From Candidatus Peregrinibacteria bacterium (GTDB taxonomy: Bacteria; Patescibacteriota; Gracilibacteria; UBA1369; PNNO01): a stretch of 54,447 nt of DNA. This document shows, one piece after another, positions 1 to 54,447 of this stretch (the stretch's first letter is position 1; each line of letters begins with the position of its first letter). Both the position numbers and the translations under genes were made by a program. The notes beneath the pieces were generated by a model that had not been told where the DNA came from, did not search any database, and saw nothing but the letters and a program-made list of their open reading frames with translations. Location of the stretch: assembly GCA_016928915.1 (NCBI GenBank), contig JAFGJT010000013.1, positions 1 to 54,447 of the forward strand. Reading direction: 5' to 3'.

Positions 1-118
1 GTCACCGCTACAATTTGGAATCCTGAAATACCAGTTACAAAAACAAAAACTCAACTACGGTGTCTTAAATGTCTGAAACTACTACAGATCAACAAGCCCA
101 AAAGTCTGCTCATGGCTA

Positions 119-147
119 TTGACTTATTTAAATATTTATGTCATAAT
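119..147 (+). promoter_or_regulatory. Putative sigma70 promoter for the PAS gene pair
   Basis: TTGACT (119-124) and CATAAT (142-147) are separated by 17 bases. Transcription would begin near 154, about 30 bases before the first PAS start codon. Bases 1-118 before it hold only the possible tail of an unseen gene. Confidence 0.5.
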
Positions 148-183
148 TAAAAAGTAAAAATATATATAAATATCAAAACAAAT

Positions 184-708
184 ATGTCAAAGAAAAAAAT
201 CTTGTTTGTTGCTCTGGCAATGTTTCTTATGACAATGATGTCAATTCTTTATATCATAGGTGAAGAAAATTTTGATGTGCATAAACAATCCCTTCAAACT
301 TCTATTCTGAACAACAACCAAACAAATAAAAATTTAAATGAAAAGGATTATCGAAAACTGCTTAATAATACAGATGATGAATTTATAATAGTAAATACCG
401 ACAGAACCTTTCGATTTGTTTCTTCAAAGCTTTTAACGATCCACGATTATACGGTTGAAAACATTTTAGAGGTTAATGTACTTACTTTTATTCACCCAAA
501 AGACCTTCCTGCGTTCTCAAATTTACTCATAGAGTTCCATAAAGAGCTTAAAATTATGAATAATGTAGGTCCCATAAGAATAAAAACAAAATCAGGGGAA
601 TATATAAATTATTTAGTAAATTTAATACCGTTTACGGACAAACAGGGGCAAAGAACCGGCACAGGGGTTATACTTAAAAATATTCAGAAGCCTTTGGGGG
701 ATAAATAA
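184..708 (+). CDS. Membrane-anchored PAS-domain protein (paralogue 1)
   Basis: The 174-residue product starts with a basic stretch and one hydrophobic helix (residues about 5-25). A short linker leads to a single PAS-like domain at about 60-170. The domain shows DDEFIIVNTD at its first strand, the PAS-typical FIHPKDLP segment, and a final strand GVILKNIQKPLG. No kinase, cyclase, HTH or other output domain follows, so it is probably a sensor or protein-interaction module held at the inner face or outside of the membrane; the topology is not certain. It lies 21 bases before a clear paralogue (730-1305), suggesting tandem duplication and co-transcription. The ligand and partner are unknown. The start was chosen because it directly precedes the membrane helix and follows a plausible promoter. 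Confidence 0.7.
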   Translation: MSKKKILFVALAMFLMTMMSILYIIGEENFDVHKQSLQTSILNNNQTNKNLNEKDYRKLLNNTDDEFIIVNTDRTFRFVSSKLLTIHDYTVENILEVNVLTFIHPKDLPAFSNLLIEFHKELKIMNNVGPIRIKTKSGEYINYLVNLIPFTDKQGQRTGTGVILKNIQKPLGDK

Positions 709-729
709 AGCATTGTCTAACTAAAATTA

Positions 730-1305
730 ATGACAAAATTTCTGTTAAAACAAAAATATTTATTTCTCGGCATCTGTGCCGCGATGATACTTTTTTCAAC
801 AGGGTTGTTTATTATTAGTGAAAATCATCTGAATTTTGACGGAAATGATATAAAAGCCTACATTCTTAACGATGAACAGGCAAAAAAAGAACATGACGAA
901 TCGTTTTACAGAAAACTTATTAAAAATGAAAATGATGAATTTTTAATTCTGACTACGGATGTGATGATTAAATATGCTGTTAAGCAGGACCTAATTAATG
1001 AAAACTTCTTTCACCTTATCCATCCGCAGGATCTGCCGTTTATCGCAAACGCGATGATTACGGTTCTGGACACAAGGATAATAAAAAACAATATTGGTCC
1101 TTTTAGAGCAAAAATACATGAAGACAAATATATTCTTTATATGGCGCAGGCAGTTCCTGTTTTTGATAATCACGGGAAAATAGTTTTAATTGGGCTTGTA
1201 TTAAAAGATATTTCAACTCCTTTAGGAGGCAACGAAGATGAAGCAAAAGACCTTTCGACATACGACAGGAAAGAACTGGAAAATTTGATTTCAATGGCTG
1301 ATTAG
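730..1305 (+). CDS. Membrane-anchored PAS-domain protein (paralogue 2)
   Basis: The 191-residue product has the same plan as its upstream neighbour: an N-terminal membrane helix (about 10-30), a linker, then one PAS-like domain with NDEFLILTTD, the LIHPQDLP segment and a closing LVLKDISTPLGG. It adds about 20 acidic residues at the C-terminus. The shared order of motifs (FYRKL or DYRKL, DEF, HPxDLP, NNxGP, PLG) shows the two genes are duplicates that have diverged. As in the first copy, no output domain is present, so a role as a heterodimerising sensor pair is possible but is inference. The gene is followed by leuS after 49 bases. Confidence 0.7.
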   Translation: MTKFLLKQKYLFLGICAAMILFSTGLFIISENHLNFDGNDIKAYILNDEQAKKEHDESFYRKLIKNENDEFLILTTDVMIKYAVKQDLINENFFHLIHPQDLPFIANAMITVLDTRIIKNNIGPFRAKIHEDKYILYMAQAVPVFDNHGKIVLIGLVLKDISTPLGGNEDEAKDLSTYDRKELENLISMAD

Positions 1306-1354
1306 CTGTAATATATCTGCGCTAATTCGGAATATTTATTAACGCAGTTTTATT

Positions 1355-3769
1355 ATGTCTTTATACGAACCTCGGAAATCTGAAATCAAATGGCAGAAGA
1401 GATGGGAAGAATCAGGCTTATATAAAACAAATTTTAAAGACACAAAACACCAAAAATACTATAATTTAGTGATGTTTCCATATCCATCCGGAGATAAACT
1501 TCATATAGGACACTGGTACGGTTACGCTCCCGCAGATTCGTGGGGAAGATATATGCGCATGAAAGGTTTTAATGTGTTTGAACCGATGGGGTACGACAGT
1601 TTCGGGCTTCCGGCTGAAAATTACGCAATTAAACATGGTGTTCATCCCGCTGTCTCGACACAAAAGAATATTGATTATATGCGGAAACAGTTAATGGCGA
1701 TGGGAACAATGTACGACTGGACCAGTGAAATTCAGACAAGCGCTCCCGAATATTACAAATGGACCCAATGGGTATTTTTACAATTATATAAAAAAGGACT
1801 GGCTTACCGAAAGAAAGCGCCTGTGAACTGGTGCCCAAACTGCCAGACAGTGCTTGCAAACGAGCAGGTGCAGGATGGCACATGTGAGAGATGCGGAGCT
1901 GAAGTCACAAAAAAGGATCTTACACAATGGTTCTTTAAGATGAAGGAATATGCTGAAAAACTTCTTAATTATGAGGGACTTAACTGGCCGGAAAAAACAC
2001 GGATGATGCAGGAAAACTGGATAGGAAAAAGTATTGGCAGCGAAATTGTGTTTGATATCGCCGACGGCTCAACTAAAAAACCGATAGGAAAAACCGTTAC
2101 CGTATTTACAACAAGAATAGATACGCTTTTTGGCTGCACTTACATGGTTCTTGCGCCTGAACATCCGTTAACCCTGGAAATCTGCACGCGCGAGCACCGT
2201 AAAAACATTGTTGATTACATTGAAAAGACCAAACGTGAGAATGACATTGTACGAAGCTCCGAAACAAGAGAAAAAACCGGCGTTGAAACTGGCGCATACG
2301 CAATTAATCCTGTTAACGGAGAATTAATTCCTGTGTGGACTGCAGATTATGTGCTTGCCTCTTATGGAACAGGCGCTGTGATGGCTGTTCCCGCGCATGA
2401 CGAGCGCGACTATGCGTTTGCAAAAAAATACAAACTGCCCATAAAAGAAGTTATAATACCCAAAAAAGGGAAATCAAATATTGACGAATTTGCGTTCACC
2501 GAAGACGGAGTTTTGGTCAATTCAGATGAGTTTGATGAAATGAATTCTTTGGAAGCGCGTGAAAAAATCACTAAATTTTTAAAATCCAAAGGCAAAGGGA
2601 AATTTGTAGTCCAGTATAAACTTCGCGACTGGCTTGTTTCCAGACAGCGTTTCTGGGGCGCTCCTATTCCCATTGTTTACTGTGATAAATGCGGCGAGGT
2701 TGCGGTGCCCGAAAAAGATCTGCCTGTAAAGCTTCCGATGAAGGTGGATTTTACACCAAAGGGTGAATCCCCTCTTGCCACGTGCCCTGATTTTGTTAAT
2801 ACAACTTGCCCGAACTGTAAGGGCAATGCTAAACGTGAGGTTGATACAATGGATACCTTTTTTTGCTCAAGCTGGTACTATTTAAGATACCCTTCAGCCA
2901 ATGAAAAAGACATTCCTTTCGATGAAAAAAGAATAAACAAATGGCTTCCGGTTGACATGTATATAGGCGGACCCGAGCACGCGTGCATGCATTTAATTTA
3001 TGCGCGTTTTATATGTAAAGTATTGCATGATTTAGGTTATATTGATTTTAATGAACCTTTTAAAACTCTTGTTCATCAGGGTTTGATTACCAAAGATTCG
3101 GCAAAAATGTCCAAGTCAAAAGGCAATACCGTTTCGCCCGATGAATTTATTGAAAAGTATGGAAGTGATGTTTTTCGCATGTACTTAATGTTTATGGGAC
3201 CTTACTCGGAAGGCGGCGACTGGAATGATTCAGGGATAAAAGGAATAGCAAGATTTGTTGATAAATTTTATGATCTTATTTATACAAAATCCACACTGGA
3301 AGATGAAAAAACTTTAAAATGCACCCTTCATAAAACAATCAAAAAAGTTGGCGAAGACATGGAAAAATTCCATTTCAACACTGTTGTTTCAAGTCTGATG
3401 GAATTCACAAACACCGCAAAAAGAACAGGAATTGATGATGATTCAAAAAAGCAGATTGTTAAATTAATCGCCCCCATAGCCCCTCATTTGGCCGAAGAGT
3501 TATGGGAAAATTTGGGCGGCGGTGAAAGCATTTTTAACACAACCTGGCCGGAATATTCGGACAAATTAACCGCTTCCGATACATTTGAACTTGTAATTCA
3601 GGTAAATGGCAAAGTGCGGGCAAAAACCAATGTGTCAAAAGACATATCCGAAGAAGAAGCAATTAATACAGCAAAATCGTCAAATAATGTAAATGCTTAT
3701 TTAGAAGGTAAACAAATTATTAAAGCAATTTATGTTCCGGGAAGGATTGTGAATATAGTTGTAAAATAA
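1355..3769 (+). CDS. leuS: Leucyl-tRNA synthetase
   Basis: This class I aminoacyl-tRNA synthetase charges tRNA-Leu with leucine in the cytoplasm. At 804 residues it has the usual bacterial length. The HIGH motif appears at residues 50-53 within PYPSGDKLHIGHWYG, and KMSKSKGNTV lies near residue 583. The CP1 editing domain between them is recognisable from TTRIDTLFG and ASYGTGAVMAVPAHDERD. Two CxxC pairs near residues 160-180 suggest a zinc ribbon, and another CxxC set sits near 440-490. The C-terminal anticodon-binding region ends with a VNGKVRAKT-type segment. It is followed by wecB after 13 bases, so the two may share a transcript. A tRNA-Leu(CAG) gene is at 24.0 kb. Confidence 0.97.
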   Translation: MSLYEPRKSEIKWQKRWEESGLYKTNFKDTKHQKYYNLVMFPYPSGDKLHIGHWYGYAPADSWGRYMRMKGFNVFEPMGYDSFGLPAENYAIKHGVHPAVSTQKNIDYMRKQLMAMGTMYDWTSEIQTSAPEYYKWTQWVFLQLYKKGLAYRKKAPVNWCPNCQTVLANEQVQDGTCERCGAEVTKKDLTQWFFKMKEYAEKLLNYEGLNWPEKTRMMQENWIGKSIGSEIVFDIADGSTKKPIGKTVTVFTTRIDTLFGCTYMVLAPEHPLTLEICTREHRKNIVDYIEKTKRENDIVRSSETREKTGVETGAYAINPVNGELIPVWTADYVLASYGTGAVMAVPAHDERDYAFAKKYKLPIKEVIIPKKGKSNIDEFAFTEDGVLVNSDEFDEMNSLEAREKITKFLKSKGKGKFVVQYKLRDWLVSRQRFWGAPIPIVYCDKCGEVAVPEKDLPVKLPMKVDFTPKGESPLATCPDFVNTTCPNCKGNAKREVDTMDTFFCSSWYYLRYPSANEKDIPFDEKRINKWLPVDMYIGGPEHACMHLIYARFICKVLHDLGYIDFNEPFKTLVHQGLITKDSAKMSKSKGNTVSPDEFIEKYGSDVFRMYLMFMGPYSEGGDWNDSGIKGIARFVDKFYDLIYTKSTLEDEKTLKCTLHKTIKKVGEDMEKFHFNTVVSSLMEFTNTAKRTGIDDDSKKQIVKLIAPIAPHLAEELWENLGGGESIFNTTWPEYSDKLTASDTFELVIQVNGKVRAKTNVSKDISEEEAINTAKSSNNVNAYLEGKQIIKAIYVPGRIVNIVVK

Positions 3770-3782
3770 CTCATTATTAACA

Positions 3783-4868
3783 ATGAAAATCGCAGTGGCT
3801 TTTGGAACCAGGCCGGAAATTATCAAGCTCTCTCCTGTTATTAGAGCCCTCGAAAAGGCCTCCGAAAAGCAAAAATCGCAAAGAGTCGGCTTCTTCATTA
3901 TTCATTCAAATCAGCACTACGATAAGGATATGGACAGTGTTTTTTTAAAAGAGCTTAAACTTCCAAAACCTAAATACAATTTAAATATAGGGTCTGCGCT
4001 GCACGGTGAAATGACCGGTAAAATGATTATTGAAGCTGAAAAAATACTAATTAATGAAAAACCGGATTTATTGATCGTTCAGGGTGATACCAATACGGTT
4101 CTTGCGCTGGCTATTGCGGCCAGCAAACTGCATATTAAAATTGCGCATGTTGAGGCGGGTCTTCGAAGCTATACTGATATTCCCGAAGAAACGAACCGTA
4201 TAATTACCGATAAACTTTCGGACTTTCTTTTTGCGCCAACTTTAAAACAAAAAAATATTCTTATAAATGAGGGAATTAATAAGAAAAAAATTTTTGTTGT
4301 CGGGAATACCGTTGTTGATGCTGTTTTTCAAAATCTTAAAATTGCGAAAAAATCTAAGAATTACCCGATAAAACTTAAGCCCAAGAAATATTTTTTAATA
4401 ACCGCGCACAGGCAGGAAAATGTTGATGATCCCAAAAAGCTTAAAAGTATTTTTAAAGCTCTTTCAGAAATACAAAACAAGCATAAACTTGAGGCGGTTT
4501 TCCCACTGCATCCAAGAACAAAAAAACGTTTAAATGAGTATAAAATGGTCATACCGAAAAATATTAAAATTACTTCTCCGGCAGGGTATCTTGAAATGCT
4601 TTATTTAATAAAAAACGCGCGTTTAATTGTAACCGATTCGGGAGGAATTCAGGAAGAAGCGTGCACCCTTTGTGTGCCGTGTGTTACAATGCGCGAATCC
4701 ACAGAACGCCCTGAAACTGTTGAAATAGGCGGAAATATTGTTGTTGGCACTGATACAAATAAAATTGTAAAAGCTTCATCGCTTATGATAAAAAAGAAAA
4801 TTTTATGGAAAAATCCGTTCGGCAAAGGCGACACGGGTGAAAAAATTATAAAAATTCTCCTACAATGA
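3783..4868 (+). CDS. wecB: UDP-N-acetylglucosamine 2-epimerase
   Basis: The product is a non-hydrolysing UDP-GlcNAc 2-epimerase, which interconverts UDP-GlcNAc and UDP-ManNAc for surface polysaccharide synthesis. Its 361 residues match the family. Visible signatures are the N-terminal FGTRPEIIKLSPVIRAL, VQGDTNTVLA, the HVEAGLRS motif, GNTVVDAV, the TAHRQENV segment and DSGGIQEEA near residue 285, which belongs to the UDP-binding site. The stop codon overlaps the start of the downstream glycosyltransferase (ATGA), so translational coupling is likely and both probably serve one glycan pathway. It lies 13 bases downstream of leuS. Confidence 0.93.
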   Translation: MKIAVAFGTRPEIIKLSPVIRALEKASEKQKSQRVGFFIIHSNQHYDKDMDSVFLKELKLPKPKYNLNIGSALHGEMTGKMIIEAEKILINEKPDLLIVQGDTNTVLALAIAASKLHIKIAHVEAGLRSYTDIPEETNRIITDKLSDFLFAPTLKQKNILINEGINKKKIFVVGNTVVDAVFQNLKIAKKSKNYPIKLKPKKYFLITAHRQENVDDPKKLKSIFKALSEIQNKHKLEAVFPLHPRTKKRLNEYKMVIPKNIKITSPAGYLEMLYLIKNARLIVTDSGGIQEEACTLCVPCVTMRESTERPETVEIGGNIVVGTDTNKIVKASSLMIKKKILWKNPFGKGDTGEKIIKILLQ

Positions 4869-5932
4869 ATATTTTTATCCTTACAATTCATAATCCAAAC
4901 ATTTCGTACGGTCCCAATATAAGGCTTGAGGGCTTTTTAAAATCGCCTGAAATGTTAGGTGAAAATATTTACAGACTCCCTTTTAGAAATGATAAAAAGT
5001 TTATAAAGCTGAATACCATAAAAATTCTGTTTAAATCTCTATTTCATATAATAAAAAACAGGAAAAAGATCGATCTTATACACGTTGTTACCCCCCCGTC
5101 CTATACCGCTCCAATAGCAAAATTTGCAAAAAGGTTCTTTAAAATCCCCTATATTGTTGATATCGGAGATCCATATGCTGAAAATATGGCTGAACTGAAA
5201 GGTTTTTCGTATCAAAGTTTAAGATATCGATTTTTAAAATGGCTTGATAATTCTTTATATAAAAAAGCGGACCAACTTGTGCTTTCGTCAGACGGGTTAT
5301 CAAAATATCTTCCAGAAAATATTAAACAAACAACAATTTTAACCGGATTGGTTCATCAAAATGATATTGAAAAAACAAAAAACCATACAAATTCCTTCAA
5401 TAAAAAATGTTTATTTTTAGGACAATACGGCGCACTGCAAAAATTCGAATATATTTTTGAAGTATTTAGCGAAGCAATCAAACATGATAAAGAAATCATG
5501 CTTGATGTTATTGGTGTTGGAGATAAAAAAAAATTCGAGGGATCAAATCCCAATATAAAATTTTACGATCCTATTCCGCAGAATAAAATTTTCGACAAAA
5601 TCAAACATTATTCTTGCGGGATTGTGTCGTTAAAATTAAATCAGGGGCTGGATTATGCCATTCCCACAAAACTGTTAACCTATCTTTCTTACGGGCTGCC
5701 GATTTTCGGAACAGGCGGAGAATCATCAAAAAAACTTATAGATAAGGCCAAAACAGGATATATAAGCTCAGAATATAATATTCAAAAAGACGTTTTGGAA
5801 CTTTTTAAGCTGATGGGAGATAAAAACCGGATATTGGAATTTTCTAAAAACGCCCTTGTTTTTGCGGAAAAAAACCTTACCTTCGAAATAGCGGGAGCTT
5901 GTATGCATAAAATCTATAAAGCCCTGATATAA
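4865..5932 (+). CDS. GT-B glycosyltransferase (family 4-like)
   Basis: The 355-residue product has the two-lobed GT-B plan. The N-terminal lobe has an acceptor-side segment, LIHVVTPPSYTAPIAKF followed by KIPYIVDIGDPY. The C-terminal lobe shows a nucleotide-sugar-binding region with LDYAIPTKLLTYLSYGLPIFGTGG, like the E-x7-E area of GT4 enzymes, although the usual glutamates are partly replaced. It most likely transfers a sugar to a surface glycan at the cytoplasmic face; donor and acceptor cannot be read. It starts inside the last codons of wecB, implying coupled expression. No membrane helix is evident. Confidence 0.8.
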   Translation: MNIFILTIHNPNISYGPNIRLEGFLKSPEMLGENIYRLPFRNDKKFIKLNTIKILFKSLFHIIKNRKKIDLIHVVTPPSYTAPIAKFAKRFFKIPYIVDIGDPYAENMAELKGFSYQSLRYRFLKWLDNSLYKKADQLVLSSDGLSKYLPENIKQTTILTGLVHQNDIEKTKNHTNSFNKKCLFLGQYGALQKFEYIFEVFSEAIKHDKEIMLDVIGVGDKKKFEGSNPNIKFYDPIPQNKIFDKIKHYSCGIVSLKLNQGLDYAIPTKLLTYLSYGLPIFGTGGESSKKLIDKAKTGYISSEYNIQKDVLELFKLMGDKNRILEFSKNALVFAEKNLTFEIAGACMHKIYKALI

Positions 5933-5992
5933 ATTAAAAAAACAAAAAAATTTATCGACGGGATCAGACACCGAAAAGACGCATATAAATCA

Positions 5993-6021
5993 TTGCCCTG
6001 ATTATTTCTTTCTGTTAGGAT
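5993..6021 (+). promoter_or_regulatory. Putative promoter for folD-purF-purD
   Basis: TTGCCC (5993-5998) and TAGGAT (6016-6021) are separated by 17 bases. Transcription would start near 6028. That rules out the upstream in-frame GTG at 6022 as the folD start and leaves the ATG at 6046. Confidence 0.5.
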
Positions 6022-6045
6022 GTGCGTGCAATAATTTTACTTCAC

Positions 6046-6906
6046 ATGGTCCTTCTCGACGGCAGAAAAGTGGCTGATTCCATTCTTGAAAACCTCAAAA
6101 ATGAGGTTAAGGACCTTAAGAAGAAGAATATAAATCCATATATAGCCGTTATTTTAGTAGGTAAAAATCCGGCCAGTCTTTCATATATAAAACAGAAAAG
6201 AAAAGCCTGCGAAAAAACGGGGATCAAATGGGAGCAAATTGATTATGATGAAAATGTGACCACAGAAGGACTGATCAAAAAAATTCACGAGTTAAACGAA
6301 AATCCGAAAATCCACGGAATTTTAGTTCAGCTTCCGCTTCCCAAACACATATACACACCCGAGGTTATTAAGGCAATTGAGCCTAAAAAGGATGTTGACG
6401 GTTTTACGGCATATAATATCGGAAAAATGTTTTTAAGCACAGAATTTGAGCATCTTCCGCCGTGTACGCCTGCGGGTGTTATTGAGCTTTTGGATTATTA
6501 TAAAATCGATCTTAAGGGCAAAGAAGTAACTGTTGTTGGAGCAAGCAATATAGTCGGGAAGCCACTTTCCATTATGTTTCTTAACAGGAATGCAACGGTT
6601 ACAACCTGCCATATACACACAAAAGACCTCAGGTCCCACACAATTAACGCCGATATAGTTGCAGTTGGAGTTGGAAAACAAAACCTGATTACTGCGGATA
6701 TGGTCAAAGACGGCGTTATTATTATTGATATCGGATGCAACAAAAAAGAAGACGGCAAACTCTGCGGTGACTGTGATTTTGAAAGCATTTCAAAGAAAGC
6801 ATCTTATATTACTCCCGTACCCGGAGGAATAGGCCCGATGACAGTGGCATATCTAATGAAAAACACAGTCAATGCGGCAAAACGCATCAATAACTTAATT
6901 CCATAA
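6046..6906 (+). CDS. folD: Bifunctional methylenetetrahydrofolate dehydrogenase/cyclohydrolase
   Basis: FolD oxidises 5,10-methylene-THF with NADP and hydrolyses the methenyl product to 10-formyl-THF, the one-carbon donor for purines. The 286 residues carry the family marks: YIKQKRKACEKTGI with the catalytic lysine, VQLPLPKHI, KDVDGF, PCTPAGVIELL, the nucleotide-binding VVGASNIVGKPLSIM and the C-terminal PVPGGIGPMTVAYLM. The ATG at 6046 is preferred over the in-frame GTG at 6022 because a promoter -10 box (6016-6021) abuts that GTG and the family normally starts just before LDGK. The gene heads a tight cluster with purF (12 bases later) and purD, which fits a purine role. Confidence 0.95.
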   Translation: MVLLDGRKVADSILENLKNEVKDLKKKNINPYIAVILVGKNPASLSYIKQKRKACEKTGIKWEQIDYDENVTTEGLIKKIHELNENPKIHGILVQLPLPKHIYTPEVIKAIEPKKDVDGFTAYNIGKMFLSTEFEHLPPCTPAGVIELLDYYKIDLKGKEVTVVGASNIVGKPLSIMFLNRNATVTTCHIHTKDLRSHTINADIVAVGVGKQNLITADMVKDGVIIIDIGCNKKEDGKLCGDCDFESISKKASYITPVPGGIGPMTVAYLMKNTVNAAKRINNLIP

Positions 6907-6918
6907 CAACATCTCACA

Positions 6919-8409
6919 ATGTGCGGAATAATAGGCATCATATCATCGGGAAATGTAAATCAGGAAATATATGACGGCCTTATTACTTTGCAGCACCGCG
7001 GTCAGGATTCGGCGGGTATGGTTACTTATGACGGTCATTTTAACCTTAAAAAGGGAAACGGTCTTGTTCGAGATGTTTTTCACACAAAAAACATGCTGAG
7101 GCTGCTGGGTAATATTGGTATTGGTCATGTGCGCTACCCGACCGCGGGATCATACCGTGTTGAAGAATCCCAGCCTTTTTACGTTAACTCTCCTTACGGA
7201 ATTGCACTTGTTCATAACGGAAATCTTACAAACTATGAATCCCTTAAAAAAGAAGTTCTTGAAAACGAAAAACGTTTTTTAAACACACGTTCGGATTCGG
7301 AGGTTTTGCTGAATGTTCTTGCTCATGAATTAAGAACGCTTGGTGTTAAACAAATGGCGCCGAAAGATATTTTTAAAGCAATGCATCATGTTTTTAAAAG
7401 AGTAAAGGGCAGCTATTCGATTATTTCGTTAATAGCAGGCCACGGATTACTTGCTTTTCGCGATCCTTACGGCATAAGACCTTTAATTGTAGGCAAAAAA
7501 ACCTCAACAAAATCCACAGATTATATAATCGCTTCAGAAAGCGTTGCCTTGGACACACTTGGATATGAAGTTGTTTCGGATGTTCAGCCCGGTGAAGTTG
7601 TTTATATTGATATGAATCATAATCTTCATAGAAAAATCTGCGTTGACAAGCCAACCTGGGCTCCGTGCCTTTTTGAATGGGTATATATAGCGCGTCCCGA
7701 TTCAACAATAGACAATATTAATGTTTATAAAACACGACTTAGGCTTGGAGAATATTTAGTTGATAAGATTAAAAAAGCGAATATTGCAATTGATGTTGTA
7801 ATGCCCGTTCCGGACAGCGGACGAAGCGCAGCAATTCCCTTGGCGGCAAAACTCGGAGTACCTTACAGAGAAGGTCTTGTAAAAAACAGATATATCGGAC
7901 GGACTTTTATTATGCCGGGTCAGGATCTAAGGCAAAAGTCAGTAAGGTTTAAATTAAATCCCATAAAACTCGAATTAAAAGGCAAAAAAGTTCTTCTTGT
8001 TGAAGACAGTATTGTTCGCGGCACAACATCAAAAAAAATAATTGAAATGGTAAGAGCGGCCGGAGCTAAAAAAGTTTATATCGCCTCATGCGCGCCGGCA
8101 TTAATTTCTCCTTGTGTTTACGGGGTTGACATGCCCACAAGAAAAGATTTTATTGCTTACAAATTATCAAATGACGTTATTGCAAAAGTAATAGGCGCGG
8201 ATAAAGTTTTCTATCAGGATTTAAAAGATCTTGTTAAAGCCGCGCAAAAGGGCAATCCAAAAATTACCGGATTCTGCGGAGCATGTTTCAGCGGCAAGTA
8301 CCCGACTCCGGAAGTGACCGAAGTAACTTTAAGAGAAGCTGAAGAATCACGAAGACAGGCTTATCCCGAAGAGGTGCAGGACAGCGATGAAGCATTAACT
8401 TTACTATAA
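6919..8409 (+). CDS. purF: Amidophosphoribosyltransferase
   Basis: PurF makes 5-phosphoribosylamine from PRPP and glutamine, the first step of de novo purine synthesis. The 496 residues begin directly with MCGIIGI, so the catalytic N-terminal cysteine needs only Met removal and no propeptide. The glutaminase half shows LQHRGQDSAGM and the RYPTAGS and VHNGNLTN segments. The phosphoribosyltransferase half has VMPVPDSGRSAAIPLA and the PRPP loop VLLVEDSIVRGTTSKK near residue 357. C-terminal cysteines (SCAPALISPC and CGACFSGKYP) resemble those of Fe-S-containing PurF proteins, though cluster binding is inference. It sits between folD and purD with gaps of 12 and 5 bases. Confidence 0.96.
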   Translation: MCGIIGIISSGNVNQEIYDGLITLQHRGQDSAGMVTYDGHFNLKKGNGLVRDVFHTKNMLRLLGNIGIGHVRYPTAGSYRVEESQPFYVNSPYGIALVHNGNLTNYESLKKEVLENEKRFLNTRSDSEVLLNVLAHELRTLGVKQMAPKDIFKAMHHVFKRVKGSYSIISLIAGHGLLAFRDPYGIRPLIVGKKTSTKSTDYIIASESVALDTLGYEVVSDVQPGEVVYIDMNHNLHRKICVDKPTWAPCLFEWVYIARPDSTIDNINVYKTRLRLGEYLVDKIKKANIAIDVVMPVPDSGRSAAIPLAAKLGVPYREGLVKNRYIGRTFIMPGQDLRQKSVRFKLNPIKLELKGKKVLLVEDSIVRGTTSKKIIEMVRAAGAKKVYIASCAPALISPCVYGVDMPTRKDFIAYKLSNDVIAKVIGADKVFYQDLKDLVKAAQKGNPKITGFCGACFSGKYPTPEVTEVTLREAEESRRQAYPEEVQDSDEALTLL

Positions 8410-8414
8410 ATAAT

Positions 8415-9731
8415 ATGAAAAAAATATTACTCGTCGGCAGCGGCGCGCGCGAGCATGTTATTGCCGAAACTTTAAAACGTTCAAAAGAAGATGTTTCAAT
8501 AATCGCGTACGGTAGATCAAAAAATCCGGGCATATTAAAACTCGCCACAAGATACGAACTCGGTCCTGTAGATAAATTTGAAGATCTTAAAAAACTGGCA
8601 GTTGAAGAAAAACCTGATTTTGCTTTTATAGGACCGGATAATCCGATTGCCGACGGTGCTGCTGATGCTCTTTTGGATCTGGAAATACATAGTGTTGCGC
8701 CACTGCAAACCGTTGCCCGGCTTGAATCGTCAAAATCTTTTACGCGCGATCTTTTAGCCAAATACAACATTCCGGGAAATCCGAAATTTAAAGTTTTTTT
8801 TGATGAGGATAATATACGTGAATTTATTGAAAATGATCTGGGCGGTGAATATGTTGTAAAAGCTGACGGCTTGATGGGCGGAAAAGGCGTTAAGGTTTCA
8901 GGTGAACATTTGGCAAGTATAGAAGAAGGAGTTAAATATGCCGCAGACTGTCTGCATAAAACAGGGCGCGTTGTTATTGAAGAGAAATTCGTTGGTCAGG
9001 AATTTAGTTTAATGTGCTTCTGCGACGGTGAAAATATAGCGCCTATGCCTGCTGTTCAGGACCACAAACGCGCATTCGACGGCGATAAGGGCCCGAATAC
9101 CGGGGGGATGGGATCATACAGCGACGCCAGCCACTCTCTGCCATTTTTAAAACCGGGCGATATTGATGCGGCAATTGATATAACAAAACAAACCACACTG
9201 GCTTTATTTGAGGAAACCGGTGTTTTATTTAAGGGAATAATGTACGGCGGCTTTATAGTAACAAAAAACGGAGTAAAATTAATTGAATATAACGCGCGTT
9301 TCGGCGATCCGGAGGTTATGAATGTTCTGCCGATTCTAAAAACTGATTTTGTGGAAATCTGCGAAGCGATTATTAAAGGCAATTTAAACAAATTAAAGGT
9401 TGAGTTCGAAAATAAGGCTACAGTATGCAAATACATTGTCCCCGAAGGATATCCCGAAAACCCCGTAAAAGGCGCAAAAATTGAGGTTGGAAACGTGCCC
9501 GAAGGAGTTAAAATGTACTATTCATCCGTTGATCAAAAAGAAGGCGGGATTTACATGAGTTCATCCCGCGCGGTTGCGTTTGTGGGAATAGCGGATACAA
9601 TTCACGAAGCCGAAAAATCCGCTGCCGGCGCACTCGCAAGCATCAGCGGACCGGTCTTTTACAGAACCGACATCGGCACTGACGCTTTAATTCAACAGCG
9701 TATTGAGATGATGAAGAAAATCAGAAGTTGA
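8415..9731 (+). CDS. purD: Phosphoribosylamine-glycine ligase
   Basis: PurD is an ATP-grasp ligase that joins phosphoribosylamine, the product of PurF, to glycine. The 438 residues show the N-terminal LLVGSGAREHVI, the ATP-grasp segment YVVKADGLMGGKGV near residue 145, EEKFVGQEFSLMCFCDG, KGPNTGGMGSYS and the metal-binding end EYNARFGDPEVMNVLP near residue 295. It starts 5 bases after purF, so the short-lived PurF product and its user are made together. Later pathway genes are not in the window. The gene ends with UGA, 6 bases from the end of the convergent prsW-like gene. Confidence 0.96.
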   Translation: MKKILLVGSGAREHVIAETLKRSKEDVSIIAYGRSKNPGILKLATRYELGPVDKFEDLKKLAVEEKPDFAFIGPDNPIADGAADALLDLEIHSVAPLQTVARLESSKSFTRDLLAKYNIPGNPKFKVFFDEDNIREFIENDLGGEYVVKADGLMGGKGVKVSGEHLASIEEGVKYAADCLHKTGRVVIEEKFVGQEFSLMCFCDGENIAPMPAVQDHKRAFDGDKGPNTGGMGSYSDASHSLPFLKPGDIDAAIDITKQTTLALFEETGVLFKGIMYGGFIVTKNGVKLIEYNARFGDPEVMNVLPILKTDFVEICEAIIKGNLNKLKVEFENKATVCKYIVPEGYPENPVKGAKIEVGNVPEGVKMYYSSVDQKEGGIYMSSSRAVAFVGIADTIHEAEKSAAGALASISGPVFYRTDIGTDALIQQRIEMMKKIRS

Positions 9732-9737
9732 TATAAT

Positions 9738-10844
9738 TTAATTTTTGATATTTTGTTTTTCCGGTTTCTCAATTTCTTCATCCAATCCCTCGAAATAATT
9801 TTTTCTTACAAATAATTTGCGCAAGGCTTCATATAAATCAAGGAATCTCTGGTTGTCCACGGATTTGTTTAGAAATAGACGTATTACGGGATTTCCGGGA
9901 TCTTTTTTAAGCAGCCTTTTTGAAACTTCAATAACCTGCAGATACTTGCCATCTTTGTACCACTGTCCCAGGAGCTCCAGAACAACATCTTTGTCTCTGT
10001 CTCTCATATGTGCGTTTTTCGATTTTACATATACAAGATGAAGATACCCGCTGCTTCTTCGAAACAGATATAACAGCCACAAAAATCCTGCAAAAATCAA
10101 CCATAATACATTTTCAATCATTTGCATTTCAAGAAAATAATTAAATGATGCATGCAATAATACGGCAAAAAATAAGCCTTTGGCGATTGTAAAAATTCTA
10201 AAAGGCACCGCCCTTTTTAACAGGTCCTCATCCGATAAAGTCCTTTTATCAAACTTTTTTGTTTTGCCCCAGTATTCCTGCATAGAAAATGACTTTGAAA
10301 ACTTTGAAATGCCGTAATAATTGCCGAATATTCCTGAAAAGACCAGATGCCCACAAACCGTTATAACAGACCTGAAGCTGAACAGTGCAATAAACTGATA
10401 AAGCTCCATTTTAAGACCCACATTGTAGAAATAATGTATATTCTCGGCGAATGCAAAGCCCAAGGCCGCAACTATACTGAATTTAATCGCTTCATGAATG
10501 CTGTGAACCAAATTTTTTGTTTTATCCACAAACAAAACCACCAGAAGCTTGGCGATTTCCTCAAGCACCGCAACGATAACAAATAAAATTATAATTCTTT
10601 GTTCTTTTGGGATGTCCGCTCTGCCAATGATAGTTAAAAGATCCGTCTGCGGAAAAACAGTCCACAAATAATCAACAAGGAATACAGGGAATACGGATAA
10701 TGCGCCCAGCACAAATACTAAAAACACATATTTCTTTGTTTTTCCCGCTAGAATGCTTCTTCTCCATATAAAAAACCATAAAACAACAGGCAAAAATGCC
10801 AATAATACAACTAATATAATTTGCAGCAGACGCAGAATATCCAT
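9738..10844 (-). CDS. PrsW-family intramembrane protease with soluble C-terminal tail
   Basis: The 368-residue product has about seven or eight hydrophobic helices in its first 260 residues. It keeps the PrsW motifs: EExxK at residues 95-99, FAFAEN with E134 and N135, an H166 in CGHLVFSG, and LHASFNYF further on. PrsW proteins are glutamic-type membrane proteases; in Bacillus the founding member cuts an anti-sigma factor. The substrate here is unknown. The last about 110 residues are soluble and helical with a TPR-like feel (LKKDPGNPVIRLFL), which may recruit a partner. A strong-looking extended -10 promoter and an AGGAG site lie upstream. Confidence 0.85.
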   Translation of the reverse strand: MDILRLLQIILVVLLAFLPVVLWFFIWRRSILAGKTKKYVFLVFVLGALSVFPVFLVDYLWTVFPQTDLLTIIGRADIPKEQRIIILFVIVAVLEEIAKLLVVLFVDKTKNLVHSIHEAIKFSIVAALGFAFAENIHYFYNVGLKMELYQFIALFSFRSVITVCGHLVFSGIFGNYYGISKFSKSFSMQEYWGKTKKFDKRTLSDEDLLKRAVPFRIFTIAKGLFFAVLLHASFNYFLEMQMIENVLWLIFAGFLWLLYLFRRSSGYLHLVYVKSKNAHMRDRDKDVVLELLGQWYKDGKYLQVIEVSKRLLKKDPGNPVIRLFLNKSVDNQRFLDLYEALRKLFVRKNYFEGLDEEIEKPEKQNIKN

Positions 10845-10866
10845 ATTTTTGTTTTAATCTCCTGAT

Positions 10867-10895
10867 ATTATACCATATTTTTAGATTTTTTTAAA
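10867..10895 (-). promoter_or_regulatory. Promoter for the PrsW-like gene
   Basis: On the minus strand TTTAAA (10895-10890) and TATAAT (10872-10867) are 17 bases apart, and a TGG just before the -10 box makes it an extended -10. An AGGAG ribosome-binding site follows about 14 bases before the start codon, one of few clear ones in the window. Confidence 0.65.
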
Positions 10896-10960
10896 TTTGC
10901 TAACTCGAAATTTGCTGACGCATTTAATGGTCAATTCAATTCTGTACGAGTTGTGAAAAT

Positions 10961-10988
10961 AAAAAAAGCGGAGTATTAAATACCCCGC
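10961..10988 (-). terminator. Rho-independent terminator after the Thr/Ser-rich gene
   Basis: On the minus strand a 10-bp stem (10988-10979 with 10977-10968, one G-T pair) is followed by seven T residues. It ends transcription of the 11018-11629 gene. Confidence 0.85.
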
Positions 10989-11017
10989 CTTTTATTATTA
11001 TACTAAATATTAAGTAA

Positions 11018-11629
11018 TTATAATGTAGCAGAAACATCCTTTTTGAACACATCAAGATCCGAGGATACATCGCTTCTTAAACCTGAAAGTGCTTTATTTA
11101 AATCAACCCCGCTATCCACATTTTTCTTAAATACAGCAACAGCATTATCAACTTCTTTTTTTAGAGTGGTTACAAAAATATCTTTAATAGCGTATGTTTT
11201 TGCAAGTAAATCAGCCTCTCTTTTAATATATGCGGCTCCTTCATCAACATCCGAAATAACCTTTTTTAACATATCTTTCGTAACAGTAACTTTTTCATAA
11301 AAAGCCACATTGGCATCTGATTTTATTTTATCTACATCAGAGCTGAATTTGACAACCGTTGTTGCAGTAGTAGCAGAAGTCGCCTGGGTGTATTCGGATG
11401 TTTCAGCAATTTCAGCTGTTCCAGAAGTCGCCTGAGTGTCTTCGGATGTTTCAACTGTTCCAGAAGTAATTTCTGTCCCATCTTTCTCTATGGTACCTTC
11501 TGTCATGATGATATCCCCCTTAAAAAGCTGTGTCTGGATTACAAGTGATGCAACTCCGGCAATAACTGCTATTGCTATCACCACGGCCAGCACCTTCCCA
11601 ATCTCAATCTTTATCAATTTTTTTTCCAT
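11018..11629 (-). CDS. Unknown membrane-anchored protein with Thr/Ser-rich repeat
   Basis: I do not recognise this 203-residue protein. Residues about 9-33 form one N-terminal membrane helix. A Thr/Ser/Glu-rich linker (about 40-90) follows and contains a 16-residue direct repeat, ETSEDTQATSGTAEIA then ETSEYTQATSATTATT. The C-terminal 110 residues are predicted by eye to be amphipathic helices rich in Lys, Asp and Val, without cysteine or a catalytic motif. The layout suggests a helical domain on a flexible stalk outside the membrane. The gene is a single transcription unit with its own extended -10 promoter and a strong terminator. Confidence 0.65.
   Translation of the reverse strand: MEKKLIKIEIGKVLAVVIAIAVIAGVASLVIQTQLFKGDIIMTEGTIEKDGTEITSGTVETSEDTQATSGTAEIAETSEYTQATSATTATTVVKFSSDVDKIKSDANVAFYEKVTVTKDMLKKVISDVDEGAAYIKREADLLAKTYAIKDIFVTTLKKEVDNAVAVFKKNVDSGVDLNKALSGLRSDVSSDLDVFKKDVSATL
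11374..11453. repeat. Two-copy 48-base direct repeat in the Thr/Ser-rich linker
   Basis: A 32-base unit at 11374-11405 recurs at 11422-11453 with two mismatches. The 48-base period keeps the reading frame, so copy number could change without breaking the gene. Confidence 0.8.
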
Positions 11630-11667
11630 TTTTGTTTTGGGTTAATTTAATAATTTCAACTAATATA

Positions 11668-11696
11668 ACTATACCATAATTAGGATATTATGTAAA
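11668..11696 (-). promoter_or_regulatory. Promoter for the Thr/Ser-rich gene
   Basis: On the minus strand TTTACA (11696-11691) and TATAGT (11673-11668) are 17 bases apart with an extended TGG before the -10 box. The start codon lies about 40 bases downstream. Confidence 0.7.
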
Positions 11697-11727
11697 TATG
11701 CAATTTGGATACTTTTTTATAAAAACT

Positions 11728-12501
11728 TTATTTATGTCCCAATTTTTCACCAATACCTTCAAGCGCCCTCAACGCCTCAATGGGCATCATCCAAATTGTT
11801 GTGTTTGACTGATCCGATGAAAGGTCATTTATTGACTGCAAAGTTCTAAGATGAAGTGCTCCCGGTGCTGCCGAAAGCATTCTTGCGGCTTTTGTCATAT
11901 TTTCAGCCGCCATTACTTCGCCTTCAGCCTTAATAATAACCGCTCTTCTTTCTCTTTCAGCCTCGGCTTCTTTGGCAATTGTTCTTTTAAGGTCTGACGG
12001 AAGCACTATGTCTTTTAATTCAACCGTATCAACTTCTATACCCCACGGATCGCTCGCCTTATCCACGATCACCTCGATTCTTTTTGCTATCTCGTCACGC
12101 TTTTTTAAAAGATCATCAAGAGAAACTTCGCCCACGGCATTTCTCATTGTGGTCTGTGCCAGCTGGCTTACGGCATAATAATAATTTTCAACCGCATTAA
12201 TTGATTTGTCAGCTTCGCGGATTTTATAATAAATGACAGCATTGATCTGAATTGAAACATTGTCTTTGGTGATTGCTTCCTGATTCGGGACATCAACAGC
12301 CTTGGTGCGGATATCGACCTTGACCATCTGCTGAAAAACGGGAATCACAAGCCTCCAGCCGGGCATTTTCGTGCCGGTGTATTTACCCAATGTATACATT
12401 ACCCCCCTCTGATACTCATTAATCTGCTTGATGCTTATAAAAATAATAACAAGCACAATTACCCCTATTGTAATAAGGGATGATGAGAATAAATCTTCCA
12501 T
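11728..12501 (-). CDS. SPFH/band 7 protein, slipin-like
   Basis: The 257-residue product has an N-terminal membrane helix (about 8-27) and a band 7/SPFH domain. Slipin-type segments are visible: NEYQRGVMYTLGKYTG, PGWRLVIPVFQQMVKVDIR, QEAITKDNVSIQINAVIYYKI and GIEVDTVELKDIVLP. A coiled, Ala/Glu-rich region with AKEAEAERERRAVIIKAEGE follows and a short C-terminal tail closes it. Such proteins oligomerise on the membrane and organise microdomains or regulate proteases. Bacterial slipins often sit next to an NfeD partner, which is not seen here. Nearby genes on the same strand encode membrane and envelope proteins, each with its own promoter. Confidence 0.9.
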   Translation of the reverse strand: MEDLFSSSLITIGVIVLVIIFISIKQINEYQRGVMYTLGKYTGTKMPGWRLVIPVFQQMVKVDIRTKAVDVPNQEAITKDNVSIQINAVIYYKIREADKSINAVENYYYAVSQLAQTTMRNAVGEVSLDDLLKKRDEIAKRIEVIVDKASDPWGIEVDTVELKDIVLPSDLKRTIAKEAEAERERRAVIIKAEGEVMAAENMTKAARMLSAAPGALHLRTLQSINDLSSDQSNTTIWMMPIEALRALEGIGEKLGHK

Positions 12502-12510
12502 GTTTAAATT

Positions 12511-12535
12511 GTTAGGATTTTATAAACATCCTAAC
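12511..12535. promoter_or_regulatory. Inverted repeat at the SPFH gene transcription start
   Basis: GTTAGGAT (12511-12518) and ATCCTAAC (12528-12535) are perfect 8-base inverted arms with a 9-base loop. They span the predicted start site and touch the -10 box of the SPFH promoter. This could be a repressor operator or a 5' hairpin; there is no T-run that would make it a good terminator. Confidence 0.5.
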
Positions 12536-12562
12536 TTTACTAATGTGTAGGTATAAAATCAA
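12534..12562 (-). promoter_or_regulatory. Putative promoter for the SPFH gene
   Basis: On the minus strand TTGATT (12562-12557) and TAAAGT (12539-12534) are 17 bases apart. The start codon is at 12501. Confidence 0.5.
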
Positions 12563-12568
12563 CACTGT

Positions 12569-12937
12569 TTATCTACCAATTTTCTTTTTTGTAAAATTCG
12601 TGGCTTTTTTCCCCATTTTTTTCGCTTTTCTTACGGCGTGTTTGGCGGCTTTTCCCATCTTTTCTTTGCCCATTTCGGCTATTTCTCCCGCTTTCTTTTT
12701 TGCTTTAAATAAATTTTCCTGCACAGTATCGGTTTCATAAACTTCTTTTGCCGTACCTGCCAGATCCTTGCCCATACCAACAAAACTATCCTTTAACGCG
12801 CCAACACCTGTTCCGCCTTCATCACGCTCCTGTTTTATCTGCTCTCTTAAATCCCTGCCTTTTTTAGGTGCAAATAAAATACCTAAAACTGCACCGGTCA
12901 ATAAACCAAAAAATAAACCAGAACTATGTTTTCCCAT
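12569..12937 (-). CDS. YtxH-like small membrane protein
   Basis: The 122-residue product opens with the YtxH-type segment SGLFFGLLTGAVLGILFAPKKGRDLRE: a glycine-rich membrane helix ending in APKKG. The rest is a soluble, Lys/Ala/Glu-rich helical tail that ends in a very basic stretch (KKMGKKATNFTKKKIGR). Family members are linked to general stress in Firmicutes, but their molecular function is not settled. The basic tail might bind nucleic acid or acidic membrane surface; that is inference. It has its own promoter and lies in a row of minus-strand envelope genes. Confidence 0.8.
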   Translation of the reverse strand: MGKHSSGLFFGLLTGAVLGILFAPKKGRDLREQIKQERDEGGTGVGALKDSFVGMGKDLAGTAKEVYETDTVQENLFKAKKKAGEIAEMGKEKMGKAAKHAVRKAKKMGKKATNFTKKKIGR

Positions 12938-12968
12938 GTTTGTTTTGTTTAATGTTTAAAACATTTTT

Positions 12969-12998
12969 ATTATAAACCATTTTTAAGCTATCTGCCAA
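12969..12998 (-). promoter_or_regulatory. Promoter for the YtxH-like gene
   Basis: On the minus strand TTGGCA (12998-12993) and a perfect TATAAT (12974-12969) are 18 bases apart, about 32 bases before the start codon. Confidence 0.65.
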
Positions 12999-13017
12999 AT
13001 CTTTTTTCTTTAAATAT

Positions 13018-13053
13018 AAAAAAAGCGCCTTCGCAATTAATACGAAAACGCTT
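13018..13053 (-). terminator. Terminator after the SLH surface-protein gene
   Basis: On the minus strand AAGCG/CGCTT and TTCG/CGAA arms form an interrupted hairpin (13053-13023), followed by seven T residues (13024-13018). It lies 27 bases past the stop codon of the 996-residue protein. Confidence 0.75.
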
Positions 13054-13079
13054 CTTTTAAAGGGATGCAACCTTTGTAT

Positions 13080-16070
13080 TTATCTGTCCACAACAAAATC
13101 AATTTCTTTTTCAACCTCATCATTGCTGTTTTCAGCTACGATTCTTACATAATAATCTCCGTCGGACACAAGGTTATTGTTTTTATCCTTTCCGTTCCAT
13201 AAAATCTGATATTCACCCGCGGATGTCGAACGATAATCCCATAGCCTTTTAACCAGATAATCATCTTCATCGTAAACGCTTACGGTAACATACGCGGTTT
13301 TATTGGTTCTAAACGATATCTTAAGAGTATTATTATTTACAGGATTAAATGTGTAAGGGGTAACATTAAAATTGCTAATCTTTAAGTCTGTTGAACTTGA
13401 AGATCCGTTATCAACTTCCATCTTAATCTCATATTTTTCGTACCCTTTTGAATTTGTGGCTTTGATTCTTATTGTATACTCGCCTTCATCAACCTCATCA
13501 TCATCTTCATCCTCGGTATTGTTCCATGTAACGGTGTGTTTGCCGCTGCTTTGGTTAACATCATCAACCAAAGCAATGACTACATCATCATCTTCATCCA
13601 ACACATCAACAATCACATCGGCTCGCGTGTTCAGAGTGTAATTAATTTTTACGTCATCACCCTGATTAACCGAATAATCTGAAAGGTAAACATTTGTGAT
13701 ATCAGGTCTTACTGTGCCTGTTGTTGTTCCCGTGCTTCCAGAATAGCCCGCATCATCATCCAAACCTGCAAGATGGAATCTATAGAAAAGTTCGGCTACG
13801 TCACCGCGCAGCATCGGAGTGTCGGGATTAAAGTTATTATAATAACCAGGATCCATCAGTCCGTATGTTTTTGAATAACATATGTATTTTGCATACCATG
13901 CGTCAACAGATATGTCGCTGTATGGCTGATAAGAGCATGCCGGAACATAAACATTTGACGCTTCAAGGAAAATCTTTAAAAGTTCAGCTCTGCTTACCGT
14001 TTTATTTGGCTGAAAAGACCCGTCAATATATCCGTGAATAATGCCGTAATATTTTGCTGTTCTTAAATAAGGCATGTACCAGGCATAAGGATCAACATCC
14101 CAGAAACCCGCATTTGTACCATCCGAAGCAAGCAAAGGATAATCAAAGCCAAGCAGAACAACTTTTGTTGTTTCGGCACGGCTGATTGCCTGATACGGCC
14201 TGAAATAGCCGTCTATGTAACCGTCAAATATATCTTGTTCGGTTACATATCTTATGGCGCTGCAATAGGGATCATTTATACTTACATCTTTATATTCGGC
14301 GCATCTTTCGCTTCCGTCGTCGTCATCGTCCGCGTCTCTGTCAACTTCCACATCAATGCGCTCCGTATCCTCGCCTTCATCATTTTCGGCCGTTATCACA
14401 AACTCATAATCATCGTCCGTTACATAGTCCCCGTCATCGTCTTTTCCGTTCCATGTATAAGTTTTTGTGCCTTCACAAAGCTCTTTTGAGGTTAAAATTT
14501 TACGCACCAGATCATTATCTTCATCAACAATTTTAATAGTCACATCGGCGCAGGTGTTTAATCTGAATTTTAGAACAGTGTTATCTTCATAAAAATCAAA
14601 CACCTCCGGATCAACGCTTACATTGGTAATTTTTGGTATCAAAATATCATCATCGTCGTCATCGGTATCCACAGTTACATTCTCAATTTCGGTATCGGTG
14701 CCTTTACTGTTATTTACGGTTATTCTAATATAATAATCACCATCAGCAGCAATGGAATTTGAAGAATTTCTGCCGTTCCAGTTTATTGTTTTTGAGCCGG
14801 AACACATATAATCGCTCTCAAGCAGTGTAGTTACATAAGCATCATTGGATTTTTTATACACTTTCGCGGTTACATAAACGCAGGTATTAATAGTGTAATG
14901 AATGGTTGTTTTTTCGTCTTCCTCGGGATCAAAAGTAACAGGAGAGGCATATGCGTTTGTAATATTCGGCGTAACAATATCATCATCGTCATCATCATCC
15001 TCATATTCAACCCGTATTGATCCGGTTTCAACATCGGAACCCGCTGAATTTGAAGCGGTTATTTTGTAAGTATAGGTTTTTTCATCAACAATATCTCCTG
15101 AAGAATTTCTGCCGTCCCATTTTTTGGCATGATTGCCGCCCGATAAAAGGGTGCTATTTAATATTGTCTTAACAACCGCGCTTCCGTCATAAATCTGAAT
15201 TGTAACATCGGACTGTGTATTTAAATCAAAATAAATATATGTATTTTCAATATTGGGATCAAAAGGCGTGGGAAGGGCGTAATCCGAAGAAATAACCGGC
15301 ACAGGATAAGTTACGCCGCCGTTATCATAATCAACTGTTACATTTCCGTTATAATTCTGCGTGCCGTAAGTTCCCGCAGCTGTTAATTTATAAGTATATA
15401 CACCTTCTTCAACAATATATCCATTGGTGTCTCTGCCGTTCCATAGGACCTTAAAAGATCCTTTGCCGTAACTTGCATTGCTGAGAATCGTTTTTACATT
15501 TGCCCCGATACTGTCGTAAATTTTTAGGGTGACTGTTGATGACTGATTTAATGAAAAATAAATGGTTGTTGATTCATCATAAGGATCAAAAGGATCCGGA
15601 GAATCGTATAAATTTGTAACAACAGGGTCGGTAGATCCCGAGCCCGAATAATCCACGGTCACATAATCGTCTTTAAAAAGAGCAAATTCATCGGAATAAA
15701 AAAGAAGCTGAACTTTATAATTGCCCGCTTCAACTTTCTGGCCGTCGTTATTTCTGCCATCCCATGTAAACGAATACGAACCCGCGGTAACATCTTTTTT
15801 AAACGCAAGCGATTTTACGGGATTTACACCGTCAAAAACCCCAAGAGTAATTCTGCCGGTCTGATTAACCGTGAGGTTAACTGTTGCGGTTTCAGTGTTT
15901 GGATTAAACATGGTTTCAACAACATCAAAAGATGTTATTGCGGCTGAAGCATTTGCTACGCCTGACTGTGAAACAACCAGCGTTAACGCCAGCGTAAGCA
16001 TTGTAATCAAAGACAATGCTTTTTTTAAAGATGCCTTTAAGGGAGATGCTTGTGTTGAAACTGTATTCAT
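13080..16070 (-). CDS. Large S-layer-like protein with FlgD-type repeats and three SLH domains
   Basis: The 996-residue product begins with a signal peptide (basic n-region, hydrophobic stretch about 17-37, cut near ANASA). Seven FlgD-like Ig repeats of about 95-100 residues follow the pattern NPFDP, a beta-rich stretch, TVTLKIYD, then WNGRDxxGxxVxxGxYxYxI. Five lie before and two after a block of three SLH domains at about 587-770, marked by YKDV, FWDVDPYAWYMPYL and YSDISVDAWYAKYI. Repeats 4 and 5 each carry a cysteine pair that could form a disulfide. Linkers contain runs of Asp, suggesting calcium binding. SLH domains usually anchor proteins to cell-wall polymer. It is the likely main surface-layer or adhesion protein of this region. 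Confidence 0.9.
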   Translation of the reverse strand: MNTVSTQASPLKASLKKALSLITMLTLALTLVVSQSGVANASAAITSFDVVETMFNPNTETATVNLTVNQTGRITLGVFDGVNPVKSLAFKKDVTAGSYSFTWDGRNNDGQKVEAGNYKVQLLFYSDEFALFKDDYVTVDYSGSGSTDPVVTNLYDSPDPFDPYDESTTIYFSLNQSSTVTLKIYDSIGANVKTILSNASYGKGSFKVLWNGRDTNGYIVEEGVYTYKLTAAGTYGTQNYNGNVTVDYDNGGVTYPVPVISSDYALPTPFDPNIENTYIYFDLNTQSDVTIQIYDGSAVVKTILNSTLLSGGNHAKKWDGRNSSGDIVDEKTYTYKITASNSAGSDVETGSIRVEYEDDDDDDDIVTPNITNAYASPVTFDPEEDEKTTIHYTINTCVYVTAKVYKKSNDAYVTTLLESDYMCSGSKTINWNGRNSSNSIAADGDYYIRITVNNSKGTDTEIENVTVDTDDDDDDILIPKITNVSVDPEVFDFYEDNTVLKFRLNTCADVTIKIVDEDNDLVRKILTSKELCEGTKTYTWNGKDDDGDYVTDDDYEFVITAENDEGEDTERIDVEVDRDADDDDDGSERCAEYKDVSINDPYCSAIRYVTEQDIFDGYIDGYFRPYQAISRAETTKVVLLGFDYPLLASDGTNAGFWDVDPYAWYMPYLRTAKYYGIIHGYIDGSFQPNKTVSRAELLKIFLEASNVYVPACSYQPYSDISVDAWYAKYICYSKTYGLMDPGYYNNFNPDTPMLRGDVAELFYRFHLAGLDDDAGYSGSTGTTTGTVRPDITNVYLSDYSVNQGDDVKINYTLNTRADVIVDVLDEDDDVVIALVDDVNQSSGKHTVTWNNTEDEDDDEVDEGEYTIRIKATNSKGYEKYEIKMEVDNGSSSSTDLKISNFNVTPYTFNPVNNNTLKISFRTNKTAYVTVSVYDEDDYLVKRLWDYRSTSAGEYQILWNGKDKNNNLVSDGDYYVRIVAENSNDEVEKEIDFVVDR

Positions 16071-16156
16071 ATTAATTGGTTAATTGGCTTATTGTTATAA
16101 TCTTTGAGAAGCGGTATCATTACAACTATTTGTTGCTCCGCACACCAAAGGAAATG

Positions 16157-16185
16157 ATTATAACAACAATCGTAAAATTTGTAAA
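16157..16185 (-). promoter_or_regulatory. Strong promoter for the SLH surface-protein gene
   Basis: On the minus strand TTTACA (16185-16180) and a perfect TATAAT (16162-16157) are 17 bases apart. The start site near 16150 leaves a leader of about 80 bases, unusually long here, which contains a CAAC/GTTG hairpin. A long leader is common for abundant S-layer transcripts. Confidence 0.75.
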
Positions 16186-16215
16186 GGGTAAATTTTAATT
16201 AACCTAAAAATCGCT

Positions 16216-16617
16216 TCAGACTGTTCTTTTTCTTAATTTAAACGTCCAGATCGTGTTGGCCGTATAACTTGTAAAAAGTACAATAATTGTAGTAATAACT
16301 TTTGAAAACATGTACCAAATATGAAAAAAATCCACAAAGATATACATTAATACAACCGTTAACCCCAGATTCACCACGGCAATAACAAAAAACGATATAA
16401 ACTGACGATTAAATTGATGGGATAAATCTTTAAATGTCCAGTATTTGTGAAGAAAAAAATTATGAACCACCGATATAACAAAAGCCATTGTTGTGGCAAT
16501 CAGCAGAGGAATATGAACAAACTCCACAAAAACATATAGACATGCCATATCTACTATTAGTCCCAAAGTGCCAACAATTGTATATTTCAAAAAGTTATAA
16601 AAATCGTTACCATTCAT
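16216..16617 (-). CDS. GtrA-like membrane protein
   Basis: The 133-residue product has four hydrophobic helices and the GtrA family pattern: FLKYTIVGTLGLIVDMACLY at the first helix, NFFLHKYWTFKD between helices two and three, and a closing TANTIWTFK. GtrA proteins are thought to help move lipid-linked sugars across the membrane for surface polysaccharide decoration, so a link to the wecB and glycosyltransferase genes is plausible but not shown. The start is 22 bases after the maf stop on the same strand, so the two are probably co-transcribed. Confidence 0.85.
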   Translation of the reverse strand: MNGNDFYNFLKYTIVGTLGLIVDMACLYVFVEFVHIPLLIATTMAFVISVVHNFFLHKYWTFKDLSHQFNRQFISFFVIAVVNLGLTVVLMYIFVDFFHIWYMFSKVITTIIVLFTSYTANTIWTFKLRKRTV

Positions 16618-16639
16618 ATAAAAATAATTTATCCTAATG

Positions 16640-17236
16640 TTATTTGTTTATCAAGTCCCATAGAGGCATCCCAAATTGTTTCATGAGCTGCCCAAACTTA
16701 AAAACAGGAAAACCCACAACATTAAAATAATCGCCTTCAATACGTTCAATAAAGAGCTCCCCTTTTTCCTGAATTGCGTAAGCGCACGCAACATCCCTCC
16801 ACATGCCGAGTTTAAGATAATAATCAATTTCTTTATCAGTCATATCGGTAAAAGTGACATGCGTAATTTCGGCTGCCGAAAGCTCCTTCTTGGTTTTAAC
16901 ATCATACAAATGAATACCGGTTATTACGGAATGAGTTTTTCCGCTAAGAGTTTTTATCATTGCGCGAGCGTGTTTTTTATCACGAGGTTTGCCAAGAACT
17001 CTGCCGTTAATTGCGCCGATTGTATCCATACCAACGACTATGCCGTCTTTTATTTTTTTTGCCGAATCATAAGCTTTTTCACGGGCGTTATAAAGCGCGT
17101 ATTGCAAGGGCGTTAATTTTGATTTTTCGTATTTTTTCTCCTCAAAATTACTTGGAACAATCTTAAAAGGTATTTGGAGATCCTTTAATATTTGTATTCT
17201 TCTCGGGCTTTTGGATGCCAAAATAATTGATTTCAT
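16640..17236 (-). CDS. maf: Maf-family nucleotide pyrophosphatase
   Basis: Maf proteins hydrolyse non-canonical or modified nucleoside triphosphates and are linked to septum control. The 198-residue product shows the N-terminal IILASKSPRRIQIL, VVGMDTIGAINGRVLGKPRDKKHARAMI with the catalytic aspartate, LSGKTHSVITGI, and AYAIQEKGELFIERIEGDYFNVVGFP. The start at 17236 was chosen over an upstream in-frame start at 17326. The longer form would add 30 residues absent from the family and would overlap both the rpsT promoter and its start. The gene is divergent from rpsT and precedes the GtrA gene. Confidence 0.92.
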   Translation of the reverse strand: MKSIILASKSPRRIQILKDLQIPFKIVPSNFEEKKYEKSKLTPLQYALYNAREKAYDSAKKIKDGIVVGMDTIGAINGRVLGKPRDKKHARAMIKTLSGKTHSVITGIHLYDVKTKKELSAAEITHVTFTDMTDKEIDYYLKLGMWRDVACAYAIQEKGELFIERIEGDYFNVVGFPVFKFGQLMKQFGMPLWDLINK

Positions 17237-17242
17237 AAAAGT

Positions 17243-17271
17243 TTGACAATACGGCTCTATTAACCTATATT
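17243..17271 (+). promoter_or_regulatory. Promoter for rpsT
   Basis: A perfect TTGACA (17243-17248) and TATATT (17266-17271) are separated by 17 bases. The start codon is about 35 bases beyond the predicted transcription start. Confidence 0.8.
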
Positions 17272-17312
17272 TTATTGGCAAATTATTTAAACGCAACCTA
17301 AAAAATACATTT

Positions 17313-17684
17313 ATGCCAATAATCAAATCCGCAAAAAAGAAAGTAAGACAGGCTGAAAAACACAGAATCAGAAATCTGTCCTTAAAAACCGAGATGAAAA
17401 CTTATATTAAAAAGTTTTTAAAGGCTGTTAAAGACGGGCAGAAAGAAGACGCAGTTAAACTTATGCCAAAGGTTTACAAATTAATTGATACCTCAGCCAA
17501 AAAACATATAATACACAGAAGAAACGCCGACAATAAAAAATCATTATTAGCCCGAAACTTAAAGAATATCGGAGAGCCAAAGGCGGCACCCGTTAAAAAG
17601 GAAAAAGCGGATAAAATTACAAAAAAAGAACCCGCAAAAAAATACGTAAAAAAGGAGAAAAAAGAAAAAAAAGAGAAAAAATAA
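17313..17684 (+). CDS. rpsT: 30S ribosomal protein S20 with Lys-rich tail
   Basis: S20 binds 16S rRNA early in 30S assembly. The first about 85 residues match the family: MPIIKSAKKKVRQAEKHRIRN, then KTYIKKFLKA and the end of the core with IHRRNADNKKSLLARNL. At 123 residues it is longer than the usual 85-90. The extra 35 residues are almost all Lys, Glu, Ala and Pro, probably a disordered basic tail. It has a consensus promoter and is followed by a GC-rich terminator before the tRNA gene. Confidence 0.93.
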   Translation: MPIIKSAKKKVRQAEKHRIRNLSLKTEMKTYIKKFLKAVKDGQKEDAVKLMPKVYKLIDTSAKKHIIHRRNADNKKSLLARNLKNIGEPKAAPVKKEKADKITKKEPAKKYVKKEKKEKKEKK

Positions 17685-17702
17685 ACTCCATCTTTAATAT
17701 AC

Positions 17703-17730
17703 GGCCGCTTTAAAAACGGCCTTTGTTCTT
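17703..17730 (+). terminator. Terminator after rpsT
   Basis: GGCCG (17703-17707) pairs with CGGCC (17717-17721) around a 9-base loop, followed by a T-rich stretch. It separates rpsT from the tRNA gene 9 bases later. Confidence 0.75.
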
Positions 17731-17784
17731 TAAAATGTGGGTCTGTAGCTCAGTGGTTAGAGCAGTCGGCTTAAAGATCATGTG

Positions 17785-18147
17785 CTAAATATCTGCTTGA
17801 GGATTATGTAACTCCGCATGGCAATTATGACAAAGTAGAATGCATTTTTTAAGTTCATTGTTAATTTTAGACATTTTACGATTGGAAAGAGATCTTAGAT
17901 CAAGCTTGAATTCTTTTTCTAATCGATTTAAATGGTGGAAAACAAGAGCTGAAAAATTTCTATTGTAACCGCACTTAGAACATTTTCCTCCAAAAGATTT
18001 AATGATTTCGAGTTTACGTTTAAATCCTCTGTCTTGTTGAGCGGCATAAGATTGATGGGCTTTGTTTTTACAGTTATTACTGCAGTAAAGAGTCTGTTTG
18101 CCCTTTAATTTTATTCCACAAATTTTACAGTTTATGTTATTTTTCAT
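17785..18147 (-). CDS. HNH homing endonuclease, antisense in the tRNA intron
   Basis: The 120-residue product has two zinc-type pairs near its start (CKICGIKL and YCSNNCKNKAHQ), then CSKCGYNRNFSALVFHHLN and a closing CILLCHNCHAELHN. This is the HNH plan: histidines in VFHHLN, then Asn/His in CHNCHAELHN, with structural zinc cysteines. Such enzymes cut intron-less alleles and so spread their host intron. The gene is on the strand opposite the tRNA and fills the P1 loop. A promoter with its -10 box only 7 bases before the start codon suggests a leaderless message made independently of the tRNA precursor. Confidence 0.9.
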   Translation of the reverse strand: MKNNINCKICGIKLKGKQTLYCSNNCKNKAHQSYAAQQDRGFKRKLEIIKSFGGKCSKCGYNRNFSALVFHHLNRLEKEFKLDLRSLSNRKMSKINNELKKCILLCHNCHAELHNPQADI

Positions 18148-18153
18148 AACCGT

Positions 18154-18181
18154 ATTTTACCAGAATATGCATATTGATCAA
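18154..18181 (-). promoter_or_regulatory. Putative promoter for the intron HNH gene
   Basis: On the minus strand TTGATC (18181-18176) and TAAAAT (18159-18154) are 16 bases apart with an extended TGG before the -10 box. The predicted start falls on the ATG. The -35 box overlaps the 3' strand of intron stem P1, so one sequence may serve both folding and expression. Confidence 0.5.
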
Positions 18182-18478
18182 TGGGCTGCTTGTGAAGCGA
18201 TTCGCAATGTAGAACCTGTCAAATTCGGGGAAGCCTAAAGCTTTTAAAGCAATGGTAATCCCGAGCCAAGCCTTATTTAAAAAATTGGGAAGGTGTAGAG
18301 ACTAGACGGCAGGCACCCCGCCACAGTGGGGTGAAGGGATAGTCCAAATTCCAAACCCGAAAGGGGCCGCGAAAGCGTGCAAGAATACGCATAACCGATT
18401 GGTCGTAGGTTCAATCCCTACCAGACCCACCAACTTAAAAATCATTTTAGGGCAATTTTGGCTCGAATTTTTAACATA

Positions 18479-18508
18479 TTGACATTTTAATTAATTTTGT
18501 TGTATGTT
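18479..18508 (+). promoter_or_regulatory. Promoter for the 18.5 kb gene pair
   Basis: A perfect TTGACA (18479-18484) and TATGTT (18503-18508) are separated by 18 bases, about 36 bases before the start codon at 18545. Confidence 0.6.
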
Positions 18509-18544
18509 TCCCCCCTTATTTAATTATCCTTTAATCCTTTAAAT

Positions 18545-18868
18545 ATGAATCTGGAAAATCAAAATAATTACCCGCTTGTAGAAGCCGACTTACTGATAAG
18601 AAATTCGGAATTCTCAAAGATGAGTCGTGAAGAACAAAATAGATACCAAGAGCTTGTTTTAACAAATACAATGATCAGAGGCACTGTATTTTTAAAAGAA
18701 AGTGAAAGGCTTTTAAAACTCGGAAAAACATCCGATGCAAAAGAACTGCTGATTAAAGCTGAAAATACTTTGAGCGCAAAAGATAAAACGGATAAAAATG
18801 TGATGCAGCTAATAGACTTATTAAAAGAACAAATTCAAAGAAATGAACGCGTAAAAAATATCCTTTAA
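18545..18868 (+). CDS. Unknown small helical protein
   Basis: I do not recognise this 107-residue protein. It is charged, has no cysteine, signal peptide or membrane segment, and reads as helices with two helix-turn-helix hairpins: FLKESERLLKLGKTSDAKELLIKA resembles a single TPR-like unit. It is cytoplasmic by composition. Its neighbour (18877-19545) starts 8 bases later and contains a similar ELFKSALETFKKDDTERSKNLF unit, so the two may act together. A promoter lies upstream and the tRNA gene ends 112 bases before the start codon. Confidence 0.7.
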   Translation: MNLENQNNYPLVEADLLIRNSEFSKMSREEQNRYQELVLTNTMIRGTVFLKESERLLKLGKTSDAKELLIKAENTLSAKDKTDKNVMQLIDLLKEQIQRNERVKNIL

Positions 18869-18876
18869 TAAAATTT

Positions 18877-19545
18877 GTGTCCGAGAATCCTAACAAGCAA
18901 GGTCCCAAGGACAATGAAACTATTTCGGCTGACGAACCGGTTTTACAGGCCAAAGAACTTTTTAAATCTGCTTTGGAAACTTTCAAAAAAGATGATACGG
19001 AGCGATCTAAAAATTTGTTTCGGGCAGCAGAAGACATAATCCTAAAAAGGTTGTTAAAGGATGCCAAACTGATAAGGATATATGATCTTTTAAATATTTT
19101 AATCAATGAACCAAAAAGCGAAGTTGACGCACTAACAGCCGGAGCAATAGAAGATAATGTATTATCTTTGCTGGCTTTATTTGACAAATTATATAATGAC
19201 GCCCCTTCTTTTAATCTTGGATATGAATGTTATCTTGACCAAAAAGCCAGCCTTGCTCCACCCATTAATGAATTGCTGGAAATGCCCGAATTCGGCAAAT
19301 GGACTCCAAATCCCTATGAAATACACAGATTTATTCATCGGAAATTAATTGCATTAAGTCGTTCTAATCCTTCAGAACTTGAGTCGTGCCTTATGGGTAT
19401 GACGCTTGAGATTGAAAAATTTACCGAAGTGATTCAGAATCTAATTCAGCATACAGTCACCCAAGATGCAGTGATGAAAAAACATTACGATATACTTAGA
19501 AACGCCCACAGCGCAGTCGCCGCGATGTGGAGGAAACCTGGATAA
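18877..19545 (+). CDS. Unknown helical cytoplasmic protein
   Basis: The 222-residue product begins at a GTG, 8 bases after the previous stop. No family is recognised. After an acidic, disordered N-terminus (about 1-20) it is helical throughout: first a TPR-like hairpin (AKELFKSALETFKKDDTERSKNLFRAAED), then a globular part with YECYLDQK and MPEFGKWTPNPYEIHRFIHRKL, ending in a basic segment. No catalytic motif, signal or membrane helix is visible. It is probably co-transcribed with the 18545 gene and lies 49 bases before the hypC-hydE fusion, but there is no direct sign that it acts in hydrogenase maturation. Confidence 0.7.
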   Translation: MSENPNKQGPKDNETISADEPVLQAKELFKSALETFKKDDTERSKNLFRAAEDIILKRLLKDAKLIRIYDLLNILINEPKSEVDALTAGAIEDNVLSLLALFDKLYNDAPSFNLGYECYLDQKASLAPPINELLEMPEFGKWTPNPYEIHRFIHRKLIALSRSNPSELESCLMGMTLEIEKFTEVIQNLIQHTVTQDAVMKKHYDILRNAHSAVAAMWRKPG

Positions 19546-19594
19546 AACAAACTTTTAAAGGTAAAATCGTTATGTTTTTTTAAACTTTCTTTAA

Positions 19595-20851
19595 ATGTGC
19601 CTTACAATCCCCGCAAAGGTTATTAAAACCAACGCTGATAAAGCTGTGATTTTCCGTGACGGAGTTAAAAAGATTATTGATGCGCGTACCGTGGAAGGTT
19701 TGAAAGTTGGCGACTGGGTTCTTTATATTTCGGATATTGCAATCCAGAAAGTTTCAGCAAAAGATGCTAAAGAAATTTTGGATCTTCTTGAATATACAAA
19801 TAAAACCGATCCTGAAGGGTTAAATCCGGTGTTTATTGAGATAATTAAAAATTCAAAGACACGAAAATTGAATAAGGAGGAAATTGAATTTCTGCTAAAA
19901 ACCAACGGGCGCGAAAAAGAAGCTTTGTTCAGCGAAGCGGATATGATCAGACGAACATATATTAAAGATTTTTTCTGCATTCACGGGATTATTGAATTTT
20001 CAAATTACTGCAAAAATGACTGTTTTTACTGCGGGCTGCGCAAAGAAAACGACAAAATTTTAAGGTACAGAATGGGGGTCGGCGAGATTGTTCGTGCAGC
20101 TGAAAAAGCCTTTAAAAAAGGCTATAAACTAATGGTTCTTCAGTCCGGGGATGATTATTTTTACACCAAAGAAAAACTTGTGGAAATTATAAAAAAGATT
20201 AAGGAAAAGTGCAGGGTTTTTATTTTTATCAGCATCGGAGAAAGGAATTTTGAAACTTACAAAGCTCTGCGCGAAGCCGGGGCTGACGGAGTTTTATTCC
20301 GTTTTGAAACTTCAAACGAAAGTCTTTTTAACAAACTTCATCCGAAAGGAAAAAATTTCAAGAACAGATTCAAAACATTAAAATTTTTAAAAGAATTAAA
20401 ATATTTTATCGCAACCGGATCAATCGTAGGGCTTCCGTATCAGGTTATTTCTGACCTGGCTGTTGACATTATGATTCTGCGCGATATGAATGCGGATATG
20501 ATTTCTTTCGGGCCTTTTGTCCCCTGCCCCAATACTCCTTTTGCGGATAAACAGCCCGGAGATATTGATCTTGCCTTAAAAATGATGTCGATTTTACGCC
20601 TTGAAATGAAAAATACAAAAATTCCCGTTGTTACGGCCCTGGAAACGCTTGACCCCAAAAAAGGCCGAAAACGCGCTATAAAAGCCGGCGCTAACGCACT
20701 TATGTTCAATATTACTCCTAAAAAATATCAGCCGCTTTACGAAATTTATAAACGACGTGATGCATGCGACAGAAAAACATGGGAAAAATACGGGCTGTAT
20801 AATACCGAAGAAAGTTATAAAATGCTTGAGGAGAAACTCAGAGTTAAATAG
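19595..20851 (+). CDS. hydE: HypC-HydE fusion, hydrogenase cofactor maturation
   Basis: Residues 1-70 match HypC/HupF: MCLTIPAKVI with the essential Cys2, then VGDWVLYISDIAIQKV. In [NiFe] maturation HypC carries the Fe(CN)2CO unit with HypD. Residues about 75-418 match HydE, a radical-SAM enzyme of [FeFe] H-cluster assembly. GIIEFSNYCKNDCFYCGLR gives the cluster cysteines C139, C143 and C146; LRYRM, VLQSGDD, FRFETSN, TGSIVGLPYQ and GPFVPCPNTPFA follow the HydE order. The extra C-terminal cysteine cluster of some HydE proteins is absent. A natural join of the two maturation systems is unusual. hydG follows after 27 bases, and a [NiFe] hydrogenase lies 7.4 kb downstream. Confidence 0.9.
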   Translation: MCLTIPAKVIKTNADKAVIFRDGVKKIIDARTVEGLKVGDWVLYISDIAIQKVSAKDAKEILDLLEYTNKTDPEGLNPVFIEIIKNSKTRKLNKEEIEFLLKTNGREKEALFSEADMIRRTYIKDFFCIHGIIEFSNYCKNDCFYCGLRKENDKILRYRMGVGEIVRAAEKAFKKGYKLMVLQSGDDYFYTKEKLVEIIKKIKEKCRVFIFISIGERNFETYKALREAGADGVLFRFETSNESLFNKLHPKGKNFKNRFKTLKFLKELKYFIATGSIVGLPYQVISDLAVDIMILRDMNADMISFGPFVPCPNTPFADKQPGDIDLALKMMSILRLEMKNTKIPVVTALETLDPKKGRKRAIKAGANALMFNITPKKYQPLYEIYKRRDACDRKTWEKYGLYNTEESYKMLEEKLRVK

Positions 20852-20878
20852 CGCAACAATTTTCTTAATAAAATTAAA

Positions 20879-22252
20879 ATGCCTGAAATAAAAGATATAT
20901 TCGATGCTGAAAGAATAAAGAAATTACTTTTATCAACAAAAAATCCTACAAAAAAACGGATTGAAGAAATTCTCGCGAAAGCCGAAAAAATGAAAGGATT
21001 ATCACTGGAAGATGCGGCATCTTTAATAAACGCGCCAAAAAAATATACTGATTTAATGTTTAAAACCGCATGGAAAATTAAAAAAGAAATTTACGGAGAG
21101 AGAATAGTTCTTTTTGCGCCGCTTTATGTTTCAAATTACTGTGTAAACGACTGTGAATACTGTGGATTTCATATACGAAACAAAGAAAAACGTATAAAAC
21201 TTTCCTTAAAACAGGTTGAGCAGCAGACCCGGTTTTTGATTAACATGGGGCATAAAAGGCTTCTTCTGGAATTTGGCGAACATCCCAAAATGTGTCCGAT
21301 CGATTATGTGGTTGATACGATCAAGACTATTTATTCCGTTAAGGAAGGCAACGGAAGCATTAGGAGGGTAAACGTGAATATTGCCGCAACAACTGTTGAG
21401 GATTATAAAAAATTAAAAAAAGCAGGAATAGGCACTTATCAGCTTTTTCAGGAAACTTACCACCAGCCCACTTATGCAAAACTTCACAACGGCCCAAAAG
21501 CTGATTTTGAAAGACAGCTTTTTGCTCATATAAGGGCTTTTAAAGCCGGAATTGATGATGTGGGGCTCGGCGTGCTTTTTGGTCTGTACGACTGGAGGTT
21601 TGACACTTTGGCGCTTCTTTCGCATGCGCAGTATCTGGATAAAACTTTTGGCGTGGGTCCTCATACATTTTCGGTTCCCCGCCTTCAGCCAGCCCCCACC
21701 GTTAAAGAAAAATGGCCGTACGCGGTAAACGAAAACGAACTTTTAAAAATTATCGCGATTTTAAGAATGTCAGTGCCTTATACGGGCATGATTATTTCAA
21801 CAAGAGAACGCCCGAATGTGCGCGAAAAAGCTTTTAAACTCGGGATTTCACAGACCTCGGCCGCCTCATGCACATCTCCCGGCGGGTACGGAAAAAAACG
21901 CACATTAAACCAGTTTCAGATTTCAGACGAAAGGTCTTTGGATAAAGTGATTGAAGGAATTATTGACAAAGGATTATTGCCCAGTTTTTGCACGGCATGT
22001 TATAGAATAGGAAGAACCGGCAAGGATTTTATGGATATCGCTAAACCGGGAGAAATTCACAATTTCTGCAGACCAAATGCGATTCTTACATTAAAAGAAT
22101 ATCTTGAAGATTATGCAAAACCCTTAACAAAAGAAAAAGGACTGCAAATAATCCAAAAATATTTAAAACTCATTCCTTCAAAAGTAATTCAGAAAAAAAC
22201 TGTTGAACGGCTTGCCCGAATAGAACGGGGGCAACGCGACTTGTACTTCTAA
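20879..22252 (+). CDS. hydG: HydG, radical-SAM tyrosine lyase
   Basis: HydG cleaves tyrosine to p-cresol and supplies CO and cyanide on iron for the H-cluster of [FeFe] hydrogenase. The 457 residues keep the SAM cluster motif NYCVNDCEYCGF (C88, C92, C95). They also keep the HydG-specific C-terminal auxiliary-cluster motif C-x2-C-x22-C (C371, C374, C397). LFQETYHQPTYAKLHNGPK and GIDDVGLGVLFGLYDWRF are family segments that separate it from ThiH-like relatives. It lies 27 bases after the hypC-hydE fusion and is probably in the same operon. HydF and HydA, the usual partners, are not in the window. Confidence 0.93.
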   Translation: MPEIKDIFDAERIKKLLLSTKNPTKKRIEEILAKAEKMKGLSLEDAASLINAPKKYTDLMFKTAWKIKKEIYGERIVLFAPLYVSNYCVNDCEYCGFHIRNKEKRIKLSLKQVEQQTRFLINMGHKRLLLEFGEHPKMCPIDYVVDTIKTIYSVKEGNGSIRRVNVNIAATTVEDYKKLKKAGIGTYQLFQETYHQPTYAKLHNGPKADFERQLFAHIRAFKAGIDDVGLGVLFGLYDWRFDTLALLSHAQYLDKTFGVGPHTFSVPRLQPAPTVKEKWPYAVNENELLKIIAILRMSVPYTGMIISTRERPNVREKAFKLGISQTSAASCTSPGGYGKKRTLNQFQISDERSLDKVIEGIIDKGLLPSFCTACYRIGRTGKDFMDIAKPGEIHNFCRPNAILTLKEYLEDYAKPLTKEKGLQIIQKYLKLIPSKVIQKKTVERLARIERGQRDLYF

Positions 22253-22292
22253 AAGACTTCAATAACTGTGACTGTGATTTGAACCAATAAAA

Positions 22293-22301
22293 TGGTATAA
22301 T
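22293..22301 (+). promoter_or_regulatory. Extended -10 promoter for the PP2C gene
   Basis: TGGTATAAT gives a perfect -10 box (22296-22301) with the TGn extension. No good -35 box is seen 16-18 bases upstream, which extended -10 promoters tolerate. The start codon is at 22333. Confidence 0.55.
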
Positions 22302-22332
22302 ATTTTGATATACAAAAATAAAAAACAAAATA

Positions 22333-23490
22333 ATGGCCAATACTAATCACGCGCATTCTTTGCCTGAGCCGCAGGAAAGTAAAAAGCTTTTTACTGAACA
22401 AGAGGTTGATGAGCTTCTTGATCTGGAAAAACACGGAATTGTTGTAAACGACTCTGAAGAAATTCTACTGACCGAAGAGGATCTTAATATTATTAAAGCC
22501 CAGGAAAAAGTACGGGGAAAAGTAAATGAAAAGGTTGTGCCCCCTCATGTTACCGACGGCATCCCTGACAATGAGTTTAAAAAGAAACTTCATGAATCAA
22601 AAATCATCAAAGGGGAGATTTTGGCTTACAGCGGCAACGAGGAAGGCAAAGCCGAAGGCTTGATGGGTGATATGCCTTTTTATGCGGTTACGGAAAACGG
22701 CATTTATTATGCAAATACGCCCAAAGAACGAAATGATGACGGATTTCTTATTGATCCGAAATCAAAAACTTTAATTGTTACAGACGGAATTGGTTCCGTT
22801 AAAGTGGGTTATGTCGCGTCAAATATAGCACTACACCGAGCAGCTGTGGATCTTGATAAAACGAATTTAAAGAGCGTGCCTCCTTACAAGCTTGATACTC
22901 TTGTCCAAAACATGAATCATTCGGTGGATGAATATCAGGATAACAACCCTTCATTTAAAAAAACTTCCGCGACAGTTGTTGCGGCAAGAATCAATGATGA
23001 CAGAAGTGTTGATATTGCTTATGCTGGAGACAGCAAGGCAATTATCATTCGAGGCGATAAAGTTGTTTTTACCACAATAGAAGATAATGCACTTTCTTAT
23101 ATCATGTGGAAGGATAAAATTACTGAACAAGAAGCTCAAGACAAGTTTGGTTATGAACAATACTGGAAATTAAAAAATGGCGTTCTTCAGTGCCTCGGGC
23201 ATGAAGCAAATTATGTAAGCTGGGAAACAAAAGAAACTTCGCGTGATGTAAATCCTCATTTGCAGAATATTAAAACACAAAAAGGAGATGTCCTGATTTT
23301 ATGTTCCGACGGACTGAGCGACAATCTCACTGACAGTGAAATTGCATGGTCTATAAACAAATCACTCAAAAACGAAAAATCTTTAAATGAAGCAATAGAA
23401 CATTTAAAACTTGAAGCTCTGCATAAAATGAAAAACCCGGACGAAGGCAAAGGAGATAACATAACTATTGCCGGCGTTCAAATTCAGTAA
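22333..23490 (+). CDS. PP2C-type Ser/Thr protein phosphatase
   Basis: The 385-residue product carries a PP2C domain from about residue 110 to the end, preceded by a charged N-terminal region without a recognised fold. Metal-binding motifs are visible: RNDDGFLIDP, TLIVTDGIGS, IAYAGDSKAII, LILCSDGLSDNLTDSEI and the final GDNITIAGVQ. These Asp residues hold the two metals used for phosphate-ester hydrolysis. The DGIGS motif replaces the common DGMGG. There is no membrane helix, so it is cytosolic. No Ser/Thr kinase gene is in the window to pair with it. It sits 80 bases after hydG but has its own promoter. Confidence 0.9.
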   Translation: MANTNHAHSLPEPQESKKLFTEQEVDELLDLEKHGIVVNDSEEILLTEEDLNIIKAQEKVRGKVNEKVVPPHVTDGIPDNEFKKKLHESKIIKGEILAYSGNEEGKAEGLMGDMPFYAVTENGIYYANTPKERNDDGFLIDPKSKTLIVTDGIGSVKVGYVASNIALHRAAVDLDKTNLKSVPPYKLDTLVQNMNHSVDEYQDNNPSFKKTSATVVAARINDDRSVDIAYAGDSKAIIIRGDKVVFTTIEDNALSYIMWKDKITEQEAQDKFGYEQYWKLKNGVLQCLGHEANYVSWETKETSRDVNPHLQNIKTQKGDVLILCSDGLSDNLTDSEIAWSINKSLKNEKSLNEAIEHLKLEALHKMKNPDEGKGDNITIAGVQIQ

Positions 23491-23501
23491 AATTGTTTAC
23501 A

Positions 23502-23530
23502 TTGACAAAATTTTACAAATATCCTATAGT
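23502..23530 (+). promoter_or_regulatory. Consensus promoter for the 23.6 kb gene
   Basis: A perfect TTGACA (23502-23507) and TATAGT (23525-23530) are 17 bases apart. Transcription from about 23537 fixes the start codon of the next gene at 23559 rather than the upstream TTG at 23493. Confidence 0.75.
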
Positions 23531-23558
23531 TATTATCCGTAATGCTTGCTTAATAATT

Positions 23559-23972
23559 ATGGGAGAAAATGCTGACAAAAATCATAGAGAAGCCTATCCC
23601 GTAAAACCCACCGATATTATTCAGTATACCTGGGGCGGAATTATTGCTTATCTGCAGAAAAATTTTTATTTTCATATTAATGATGTGCTTGAATACGCGC
23701 AGGAAAACGGCTATAAAGGCAAAGAAGTGCGTTTTGCGGAACATGTTTTTGCCCTGCTTTACAACGGCGCCAGAAATTTTAAATCCGGGAATGTTCGCCA
23801 TATAAGGGGCAGTAAAAGGCTGGACGCAATTGCAGCAACGCTGCAGCATGATTTTGAACAAATACAAAATTCCGTTAAAAATTCTCCTCCACAGCTTACC
23901 GATATTAATCTTGAACTGCTGGCCCACGAATTTATATGCGCGATAGACGATAAAAGTACTTGTAACGATTAA
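23559..23972 (+). CDS. Unknown cytoplasmic protein
   Basis: I do not recognise this 137-residue protein. The start at 23559 follows a consensus promoter; an in-frame TTG at 23493 would lie upstream of that promoter and is rejected. The sequence is mixed alpha/beta by eye, with PTDIIQYTWGGIIAYL, NGYKGKEVRFAEHVFALL and an arginine-rich NVRHIRGSKRLD that could bind a phosphate or nucleic acid. One cysteine is near each end of the last 20 residues. There is no signal peptide or membrane segment. It stands alone between the PP2C gene and tRNA-Leu. Confidence 0.65.
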   Translation: MGENADKNHREAYPVKPTDIIQYTWGGIIAYLQKNFYFHINDVLEYAQENGYKGKEVRFAEHVFALLYNGARNFKSGNVRHIRGSKRLDAIAATLQHDFEQIQNSVKNSPPQLTDINLELLAHEFICAIDDKSTCND

Positions 23973-23976
23973 TTGC

Positions 23977-24004
23977 TTGTACTTTCCCGCGCTTTGATTA
24001 AAAT
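23977..24004 (+). promoter_or_regulatory. Putative promoter for tRNA-Leu
   Basis: TTGTAC (23977-23982) and TAAAAT (23999-24004) are 16 bases apart, ending 25 bases before the tRNA. Confidence 0.45.
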
Positions 24005-24029
24005 GGCTTTTAGAAATAAAAGGTATTTC

Positions 24030-24116
24030 GGGCATGTGGCGGAATTGGTAGACGCGCTAGCTTCAGGAGCTAGTTCCGGAAACGGGGTGGAGGTTCGAGT
24101 CCTCTCATGCCCACCA
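24030..24116 (+). tRNA. tRNA-Leu (CAG anticodon)
   Basis: The 87-base gene folds as a class II tRNA with encoded CCA. The acceptor GGGCATG pairs with CATGCCC, the anticodon stem CTAGC/GCTAG encloses TTCAGGA giving anticodon CAG, a long variable arm (TTCCGGAAACGGGG region) follows, and the T stem GGAGG/CCTCT region encloses TTCGAGT. The long variable arm and anticodon identify leucine. The 131 bases after it hold two weak hairpins (24121-24138 and 24142-24159) without a T-run, and no gene. Confidence 0.95.
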
Positions 24117-24247
24117 AATTTGCCCCGTCTTCAGGGCATATGCGGTTAACTAAAGCCGCGTATATATAAAAAAATGCGGTCCCCCTCCTTTAAAGGGCGC
24201 GGTCTTACATTAAAACTAAACTTTCCCCAATAATTAACAATCAAAAA

Positions 24248-25990
24248 ATGAAAAAAAACATCGGTTTAATTGCTGCCGGAATTGTTGTTCTTGCGGCGAT
24301 CGGAGTCTTTGCTTATTATAAATTTTATATTGATAAGGGGGCCGGCACATCGGATACAACACAAACAACCGAAAGCGCGGCAACATCTGCTGTTTTAGCT
24401 CTAAGCGACAGCGAACTGATTGATATTATGATTTCTCTTGAAGATGATTTGGGAATGAAAGAAGTACTGGCTGCGCAGTATGAAGATATTCTTGAAGTAA
24501 AATTTTCAGCACCTACCATCGGCGGAGATGAACTTGATCGCGCGCTTGTTCAGATTTTTGGATATATTGACGGAAAATTGCCGAAAAGTATAACAAAGAT
24601 AAGGCTTGTTTTTGTTGTTAATTACATTGATTCGGCGACAGTTGAACTGGAAAGAAATAAAATTTCTGACTGGAAAGCCGAAAAACTTGATAATGCAGGT
24701 TTAATTAAGGCTTTTGTAAAAGAATCGTTCGTTCCCGAACCAATGACTGCCGCATACTTTCCCTTTGCATACGCACAAAGCGAAGAAGACCCTTGTCCTG
24801 TTGCACACAGCCATCAGGAGGGTGATTTATGCGTTTGTGACACTTTTTATAAGGCTGAAGGCGGCCAGTGTGTTCCCATGTCTCCTTCCGAAATATGTCC
24901 CATTCCTCACAGCCATCAGGATGGCTCAAACTGTGTCTGCGACCAGTATTACAAGCCCGAAGGCGGCCAGTGCGTTCCCATGACAGAACTTGAAATGTGC
25001 GGCCAGGAACATGCTCACAGAGTCGGAGACAAGTGCGTGTGCGATGAAGGTTATGCCGGGGCAAACGGTCAATGCGTCAATGCCGCGGCTTATTGCGCGT
25101 CACACAATGCAACATTTGATACCTCAATTAATGACTGCAGATGCAATGAAGGCTACGTTGAAAACGCCGATGGAACAGATTGTATTCCCGTAACCAAAGA
25201 GGAGCAAAAGTCCGAAGAAACAACAGCCCTTCAAGTCGAAACAACTCAACCCGAAACCGAAACAAGCACTGCCGCAACCGCGGTGATTGAAAAGCCCGAA
25301 TCCGCTCCGTCGCTTTCAACCGATCCCGTGCAAATTTTACTGGATTTAAACAATGATTCGAAAACAAAATTCACAATAGATCCGATTACCAGCAATTTAA
25401 CGCCCGATGAGAAATCGTACGCAGAGCTGCAGATCACGGCAATAAATGATTTCAAAAGCCGCGACGAGGGTGAAATTCAGCTTGATGCGACATCCGAAGA
25501 AAAATTAAACATGATCAGAAGCGCCATTGTCGGCGATGTTTTTAAAGACACGCAAAAATGGCAGGTCGAAGTTGAAACCGCCGAAAAAGAAAGCAGATTT
25601 AAAAGTGAAAGCGATAAAGAGCTGTACAAATCACTTATGTACAGCATAGAAGCACAGGAAGAATTGTATAAAGCTAATGTGGAAGCCCTGAATGTCATGC
25701 ATAAACAAAATATTACTTATATCCTTGACGAAAGCCCGGCTTCCAAAGTTATGTGGGCTGGTGATAAAAAATTTGAAAATGCTCCAAAACGCGACTTTTT
25801 AAAAGAAGCTCAGGGTGATCCGACTATGGCATCGGTTTATGCAACCGAGGCGGCAGCGGCTCAATATAAACTGCTCGGTGAAATCAAAGACGAAATAAGG
25901 CGGCTCAGACAACAAAAAGCACAATACCTTGATGTGCGCCCAAAACCCGATCTTAAAACGGAATTACAAAAATTAGATCTCTATAAATAA
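24248..25990 (+). CDS. Membrane-anchored protein with four EGF-like repeats
   Basis: The 580-residue product has one N-terminal membrane helix (about 5-24). A small alpha/beta region follows (about 40-165). Residues about 178-318 hold four Cys-rich repeats of EGF type: the first two share CPxxHSHQxG, CVCD, YK and EGGQCVPM; the third has CVCDEGYAGANGQC; the fourth has CRCNEGYVENADGTDC. Each has the closely spaced CxC and later C typical of EGF modules, so disulfides and an extracytoplasmic place are likely. An acidic Thr/Glu linker (about 320-360) and a long charged helical tail (about 365-580) complete it. The function is not recognised; adhesion or surface recognition is inference. Confidence 0.75.
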   Translation: MKKNIGLIAAGIVVLAAIGVFAYYKFYIDKGAGTSDTTQTTESAATSAVLALSDSELIDIMISLEDDLGMKEVLAAQYEDILEVKFSAPTIGGDELDRALVQIFGYIDGKLPKSITKIRLVFVVNYIDSATVELERNKISDWKAEKLDNAGLIKAFVKESFVPEPMTAAYFPFAYAQSEEDPCPVAHSHQEGDLCVCDTFYKAEGGQCVPMSPSEICPIPHSHQDGSNCVCDQYYKPEGGQCVPMTELEMCGQEHAHRVGDKCVCDEGYAGANGQCVNAAAYCASHNATFDTSINDCRCNEGYVENADGTDCIPVTKEEQKSEETTALQVETTQPETETSTAATAVIEKPESAPSLSTDPVQILLDLNNDSKTKFTIDPITSNLTPDEKSYAELQITAINDFKSRDEGEIQLDATSEEKLNMIRSAIVGDVFKDTQKWQVEVETAEKESRFKSESDKELYKSLMYSIEAQEELYKANVEALNVMHKQNITYILDESPASKVMWAGDKKFENAPKRDFLKEAQGDPTMASVYATEAAAAQYKLLGEIKDEIRRLRQQKAQYLDVRPKPDLKTELQKLDLYK

Positions 25991-26572
25991 TCAGAGGTTT
26001 ATTTCTATCTCAAAAAGGTCATTCATTGCATTTATCAATGAGGCTTTTTTGAATTTTCTTAAATCTTTTCGAGTGATTTTCTGTTCGGTTATTTTCCCTT
26101 CATCTAAAAGTTTTTGGCGTTTTGTGCCTTTTAACAGCGGGGTGTTTGGTGTAATCCATTTTTCCCCATCGTAAAAACAAATATTGGCAATAGATGTGTC
26201 CGTAATAAAACCGTTTTTTATTAGCAATATGTCATCGTATTCCCCTTTTTGCTTTAACAATTCATCGATTTTTGTACGATCAAGATATTTGTATTTATAA
26301 TCAATATCATTACATTCTGTTATTTTAAGCGATCTGATATTCGGTTTCTTGTATGGAATAAACTCAATTTTTTCAATTTCAGGTCCGTAAACAATTCTGC
26401 ATTTATACAATCCTTTTGTTTTTGAAGCCGGAATTTTAATTTTAATTTTAAGATCTATAAAATCCTTGCAGCCGAACAGTTCTTTTCTGGCTTTATTAAA
26501 CCTTTCATTATGATATTTAATGTTATAGAATTTTCCGTTTTGTACTTTGATCGCCTCAAACAACAGGGACAT
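25991..26572 (-). CDS. pabC: Class IV aminotransferase, aminodeoxychorismate lyase-like
   Basis: PabC is a PLP enzyme that turns aminodeoxychorismate into p-aminobenzoate and pyruvate for folate synthesis. The 193 residues are short for the family (often 220-270) but keep its order: ERFNKARKELFG near the start, YKYLDR with the likely PLP lysine, DDILLIKNGFITDTSIANICF and WITPNTPLLKGTKRQKLL. The start overlaps the end of pabB by 17 bases on the same strand, and pabA is divergent 70 bases beyond pabB, so context supports this role over branched-chain aminotransferase. Adjacent lysines (KYKYLDR) make the exact PLP residue uncertain. Confidence 0.83.
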   Translation of the reverse strand: MSLLFEAIKVQNGKFYNIKYHNERFNKARKELFGCKDFIDLKIKIKIPASKTKGLYKCRIVYGPEIEKIEFIPYKKPNIRSLKITECNDIDYKYKYLDRTKIDELLKQKGEYDDILLIKNGFITDTSIANICFYDGEKWITPNTPLLKGTKRQKLLDEGKITEQKITRKDLRKFKKASLINAMNDLFEIEINL

Positions 26573-27548
26573 AAATTTTGTCGATTAATTCTTTATATTC
26601 TTTTTTCGGATCGCTGAACACTGTTATTCCTCCGCCGCTTTTAAAAAACATTTCGCCGTTATTATCTTTTTCAATAAATCGGATCATCACGCATGAATCA
26701 ACCGTTTTGCCGTCAAAATAGCCGCAAATGCCGGTATAATATCCGCGGGAATAATTTTCTGTGCTTTTAATTATTTCTACGGTTTTCTTTTTTGGTGCGC
26801 CGCATATTGAACCGGCGGGTAAAAGGGTATTAAAAATATCCCCGAGTTTTCCTTTCCAGTTTTTATTTAAATTTCCGGAAATTTTTGAACTTATCTGCAG
26901 AAGGTCACCGGAATTTGTCTTTATTTTATCAACAAATCTGAATTTCTCGACTCTTACTTTTTCTGCAACAATACTTAGGTCATTTCGAAGCAAATCAACA
27001 ACAGTATTATGTTCGGCCAGTTCTTTTTTATCTTTTATCAATACTTCTTCAGCGTTTTTTATATTGGCATTTATTGTCCCTTTCATGGGAAAAGTTGAAA
27101 TTATATTGTTTTTAATCTGAAAAAAAGTTTCAGGCGAAAAAACAACAAATTTATTTTTGAATAATAATTTATATTTGGTTCGGCTCTGAAAAAAAATATT
27201 TTTAAAAGTAAAATTGGTTATTATTGGTGTCTGAAAGGTTAAATTTATTAAATATGAATTGCCGAATTTGATCTCCTTTAAGGCTTTTTTAAAGGATTGT
27301 AAATACCGGGAATATTTAACCGGAAATTTTTGAAATTTTATACTTTTCTTTTGAAATGCTGATTTTTGTTCTTGTGAAATTATATAATTTTTAAAACCGT
27401 TAAAATCAAAAAAAATGTTTTCTTTAAGCGCATTTTCTAAATCAACAATTATAGGTTTCTTTTCCTCAAAATCAATAATAAAAATAAACGGAATGTCTTT
27501 TTTCCCAAGTAGATTCATTTTTTTTACAGCGGTTTTGTTCAAATACAT
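26556..27548 (-). CDS. pabB: Aminodeoxychorismate synthase component I-like
   Basis: PabB aminates chorismate with ammonia from PabA. At 330 residues it is shorter than typical proteins (about 450) because the N-terminal part is reduced, but the chorismate-binding core is complete: FPMKGTINA with the PabB-type lysine, AEHNTVVDLLRNDLS, a SGDLLQISSKISG segment, LLPAGSICGAPKKKTVEII and GYYTGICGYFDG, ending with KSGGGITVFSDPKKEY. The PMKGT motif favours aminodeoxychorismate over anthranilate synthase. It overlaps pabC and shares the short intergenic region with divergent pabA. Very Lys/Phe/Ile-rich composition reflects the A+T-rich DNA. Confidence 0.87.
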   Translation of the reverse strand: MYLNKTAVKKMNLLGKKDIPFIFIIDFEEKKPIIVDLENALKENIFFDFNGFKNYIISQEQKSAFQKKSIKFQKFPVKYSRYLQSFKKALKEIKFGNSYLINLTFQTPIITNFTFKNIFFQSRTKYKLLFKNKFVVFSPETFFQIKNNIISTFPMKGTINANIKNAEEVLIKDKKELAEHNTVVDLLRNDLSIVAEKVRVEKFRFVDKIKTNSGDLLQISSKISGNLNKNWKGKLGDIFNTLLPAGSICGAPKKKTVEIIKSTENYSRGYYTGICGYFDGKTVDSCVMIRFIEKDNNGEMFFKSGGGITVFSDPKKEYKELIDKIYVPVV

Positions 27549-27574
27549 AAAAGTGTTCTAATTTTTCCGATGAT

Positions 27575-27603
27575 ATTGTAAAGTGAAGCGGGCAACTTAC
27601 CAA
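27575..27603 (-). promoter_or_regulatory. Putative promoter for pabB-pabC
   Basis: On the minus strand TTGGTA (27603-27598) and TACAAT (27580-27575) are 17 bases apart, in the short divergent gap before pabA. Confidence 0.5.
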
Positions 27604-27619
27604 TAGATAAATTTTTTCA

Positions 27620-28192
27620 ATGAAAGTTCTGCTTCTGGATAATTACGATTCATTTACATACAACCTTGCGCAGATGCTTAAAGAATGCGGATTGAAAAAT
27701 TTTGATATTATAAAAAATGACAAAATCCAAATAATGGATATTAAAAGGTATGATAAAATATTACTTTCTCCCGGTCCGGGTATGCCAAAAGATGCAGGAA
27801 AGATGATGGCAATAATTAAAAATTTTCATAAGACTAAAAGCATATTCGGAGTCTGCCTCGGGCATGAAGCAATTTGTGAATTTTTCGGAGGAAAACTTAT
27901 AAATCTAAAAGAGATTTTTCACGGGGTGGCATCGGAAATCACAATCACTGATATTGATGAGCCTTTATTTAAAGGTCTTCCTAAATCTATTAACGGTGGA
28001 CGATACCATTCTTGGGCTGCTGACAGAATTACAATTCCGGCTGAACTTAATGTTACAGCTGAAACAAAAGACACAAACCGTACAATTATGGCTGTTTCAC
28101 ATACTAAATATGACGTGAAAGGGGTGCAGTTCCATCCCGAATCTTTTATGACACCCTACGGGAAAAAGATAATAGAAAACTGGTTAAGCTAG
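27620..28192 (+). CDS. pabA: Aminodeoxychorismate/anthranilate synthase glutaminase
   Basis: This class I glutamine amidotransferase supplies ammonia to the chorismate enzyme. The 190 residues show LLLDNYDSFTYNLAQ, the LLSPGPGMPKDAG oxyanion strand, the nucleophile motif GVCLGHEAI (Cys near residue 79) and the His-Glu pair in VKGVQFHPESF. The usual glutamine after GHQ is glutamate here (CLGHEA), a mild departure. It is divergent from pabB-pabC, and the three together form a p-aminobenzoate set. No trp genes are near, so PabA is preferred over TrpG. Confidence 0.9.
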   Translation: MKVLLLDNYDSFTYNLAQMLKECGLKNFDIIKNDKIQIMDIKRYDKILLSPGPGMPKDAGKMMAIIKNFHKTKSIFGVCLGHEAICEFFGGKLINLKEIFHGVASEITITDIDEPLFKGLPKSINGGRYHSWAADRITIPAELNVTAETKDTNRTIMAVSHTKYDVKGVQFHPESFMTPYGKKIIENWLS

Positions 28193-28238
28193 AATAATTA
28201 CTGGGCAATTATACTTTACCATGTAACTCTATTCGGCA

Positions 28239-28267
28239 TTGCGCTTAAGCTCCTCATGATATATGAT
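28239..28267 (+). promoter_or_regulatory. Putative promoter for the hydrogenase genes
   Basis: TTGCGC (28239-28244) and TATGAT (28262-28267) are 17 bases apart. The predicted start near 28274 coincides with the ATG at 28275, so the small-subunit message may be leaderless. The -35 match is only moderate. Confidence 0.4.
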
Positions 28268-28274
28268 TTTCCCG

Positions 28275-28766
28275 ATGGCAGACACACAAAAAAAACTAAA
28301 TATCGGGTGGTTCACTTTTACCTGCTGTGAGGATTCAACGATCATGCTTACGGAAATGCTGAATGATAATTTTTTCACATGGAAAAAGCTGCTTAATTTT
28401 AAGCATTTTAATGTTCTTAAAAGCAAAAATGACATGAGTGATCTTGATGTTGCTTTTGTTGAGGGGGCGATCGCATCCGAGCATGACAAAGAAAAACTTT
28501 TAAAAATCCGCGAAAACGCAAAATATCTAGTTGCTATCGGTTCCTGCGCGGTTACGGGGCTTCCGTCAGGCCACAGAAACAGCTTTGACGATAAATTAAA
28601 AGCTGAAATCGCTCCGTACCTTCTGCAGTATCATCAAAACGAAAAAGTTTATGCGCTGCATGAACTTGTTAAGGTTGACGACAGCGTTCCGGGCTGCCCC
28701 ATGGTTGAAGCTGAATTTTTAAAGGTTGTTGATAAATATTTAAAATTATTCAAAATAATCCCTTAA
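28275..28766 (+). CDS. [NiFe] hydrogenase small subunit, minimal type
   Basis: The 163-residue product is an Oxidored_q6-type electron-transfer subunit of the kind found in group 3 and 4 [NiFe] hydrogenases and in NuoB. The four cysteines for the proximal [4Fe-4S] cluster are visible: an adjacent pair in WFTFTCCEDST (C17, C18), one in AIGSCAVTG and one in VPGCPMVEAEF. There is no twin-arginine signal and no second ferredoxin domain, so the enzyme is cytoplasmic and minimal. An upstream in-frame ATG at 28263 would add four residues, but it lies on the putative -10 box. The large subunit starts 9 bases after the stop. The exact group is not assigned. Confidence 0.88.
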   Translation: MADTQKKLNIGWFTFTCCEDSTIMLTEMLNDNFFTWKKLLNFKHFNVLKSKNDMSDLDVAFVEGAIASEHDKEKLLKIRENAKYLVAIGSCAVTGLPSGHRNSFDDKLKAEIAPYLLQYHQNEKVYALHELVKVDDSVPGCPMVEAEFLKVVDKYLKLFKIIP

Positions 28767-28775
28767 AAAGAAATC

Positions 28776-30077
28776 ATGCATCAGGTTAATCTTTCAATTA
28801 AAAATTTATCAAAAATAGAAGGGCATCTTGATATGGATGTTATAATTGAAGACAACAAAGTTAAGGACGTGCAGTTTAAGATCATGGAAAATAAAAGGTT
28901 TTTTGAAAAAGCAATACTTGGCAAACCTTTTGCCGTGGTGCCTCAGCTGCTTTCGCGCATATGCGGCACGTGCAGCGTGGCGCATGAAATGGCCGCAATT
29001 GAGGCTGTTGAAGATGCGCTTGGATACAAACCTTCCGATCAGACCATTACGCTTAGAAAACTTATGATGTACGGAATGATGATCCGCGATCATGCTCTAC
29101 ATTTGTATATTTTTTCTCTTCCGGACATTTTAAACAAAGACTCAATTCTGGACTTTGATGAAAATAACGAACTCGAGCACCAGCTGCTGCATGACATGTT
29201 TGAAGTAAAAAAAGCCGGCAACTATCTTTCAACCATTTTCGGAGGAAGGGCTGTACATGCACCTTTTGTGAGTATCGGCGGGTTTTTAAAATATCCGGCT
29301 CCCGAAGAAATCCAAAAATCCCGCGACGAACTTTTAAAAATACGCAAAAAAATATTTCTGCTTATGAAAGTGTTTGATGAATGCGAATTTTCACTGGAAC
29401 GTGAAACAAAATTTGTGGCAATGAAGACAAAAGATTACAGCTTTTTAGAGGGCGAAGTTCTGTGTTCCGAAGGCGGATTTTGCGTTCAGGAAAAATATTT
29501 TAGACAGCAGCTAAAGGAGGTTGTTATCCCCTACTCGACCGCTAAAGCGTACCAAATTCTCGGTCAGGAATATATGGTAGGCTCTCTTGCCCGCATGAAC
29601 ATCAACCACGAAGCACTGCATGAAAACACAAAAAAGGACGCTGCAAAATATATTGCCAAATTTCCGTCACACGATATTTATAAAAACAATCTTGCACAGG
29701 CAATAGAAATTCTTCATTCAATAGACCATGCGGTTGAAATTCTGAAAAATTTAAAAATTCAAAATAATCCTGTTAATAAACTTACTCCAAAAGAAGGCGA
29801 AGGCGTAGGTGTAATAGAAGCCCCGCGCGGCACATTGTATCATTATGTGGCTTTGGACAAAGAAGGGCTGGTCACCGACGCTGAAGTTGTTGTACCCACG
29901 GCTCAAAACCAGAACAACATTGAAAACGACATAAGGCATCTTGTTCAGGACAGATTAGACCGGGACAAGGACAAGATGGATAAAGAAAAAGTGAAGTTTG
30001 AAATTGAAAAACTTATACGCGCTTACGACCCCTGCATGAGCTGCGCAACACATTTTCTTGAAATAAACTGGAAATAA
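28776..30077 (+). CDS. [NiFe] hydrogenase large (catalytic) subunit
   Basis: The 433-residue product carries both nickel-iron ligand motifs: RICGTCSVAHEMAA (C63, C66) and DPCMSCATHFL (C420, C423). The N-terminal SKIEGH also fits. Active-site nickel and Fe(CN)2CO binding can therefore be expected. Length and the CATH ending resemble cytoplasmic group 3 enzymes. Only seven residues follow the conserved His426, a much shorter tail than the cleaved extensions of many hydrogenases. Even so, a maturation peptidase gene lies 1 kb downstream. It is co-transcribed with the small subunit; no NAD(P)- or F420-binding subunit is beside it, so a ferredoxin (such as 40196-40390) may be the electron partner. 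Confidence 0.93.
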   Translation: MHQVNLSIKNLSKIEGHLDMDVIIEDNKVKDVQFKIMENKRFFEKAILGKPFAVVPQLLSRICGTCSVAHEMAAIEAVEDALGYKPSDQTITLRKLMMYGMMIRDHALHLYIFSLPDILNKDSILDFDENNELEHQLLHDMFEVKKAGNYLSTIFGGRAVHAPFVSIGGFLKYPAPEEIQKSRDELLKIRKKIFLLMKVFDECEFSLERETKFVAMKTKDYSFLEGEVLCSEGGFCVQEKYFRQQLKEVVIPYSTAKAYQILGQEYMVGSLARMNINHEALHENTKKDAAKYIAKFPSHDIYKNNLAQAIEILHSIDHAVEILKNLKIQNNPVNKLTPKEGEGVGVIEAPRGTLYHYVALDKEGLVTDAEVVVPTAQNQNNIENDIRHLVQDRLDRDKDKMDKEKVKFEIEKLIRAYDPCMSCATHFLEINWK

Positions 30078-30107
30078 GACTAATATACGGCACCATATTT
30101 AGCAATT

Positions 30108-31079
30108 ATGAATAAAAGTCTTGATTTTCACCTGCAGAATTCAACATATGCGATTTTTCACTCAAATGACAGCAGGTACCAGGATCTATCATTAAACATG
30201 CTTTATGAAGAGCTTAATGCTGCAAGTCTTAATGATGTTATCGAAGACTGCGACGATACAGAAACTCCATATGGCACATGCATTTCACCGTGGGACGCCG
30301 CGAACTGTCTGCTTGATACAGCGCGCACCGTAAAATTTGTAAGAGGGCTTGCGGCCGCAATCAGAAAAAAACGAAAAAAACAATCCGGCAAAAAGGTTTC
30401 AATACTTTATGCGGGCTGCGGACCCTTTGCCACTCTTGCTTTGCCCGTTACAGCGCTGTTCAATCCGAATCAAATCGGCTTTACTGTTCTTGATATACAC
30501 GAAGCCTCAATAAAAAATGCACAACGTATAGTTGAAATAATGAATATAAGCGCATATTTTGATGACTTTGTTTGCCAAAATGCATTAGATTACCCATCAG
30601 CAAACCAAGATAAAAAATTTGATATCATCATTACCGAAACCATGACTGCAGGACTTTTGAATGAACCCCAAGCCGCAATAACAACAGCCCTTTCTGATAT
30701 GCTTGAACCTGACGGCATATTTGTACCGGAACAAATAATTATTGGTGTAAAGCTAAAAGCCGAAAAAATATTAAATCAGCCTGCTATTCCACTTGGCACC
30801 ATTTTTTTATTAACCAAAGATACAAAACCGGACAAATATATTCCTTTACTTAAAGCAAACACAAAAACACCTCCAACTGCTGAAGATGGGCTTGAATATG
30901 GCATAATGCTTACAACTCAAATTAAAATATTCGGACCTCATATATTACAAGAAGGTGAATCGGCAATTACAATGCACGTGCCAATCAAAAAAACATACAA
31001 AAAAGAAGACGGATCACAAATCAGAATAGCATATCCTTTGGGAGGGGGAATAAACGAAGTAAGAGTTAAAGCTTTCTAA
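30108..31079 (+). CDS. SAM-dependent methyltransferase-like protein
   Basis: The 323-residue product has a Rossmann SAM-binding core from about residue 90. Motif I is VSILYAGCGPFATLALPV, an acidic residue ends strand two in FTVLDIHEAS, and KFDIIITETMTAG is the post-motif segment. A beta-rich C-terminal part (about 200-323) recalls the barrel of protein arginine methyltransferases, but the double-E loop is not clear. The substrate is unknown. It starts 30 bases after the hydrogenase large subunit and overlaps the convergent maturation peptidase gene by 14 bases, so it may be carried on the hydrogenase transcript. Whether it modifies the hydrogenase is not shown. Confidence 0.75.
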   Translation: MNKSLDFHLQNSTYAIFHSNDSRYQDLSLNMLYEELNAASLNDVIEDCDDTETPYGTCISPWDAANCLLDTARTVKFVRGLAAAIRKKRKKQSGKKVSILYAGCGPFATLALPVTALFNPNQIGFTVLDIHEASIKNAQRIVEIMNISAYFDDFVCQNALDYPSANQDKKFDIIITETMTAGLLNEPQAAITTALSDMLEPDGIFVPEQIIIGVKLKAEKILNQPAIPLGTIFLLTKDTKPDKYIPLLKANTKTPPTAEDGLEYGIMLTTQIKIFGPHILQEGESAITMHVPIKKTYKKEDGSQIRIAYPLGGGINEVRVKAF

Positions 31080-31458
31080 TTAAATCCGCTGTCATTTTTA
31101 AAATTTGCCCCTCCCGCATATCTGATTTTTGAGGAATTCCGATAATACTGACTTCTTTTAGTTTCCCAAGCTTTTTTAAAAGCTTCATTTCCCAGGCAAT
31201 GTCGAAATCGTGCATTGAAATTCCTTTTTTGTTCACAAACTTATCTATATCGGTGAATATTAAAGGTTCATTTATGCCCTTAACCGTATCAATCAAACAA
31301 AATTCCCCATTTGGTTCATTTGATTCGGGAAAATTTTCAGTCGGGTCAAATTCGATAAAATCAATCAGCGGAAATTCCTTCTTAAGAAATGGCATTAACT
31401 TTAAAGGTATAGAATCCTCATCAACCAGAGCGTTGCCTGCAATAAAAATTGTCCTCAT
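31066..31458 (-). CDS. [NiFe] hydrogenase maturation peptidase (HycI/HybD family)
   Basis: These peptidases recognise nickel in the large subunit and remove its C-terminal tail. The 130-residue product is close to the family size of about 150. It opens with a beta strand and FIAGNALVDEDSIPLKLMP, matching the GNxLxxDE nickel-site motif. It later shows SMHDFDIAWEMKLLKKL, matching the conserved His segment, and ends with IIGIPQKSDMREG. It is on the opposite strand from the hydrogenase genes and overlaps the end of the methyltransferase gene by 14 bases. Its presence is odd beside a large subunit whose tail is only seven residues long; it may cut that short tail or serve another enzyme. Confidence 0.8.
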   Translation of the reverse strand: MRTIFIAGNALVDEDSIPLKLMPFLKKEFPLIDFIEFDPTENFPESNEPNGEFCLIDTVKGINEPLIFTDIDKFVNKKGISMHDFDIAWEMKLLKKLGKLKEVSIIGIPQKSDMREGQILKMTADLIRKL

Positions 31459-31470
31459 ATAAATCTAAAA

Positions 31471-33702
31471 TTAAATCAGAGGCTGTTCAAATTCGGCATC
31501 CCCCTCACCCGGCCGCAAATCAATTGCTCCCGATTCATCCCATTTTGTAAGCATTTTTTCGACCTCATCAACCGGTGTCGCGTATTTCGCGCGCGAAGCG
31601 GCGATTATTTCTTTCGATGAATTTTCAGCGGGCATTATTACGTCCATGGTTCGGCCTGAAAACGGTTTTCGTACTTCTCCGTTTATTGACATTTTTATGT
31701 AGAAATCACGAACAGCAAGATTAATAATGTCTCTAACTTTAAAGGTTGGAGTATATTCCTGCTCAAGAATCGCGGCGTCTTCGGCTCCCACTCTAAAGCT
31801 TATCATTGAGCCAACATTTCCGAATACGGTTTTAATCATTTTATCTGTTAGCTGCCCCACAAACTGATGAGCAATTGTTAAGTTTAATCGGTATTTTCGG
31901 GCTTCCGATAGAATTTCAGCGAATGTGTCGGTCGCAAAATTCTGAAACTCATCAACATAAAAGTAAAAATCTTCGCGTTTTTCTTCGGGGGTATCAGCCC
32001 TGCTCATTGCAGCCTGATAAATTTTTGTTACTATCATTGCTCCGATTAAAGACGAATTTTCCTCACCAAGAAGCCCTTTTGAAACTTTCATCAAAAGTAT
32101 CTTTTTCTTATCCATTATCTCCCTGATATTAAATTTATTCACGGGCTGGCCGATAATGTTTCTTATCATATTTGTGGCAACAAACTGCCCGACCTTATTC
32201 AGCAAAGGTGTAATGGCTTCAGCATCAAATTTCTCGCTCCATCCGGCAAATTCATTCACCCAGAAATTTTTAACAACCGAGTCTTTAATACGCGCCGTTA
32301 TGGCCTGACGATAATTCTTGTCTGAAAGCATTTTCAAGATACTTAAAACCGTTGTATCCGGAGAATCAAGCAAAGCCAGTGTAGTATAGCGCAAAACATG
32401 CTCAAGCCTGTCGCTCCAGTTGGATCCGAAAAGCTTTTTAAATATATTAATAAACCCCACCGTGATCTGCATTTTGTAGGCTTCATCAACCTTTTCAAGA
32501 GGATTAAAAGCAATCGGAAATTTAATATCAGCAGGGTCAAAATAAACCACATCATTAATTCTGTCCGGCGGGATTTTACGTACAATGTTATCAACCAGAT
32601 CCCCGTGAGGATCCAGTACAGCTACTCCCTCGCCGTTTCTTATATCTTCACTTATAAAAAGCTCTAAAAGTTTACTTTTTCCTGTGCCGCTTTTTCCAAC
32701 CATGTATAGATGTCGGCGTCTGTCAGACCTTTTTATTCCAAATTTCTCGTTGCTGTTATGAAAATTTGAAATACCGAACAAACTGGTATCTTTTGTTTCT
32801 TCTTTCGGCAGATCCTGAGGCGGTTCAGCTTTTTTTGAAAGAACATGGACAATATGCGGCACATGATCAGCATTAGGGAAATGATAAAGTGTTGCAACTT
32901 CTTTTGAGCTCATTAATTTACCTCCTTCGCACGATCTTTTTCTATATTCTTCAAGAAATATTTTTGACTGGTTTTTACGCCCCAGGGTGAATTCGTTAAA
33001 GTCGTTTTTGTTAAAATTATAATAAGCCTTTGCAACGGCTTCCAGACGGCCCTGGGCTATATGGGTCTGTTTTGCAAAACATACAATTCTCAGTTTAAAT
33101 TTAAACGGGTGCGCCTCAGCTTTTTCTAAAAATGATTTTTTTTCCTCCGCAAAAATATCCTTTTTGGATTTTATTTTAAAATAATTTTTCAACCTGAAAA
33201 TTCTTTTAATACTGTTGCCTATTGATGTAAATCTGCGCTGAATGTGATATATCCATGTTTCGTGTTTTGGTGCAACCACAAGCTGAATCCAAATCTGTTC
33301 TTCCGGTCCGATTTTTGAAATTGTTGAAGTAACACCCGAAAGAGAGTCTGATTCAAAACTATCAAAAGTTAAAAGCGGATAAATATCGGGTTTTACAAGC
33401 TTTAAAAATGATCCAGAATGATGAAGCTTCGCATTTATAGCTGCCTCGCAGTAATCGCGGGTCTGAATAATCTCGGCATCAGGGTATGTGCTGTAAACAA
33501 GGCTTTCAATATGGGCAACAAGCTCAGAACGAACAACAATATAAAAATATGAATACTGCCTGTTTCCAAATATTTCAAAGCTTACAGACCCGTGTTTTAA
33601 AGATTTATAAAGATTATCTACCAATTGTAGAAAAACGGGTTCTTTTTTAAGATTTCCGCTTTCCCCCTGCGGAACAACAATATGTAAATAAGAGAGCTTC
33701 AT
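31471..33702 (-). CDS. VirD4/TraG-like DNA-transfer ATPase
   Basis: The 743-residue product has an N-terminal mixed domain (about 1-310) and a RecA-like motor. Walker A is GKSGTGKSKL near residue 335, followed by VLDPHGDLVDNI; Walker B is FYFYVDEFQNFAT near 580, and ARKYRLNLTIAHQFVGQL follows. This is the plan of conjugative coupling and HerA/DUF87-type ATPases found often in CPR genomes. No membrane helix or relaxase is nearby, so a role in DNA uptake, transfer or chromosome handling cannot be chosen. The gene has its own promoter upstream and ends 12 bases before the convergent-side peptidase gene on the same strand. Confidence 0.87.
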   Translation of the reverse strand: MKLSYLHIVVPQGESGNLKKEPVFLQLVDNLYKSLKHGSVSFEIFGNRQYSYFYIVVRSELVAHIESLVYSTYPDAEIIQTRDYCEAAINAKLHHSGSFLKLVKPDIYPLLTFDSFESDSLSGVTSTISKIGPEEQIWIQLVVAPKHETWIYHIQRRFTSIGNSIKRIFRLKNYFKIKSKKDIFAEEKKSFLEKAEAHPFKFKLRIVCFAKQTHIAQGRLEAVAKAYYNFNKNDFNEFTLGRKNQSKIFLEEYRKRSCEGGKLMSSKEVATLYHFPNADHVPHIVHVLSKKAEPPQDLPKEETKDTSLFGISNFHNSNEKFGIKRSDRRRHLYMVGKSGTGKSKLLELFISEDIRNGEGVAVLDPHGDLVDNIVRKIPPDRINDVVYFDPADIKFPIAFNPLEKVDEAYKMQITVGFINIFKKLFGSNWSDRLEHVLRYTTLALLDSPDTTVLSILKMLSDKNYRQAITARIKDSVVKNFWVNEFAGWSEKFDAEAITPLLNKVGQFVATNMIRNIIGQPVNKFNIREIMDKKKILLMKVSKGLLGEENSSLIGAMIVTKIYQAAMSRADTPEEKREDFYFYVDEFQNFATDTFAEILSEARKYRLNLTIAHQFVGQLTDKMIKTVFGNVGSMISFRVGAEDAAILEQEYTPTFKVRDIINLAVRDFYIKMSINGEVRKPFSGRTMDVIMPAENSSKEIIAASRAKYATPVDEVEKMLTKWDESGAIDLRPGEGDAEFEQPLI

Positions 33703-33735
33703 TTAACCGAGTTCAATTGACTTATCCAGAAAGAT

Positions 33736-33764
33736 ATTTTATAAGAAACGACACCGGAATGCAA
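33736..33764 (-). promoter_or_regulatory. Putative promoter for the VirD4-like ATPase gene
   Basis: On the minus strand TTGCAT (33764-33759) and TAAAAT (33741-33736) are 17 bases apart, about 30 bases before the start codon. Confidence 0.5.
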
Positions 33765-33771
33765 GAAAAAA

Positions 33772-35415
33772 TTAATAAACTTCTTTTAAATAACACGCTT
33801 CGCAGTATACTATTTCGGGCCTTTCGGGGGAATAGACCGTTTTTATTGACGCACCACATTTTTCACAGTTTCGATCCCAAAGTTTTCTGGGATTACATAA
33901 ATTTTTTCTTTCTATATATCTGCAGTCCGGGCATTTTAATGGTATAGGGAGATTAAACTCTCTGTATAATTTTAATTCCTGGGCAAGAATTTTGTAGTTC
34001 TTTCTGCATGTTTTGCATGCAAGAAGTTCTTTTATGATCGAATCCGGGACATCTTTAATATTATCGGGTACTTTATAGGCTTGAGGTTTGTAATCCTTTT
34101 TTTCAGGGTCTTTCCATTTATATCCCTTTTCCAATGCCTGTTCTTTTTCCAATGGGAACCAGTACTGGGCGGCTGTTTCATTATATCCGTAACAGCCTAA
34201 ACGCGGATTAAAAAACTCTCCATATTCACCTGTTTTTTTCATGTGTTCAATTATTTTCTGCTTCTGCTTAAAATATTTTTCCTTAGTAAATTGTTTGTTG
34301 AAAATACAATATTTTTTCTGATGAAGGCCCGTACATCCAAATAAATCACTGGAGAATAAACAAAGATAGCTGTATTCAATGTCACTGGAATTCCAAATGT
34401 GCACTGAAAACTTAATATTATTTGCGTCATAAGCTGAAACACATTCATACAGAAGCTCAGTATTATTAAGACCTCCGGCATTAAAACAATCGTACCCGTC
34501 TTTTGCGCATCCGTCCCAGATATATCTGCAGTCGCTGGAATTCTCAATCATATCAAAACAATCAATACAGTTTTTTGAATTGGCGATATAGTTGCCCAGA
34601 CAATTTTCGCTGTTATCAATAATTAAATTCCTGTGAGGATGTTTTAAATAATTATCGTAAGCCATTTTCTTAGCTTCTTCGACTCCGGAATTTGAACCAA
34701 GAAATTTTTTTATAAATTTCTCGTATTCATCTTTTGTGTATTGTTTATTAAAAATCCAATACTCGCTGTGCCTTAAATTAACGCATCCAAAACAGTTTTT
34801 ACAGCCAATACAGTCGCTGCATAAAATACAGTCCTGCAGATTATGCGAATTAATACAATAAAAAGACCTGTAGCAATTTTTTGATTTAACACATTCATAG
34901 CAAAGCTCACTAAACAGGCACCAAAACATATCAATACAGTTTTTTGAATGGGCCAATGTATTACCGTAATAACAGTCTTCTGATTGCCCTCCGTTAAAAA
35001 TTAAATAGCAATTTTTAAGATGCCCTGTGTCCTGGCAGAATTCCGAGTTTTCATTGTCTTTATTCTGCAGATTAATCTGCGGAACCGCGAGTAATAGTTT
35101 TTCAAACTGTTCCGTAAAGGTTTTATTAAAATCGAAATCAAATCCGTACTCCATAGGATCCCACTTATCGCTCCACCACTCACTCTGGTCATAAACCTTA
35201 TACGGTTTATCCGCTGAAAGATGCGACAAAACTTCTTTACCGCTAATCGAGCTTTTTGTTTTGTATAAAAATCTCTCATTCCTGAAAAGAAGTCTTCTTA
35301 TCATTCGGCAGGTCGGGCATAAAGTCGGGAGAGGTGTATCAATCTTTGTATAAAACTTCAGGTCGTCATTCGTGATTTCAAAGCCGTTTTTGCAGTTTAA
35401 ACAGGTTTTTTGCAT
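33772..35415 (-). CDS. Cys-rich zinc-ribbon ladder protein (paralogue A)
   Basis: The 547-residue product begins with a zinc ribbon (CLNCKNGFEITNDDL, then LCPTCR) and a conserved block with WWSDKWDPMEYGFDF. Two ladders of closely spaced cysteines follow, at about 120-230 and 265-365, with repeats of the form NCxxCxxC and FGCVNLRHSEYWIFNKQYT. It ends with two more zinc ribbons (CKTCRKNYKI, KCPDCRYIE, then CEKCGASI and YCEACYLKEVY). The pattern suggests several structural zinc or iron-sulfur sites, or a Cys-rich solenoid. No enzyme motif, signal or membrane helix is seen. It starts 15 bases after the HEPN gene, so it may be expressed with that toxin module. Two paralogues lie upstream. Confidence 0.75.
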   Translation of the reverse strand: MQKTCLNCKNGFEITNDDLKFYTKIDTPLPTLCPTCRMIRRLLFRNERFLYKTKSSISGKEVLSHLSADKPYKVYDQSEWWSDKWDPMEYGFDFDFNKTFTEQFEKLLLAVPQINLQNKDNENSEFCQDTGHLKNCYLIFNGGQSEDCYYGNTLAHSKNCIDMFWCLFSELCYECVKSKNCYRSFYCINSHNLQDCILCSDCIGCKNCFGCVNLRHSEYWIFNKQYTKDEYEKFIKKFLGSNSGVEEAKKMAYDNYLKHPHRNLIIDNSENCLGNYIANSKNCIDCFDMIENSSDCRYIWDGCAKDGYDCFNAGGLNNTELLYECVSAYDANNIKFSVHIWNSSDIEYSYLCLFSSDLFGCTGLHQKKYCIFNKQFTKEKYFKQKQKIIEHMKKTGEYGEFFNPRLGCYGYNETAAQYWFPLEKEQALEKGYKWKDPEKKDYKPQAYKVPDNIKDVPDSIIKELLACKTCRKNYKILAQELKLYREFNLPIPLKCPDCRYIERKNLCNPRKLWDRNCEKCGASIKTVYSPERPEIVYCEACYLKEVY

Positions 35416-35430
35416 GAGGATGTAAATATT

Positions 35431-35898
35431 TTAAATCTCAAACAATTCCAGCTGCGGGCTCAGGGACTTTAAATACAGCCTTACTTTACCCCAAAAGTCT
35501 TTTGATGTCTTTAGGATGTTTTCTGCTTCTGTTCTTGTGATTATTCCTCTTGGATTGTATATGCAATTATTTCTTGTTACTCTGTAAAAATTTATCCTTT
35601 GAATCAGTTTAACAAATTTAGGACCAAGGAAATGACTAGCGACCTCAAATGTTGTTTTGTGCTGTTCGCCGTCATCGGGACGATAGCCGTTTATCAATAG
35701 CACAGCGCGCGAAATCTGCAGCAGCCCGTCATATGCCGCTTTAAAAGCCGTTTCTTCAAATGATACAAGATTCGCTTCCGATGCTTTTAGATTACGAAAA
35801 GCCGCATAAAGAAGATCGTTAATATAGTCGATTCCTGTTTGTTGTTTTTTAAGTTTTCCCTGGTTTTCCAGGTTTTGTAATAAATTTCTCAAATTCAT
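35431..35898 (-). CDS. HEPN-domain protein, probable toxin of an MNT/HEPN pair
   Basis: The 155-residue product is a helical HEPN protein. The RX4-6H ribonuclease motif is visible as R73-x6-H80 in GYRPDDGEQHKTTFEVA. A later arginine-rich helix and the C-terminal KDFWGKVRLYLKSL complete the bundle. In known MNT/HEPN pairs the HEPN partner is an RNase that the nucleotidyltransferase silences, in some cases by AMPylation. The start lies inside the end of the MNT gene (50-base overlap), the usual arrangement of such pairs. Toxicity here is inference. Confidence 0.82.
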   Translation of the reverse strand: MNLRNLLQNLENQGKLKKQQTGIDYINDLLYAAFRNLKASEANLVSFEETAFKAAYDGLLQISRAVLLINGYRPDDGEQHKTTFEVASHFLGPKFVKLIQRINFYRVTRNNCIYNPRGIITRTEAENILKTSKDFWGKVRLYLKSLSPQLELFEI

Positions 35899-36451
35899 CT
35901 TTATTGTTTGTTACAAGGATATAATACTTTAAAAGCTCCCTGTAAAAAGAACTTTCCATTACCTTAGCACTAAATTCTAAAATATTTATTAAATTAAAAT
36001 GAATTTCTCTTAAAATTTTCTTTTCCACTTTTTGTATTCTTTTTATGGCTTCATTCTCGTTAATTGTGCCGATTAATAAGAGATCAATGTCAGAATCGGC
36101 CTTAAAGTCTCCTTTTGCGTACGACCCGTAAATAAGGCCGAATTTTAATCCTTTAAGAGGTTTTAATTCTTTTTTGATTTCCTCATCAATCCCAATAGTT
36201 TTATAAATAATTATTTCAATTTCCGGAAAGAGCGGGTGTGTTTTATTAATAGAGAACAACCTAAGATTTGCGTATTTTTCTGATTTTACAATCTGATCAT
36301 CTTCCAGCCGCCTAAGTTCCTTCTGAACATTTCCGGCCGAAGTATTTAAAGTTTTTGCAAGCTCCCTAATATAAAACTTCTTTTCCTGATTATAGAAAAA
36401 AATTCTTAAAAGATCCTTTCGTATTATTGACTTAAAAAAACTGTTAAACAT
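35849..36451 (-). CDS. MNT nucleotidyltransferase with winged-HTH, probable antitoxin
   Basis: The 200-residue product has a winged helix-turn-helix at about 10-70 (FYIRELAKTLNTSAGNVQKELRRLE) and a minimal nucleotidyltransferase domain. The domain shows LIYGSYAKGDFKADSDIDLLLIG, giving G109-S110 and the catalytic D121 and D123. It can both bind DNA and modify its HEPN partner. The gene sits three bases after an inverted repeat that covers its own promoter, so autorepression through the HTH is likely. It overlaps the HEPN gene by 50 bases. The C-terminal tail KPGKPGK is rich in Lys/Pro. Confidence 0.87.
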   Translation of the reverse strand: MFNSFFKSIIRKDLLRIFFYNQEKKFYIRELAKTLNTSAGNVQKELRRLEDDQIVKSEKYANLRLFSINKTHPLFPEIEIIIYKTIGIDEEIKKELKPLKGLKFGLIYGSYAKGDFKADSDIDLLLIGTINENEAIKRIQKVEKKILREIHFNLINILEFSAKVMESSFYRELLKYYILVTNNKDEFEKFITKPGKPGKT

Positions 36452-36453
36452 AC

Positions 36454-36495
36454 CGTACTATTAATACAGTACGATTATACTCTAATTGGAGTACG
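36454..36495. promoter_or_regulatory. Putative operator of the MNT/HEPN genes
   Basis: CGTACT (36454-36459) and AGTACG (36468-36473) form a perfect inverted pair with an 8-base spacer over the predicted transcription start. A third AGTACG copy (36490-36495) lies inside the promoter spacer. Three copies in 42 bases suggest binding sites for the HTH of the MNT protein. Confidence 0.65.
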
Positions 36496-36502
36496 CTTTC
36501 AA
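36474..36502 (-). promoter_or_regulatory. Promoter for the MNT/HEPN genes
   Basis: On the minus strand TTGAAA (36502-36497) and a perfect TATAAT (36479-36474) are 17 bases apart. The predicted start is near 36467, inside the inverted repeat. The -35 box overlaps the last codon of the next Cys-rich gene. Confidence 0.75.
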
Positions 36503-38136
36503 TACACTTCTTTTAAATAGCACGCCTCGCAGTATACTATTTCGGGCCTGTCAGGTGAATATGTTGTTTTAATTGCGGTTCCGCATTTTGCGCATTTTCT
36601 GTCCCAGAGTTTTCGTGGATTTCGCAAGGATAAACGTTCGATATAACGACACTCATGGCATTTTTTTGGCAGAGGTATGCCTATTTTTTTATATAGCTCC
36701 AGTTCCTGGCTGATTATTTTGTAATTTTTCCCGCAGGTTTCGCATGACAGTGTTTCATTTATTACTGAAGAAGAAACTGATTTAATAGTATCCGAAACAT
36801 TATTTTCTTTCCATTTGAATCCTTTTTTTAGCGCTTCTTCCTTTGTTAAAGGGAAGTATTCATTAGCAAGGGTTTCATTATATGCAAATGGTGTAAATGA
36901 TGCTGGAAAAAATTCGCCCCACTCCTTATCTCTAATCATTTTTTCAATTATCTGCGGAACAAGTTCTTCATACTCTTTTTTGGAATACTGTTTATTTAAT
37001 ATACAAAACTCCTTATAGCCAAGCCCTATACATCCAAAACAGTTTTTGCAGTTGCTTATCATTTCACAGTAATATACGTTATGCCCCCATCGGCAAAAAT
37101 TATTAAAGGCAGAATGATAAGTTCCCGTTGTAGCTGTCATCTGATAAAGAAGTTCACTGTCTTTTCCTGTCATCATGCAATCGTTCATATCTTTACCGCC
37201 CCATCCGGCAAGCTGACAATACCGGGAATCCTGCGCGCCCAGCAAAACATCAAAACAATCATGGCAGTTTTTTGCCTGCTCCAGATAATCCCCGTCTGAA
37301 TTTTCAGATTGACTGATATGAGCGTAAATAAACGGCAGGTGCAATTTCCATTTCATGAAATTCGCCTTCTCTTTCAATATTTCGCCCTCAATCAATTTTT
37401 TCTTATAGGCTTCAAATTCTTCCTTTTTAACGGGTTTATTATAAATATAATACTCCTTATTTCTCAGGTTCTTGCAGCCTATGCAGTGGTGACAATTCCT
37501 GCAGTCCTGAACGAAATAACAGTCATCACAGCTTAAGCAATCCTGACAATAAATACATTGATAACACTTTTTGCAGTCAAGACATTCATAACAAAGTTCG
37601 CATTCAAAACACAGGTAACAATCCAATGAATCTTTCGTCATGCCGCAAACCCGGCTAAAATAAATATTATCGCAATAAAAACACGCAAAAGCCAGGTAGC
37701 TGTTTTTATTGGACATTCCGAATGTGATATATTCACAATTTTCATTTGTTCCGTCCTGATGCATTCCTCTTCGCGGGACAACAGACTGGAGTTCTTGGAG
37801 TTGTTTAAAAAAGGGCTTATCCGGATCAAAATTCCTTCCATATGATAAAGAATCCCATTTATCGCTCCACCATATTTCTTCTTTATAAACCTTGAAAGGT
37901 TTTTCCTCCGAATAAAGAGAAATCATATTTTCACCAGTAAAATCACATTTTCTTTTATAAAGTTTATTCTCATTTCTTTGGACCAATCTTAATTGCTGAC
38001 GGCAGTCAGGGCATAAAGTCGGGGGTGGAATAAGATATTTTTTATCATCAAAAACCGGTGATACTTTTTCGTAAAACCTTAAGTCGTCTTCCGTTATCTC
38101 GAAGCCATTTCCACAAGTTTTACATACCTTGTGCAT
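36499..38136 (-). CDS. Cys-rich zinc-ribbon ladder protein (paralogue B)
   Basis: The 545-residue product has the same plan as its two neighbours, with more than 40 cysteines. An N-terminal ribbon (CKTCGNGFEITEDDL, then LCPDCR) leads to CDFTGENMISLYSEEKPF and WWSDKWDSLSYGRNF. The densest Cys ladder of the three follows at about 165-215, with cysteine at nearly every third residue (for example YLCFECELCYECLDCKKC). A second sparse ladder, FGCIGLGYKEFCILNKQYS, and two C-terminal ribbons complete it. Function unknown; metal storage, a metal-dependent scaffold or a nucleic-acid binder are all possible. The stop codon lies in the promoter of the MNT/HEPN genes. Confidence 0.75.
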   Translation of the reverse strand: MHKVCKTCGNGFEITEDDLRFYEKVSPVFDDKKYLIPPPTLCPDCRQQLRLVQRNENKLYKRKCDFTGENMISLYSEEKPFKVYKEEIWWSDKWDSLSYGRNFDPDKPFFKQLQELQSVVPRRGMHQDGTNENCEYITFGMSNKNSYLAFACFYCDNIYFSRVCGMTKDSLDCYLCFECELCYECLDCKKCYQCIYCQDCLSCDDCYFVQDCRNCHHCIGCKNLRNKEYYIYNKPVKKEEFEAYKKKLIEGEILKEKANFMKWKLHLPFIYAHISQSENSDGDYLEQAKNCHDCFDVLLGAQDSRYCQLAGWGGKDMNDCMMTGKDSELLYQMTATTGTYHSAFNNFCRWGHNVYYCEMISNCKNCFGCIGLGYKEFCILNKQYSKKEYEELVPQIIEKMIRDKEWGEFFPASFTPFAYNETLANEYFPLTKEEALKKGFKWKENNVSDTIKSVSSSVINETLSCETCGKNYKIISQELELYKKIGIPLPKKCHECRYIERLSLRNPRKLWDRKCAKCGTAIKTTYSPDRPEIVYCEACYLKEVY

Positions 38137-38199
38137 ATTTTAAGATTTTTTTAGAAAATTTTAATAAGTTTTTGTTACTGTGATTTTCGCCGACATAGT

Positions 38200-38269
38200 G
38201 GGGGCAGCAGGCGCAATGATAGACTTATCAATCTAATCGTTGGGGGTTCGACTCCCCTTGCCTCCACCA
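38200..38269 (+). tRNA. tRNA-like element without a D arm
   Basis: The 70-base stretch has a perfect-looking acceptor (GGGGGCA with TGCCTCC, one G-T pair), a T arm (GGGGG, loop TTCGACT, CCCCT) and an encoded ACCA end. Between them only 35 bases remain where a normal tRNA has about 41. No D stem can be drawn. The anticodon-like hairpin is GATAGA/TCTAATC with a bulged A and an 8-base loop, so no amino acid is assigned. It may be a degenerate tRNA, a remnant of integration into a tRNA gene, or a tRNA-mimicking small RNA. A terminator lies downstream. Confidence 0.45.
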
Positions 38270-38320
38270 CTGCTCGGCATATATAATATATATGATAAGT
38301 CTATCGTGCAAAACTGCTGC
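38204..38320. repeat. Long imperfect inverted repeat around the tRNA-like element
   Basis: GCAGCAG (38204-38210) and GATAGACTTATCA (38218-38230) have exact complements downstream, CTGCTGC (38314-38320) and TGATAAGTCTATC (38293-38305). The left arm lies inside the tRNA-like element, so the transcript could form either the tRNA-like fold or a long stem. Confidence 0.8.
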
Positions 38321-38324
38321 ATAA

Positions 38325-38351
38325 AGCTCTCTAATTTTAGAGAGCTTTTTT
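38325..38351 (+). terminator. Terminator after the tRNA-like element
   Basis: AGCTCTCT (38325-38332) pairs with AGAGAGCT (38339-38346) around AATTTT, followed by a T-run. It may also act weakly for the minus-strand gene ending at 38350, whose stop codon overlaps the T-run. Confidence 0.75.
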
Positions 38352-39990
38352 AATATACTTCTTTTAAATAACACTTTTCACAAAAAACTTTTTCAGTTCG
38401 CTCAGGAGTATAAGTGGTTTTTATCGGCGCTCCGCATTCCATGCATTTTCTGTCGTAAAGAATTCGGGGATTTCTCATCTCCATTCTTTCTTTATGTCTG
38501 CAGTCAGGACACATTTGTGGTATCGGCAGATTAAATTTTTTATAGAATTCCAATTCTTTCTGAAGAATTTTAAAGTTTTTGCCACAATCCGAACATGCAA
38601 GAATTTCATTTGTTATTGATTCCGGAACATCTTTGATTAAATCAGGAACTAAATAATCCTGTTTTTTATAATCCTTTCTATCCTTTTCTTTCCATGTATA
38701 ACCCTGTTTTAAAACCTCTTCTTTCGTTAAAGGTGTAAATTCATTTGCGATACTTTCGTTATATGCGAAATCCGATATTTTTGGAGGAAAGAATTTACCC
38801 CACTCTCCGGTTTTTTTCATATGTTCAACAATTTTTCCCCGAATTTCTTTATATCCCTCCTCTGAATATTGTTTGTTTAATATACAATTTTTCTTTCTTC
38901 TAAGCCCAAAACAGCCGAATGTATTCTCGCAGTTTAAAATAAATTTTCCGTATTCACTGTTGCTGCTGTCAAGAACAAACTGGCAAAATTTACAATTATA
39001 TGCTCCGATTGTTGAAACCATTCCGTAACAAAGTTCCGAGTTATCACCCAGCAGACTGCAGTTTAAACAATCTTTGCTTTTTGAGGCGAAAATAATGTTC
39101 CTTAAATCCTGACTATCTGATATATCAAAACAATTTATGCAGTTTTTTGAATTTTTTAAATAATCACCTTCGCAGTTTTCGCAGGAAAGAGAATGCTGAT
39201 TTTTAACAATCCTATGTCCCAAAAACTTTTTAAATTCCAAAAAGATTTTATTCAGTTTAGAAAAACCTCCGTTTAAAATTTCATCCTTCATCTTTAAATA
39301 TTCTTCTTTTGTGTGCTGTTCGTTAAAAATGCAGTAACTTTTATTAACAAGATTTGTGCATAAGATACAGTCATTGCATGCCGTGCAGTCGCTTATGAAT
39401 GCGCAGTTATTGCAGTTTTTTGAATCAAAAGTGTAAATACAGCCGTAGCATCCGATAGAATCGTTTAAAAAGTAAGAAAGTTCATTTTTGTTGCTGTAAT
39501 CAAGATCAAGAGAATCTTTATTCTGCATGCAAAGAGTCCCATACATTACATCCGTATTGTAATCCCCGCCGAAAACCAGATAGCAGTTTTTATTGCCGCC
39601 GGTAAAATTGCAGTATTCACTGTTTTCATTATTAACATTTAAGAGAGCCAAACGCGGGACTTCTAAATGCAGATCGTAAAACTGGTCAAAAAAAGGTCTT
39701 GAAAAATCAAAATCCCTTCCGTATTCCATGGGATCCCATTTGTCGCTGTACCAAATATCGCTTTTGTAAACCTTAAACGGCTTGTCGGCTGAGTAAACTG
39801 ATAATATTTGTTCGCCTGAAAAATCACACTTTCTTGAATATAGATTTCTTTCGTTTCTGTATGCAAGACGCTGTGTCTGCGCGCATTTAAAACAAAACTC
39901 ATCCTCGGGTACGTCAAACTTTTTATAAAGTTCCTTTTCTTCGGAAGTGATTTCAAATTGATGATTACATAATTTGCAAATTTTTTGCAT
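38350..39990 (-). CDS. Cys-rich zinc-ribbon ladder protein (paralogue C)
   Basis: The 546-residue product is the third copy of the family. It opens with CKLCNHQFEITSEEKEL and FCFKCAQ, then CDFSGEQILSVYSADKPF and WYSDKWDPMEYGRDF. The first ladder (about 170-230) includes GCYGCIYTFDSKNCNNCAF and CTACNDCILC. The second (about 270-370) has CENCEGDYLKNSKNCINCF and FGCFGLRRKKNCILNKQYS. The two C-terminal ribbons (CSDCGKNFKI, MCPDCRHKE, CMECGAPI, FCEKCYLKEVY) are nearly identical in spacing to the other copies. The repeated phrase NKQYT/NKQYS recurs after each ladder, hinting at an internal duplication. The function is not recognised. Confidence 0.75.
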   Translation of the reverse strand: MQKICKLCNHQFEITSEEKELYKKFDVPEDEFCFKCAQTQRLAYRNERNLYSRKCDFSGEQILSVYSADKPFKVYKSDIWYSDKWDPMEYGRDFDFSRPFFDQFYDLHLEVPRLALLNVNNENSEYCNFTGGNKNCYLVFGGDYNTDVMYGTLCMQNKDSLDLDYSNKNELSYFLNDSIGCYGCIYTFDSKNCNNCAFISDCTACNDCILCTNLVNKSYCIFNEQHTKEEYLKMKDEILNGGFSKLNKIFLEFKKFLGHRIVKNQHSLSCENCEGDYLKNSKNCINCFDISDSQDLRNIIFASKSKDCLNCSLLGDNSELCYGMVSTIGAYNCKFCQFVLDSSNSEYGKFILNCENTFGCFGLRRKKNCILNKQYSEEGYKEIRGKIVEHMKKTGEWGKFFPPKISDFAYNESIANEFTPLTKEEVLKQGYTWKEKDRKDYKKQDYLVPDLIKDVPESITNEILACSDCGKNFKILQKELEFYKKFNLPIPQMCPDCRHKERMEMRNPRILYDRKCMECGAPIKTTYTPERTEKVFCEKCYLKEVY

Positions 39991-40045
39991 ATTTTAAAGA
40001 GTTATTTTTGGTCGGTATAAACAATTACCGTCGAATTTATACGGA

Positions 40046-40074
40046 TTGTGGTCGGGGAATCGCTTTAATATGAT
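40046..40074 (+). promoter_or_regulatory. Possible promoter for the ferredoxin gene
   Basis: TTGTGG (40046-40051) and TATGAT (40069-40074) are 17 bases apart. The leader to the start codon at 40196 would be about 115 bases. Nothing else is seen in the 205-base gap 39991-40195. Confidence 0.35.
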
Positions 40075-40195
40075 ATCTCTTATTTCCTTTAAATCAAAAT
40101 TTTATTGCCCAACGTATCAAAGCTGTTAAATAATCATTTGCAAATAGCGGCCAGGGCTAATAAAATCAAAGAGTGATTCATTAACACCAAATTTT

Positions 40196-40390
40196 ATGCA
40201 GGGAGCTTACGTTGACCCGGACAAATGTATTGGCTGCACTTTATGCGTTTCAATCAGCCCCAAAATTTTTGAGATGCAGCCGGACGGAAAATCAAAAGCG
40301 GTTAATCCCACGGCCGAAGCAACCGATGTTATTGAAAAGGCAATTGCGGCATGTCCGGTGCAGGCTATCAGCATGAAAGATTATAATTAA
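40196..40390 (+). CDS. Single-cluster [4Fe-4S] ferredoxin
   Basis: The 64-residue product has DKCIGCTLCVSISPKIF and a distant CPVQAIS, giving four cysteines for one [4Fe-4S] cluster in the small-ferredoxin fold. The usual fourth cysteine of the first motif is replaced by SP (CVSISP), as expected for a one-cluster protein. It is a soluble one-electron carrier. No reductase is beside it; the two-subunit [NiFe] hydrogenase at 28-30 kb lacks its own cofactor subunit and is a possible partner, which is inference. It lies 12 bases before the DoxX-like gene. Confidence 0.9.
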   Translation: MQGAYVDPDKCIGCTLCVSISPKIFEMQPDGKSKAVNPTAEATDVIEKAIAACPVQAISMKDYN

Positions 40391-40402
40391 AAAATCAAAA
40401 TC

Positions 40403-41308
40403 ATGGCTGAAGGAGACCATATTTCATGGTGTATTGTTCCGACCGTCATTGCTGTGGCTGTTTTGATTATTGCTGTTTTTCTTGAATTTTTTGCGCGCAA
40501 AAATCCGGCCATACGAAAACTTGCCGAAACATTAAAATCGGGAGCATTTCTTTCTCCCACCATTATTTCAATCACAATCGGATTTTTGCTTATAATAAGC
40601 AGCTGGCATAATTTTTTATTTGCGCCCGGGCTGGGGCTTGATGAATCTTTAACAGCGCAAATAATTAGATACTCGCAGGCTGTTATTGGTATAGGTTTAG
40701 TGCTCGGATTATTTATTAGATACCTTACGCTTGGCATTATTGTGCTGTTTATTGCGGGGTTTTTTATTTTTCCGGCGCTTTCAATGCTCGATTACCTGAT
40801 TTATCCCGGGATAGGTGTGTTTTTATTTTTGATCCATCGCGATGTACTTAGTTCGGCATTTATTTTTCATCCGATAGAAAAAAAAGAATTCCTGGACAAA
40901 TATCGCAAATTCGCACTTCCCATTTTAAGATTTTTAGCGGGGCTGGGGCTTGCGTATGCAGCTTTTCATCACAATATTTTTGACACATCCGGCGCTTTAA
41001 AATTTCTGCAGGAAAAACCCACGCTTAATTTTATGCAGAATGTTTTTGGTTTCAGCAATTTTACTAATACCTATTTTATTTTTACCACAGGAGTTTTTGG
41101 CATGCTGGCAGGTATAATTTTAATGTTCGGTCTGCTTGAAAGATTTTCCGCGTCAATTATCGGAATAGGACTTTTAATAATGGCAATAATTATGGGATGG
41201 TCGTTTTTGCCGCTTGCCATTCCGTATTTTGCTGTAATATACAGTGTTATTACCGGCAATCAGTTTGAGGAAAGAGAGATTTTTGATAAATCCGTCAAGC
41301 CCAGTTGA
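40403..41308 (+). CDS. DoxX-like polytopic membrane protein
   Basis: The 301-residue product has about nine hydrophobic helices in two similar halves, one at about 10-150 and one at about 165-290. The loops carry SWHNFLFAPGLGL and SGALKFLQEK. The pattern resembles DoxX/DoxD-type proteins, several of which work near quinone or redox partners. No catalytic residue or heme site can be named. It starts 12 bases after the ferredoxin gene, so the two are probably co-transcribed and a redox role is possible. The next gene (DHH) follows after 49 bases. Confidence 0.65.
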   Translation: MAEGDHISWCIVPTVIAVAVLIIAVFLEFFARKNPAIRKLAETLKSGAFLSPTIISITIGFLLIISSWHNFLFAPGLGLDESLTAQIIRYSQAVIGIGLVLGLFIRYLTLGIIVLFIAGFFIFPALSMLDYLIYPGIGVFLFLIHRDVLSSAFIFHPIEKKEFLDKYRKFALPILRFLAGLGLAYAAFHHNIFDTSGALKFLQEKPTLNFMQNVFGFSNFTNTYFIFTTGVFGMLAGIILMFGLLERFSASIIGIGLLIMAIIMGWSFLPLAIPYFAVIYSVITGNQFEEREIFDKSVKPS

Positions 41309-41357
41309 TTGCCTTAATCAGCCGCAGTTTTTACAATAGTTTCCTTAGCCCGGGCTC

Positions 41358-42305
41358 ATGGAAGATGCTTTTAAAATTATCGATCAATCCGAAAAGATAC
41401 TCATTCTATCGCACAGAAACCCCGACGGCGACACAATCGGTGCAAATCTGGCATTACATAATGTTCTTGCGGTAAACGGAAAACAGGTAATCTCGGCCTG
41501 CGCGGACCAGATCCCATTCTCGCTGGTTTTTCTGCCTGGGTCGTCAAAGATTTTAATCAATCTTCCCGATGATAAGCCTGATCTGATCATTACTGTTGAC
41601 GCAAGCAGCCCCGCCCAGCTTAAATACGAGAATATAATCACAACAATTCAAAAAAAAGATATTCCTGTTTTAAACATTGATCATCATGCAACTAACAAAA
41701 AATTCGGAACAGAAAATCTGGTTGATGTGAATGCAGCTTCAACCACTGAAGTTTTGTATAATTTTTTTAAATTCATGGAGATAGGAATTACTCCGCAAAT
41801 TGCCACATGTCTTCTTGCCGGGCTCTATTCCGATACCGGAAGTTTTATGCATTCAAACACAAGCAGATCTTCATTTGATATAGCTTCGGATCTTATGAGT
41901 AAAGGCGCCAGCCTTTCGTTTATAATAGAAAATATGTTTAAAACCCATACTGTTGAGCAGCTGCGTTTGTGGGGGCGTGTGCTTGAAAACGCACGCAAAA
42001 ACAAAAACGGATCAATTGTTTCAAAGGTTACACAGTCCGATTTTGATGAAACCCAATCTTCACCGCGCGATCTCACCGGGATAATAAATTATTTAAATTC
42101 CGTTCCGAACACAAAAATGACCATTCTTCTTGCGGAAGACACAAAAGGCAATGTAAAAGGATCAATCAGAACACAAAACAATAAAATTGACGCCACAAAA
42201 ATAAGCGGAAAATTTGGAGGCGGCGGGCACGCAAAAGCCGCGGGATTTACAATCCCGGGCAAAATAATCTCTGAAGAGGTTTGGCGTATAGAAAAATTGG
42301 ATTGA
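41358..42305 (+). CDS. DHH-family phosphoesterase (NrnA-like)
   Basis: The 315-residue product is a DHH/DHHA1 protein like NrnA, which degrades short oligoribonucleotides and, in some species, pAp. Metal-binding motifs are complete: LSHRNPDGDTIGANLALH, ITVDASSP, the name-giving NIDHHATNKKFG and LLAGLYSDTGSF. The substrate-binding DHHA1 domain ends with GKFGGGGHAKAAGFTI. It is cytoplasmic, with no signal or membrane helix. RecJ is much longer, and the size fits NrnA-type enzymes. No strong promoter is seen upstream. Confidence 0.9.
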   Translation: MEDAFKIIDQSEKILILSHRNPDGDTIGANLALHNVLAVNGKQVISACADQIPFSLVFLPGSSKILINLPDDKPDLIITVDASSPAQLKYENIITTIQKKDIPVLNIDHHATNKKFGTENLVDVNAASTTEVLYNFFKFMEIGITPQIATCLLAGLYSDTGSFMHSNTSRSSFDIASDLMSKGASLSFIIENMFKTHTVEQLRLWGRVLENARKNKNGSIVSKVTQSDFDETQSSPRDLTGIINYLNSVPNTKMTILLAEDTKGNVKGSIRTQNNKIDATKISGKFGGGGHAKAAGFTIPGKIISEEVWRIEKLD

Positions 42306-42357
42306 TTTAAATTTTACACGTAGTAAAATTTTGTTAGAAGCCTCTAAATAATCAATT

Positions 42358-42543
42358 ATGTTTGGCAACACTCCATGTTACTGCAAAGGTATAATTTTTA
42401 TTGTTTTGGGTCTTTTACTGCTGCTTGAAAATCTGCAGATAATACAACTCGGCATCATGCCGTACTGGCCCGCAATGTTTATACTTTTCGGCATATGCTA
42501 CATGCTGCCGTGCTGCATGTGCGTAAGAAAGGAAAAAAAATAA
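42358..42543 (+). CDS. Small two-helix membrane protein
   Basis: The 61-residue product has two hydrophobic segments (about 10-27 and 35-52) and a basic C-terminus. GIIFIVLGLLLLLENLQI and YWPAMFILFGICYML resemble the N-terminal membrane part of LiaI/LiaF-like envelope-stress proteins, where a WP pair is typical. Five cysteines in two clusters (CYC near the start, CCMC near the end) flank the helices and are unusual; metal or lipid attachment is speculation. It sits between the DHH and deaminase genes. Confidence 0.65.
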   Translation: MFGNTPCYCKGIIFIVLGLLLLLENLQIIQLGIMPYWPAMFILFGICYMLPCCMCVRKEKK

Positions 42544-42603
42544 GTATTTCCTTTTATTATGTGTTATATTTTTTTATGATTAAAACATAAAATATTTTTC
42601 TTT

Positions 42604-43098
42604 ATGCCAATTACCAAAAACGATCTTAAATATTTAAAGATCATTGACAAAATGGAGCCGAAAGCCAAATGTTTAAGAGCAAAAATCGCGGCCTGTATTG
42701 TAAAAGACGGCAAAGTGCTTGTTAAGCACTGCAACGACTGGCATCCGGAATATGATTGCAGAAAGATCGGCTGTATAAGAAACAAAATGAAGCTTAAATC
42801 CGGCACAAGGCGTGAAATCTGCTATGGCATATGCGCCGAACAGTGGTGTTTTGCAATTGCTTCAAAGAAAAATATAAATATTAAAGGGGCCACCATTTAC
42901 ATTACCAAACATCCGTGCAGGGTGTGTTCAAGCATCATTGCCGAATCCGGTATAAAAAGAGTTGTTTTTCAGGAAGGTTACCCCGAAGTGCTTCCCCATT
43001 TTGACATATTAAAAGACAGGGGTATTAAAGTGGAACAGGGGCCGAATATTATTTATCCAAAAAGCGCGAAACCCGCACTTAAAAAATGGGCTGTTTAA
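42604..43098 (+). CDS. Zinc-dependent cytidine/deoxycytidylate deaminase-like protein
   Basis: The 164-residue product has the deaminase zinc site: CAEQWCFA (the C/H-A-E motif) and HPCRVCSSII (PCxxC). The family converts dCMP to dUMP or deaminates related bases. An extra Cys-containing stretch (WHPEYDCRKIGCIRNKMK) before the active site matches the second zinc site of ComEB/dCMP deaminases. The end of the gene overlaps the end of convergent pepA by 4 bases. Substrate choice between dCMP and a free nucleoside is not certain. Confidence 0.85.
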   Translation: MPITKNDLKYLKIIDKMEPKAKCLRAKIAACIVKDGKVLVKHCNDWHPEYDCRKIGCIRNKMKLKSGTRREICYGICAEQWCFAIASKKNINIKGATIYITKHPCRVCSSIIAESGIKRVVFQEGYPEVLPHFDILKDRGIKVEQGPNIIYPKSAKPALKKWAV

Positions 43099-44588
43099 AA
43101 TTTTTTCAAAAATTCTATGAACATGCGCACTCCAAAACCGGTTGCCATGGATAAGTCATATGCTTTTGGTCTATCCACATATGCCACTCCCGCAATATCT
43201 ATATGCGCCCATTTGCTTTTACCTACAAAAAACTGCAAAAAAGCTCCTGCTTTCATTGTGCCTCCAAGATATGCAGTGCCGTCATCGGCGTTACGATAAT
43301 CGGCAATTTTGCCTTTCATTATTTCTGAAAATTCTTTATGCATGGGCATTTCCCACAAAAGTTCGTCAGTTTTATTTCCGGCTTTAATAAGAGCATCAAT
43401 TAACTTTTTATCATTTCCCTCAACCGCGGCGTACCTGTCACCAAGAGCAATTATGCAGGCCCCCGTTAATGTTGCTATATCAACAACATAGCCCGGTGTG
43501 TATTTTTCAACGCCATAGCTTAACGCGTCAGCAAGAATTAATCTGCCCTCAGCATCGGTATTGCGTATTTCAACCGTTTTGCCGTTGTATGCGGTTAATA
43601 CTTCCGATGGTTTCATTGCTTCAGCATCTATTAAATTCTCCGTAAGAGGGATAATGCCTATAACCCGTTTTTTAATATTTAATTTTTTAAGCAGCCTGAA
43701 AACCCCAAGAACCACAGATCCGCCGGCTTTATCCTGCTGCATGTCTTCTATTGCTTTGAGGGGCTTGAGATTATATCCGCCGCTGTCAAAAATAAGCCCT
43801 TTTCCCACAAGCATAACCGGATTTTTATATTCTTCTTTTTTCAATCCTTTAGGTGAATAATCAAGAACTATCATTTTTGCGCCGTCACGATTTCTGCTTC
43901 CGCGGTTTACAGCCAGAATTAAACCCATTTTTAATTTTTCCAGTTCTTTTTTTTCCAGAATTTTTATACTGTAACCGTTCTGCTTTGCCACTTCTCTGGC
44001 TTTTTCGGCAAAAACAGCGGTGCTTATAATATTCGGGGGAGCGTTTACAAAATCTCTTGTTTCATTAACAGCCTGCGCGGTTAAAAATGCTTCTTCGGCT
44101 TCTTTTTTGTATTTTTCATGCTTTCCACTTATTAACACGACCTCATCAAAAAGATTCTGTGTGGCTTTTTCATTAAATTTTCCGGTCTTGTACTTTGCGG
44201 GAGTGTAGTTGATCAAACATATTCCTTCCGTTATTTCTTTTACAAATTTTTCAAGATTTTTGGGGATAAAAACGCCGATTTTTTTATGCGTTTTAGAAAG
44301 AAGACTTTTCATTTTGCCGGCCGCCAATTCACGCACTTCGCTGTTTTTTAGTTTTGAAGGATCTCCAAATCCGATAAAACAAACTTTCTTAGGCAGATTT
44401 TTTGCAGCACTGTTGACCATAACTTCATATTCACCTTTTTTCCCGCTCAACAGTTTATTCTTTTTAAGATCCGAAAATATTTTTTTTAATTCAGAGTTGT
44501 ATTCATTTAAAAAACCGGTATTGGAAAAACCCGGACAAAGAAGTAAATCAATATTCGAATTTGGGCTTTTAGAAAAGGAAATTTTCAT
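43095..44588 (-). CDS. pepA: Leucyl aminopeptidase (M17 family)
   Basis: M17 peptidases remove N-terminal residues from peptides with two metals. The 497-residue product has an N-terminal regulatory domain (about 1-170) and the catalytic domain with VGKGLIFDSGGYNLKP, the lysine-bearing MQQDKAGGSVVLG and NTDAEGRLILADALSYG. GYVVDIATLTGACIIALG and HIDIAGVAYVDRPKAYDLSMATGFGVRM complete the site. The length is typical. It is a single minus-strand gene separated by 43 bases from the nudix gene and convergent with the deaminase gene. A cytoplasmic role in peptide recycling is likely. Confidence 0.95.
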   Translation of the reverse strand: MKISFSKSPNSNIDLLLCPGFSNTGFLNEYNSELKKIFSDLKKNKLLSGKKGEYEVMVNSAAKNLPKKVCFIGFGDPSKLKNSEVRELAAGKMKSLLSKTHKKIGVFIPKNLEKFVKEITEGICLINYTPAKYKTGKFNEKATQNLFDEVVLISGKHEKYKKEAEEAFLTAQAVNETRDFVNAPPNIISTAVFAEKAREVAKQNGYSIKILEKKELEKLKMGLILAVNRGSRNRDGAKMIVLDYSPKGLKKEEYKNPVMLVGKGLIFDSGGYNLKPLKAIEDMQQDKAGGSVVLGVFRLLKKLNIKKRVIGIIPLTENLIDAEAMKPSEVLTAYNGKTVEIRNTDAEGRLILADALSYGVEKYTPGYVVDIATLTGACIIALGDRYAAVEGNDKKLIDALIKAGNKTDELLWEMPMHKEFSEIMKGKIADYRNADDGTAYLGGTMKAGAFLQFFVGKSKWAHIDIAGVAYVDRPKAYDLSMATGFGVRMFIEFLKKF

Positions 44589-44631
44589 GTCGGAAAAAAC
44601 TTAAGAAATATACTCATTAAATATATAGAAT

Positions 44632-45060
44632 TTATTTTAGTTTGTCGATATGTTTTTTGGCTTTCATAACTATTTCTTTGACATTCTTAAATGTAATTTT
44701 TTTTACAGCTTCATCGAAAGGCAGCCATATAAAATCCTGATGTTCATCGGAAATTTTAATTTTTCTATCATGTGATTTTACCAGAAAAAAAACAACTGTT
44801 TTTGAGACGAGCTCTTTTTCGTGGGCTTTTTTGCGCGTAAAAAAATAATGAATGCTTTCTTTAAAACCCTTAAGAATTTTAATATTCTTGAGACCGGTTT
44901 CTTCTTCGAGTTCACGTAAAGCTGTTTTAATTTCATCTTCGCCTTCTTCAATATGGCCTTTGGGCAGATCCCAGTGGCCTTCGGGATAATGCAGGAGCAG
45001 AATTTCAGCTCCCGGCTGATAACATACGACTGTCCCGCATGATTTTTCGTGTATCGTCAT
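44632..45060 (-). CDS. Nudix hydrolase, diadenosine tetraphosphatase-like
   Basis: The 142-residue product carries a complete Nudix box: GHIEEGEDEIKTALRELEEETGL fits GX5EX7REUXEEXGU. The preceding HWDLPKGHIEEG and the opening KSCGTVVCY recall bis(5'-nucleosyl)-tetraphosphatases, which clear Ap4A. A later FFLVKSHDR and HQDFIWLPFDEA also fit that subgroup. The start overlaps the end of rnc by 4 bases, so it is the last gene of the six-gene operon that begins with the BI-1 gene. Confidence 0.88.
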   Translation of the reverse strand: MTIHEKSCGTVVCYQPGAEILLLHYPEGHWDLPKGHIEEGEDEIKTALRELEEETGLKNIKILKGFKESIHYFFTRKKAHEKELVSKTVVFFLVKSHDRKIKISDEHQDFIWLPFDEAVKKITFKNVKEIVMKAKKHIDKLK

Positions 45061-45767
45061 AGTTTAAGTTTATCCCAGTTAATCCGGGCAAGTGCATTCC
45101 TGGCAGCGTCTTCTTCGGCTTTTTGCTTACTGGATCCTTCTCCCTCACCAACCTTTTTATCCCCAATATAAACAGCCATCATAAAACGCTTCGCATGATC
45201 CGGACCCCATTCCTTAATAAATTTATATTCCGGTGTCATGGAAATTTTTTCCTGCGCAAGCTCCTGAAAATGTGATTTCGCATCAATATGCAGACCTGCT
45301 TCAAGTATCTGCTCAAGTCTTTCAAGAATATATTTTGAAATAAAATTATGTGATGTTTTATAACCATGATCAAGGTAAATAGCTCCTATCAATGCTTCGA
45401 GCGTATTTGCCAGAATATAATTCTTTTTTCTTCCTCCTGATTTTTCTTCTCCCCTGCTTAAGTAAAGATAATTGCCGAGAGAAAGTTCGTTGGCTATTAA
45501 TGCAAGATTTTTCCCCTGAACAAGGGCTGATCTCCAATTGGTTAAAACTCCCTCGGGATTATGAGGATATGTTTTATATAAATATTCCGTTACCGCAAGT
45601 TCAAGCACCGCGTCCCCAAGGAATTCAAGCCGTTCATTTGACTCGTTTTTATCCCTGTATTCATTAATAAATGATTTATGAACAAACGCAAGATCAAGAA
45701 GATCTTTATTTTTAAAAGCGAAACCCAGGAGTTTTTCAAGATTTTCGTATCTGTTTGGTTTTTTCAT
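45057..45767 (-). CDS. rnc: Ribonuclease III
   Basis: RNase III cuts double-stranded RNA in rRNA and mRNA processing. The 236 residues show the nine-residue signature ERLEFLGDA and the second acidic site [14 protein letters not shown] in the catalytic domain (about 1-155). A C-terminal dsRNA-binding domain has [12 protein letters not shown] and a final [18 protein letters not shown]. The gene overlaps nusB by 32 bases and the nudix gene by 4, a tight RNA-processing cluster. Confidence 0.96.
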
Positions 45768-46218
45768 CTTTTAAATTAACTTTATATTTTGTCATAACCG
45801 AACTCAGCACTCCGTTAATAAATTTTGAAGCATTGGTGTCGGCATATGATTTTGCAATTTCTATTGCCTCGTTTATCGCTACAATAGGCGGGATATCCTT
45901 TGCGAAAACAATCTCATAAATACCTATTTCAAGTATGGCGCGGTCAACGGGCGCTATTTTCTCCACAGGCCATTCCGGAGCGTTTTCTTGCATGATCTTT
46001 AAAATTTCTTTTCTCTTTTTTAAAATTCCGGCAAGTGTAATATCGGCAAAATCGCTTTCCGAAAGCTTTTCCGCAAGCTGATGCACGTTATACTTAAGTA
46101 TTTTTTTCGGGTCGGGCTTTTTAATCTTTAAACTTTTGAGATCAATACCGGAAAGGAACTCATATTCAAAGATTGTCTGCATTACTGCTATCCGTGAAAG
46201 GTGACGGTGGCTGGCCAT
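45736..46218 (-). CDS. nusB: Transcription antitermination factor NusB
   Basis: NusB joins NusE and boxA RNA in rRNA antitermination. The 160 residues are all-helical with the family start [17 protein letters not shown]. The core includes [51 protein letters not shown], its best-conserved part. It lies 6 bases after rpmF and overlaps the start of rnc by 32 bases, a natural grouping for rRNA synthesis and processing. Confidence 0.95.
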
Positions 46219-46224
46219 GCATTC

Positions 46225-46464
46225 TTAAGCTTTAATTTTGGTGATTTTTTCAATTTTCTTGTTCATATCAAACACCTGTCTGCCCTTGTATTTGCCGCAT
46301 TCCTTGCATACATGATGCATTAACTTAGGTGCGCCGCAATTAGGGCATTTGGTTAAATGTACAAGATCTTTAAGGTATTTTTGTTCTTTTTGAACAAATT
46401 TGCTGTGCCTTCGCGAGGATCGTGCTTTGGATGTTTTCTTTTTGGGAACCGGATGCTTTGCCAT
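46225..46464 (-). CDS. rpmF: 50S ribosomal protein L32
   Basis: L32 is a small zinc-containing large-subunit protein. The 79 residues begin MAKHPVPKKKTSKARSSRRH as in the family and hold a CPNCGAPKLMHHVCKECG zinc ribbon with four cysteines, followed by a basic GRQVFDM end. It lies one base after the yceD-like gene, the conserved bacterial yceD-rpmF pairing, and precedes nusB by 6 bases. Confidence 0.96.
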   Translation of the reverse strand: MAKHPVPKKKTSKARSSRRHSKFVQKEQKYLKDLVHLTKCPNCGAPKLMHHVCKECGKYKGRQVFDMNKKIEKITKIKA

Positions 46465-46465
46465 A

Positions 46466-47005
46466 TCAAAACTTGTTATATAATTTTTTTAATACTGAAA
46501 GCGGCTTGTTCTGATAATCGCTGCCTGCGCATTTGCACCTGCCTTTGTTTAAATTGCTTCCGCATTTAGAACAAAGCCCTTTACAGCTTTTTAAGCATAC
46601 TTGAACCTGCGGAAAATGCAAGATAATTTCCTGTCTTAAAAATTCCTTAAGGTCAATAACAAGCCTCTTCATATCAACATAAAAAGTATCAATATCGTCC
46701 ATTTCAATTCCCCTCTGTTTTTCAAAATAATAAACCCTTTCAGCCTGCGGAATTTTCATTTTATAAATAAACTTTGAAAGACATTTTGAACAAATAAGCT
46801 GCAAATTAAGCATAATATTCTCCAAATTTACATGAATCGCATTATCAATTTTCATAAAAGTCACATCAGCCTTAAGCGGTGGTTTAAAAATAATATTTTC
46901 ATCAATAGAAAAAAGTTCGGATTCTTCAAGCTCCATTCTGATCCTGGTGCCATGATCAGCGTGAATAAGCTCACCCACGCCAAAGCTGTATCCTTTCTTT
47001 TGCAT
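46466..47005 (-). CDS. yceD: YceD-family (DUF177) protein
   Basis: The 179-residue product belongs to the YceD/DUF177 family, which is encoded before rpmF in most bacteria and is linked to 23S rRNA accumulation. Family marks are LICSKCLSKFIYKM and the C-terminal Cys-rich end LKSCKGLCSKCGSNLNKGRCKC, which resembles the family's CxGLCxxCGxNLN motif and probably binds zinc. The N-terminal half is beta-rich. The gap to rpmF is one base and to the upstream BI-1 gene 9 bases. Confidence 0.9.
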   Translation of the reverse strand: MQKKGYSFGVGELIHADHGTRIRMELEESELFSIDENIIFKPPLKADVTFMKIDNAIHVNLENIMLNLQLICSKCLSKFIYKMKIPQAERVYYFEKQRGIEMDDIDTFYVDMKRLVIDLKEFLRQEIILHFPQVQVCLKSCKGLCSKCGSNLNKGRCKCAGSDYQNKPLSVLKKLYNKF

Positions 47006-47014
47006 TTAAAAAAA

Positions 47015-47695
47015 TTAATTTCTGTTGCTTAAAAGCAGCCTTAAAATAAAAATAAACAAATTGAAAATATCAAGATAAAGGTGCATGGCAGCATCAATAT
47101 AACTGTCTTCAGGATATTTTTTAAGCATGTTAAAATCATAAACCGCATATCCCGCAAAAAGAATTACACCTATTCCCGAATAAATCATTTCGAACTGATT
47201 TCCCCAGGGAATAAATAAACCAATAAGACCCGTAATAACCATGCCTATAAGGGCGATCATCAAAAATCCGCCAATTCCTTCAAGCGATTTTTTGGTTGTC
47301 CAGCCTATAATGCCCGCTGCGGCAAACATAAGAACAGTAGCAAGAAGGGCTTTTATAACAATCCCTATTCCCCCCGCTACGGTTGCAACCAGCAGAATAG
47401 GGGTAATTGAAACGCCGGTTAAAAAAGCAAAAGCCGAAAATAGCCAGTAATTTAAAGGTTTTCTTTTACTCCACATGCGTGAAGTTAAGATAAGCGCAAA
47501 TTCAGCGATTATAGCAACCCATATTAAAGCCGGGGTTGCAATAAAAGCCTCAAGAAAGTAAGTAAAACTAACCCATACACCCAATACCGAAACCGCGACT
47601 GCCATTGAAAAGGCTGTCATCACTTTTCCGAAGAAGGTGGGGGCAAGGGATGTGCTGGGAGCAACGAATTCAGGTTGTTTATATTGATCTAACAT
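47015..47695 (-). CDS. Bax inhibitor-1/YccA-family membrane protein
   Basis: The 226-residue product has seven hydrophobic helices and the BI-1 family segments: FAFLTGVSITPIL, MFAAAGIIGWTTKKSLEGIGGFL, and near the end YAVYDFNMLKK and AAMHLYLDIFNLFIFILRLL with conserved Asp residues. Bacterial members act as proton-sensitive calcium-leak channels (BsYetJ) or interact with FtsH (YccA). It is the first gene of an operon running through yceD, rpmF, nusB, rnc and nudix, all with gaps under 10 bases or overlaps. A promoter lies 34-62 bases upstream. Confidence 0.92.
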   Translation of the reverse strand: MLDQYKQPEFVAPSTSLAPTFFGKVMTAFSMAVAVSVLGVWVSFTYFLEAFIATPALIWVAIIAEFALILTSRMWSKRKPLNYWLFSAFAFLTGVSITPILLVATVAGGIGIVIKALLATVLMFAAAGIIGWTTKKSLEGIGGFLMIALIGMVITGLIGLFIPWGNQFEMIYSGIGVILFAGYAVYDFNMLKKYPEDSYIDAAMHLYLDIFNLFIFILRLLLSNRN

Positions 47696-47728
47696 ATTAA
47701 ATTTGATTAATTGTTTTTTCGGGATTTG

Positions 47729-47757
47729 ATTTTACATAAATTACGTTTGAAAATCAA
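47729..47757 (-). promoter_or_regulatory. Promoter for the BI-1/yceD/rpmF/nusB/rnc operon
   Basis: On the minus strand TTGATT (47757-47752) and TAAAAT (47734-47729) are 17 bases apart. The gap is shared with the divergent ddl gene. Confidence 0.65.
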
Positions 47758-47797
47758 TTTATGATATATTTGATGCATCAAAATTTAAATAATCATT

Positions 47798-48916
47798 ATG
47801 AAAAATAAAATACGCGTTGCCGTAATTTTCGGCGGAAGAAGCGGCGAGCATGAAGTTTCGGTTGTTTCGGGAACAAATATTATCGAGTCTCTGGACCGGA
47901 ATAAATATGATGTTATACCCATAGGCATAACGAAATTGGGGAAATGGCTGGCGGGCGAAAAGGCTCCCGAAGCTTTTAAAAAAGGTGATTATTCAGATTT
48001 AACACAGGTAACGCTGAATTCGGAAAGCGGAAAAAATGAGCTTTTGCATTTTAAGAACGGACATGTTGAGCGAATGAAAGTTGATATTTTTTTTCCGGCT
48101 CTGCACGGACCCTTTGGCGAAGACGGCACAATTCAGGGGCTTTTTGAAATTGCGAATGTGCCTTATACCGGATGCGGGGTGCTTGCATCGTCGGTGGGCA
48201 TGGACAAACTTGTTACCAAAGCATTGTGGGATCAGGCCGGACTTCCGATCGTGCCTTACATAGGTATCAACAAATCTTCATGGAAAAAAAGTCCGAAAAA
48301 AATCATAAAAAAAATTCTTGATGAACTCGGGATGCCGGTTTTTATCAAACCGGCAAATATGGGGTCTTCTGTAGGGATTTCAAAAGTCAAAAAAGAATCG
48401 GAGCTTAAACGGGCAATTGACCTTGCCTGTGAATTTGACACCAGGATTTTAATTGAAAAAGGATTGAATGTACGTGAACTTGAATGCGCGGTGCTGGGGA
48501 ATGACAGCCCCAAAGCCGCAAGGGTGGGCGAAGTGTTGGTTGGCGGTGAATTTTATGATTACAATGATAAATATGTGAACGGAGTCTCAAAAACACGGGT
48601 TCCCGCGGAAATCACTCCAACTCTTGAAAAAGAAGTTCAAAAAATGGCTTTAAAAGCATATAAACTTCTTGATGCAAGCGGTCTTGCGAGAGTTGATATG
48701 TTTCTTGAAAAAAACACCGGAAAAATTTATATAAACGAAATAAATACTCTGCCGGGTTTTACTTCCATAAGCATGTACCCAAAAATGTGGAACGCATCAG
48801 GAGTTACCTATAAAAAACTTATTGATAAAATTATAGAGTTGGGGTTTGAAAGATACCGTGAAAAACAGCAGAAAAAAATTTCATTTGACGAAGCCGGTGA
48901 TTGGTATGCAAAATAA
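47798..48916 (+). CDS. ddl: D-alanine-D-alanine ligase
   Basis: Ddl joins two D-alanines for the peptidoglycan stem peptide. The 372-residue ATP-grasp enzyme shows VIFGGRSGEHEVSVVS at its start, FFPALHGPFGEDGTIQG, YTGCGVLASSVGMDK, MPVFIKPANMGSSVGISK and the metal site ARVDMFLEKNTGKIYINEINTLPGFT. Length and order match the family; FFPALHG with GEDG is standard. It indicates that this organism builds a peptidoglycan wall, which fits the SLH domains of the 13-16 kb protein. Confidence 0.96.
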   Translation: MKNKIRVAVIFGGRSGEHEVSVVSGTNIIESLDRNKYDVIPIGITKLGKWLAGEKAPEAFKKGDYSDLTQVTLNSESGKNELLHFKNGHVERMKVDIFFPALHGPFGEDGTIQGLFEIANVPYTGCGVLASSVGMDKLVTKALWDQAGLPIVPYIGINKSSWKKSPKKIIKKILDELGMPVFIKPANMGSSVGISKVKKESELKRAIDLACEFDTRILIEKGLNVRELECAVLGNDSPKAARVGEVLVGGEFYDYNDKYVNGVSKTRVPAEITPTLEKEVQKMALKAYKLLDASGLARVDMFLEKNTGKIYINEINTLPGFTSISMYPKMWNASGVTYKKLIDKIIELGFERYREKQQKKISFDEAGDWYAK

Positions 48917-48943
48917 TTGACCAATCAGCAGGGTTTCTATAAT
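48917..48943 (+). promoter_or_regulatory. Possible promoter for the ftsA-like gene
   Basis: TTGACC (48917-48922) and a perfect TATAAT (48938-48943) are separated by 15 bases, shorter than ideal, directly after the ddl stop. Confidence 0.45.
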
Positions 48944-48990
48944 ATATTTGAGCTTTTAAGGGGCATTAGAAAAATCGGCATAATTTTAAA

Positions 48991-50241
48991 ATGGCTTTCT
49001 TTACAAAAAAAATACCAGGCGGCAGAAATATCTACCTTGCTCTTGATATCGGCACAGAGGTTGTTAAGGCTCTTGTTTGTCTTTCTGAAGGCACAAAAGG
49101 CAGGGTAATAGGAGTCGGCAAGCACAACCAGAAGCTCGGAGACATGCAGAGCGGATCGGTAACAGACATAGGCGGGGTTATTTATAACTGCCAGAAAGCG
49201 ATCAAAGAAGCTGAAAAAATGGCCGGCGTTTCAACAAATCAGATGATAATGGGCATTGCCGGTGAACTGGTTAAAGGAGCAACAACAACTTTTGCATATG
49301 CAAGGCGTGAACCAAGCACAAAAATCGATCTGGCGGAACTTAAAAATATTGTACACAAAATTCAGTGGAGGGCTTTTGATAAAGTGCGAAGCGAGCTTGC
49401 GTTTGAAACGGGATACAATGAAATTGATGTCAAACTTGTAAACGCAGCGATTGTTGATGTGCAGATTGACGGTTATAAAGTGAGCAATCCAATAGGTTTT
49501 CAGGGAAAAGATGTTGATATAAGCATTTTTAACGCTTTTGCCCCGCTGGTTCATTTTGGCGCTCTGCAAACAATAGCCGCCGAACTTAATAAGGATCTCA
49601 TGGCCATTACGGCCGAACCTTATGCTGTTGCACGCTGCATGGGGAATATGGACGGAAGCAATCTTTCAGCGGTTTTTATGGATATCGGAGGAGGCACAAC
49701 CGATATTGCGGTTGTAAATAATGGCAGTGTTGAAGGAACAAGAATGTTCAATCTGGGAGGAAGAACCTTTACCAAAAGGCTTGCACAAAGCCTTAATATT
49801 TCGTTTGAAGAAGCCGAAGACGTAAAAATTTCGTATTCAAACGATAAACTTGAAAAACAATCACATAAAATCGTGCGGGAGGCCATGAAAAGCGACTGCG
49901 AAGTATGGCTGTCGGGTGTTGCGCTTACTCTTGCCGAATTTGAAGATGTTGAAGTAATGCCGCCCAAAATTCTGCTATGCGGGGGCGGGGCTCTGCTTCC
50001 CGAAATAAAAGAAGTTCTTGATACCCGTGAATGGTTTAAACGGGTATCTTTTACACGAAAACCACATATTGGCTTTATAGAACCTCAGTTTATTAGTAAT
50101 ATGGTGGATGAGACAAAAAGATTAAAAGGCCCGCAGGATATAACTCCGCTTGCGCTTGCGAATCTGGGGCTTGAATATATTGGCGAAGAACAAGTTCTTT
50201 CAAAAATTCTCAAAAAAATTGTTCGCTTAATGCAAATTTAA
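48991..50241 (+). CDS. FtsA-like actin-fold ATPase
   Basis: The 416-residue product has the actin-like ATPase plan of FtsA: phosphate 1 motif LALDIGTEVVKALV, a 1C/SHS2-type insertion (about 85-165) and phosphate 2 motif FMDIGGGTTDIAVV near 229. The adenosine motif is LLCGGGALLPEIKEVL. A short C-terminal helix with LSKILKKIVRLMQI could be the amphipathic membrane anchor used by FtsA. PilM of type IV pili has the same fold, but no pil genes are near, so FtsA is preferred with caution. It directly abuts the baseplate-J-like gene, and no ftsZ is in the window. Confidence 0.82.
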   Translation: MAFFTKKIPGGRNIYLALDIGTEVVKALVCLSEGTKGRVIGVGKHNQKLGDMQSGSVTDIGGVIYNCQKAIKEAEKMAGVSTNQMIMGIAGELVKGATTTFAYARREPSTKIDLAELKNIVHKIQWRAFDKVRSELAFETGYNEIDVKLVNAAIVDVQIDGYKVSNPIGFQGKDVDISIFNAFAPLVHFGALQTIAAELNKDLMAITAEPYAVARCMGNMDGSNLSAVFMDIGGGTTDIAVVNNGSVEGTRMFNLGGRTFTKRLAQSLNISFEEAEDVKISYSNDKLEKQSHKIVREAMKSDCEVWLSGVALTLAEFEDVEVMPPKILLCGGGALLPEIKEVLDTREWFKRVSFTRKPHIGFIEPQFISNMVDETKRLKGPQDITPLALANLGLEYIGEEQVLSKILKKIVRLMQI

Positions 50242-52041
50242 ATGGAAATAAAAAAAAGAAGCATAGCACCGAAAGAACGTGACCTTGAAAAAGAGGCCGC
50301 ACTTAAAGCAAAAACGATTTCCAAGAAAAAAATTCTTTTCACGGAGATCGATGATGAAATTACCGGTATTTACGACAAGCTCAAAAAATATAAAATGCGG
50401 AATATTTATATTGTTGTTCCAAAAAGAGCAGTGCTGTTCCAGAGCATTGTTAATTTAAGAATATTAAAAAGAAAATCTGATGATCTTGGCAAAACCATAT
50501 ATATTATCACTAACGACCAGAACGGCATGCAGCTTGCGCAGCGCGCGGGTTTTCAGGTTTTTGACAAGCTGGAAAGCAACGAACATCCCTCTCTTGTTTC
50601 AGGCAAACTGCCGGATGACCAGCTTAAAATCACCCCTCTTGAGGCAAGCATTAATACTTATGAAGATGATACTCCCACACGTTTAAAATCAAAAAAACTT
50701 TCAATAGCCGAACTTGTAAGAAGAACGAAAAAGACAGAAACATCGAATACCATGCCCGAAAGCCCGTCACAAAAAAAACGGGCAAAAGAAAAAACCCGTT
50801 TTGTGCTTGTATCTCCAAACCGGCAAGCGCTTACAATTCTGTTTACAATTGTTGTGCTGATTTTAATTTTAATTGTGTATATCGCGCTGCCGGGAGCGAC
50901 AATCTACCTTACTCCAAAATCAAATACAATTTCTGTATCTGCAAATGTTGTGCTCGCGGAAGCATCGCGGAACCAGTCATACCTTGATACGCATCCGCAA
51001 AATGTGATTGCCAGCTTTAATGTTGAAACAACCATTGATAAAAAAATCACATATTTTACTTCGGGAAACAAATTTGAAGGCAAAAACGCAACCGGAACTT
51101 TAAAAATCATTAACACAAGCGGACGGGAGTGGCCTCTTATAGAACAGACAAGATTTCAGACCTCCGAAGGATTGATTTTTAGAATACAAAAAAGCGTTAA
51201 TGTGCCGGCCGGCAGTATATCGGGGCCGGGAAGTTTGGATGCTTATGTTGTTGCTGACGAAGTTGACGCGAACGGACAAATAATCGGAGACAGAGGCAAT
51301 ATAGGGCCTTCAAGGTTCTTTCTGCCCGGACTGTCAGAAGAAAACAGGCAAAAGGTATATGCCGAAAGCAGCGAGGCTTTTATCGGAGGAGAAACCATAA
51401 CGCATAAAATGATTACAAAAGAAGATCTTGATGCTGCAAAAGGCAAAATGGAAGCCGAGCTGCGAAATTCAGCGGAAGAAGAGCTTAAAAAGGCTGTTGG
51501 CAGAATGAATCAGGAAAAAAACATGGATTTGGTTTTACTAACCGGCAGTAATGCAATGAAGCTCGAAAATCCTGCTGTAAATGCTCCGATGCATCTTGAA
51601 GGGCAGATGCAGGAACAGTTTGAAATCTCCGGAACCATGCAGGCAAAGGGGCTTGCTTATAACCACAATGAACTGTCAAACATTTTAAGAGCAAAACTTA
51701 AACTTTCAAAAAGCCCCGAAAAAAAGCTAATAAAAATCGATTCCGAAAGCATCTCTTACAGGCTTATACCGATTGAAGCCGGCGCTGACCCCACGCGCCT
51801 TACAATTACCGCAACAATCAAAGGTGTTGAACAATACGAAATAGACCCCGACAAAGAAAACGGTCAGCGCCTTATTTCGAATATCAAAGAGCATGTGCTG
51901 GGCAAAAGTGTAGATGAGGCAGAAAACTATATTCAGCAGCTGCCTGCAATAAATAAAGTTGTTATTTCCAGCTGGCCCGCCTGGTCACCCACCATGCCGA
52001 GCGTGCCTGATAATATAAAGATAGAAATAAAAGAGGAGTAA
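50242..52041 (+). CDS. Baseplate J-like membrane protein
   Basis: The 599-residue product starts at the base after the ftsA-like stop. A cytoplasmic N-terminal domain (about 25-115) has a Rossmann-like IYIVVPKRAVLFQS and IYIITNDQNGMQLA. A charged linker and one membrane helix (about 196-217) follow, then a large extracytoplasmic region. Its beta-rich part with NATGTLKIINTSGREWPL and FQTSEGLIFRIQKSVNVPAGS resembles the baseplate J/gp47-type domain often annotated in CPR membrane proteins. Further alpha/beta segments end with a KINP-like NKVVISSWPAWSPTMP. It probably links a cytoplasmic FtsA-like filament to the envelope; this is inference from the pair. The function is unproven. Confidence 0.7.
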   Translation: MEIKKRSIAPKERDLEKEAALKAKTISKKKILFTEIDDEITGIYDKLKKYKMRNIYIVVPKRAVLFQSIVNLRILKRKSDDLGKTIYIITNDQNGMQLAQRAGFQVFDKLESNEHPSLVSGKLPDDQLKITPLEASINTYEDDTPTRLKSKKLSIAELVRRTKKTETSNTMPESPSQKKRAKEKTRFVLVSPNRQALTILFTIVVLILILIVYIALPGATIYLTPKSNTISVSANVVLAEASRNQSYLDTHPQNVIASFNVETTIDKKITYFTSGNKFEGKNATGTLKIINTSGREWPLIEQTRFQTSEGLIFRIQKSVNVPAGSISGPGSLDAYVVADEVDANGQIIGDRGNIGPSRFFLPGLSEENRQKVYAESSEAFIGGETITHKMITKEDLDAAKGKMEAELRNSAEEELKKAVGRMNQEKNMDLVLLTGSNAMKLENPAVNAPMHLEGQMQEQFEISGTMQAKGLAYNHNELSNILRAKLKLSKSPEKKLIKIDSESISYRLIPIEAGADPTRLTITATIKGVEQYEIDPDKENGQRLISNIKEHVLGKSVDEAENYIQQLPAINKVVISSWPAWSPTMPSVPDNIKIEIKEE

Positions 52042-52042
52042 C

Positions 52043-52071
52043 TTGACACAAAAATAAATATATTCTATATT
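52043..52071 (+). promoter_or_regulatory. Promoter for the PKD-domain gene
   Basis: A perfect TTGACA (52043-52048) and TATATT (52066-52071) are 17 bases apart. The predicted start near 52078 supports the ATG at 52095 over an upstream TTG at 52080. Confidence 0.75.
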
Positions 52072-52094
52072 TACAACCTTTGATTTTGTCATAC

Positions 52095-53156
52095 ATGAGA
52101 TTAGAAAGACTTTTGTTACTGTGTTTATTAATAACAATATTTGTTAACTCTCAAACCGCTAACGCCTGCATGCTGGCGAGCGGATGCGAAAACTCGGAAT
52201 TTTCTTTATACAGTCATTTAAATTCGGGCATCTCAAATAATCCAAATGACGAACTCCCTCCCACGGCTGTAATAAGGGTCACAAACAATTCCGGAAACCG
52301 TGAACACCTGCTCGGCACCACATATACCGTATTTACCTTTAACGGCAACGGATCATATGACGCAGAAACCTCGGGATATGATCTTGAAGTGCGTTTTGAT
52401 TTTGAAAATGACGGAAAATTCGACACGTTTTATTCACATACAAAAACAGCCTCATATCAGTATAAAACCCCGGGGCTTAAAAAGGTCAGAATGGATGTTC
52501 TGGATCTTCAGGGCAATGTATCAACCGCATATGATACTATTGTTGTAGTTGAAAACACCCCGCCTGTCCCCTATTTCACCATTTCACCTTTCTCCGGCAC
52601 TCCGGGTACACAATTCACAATTAATACCCGAGGATCGTACGACGATCAATATAATACAAATCTGCTTCAATACAGATTTGATTTTAACGGAGACGGCAAA
52701 TTCGACACAAAATACCAATACAATACAGTATGGCAGCACAAATTCAACGACATAAACGAAACAGAAGGTGAAAAAAAGGTCATCCTTGAAGTTCGCGACC
52801 CCGAAGGCGCAACCGCAACCTTTTCCCAAAAAATAACAATTATCGACAACTCCCCCCCTTCAGCTGTTTTTACAGCCGAATTACAGTCTTCAACTGCAAT
52901 TTCCGCAAATTATAAAGTTGATGCTTCGCAGTCCAAAGACCCCGATAACGGAAAACTGCAGTATAAATGGGATTTTAATTATAACGGGGAAAACGATATA
53001 ATCTGGGACACTCCGTGGACAACTTCGCCAATCAATTTTACCAATTTTTACAAAGCCGGCGAATATCTGATTAAATTAATGGTAAAAGATCAAGACGGGG
53101 AAACAAATTCAAGCATAGTAAAAATCGTGGTTGACTTAATACAAAACACAAAATAA
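52095..53156 (+). CDS. Secreted protein with three PKD-type domains
   Basis: The 353-residue product has a signal peptide (RLERLLLLCLLITIFV) with a likely cut after ANA. Three PKD-like domains follow, each with a strand pattern ending in a WDFN or RFDF motif: VRFDFENDGKFDTFY, YRFDFNGDGKFDTKY and YKWDFNYNGENDII. Each also has a later aromatic-rich strand (YQYKTPG, WQHKFND, FTNFYKAGEY) before the final VxVxD strand. The DxDGKFD repeats could bind calcium. Surface adhesion or protein contact is the usual role. The start at 52095 follows a consensus promoter; a TTG at 52080 is too close to the predicted transcript start. Confidence 0.85.
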   Translation: MRLERLLLLCLLITIFVNSQTANACMLASGCENSEFSLYSHLNSGISNNPNDELPPTAVIRVTNNSGNREHLLGTTYTVFTFNGNGSYDAETSGYDLEVRFDFENDGKFDTFYSHTKTASYQYKTPGLKKVRMDVLDLQGNVSTAYDTIVVVENTPPVPYFTISPFSGTPGTQFTINTRGSYDDQYNTNLLQYRFDFNGDGKFDTKYQYNTVWQHKFNDINETEGEKKVILEVRDPEGATATFSQKITIIDNSPPSAVFTAELQSSTAISANYKVDASQSKDPDNGKLQYKWDFNYNGENDIIWDTPWTTSPINFTNFYKAGEYLIKLMVKDQDGETNSSIVKIVVDLIQNTK

Positions 53157-53177
53157 CATGATTTTCAGCATGCAAAG

Positions 53178-53199
53178 CCTTGCCTGTACAAGGTTTTTT
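53178..53199 (+). terminator. Terminator after the PKD gene
   Basis: CCTTG (53178-53182) pairs with CAAGG (53189-53193) around a 6-base loop, followed by six T residues. Confidence 0.8.
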
Positions 53200-53247
53200 G
53201 TGGTAAAATAAACTAATATTAAAAATAAAATTTAATCAAAAAAAAAA

Positions 53248-54108
53248 ATGGAAAATACAAAAAAATATCCGGCAATTATGCTGTTTTTAACACTGGGATT
53301 AATTACGGCTCTTGTGTGGCTGCCCGGTATAATAAACGCAACAGGACCGAGCGGCAATCCTCCCACGGCAAATATAAGCCCTACTTTTTCTGGATTAACA
53401 GTAACAACTGATCCAACAAACATAAAGGCGCTGAATGTGACCGGCAGTATTTCAAACAGTACAGGAAATGTTACTATTGCCGACAATTTATATGTATCCG
53501 GACCAATAATTGATTACAATTCAAATCTTGAATTAAATGATACTGTAGATATATTAAATACTCTTAATGTTAATCAATATCTTAATGCAACTTATGATAT
53601 TACAGGAAATCAGGATATTATTGCGGGGCAAAGCCTTATAGCCACCGGTAATGATGTTGAAGTAGGGGATGATTTATATTTAAACGGAGCTACAAGTGGC
53701 ATTATAAGCAGTACCGACGGTGATGTTAATATTTTTGATGGACTTACTGCAAATGGGGACATTAGAGTACAAGGAACAAGCCAACAGATAGGAAGTTTTT
53801 ATACTCATTGGCATACTTACACTATTAGCGGTACTATGCCAGACGAAAACGGATTCAGGGTACAATGCGCAACCAATGATTATATAGTGGGGTGTAGTGC
53901 GGCTCAAATATTTTTAGAACCATCCGATTCAGGCGATAGATATATGGGGACTAAAATATTGGATGATCGCACCTGCAGCGGCAGAGCCGGAGACGGAGGT
54001 TCCTCAAATGATGATTACTTGGAAGTAGCTGCAAGATGTTTTGATCCGCAAGGAGCTACGACCGGAAGAATTGAGCTCAGCGCTGCTAGTCCGTATGTAC
54101 TTGATTAA
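53248..54108 (+). CDS. Secreted repetitive surface protein
   Basis: The 286-residue product has a hydrophobic signal or anchor segment (about 9-30) ending in NATG. A low-complexity, Asn/Thr/Asp/Gly-rich region (about 45-190) shows short repeated steps such as NLYVSGPI, DLYLNGATSG and NIFDGLTANGDI, suggesting a beta-solenoid or tail-fibre-like stalk. The last about 100 residues form a compact Cys-containing domain (QCATNDYIVGCS, DDRTCSGRAG, ARCFDPQG) with four or five cysteines that could pair as disulfides. It may be a surface fibre or adhesin; no family was recognised. It overlaps the convergent lipoprotein gene by 23 bases. Confidence 0.7.
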   Translation: MENTKKYPAIMLFLTLGLITALVWLPGIINATGPSGNPPTANISPTFSGLTVTTDPTNIKALNVTGSISNSTGNVTIADNLYVSGPIIDYNSNLELNDTVDILNTLNVNQYLNATYDITGNQDIIAGQSLIATGNDVEVGDDLYLNGATSGIISSTDGDVNIFDGLTANGDIRVQGTSQQIGSFYTHWHTYTISGTMPDENGFRVQCATNDYIVGCSAAQIFLEPSDSGDRYMGTKILDDRTCSGRAGDGGSSNDDYLEVAARCFDPQGATTGRIELSAASPYVLD

Positions 54109-54447
54109 CAGTATTGACCTTATTAATGCAGTATTCCCTGTCTTCGGTTATTTCAATTTCATTACATTTTGAAATATTATTTTCGTTCATTGCAATAGTT
54201 GTAATAATATCTTTTACACAAAAATTCTTAAGGTTTTCATCAATTATCTCTTCACATTTAGTTGAATCTAAATCTCCGGAAACAGCTTTTTCAAGTAATT
54301 CAATATCTTTAACGCCGCTCTCCGGATTATTTTCGTTTAATTGCTGAACATCAATTTTTTGATTTTGAAGTTCATCAATATCGGCTTTCTGGGGCTCGGA
54401 ACTGCACGCCGGCAATAATAATGCTGATAATACTATAAAAATTATTA
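54086..54447 (-). CDS. Lipoprotein, 5' end cut by the window
   Basis: The open frame runs to the window edge without a start codon. The visible N-terminal part reads IIFIVLSALLLPACSS, the hydrophobic stretch and lipobox (LPAC) of a lipoprotein signal, so only a few residues are missing. A TTG at 54415 lies inside this signal and is not the start. The mature part is about 105 residues, acidic and helical, with four cysteines in two pairs (KCEEIIDENLKNFC and KCNEIEITEDREYC) about ten residues apart within each pair. This CX9-10C spacing suggests two disulfides. It was not recognised as a known family. Confidence 0.75.
   Translation of the reverse strand, partial: IIFIVLSALLLPACSSEPQKADIDELQNQKIDVQQLNENNPESGVKDIELLEKAVSGDLDSTKCEEIIDENLKNFCVKDIITTIAMNENNISKCNEIEITEDREYCINKVNTVNQVHTD

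Follow-up and report, generated by a model that had tools for sequence, protein, structure and literature searches.

By the textbook account, every known [NiFe] hydrogenase depends on the maturation proteins HypA to HypF. A 2025 review deems these six Hyp proteins necessary, counts the origin of the CO ligand under anoxic conditions among the unresolved questions, assigns the iron site of HypCD to His51 of HypC together with Cys41 of HypD, and states that HypC cannot dock to the apo large subunit without its essential Cys2 (PMC12134894). In the Hyd pathway of HydE, HydF and HydG, HydG produces a mononuclear Fe(II) bearing cysteine, one CN and two CO derived from two tyrosines, and this product is handed directly to HydE, where it is reduced by adenosylation (PMC12752695). 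A hypC-like family has also been noted in the context of hyd2, the CPR group 3b-related hydrogenase (Jaffe et al. 2020, PMC7304191).

Here we analyze a stretch of 54,447 nucleotides (the window; contig C17 of genome G000, a Candidatus Peregrinibacteria assembly of 1,127,696 bases in 20 contigs, 95.6% complete) that encodes HypC fused to HydE, followed by HydG. This system shares with the Hyp pathway (HypA–HypF, PMC12134894) a HypC with Cys2, a large subunit with RxCGxC and DPCxxC motifs, a protease, the logic of the gene cassettes and, in several lineages, HypA and HypB; it differs in that the genomes searched hold neither the HypD scaffold nor the HypE/HypF carbamoyl-phosphate route to cyanide, in that its HypC lacks His51 and is joined to HydE, and in that the proposed supplier of CO and CN is HydG. 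With the Hyd pathway (PMC12752695) it has in common a HydG with both clusters, nested within the HydGs of that pathway, and the radical-SAM fold and cysteines of HydE, whereas neither HydF nor HydA was found in the genomes searched, HydE bears HypC and a changed pocket, and the proposed target is a mononuclear iron for a [NiFe] enzyme rather than a di-iron subcluster. The hydrogenase of the window resembles CPR hyd2 in its small subunit of 167 amino acids (mean of 164 in that study) and in having no beta or gamma subunits beside it, but HydE/HydG, the absence of HypDEF and the maturation route are not covered there (PMC7304191). HmdB and the HydE-like enzymes of [Fe] hydrogenase cofactor synthesis are likewise HydE-related radical-SAM proteins outside [FeFe] maturation; however, HmdB-type enzymes carry no HypC domain, and the HmdB model scores 59 versus 321 bits, far below its cut-off. 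The literature searched, limited to open-licence papers, contained no earlier description of a HypC–HydE fusion or of HydEG with a [NiFe] enzyme. Each protein falls in a known family and the defining tests of both the Hyp and Hyd pathways fail; we rate the proposed maturation route as categorically new, built of known parts.

The fusion and its neighbors in the window

The fusion is one unbroken frame of 418 amino acids (19595–20851, forward strand). Its HypC domain (19595–19795, forward strand; residues 1–67) matches Pfam HupF_HypC over residues 1–65 (PF01455, E 1e-15), passes NCBIfam TIGR00074 (52.7 bits, cut-off 48) and keeps Cys2 (MCLTIPAK), the classical His51 being replaced. A linker and the radical-SAM HydE domain follow (19796–20851, forward strand), with CX3CX2C at residues 139–146; residues 87–391 pass the curated cut-off for HydE (TIGR03956, 293 versus 255 bits), the top Foldseek matches of the domain are to T. 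maritima HydE (E 1e-29), and a conserved tail, WEKYGL..SYKMLEEKL, closes the C-terminus. An AlphaFold2 model of the whole protein (pLDDT 82.6, pTM 0.81) predicts a beta-rich HypC part and a barrel for the HydE part. Starting 27 bases downstream is hydG (20879–22252, forward strand), whose family is a tyrosine lyase making CO and CN-. The encoded protein scores 560 bits against TIGR03955 (cut-off 312) and 555 bits against the solved HydG 4wcx, with both its N-terminal CX3CX2C and its C-terminal CX2CX22C intact; the two cluster motifs are kept in all 11 full copies of the partner HydG, the C-terminal motif of one copy being interrupted by a short insert.

Six kilobases from the fusion, which lies outside the hydrogenase operon, are the two subunits of a [NiFe] hydrogenase. 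The small subunit (28263–28766, forward strand; PF01058) is truncated to 167 amino acids and of CPR hyd2 type, with orthologs in genomes G002, G004, G006 and G068; the large subunit (28776–30077, forward strand; PF00374, 128 bits) carries RICGTC and DPCMSC, finds its best full-length matches among group 3b alpha subunits and has a 7-residue tail beyond the His of DPCxxCxxH. Four metal-binding cysteines in the large subunit and a truncated small subunit together satisfy the test for the hyd2 type. These analyses uphold an earlier note, made from the letters of the window alone, in its reading of a HypC–HydE fusion (a single ORF with both domains above curated family cut-offs), of HydG 27 bases behind it and of a [NiFe] hydrogenase at 28.3–30.1 kb, where both subunits and both metal-binding motifs were found.

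The CCEGC of group 3b is replaced by tandem cysteines (TCCEDS) in the small subunit, whose C-terminal half, with the further Fe-S clusters, is missing; the TCCEDS motif suggests that binding of the proximal cluster may follow the pattern of complex I. Next to the hydrogenase lies a diverged maturation protease of the HybD/HycI fold (31066–31458, reverse strand). Sequence models match it weakly, and the test for the HybD fold is met by Foldseek: its AlphaFold2 model (pLDDT 86) matches HybD 5ija (E 5e-7, prob 1.00) and further 1cfz and 2i8l. Synteny agrees, the protease adjoining the hydrogenase in five of five related genomes. A methyltransferase-like protein (30108–31079, forward strand; weak Methyltransf matches) also adjoins the large subunit; a neighbor 32% identical to it stands beside the large subunit in G006, and none was found there in G002 or G004. 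It is probably peripheral, and we assign it no role.

Spread and genomic company of the fusion

A survey for the same fusion, as the earlier note had proposed, recovered it in 14 genomes of Peregrinibacteria, Moranbacteria, Myxococcota ("Deltaproteobacteria"), Planctomycetota and Pseudomonadota; over the fusion length, the copies in genomes of several phyla are 46–69% identical. The scan of 84,980 species (Peregrinibacteria, one Moranbacterium, five Deltaproteobacteria MAGs that are Myxococcota by NCBI ranks, three Planctomycetota and one proteobacterium) used two peptide patterns only, MCLTIPAK and YKMLEEK, so the number of fusion genomes is a lower bound. Among 99 genomes around that of the window the fusion occurs in four (G000, G002, G004 and G006), all of one family, at 67–69% identity; the G004 copy is split between two contigs that share an identical overlap. 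In the phylum of G100 (395 genomes) it is found only in G100, G106, G107 and G108, the remaining HydE matches being stand-alone. The fusion HydEs form a single clade (support 100/100) spanning five phyla and the partner HydGs a single clade (97/94) nested inside HydG, which indicates that the pair travelled together.

All 14 searchable fusion genomes encode a [NiFe] large subunit, and all 14 encode HydG above its family cut-off. HypD was found in none of them, nor in any of the 21 genomes searched with PF01924 or the 99 relatives of the window genome. The [FeFe] hydrogenase HydA (PF02906), HydF, HypE (TIGR02124) and HypF (TIGR00143) were likewise missing above cut-off from the 14 fusion genomes and from all 18 genomes searched, the T. 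maritima positive control matching in the HydA search. Fourteen named control genomes gave HypD, HypE, HypF and the [NiFe] subunit above cut-off in four genomes each; HypD/E/F are thus detected as often as the [NiFe] subunit, and the searches work. HydF-like matches (E 1e-11 to 1e-31) occur in every genome, and we rejected them as ordinary Era/Der-type GTPases covering only model residues 9–170 and scoring at most 108 versus 326 bits. In the window genome, tblastn with single E. coli HypA, B, D, E and F sequences gave no match. The earlier note had seen neither HydA nor HydF in the window; this absence extends to the whole 1.13 Mb genome, where HypD, HypE and HypF were not found either. The pattern that it had named as support, a [NiFe] enzyme without hydA/hydF and without hypDEF, holds in 14 of 14 searchable fusion genomes, and searches for the two outcomes that would have refuted it, a complete hyp set or hydA together with hydF, turned up neither.

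Co-occurrence is also seen on a finer scale. Within the family of the window genome, the fusion, HydG and the [NiFe] enzyme are present together in four genomes and jointly absent in three (G001, G003 and G005). All four fusion genomes among the 99 relatives fall within the five that have a genuine [NiFe] subunit, an overlap with a chance of about 1e-6 if the genomes were independent, which they are not. A large-subunit match in G062 was dismissed as a complex-I/Ehr-like protein.

Gene order places the pair beside hydrogenase or maturation genes in several lineages: in G006 a single continuous run comprises fusion, HydG and the small and large subunits, and the Moranbacterium has fusion, HydG, small subunit, a peptidase-like gene and large subunit, plus a HypA-like gene. 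Two Planctomycetota loci (L098 and L102) read fusion, HydG, HypA, HypB, small, large; the Myxococcota locus L097 reads [NiFeSe] small, large, cytochrome b-like, protease, HypA, HypB, fusion, HydG, with the same maturation cassette at L101; L103, the proteobacterium order, reads fusion, HydG, protease, HypA, HypB; and L105 has a four-subunit group 3b-like hydrogenase and its protease, with the fusion oriented divergently from them. HypA and HypB stand beside the fusion in G100, G101, G104, G105 and G106. From these orders we infer that the fusion and hydG occupy the position of hypCDEF where a cassette also contains hypA, hypB and the protease.

Several Myxococcota genomes contain second HydG-like genes, which we do not count as part of the system; those examined adjoin thiG (one also thiC) and form a separate clade. 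Such thiG-side paralogs at L210, L211 and L213 (Myxococcota) score above the TIGR03955 cut-off and have the C-terminal CX2CX22C. The cut-off alone is not specific, since ThiH-like paralogs pass it too.

Residues kept and changed, and a proposed route

Alignment with E. coli HypC and T. kodakarensis HypC (2z1c/3vyr) revealed that the HypC part of every fusion keeps Cys2 and lacks His51: the region reads GDWVIVHTGFA or GQWVLVHVGFA in classical HypC versus GDWVLYASDMA-like in the fusions. Because His51 is assigned to the HypCD iron site, its loss is as expected if HypD is gone. The fusion HydEs keep the radical-SAM cysteines, R180, M224, T269 and M291 (T. maritima numbering), and in 12 of 12 fusions carry R54H, T134F, R155G and G195A, positions at which 28 of 28 stand-alone HydEs have R, T, R and G. 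Two of these residues, R155 and T134, presumably line the HydE pocket that holds the cysteine-bound iron unit and contact the substrate.

We consider it likely that HydG, the fused HydE and the tethered HypC build the Fe-CO-CN unit of the [NiFe] site and replace HypDEF, which would constitute a third maturation route. The genomic case for this hybrid route is strong and is a matter of observation: the fusion itself, its conservation, its co-occurrences, the absences, the gene order, and the residues kept and changed. By contrast, the chemistry at each step, the direction in which the unit moves and Fe(CN)2CO as the product are inferred, with no biochemistry behind them. The replacement of HypDEF suggested in the earlier note gains support from co-occurrence, absences and cassette position, while its handover of Fe-CO-CN to a [NiFe] site through HypC remains inference only.

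In the proposed sequence, HydG would cleave tyrosine and yield a mononuclear iron carrying CO and cyanide, which the HydE part would receive directly from HydG and would free or remodel by a SAM radical reaction that releases the iron from cysteine. Cys2 of the HypC part, on the same polypeptide, would then take over the unit; this part would, like HypC in general, dock onto the apo large subunit, and the iron group would move to the RxCGxC cysteines. Nickel would be supplied by HypA/HypB where present and a HybD-type protease would complete the enzyme. HypD, HypE and HypF (the scaffold and the carbamoyl-phosphate route to cyanide) and HydF (the di-iron scaffold) would be dispensable.

The [NiFe] site needs Fe(CN)2(CO), and the known HydG product is Fe(CO)2(CN). 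A change of ligands must therefore be assumed, which counts against the route. Two tyrosines would provide two CO and two CN, so that Fe(CN)2CO could be reached if one CO were lost and both CN kept; alternatively, the final site might be Fe(CO)2(CN). Only tentatively, as a conjecture that we think may well be wrong, do we go further and suggest that all diatomic ligands come from tyrosine, that HydE works on iron held by Cys2 of HypC instead of free cysteine, and that there is either a new ligand exchange to Fe(CN)2CO or an unprecedented Fe(CO)2(CN) site.

Both HypD and HydG are missing from four Patescibacteria genomes (G068, G109, G110 and G111) that encode a [NiFe] enzyme. A missing HypD alone hence does not imply the HydEG route in Patescibacteria, and its weight is reduced within that group, not for the cassettes of Planctomycetota and Myxococcota. 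Either some Patescibacteria use another source or genes are missing there. G109–G111 (L109:5098-9081, L110:4446-8494, L108:1900-3787 and L201) have a group 3b-like [NiFe] enzyme with HypA, and a stand-alone HypC without His51 that neighbors an EamA transporter and a DUF6390 protein; searches there returned no HypD, no HydG, and no HypE or HypF above cut-off. G068, of a different family, has the minimal hydrogenase and protease of the window type (L198:6045-8235; large subunit 57% identical), and in this 90% complete genome no fusion, HydG or HypD was found.

How far do other explanations account for these data? That chance or faulty assembly brought hypC and hydE together (the earlier note had named a sequencing artefact) is an explanation to which we give practically no credence: nothing that we found supports it, and the full-length fusion is kept in independent genomes across several phyla, at 46–69% identity, as one clade with conserved linker-side and C-terminal features, which rules it out. 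The note's simpler option, an [FeFe] enzyme and Hyp proteins elsewhere in the genome, is not borne out, as HydA, HydF and HypDEF were not found above cut-off in any of the 14 fusion genomes, and from the whole-genome searches we reject an [FeFe] hydrogenase or HydF elsewhere. Maturation could still be conventional if HypD/E/F or HydA/HydF lay in the missing parts of draft genomes; all fusion genomes are metagenome-assembled, and 10 of the 14 have no completeness figure. We judge this very improbable, since five separate genes would have to be missing at once in 14 of 14 genomes, including G000 (95.6% complete) and G004 (97% complete), and since intact hypA–hypB–protease cassettes in four lineages hold no hypD, hypE or hypF.

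The fusion and HydG might instead serve something else, for example an unknown organometallic cofactor, with the [NiFe] iron group arising in some unknown HypDEF-free way. Such a way may exist in Patescibacteria, given the [NiFe] enzymes of G068 and G109–G111, and in the window the fusion and hydrogenase loci are 6 kb apart. Yet the fusion itself contains a HypC domain, G006 has a single continuous gene run, Planctomycetota and Myxococcota have cassettes with HypA, HypB, protease and hydrogenase, and presence and absence go together in the family of the window genome; another target is thus improbable, if less so than a gap in the drafts. A different doubt concerns chemistry: the route may run as proposed with a HydE part that merely shuttles or scaffolds the HydG product, as a stand-in for HypD without radical chemistry. 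The class-specific loss of R54, T134 and R155, invariant in stand-alone HydE, speaks for this reading, which we nonetheless find doubtful, because in 12 of 12 fusions the radical-SAM CX3CX2C is invariant, as are many other residues of HydE.

If maturation by HydG, the fused HydE and HypC is true, the two hydrogenase classes can share a source of Fe-CO-CN, tyrosine is a defined CO source for some [NiFe] enzymes, and the system suggests how evolution can swap one maturation pathway for another. The fusion, hydG, two subunits and a protease would also form a compact gene set for producing [NiFe] enzymes.

Large-subunit ends and a putative selenoenzyme

In the large subunits of L095, L098, L102, L201, L109 and L110, DPCxxCxxH is the very C-terminus; as no extension follows it, a protease cut would be unneeded. 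In the large-subunit gene at L097 (L097:5699-7335), an in-frame TGA takes the position of the first Cys codon of DPCxxC (DP-TGA-MAC). Judging from this codon, the hydrogenase beside the HypA–HypB–fusion–HydG cassette is probably of the selenocysteine [NiFeSe] type.
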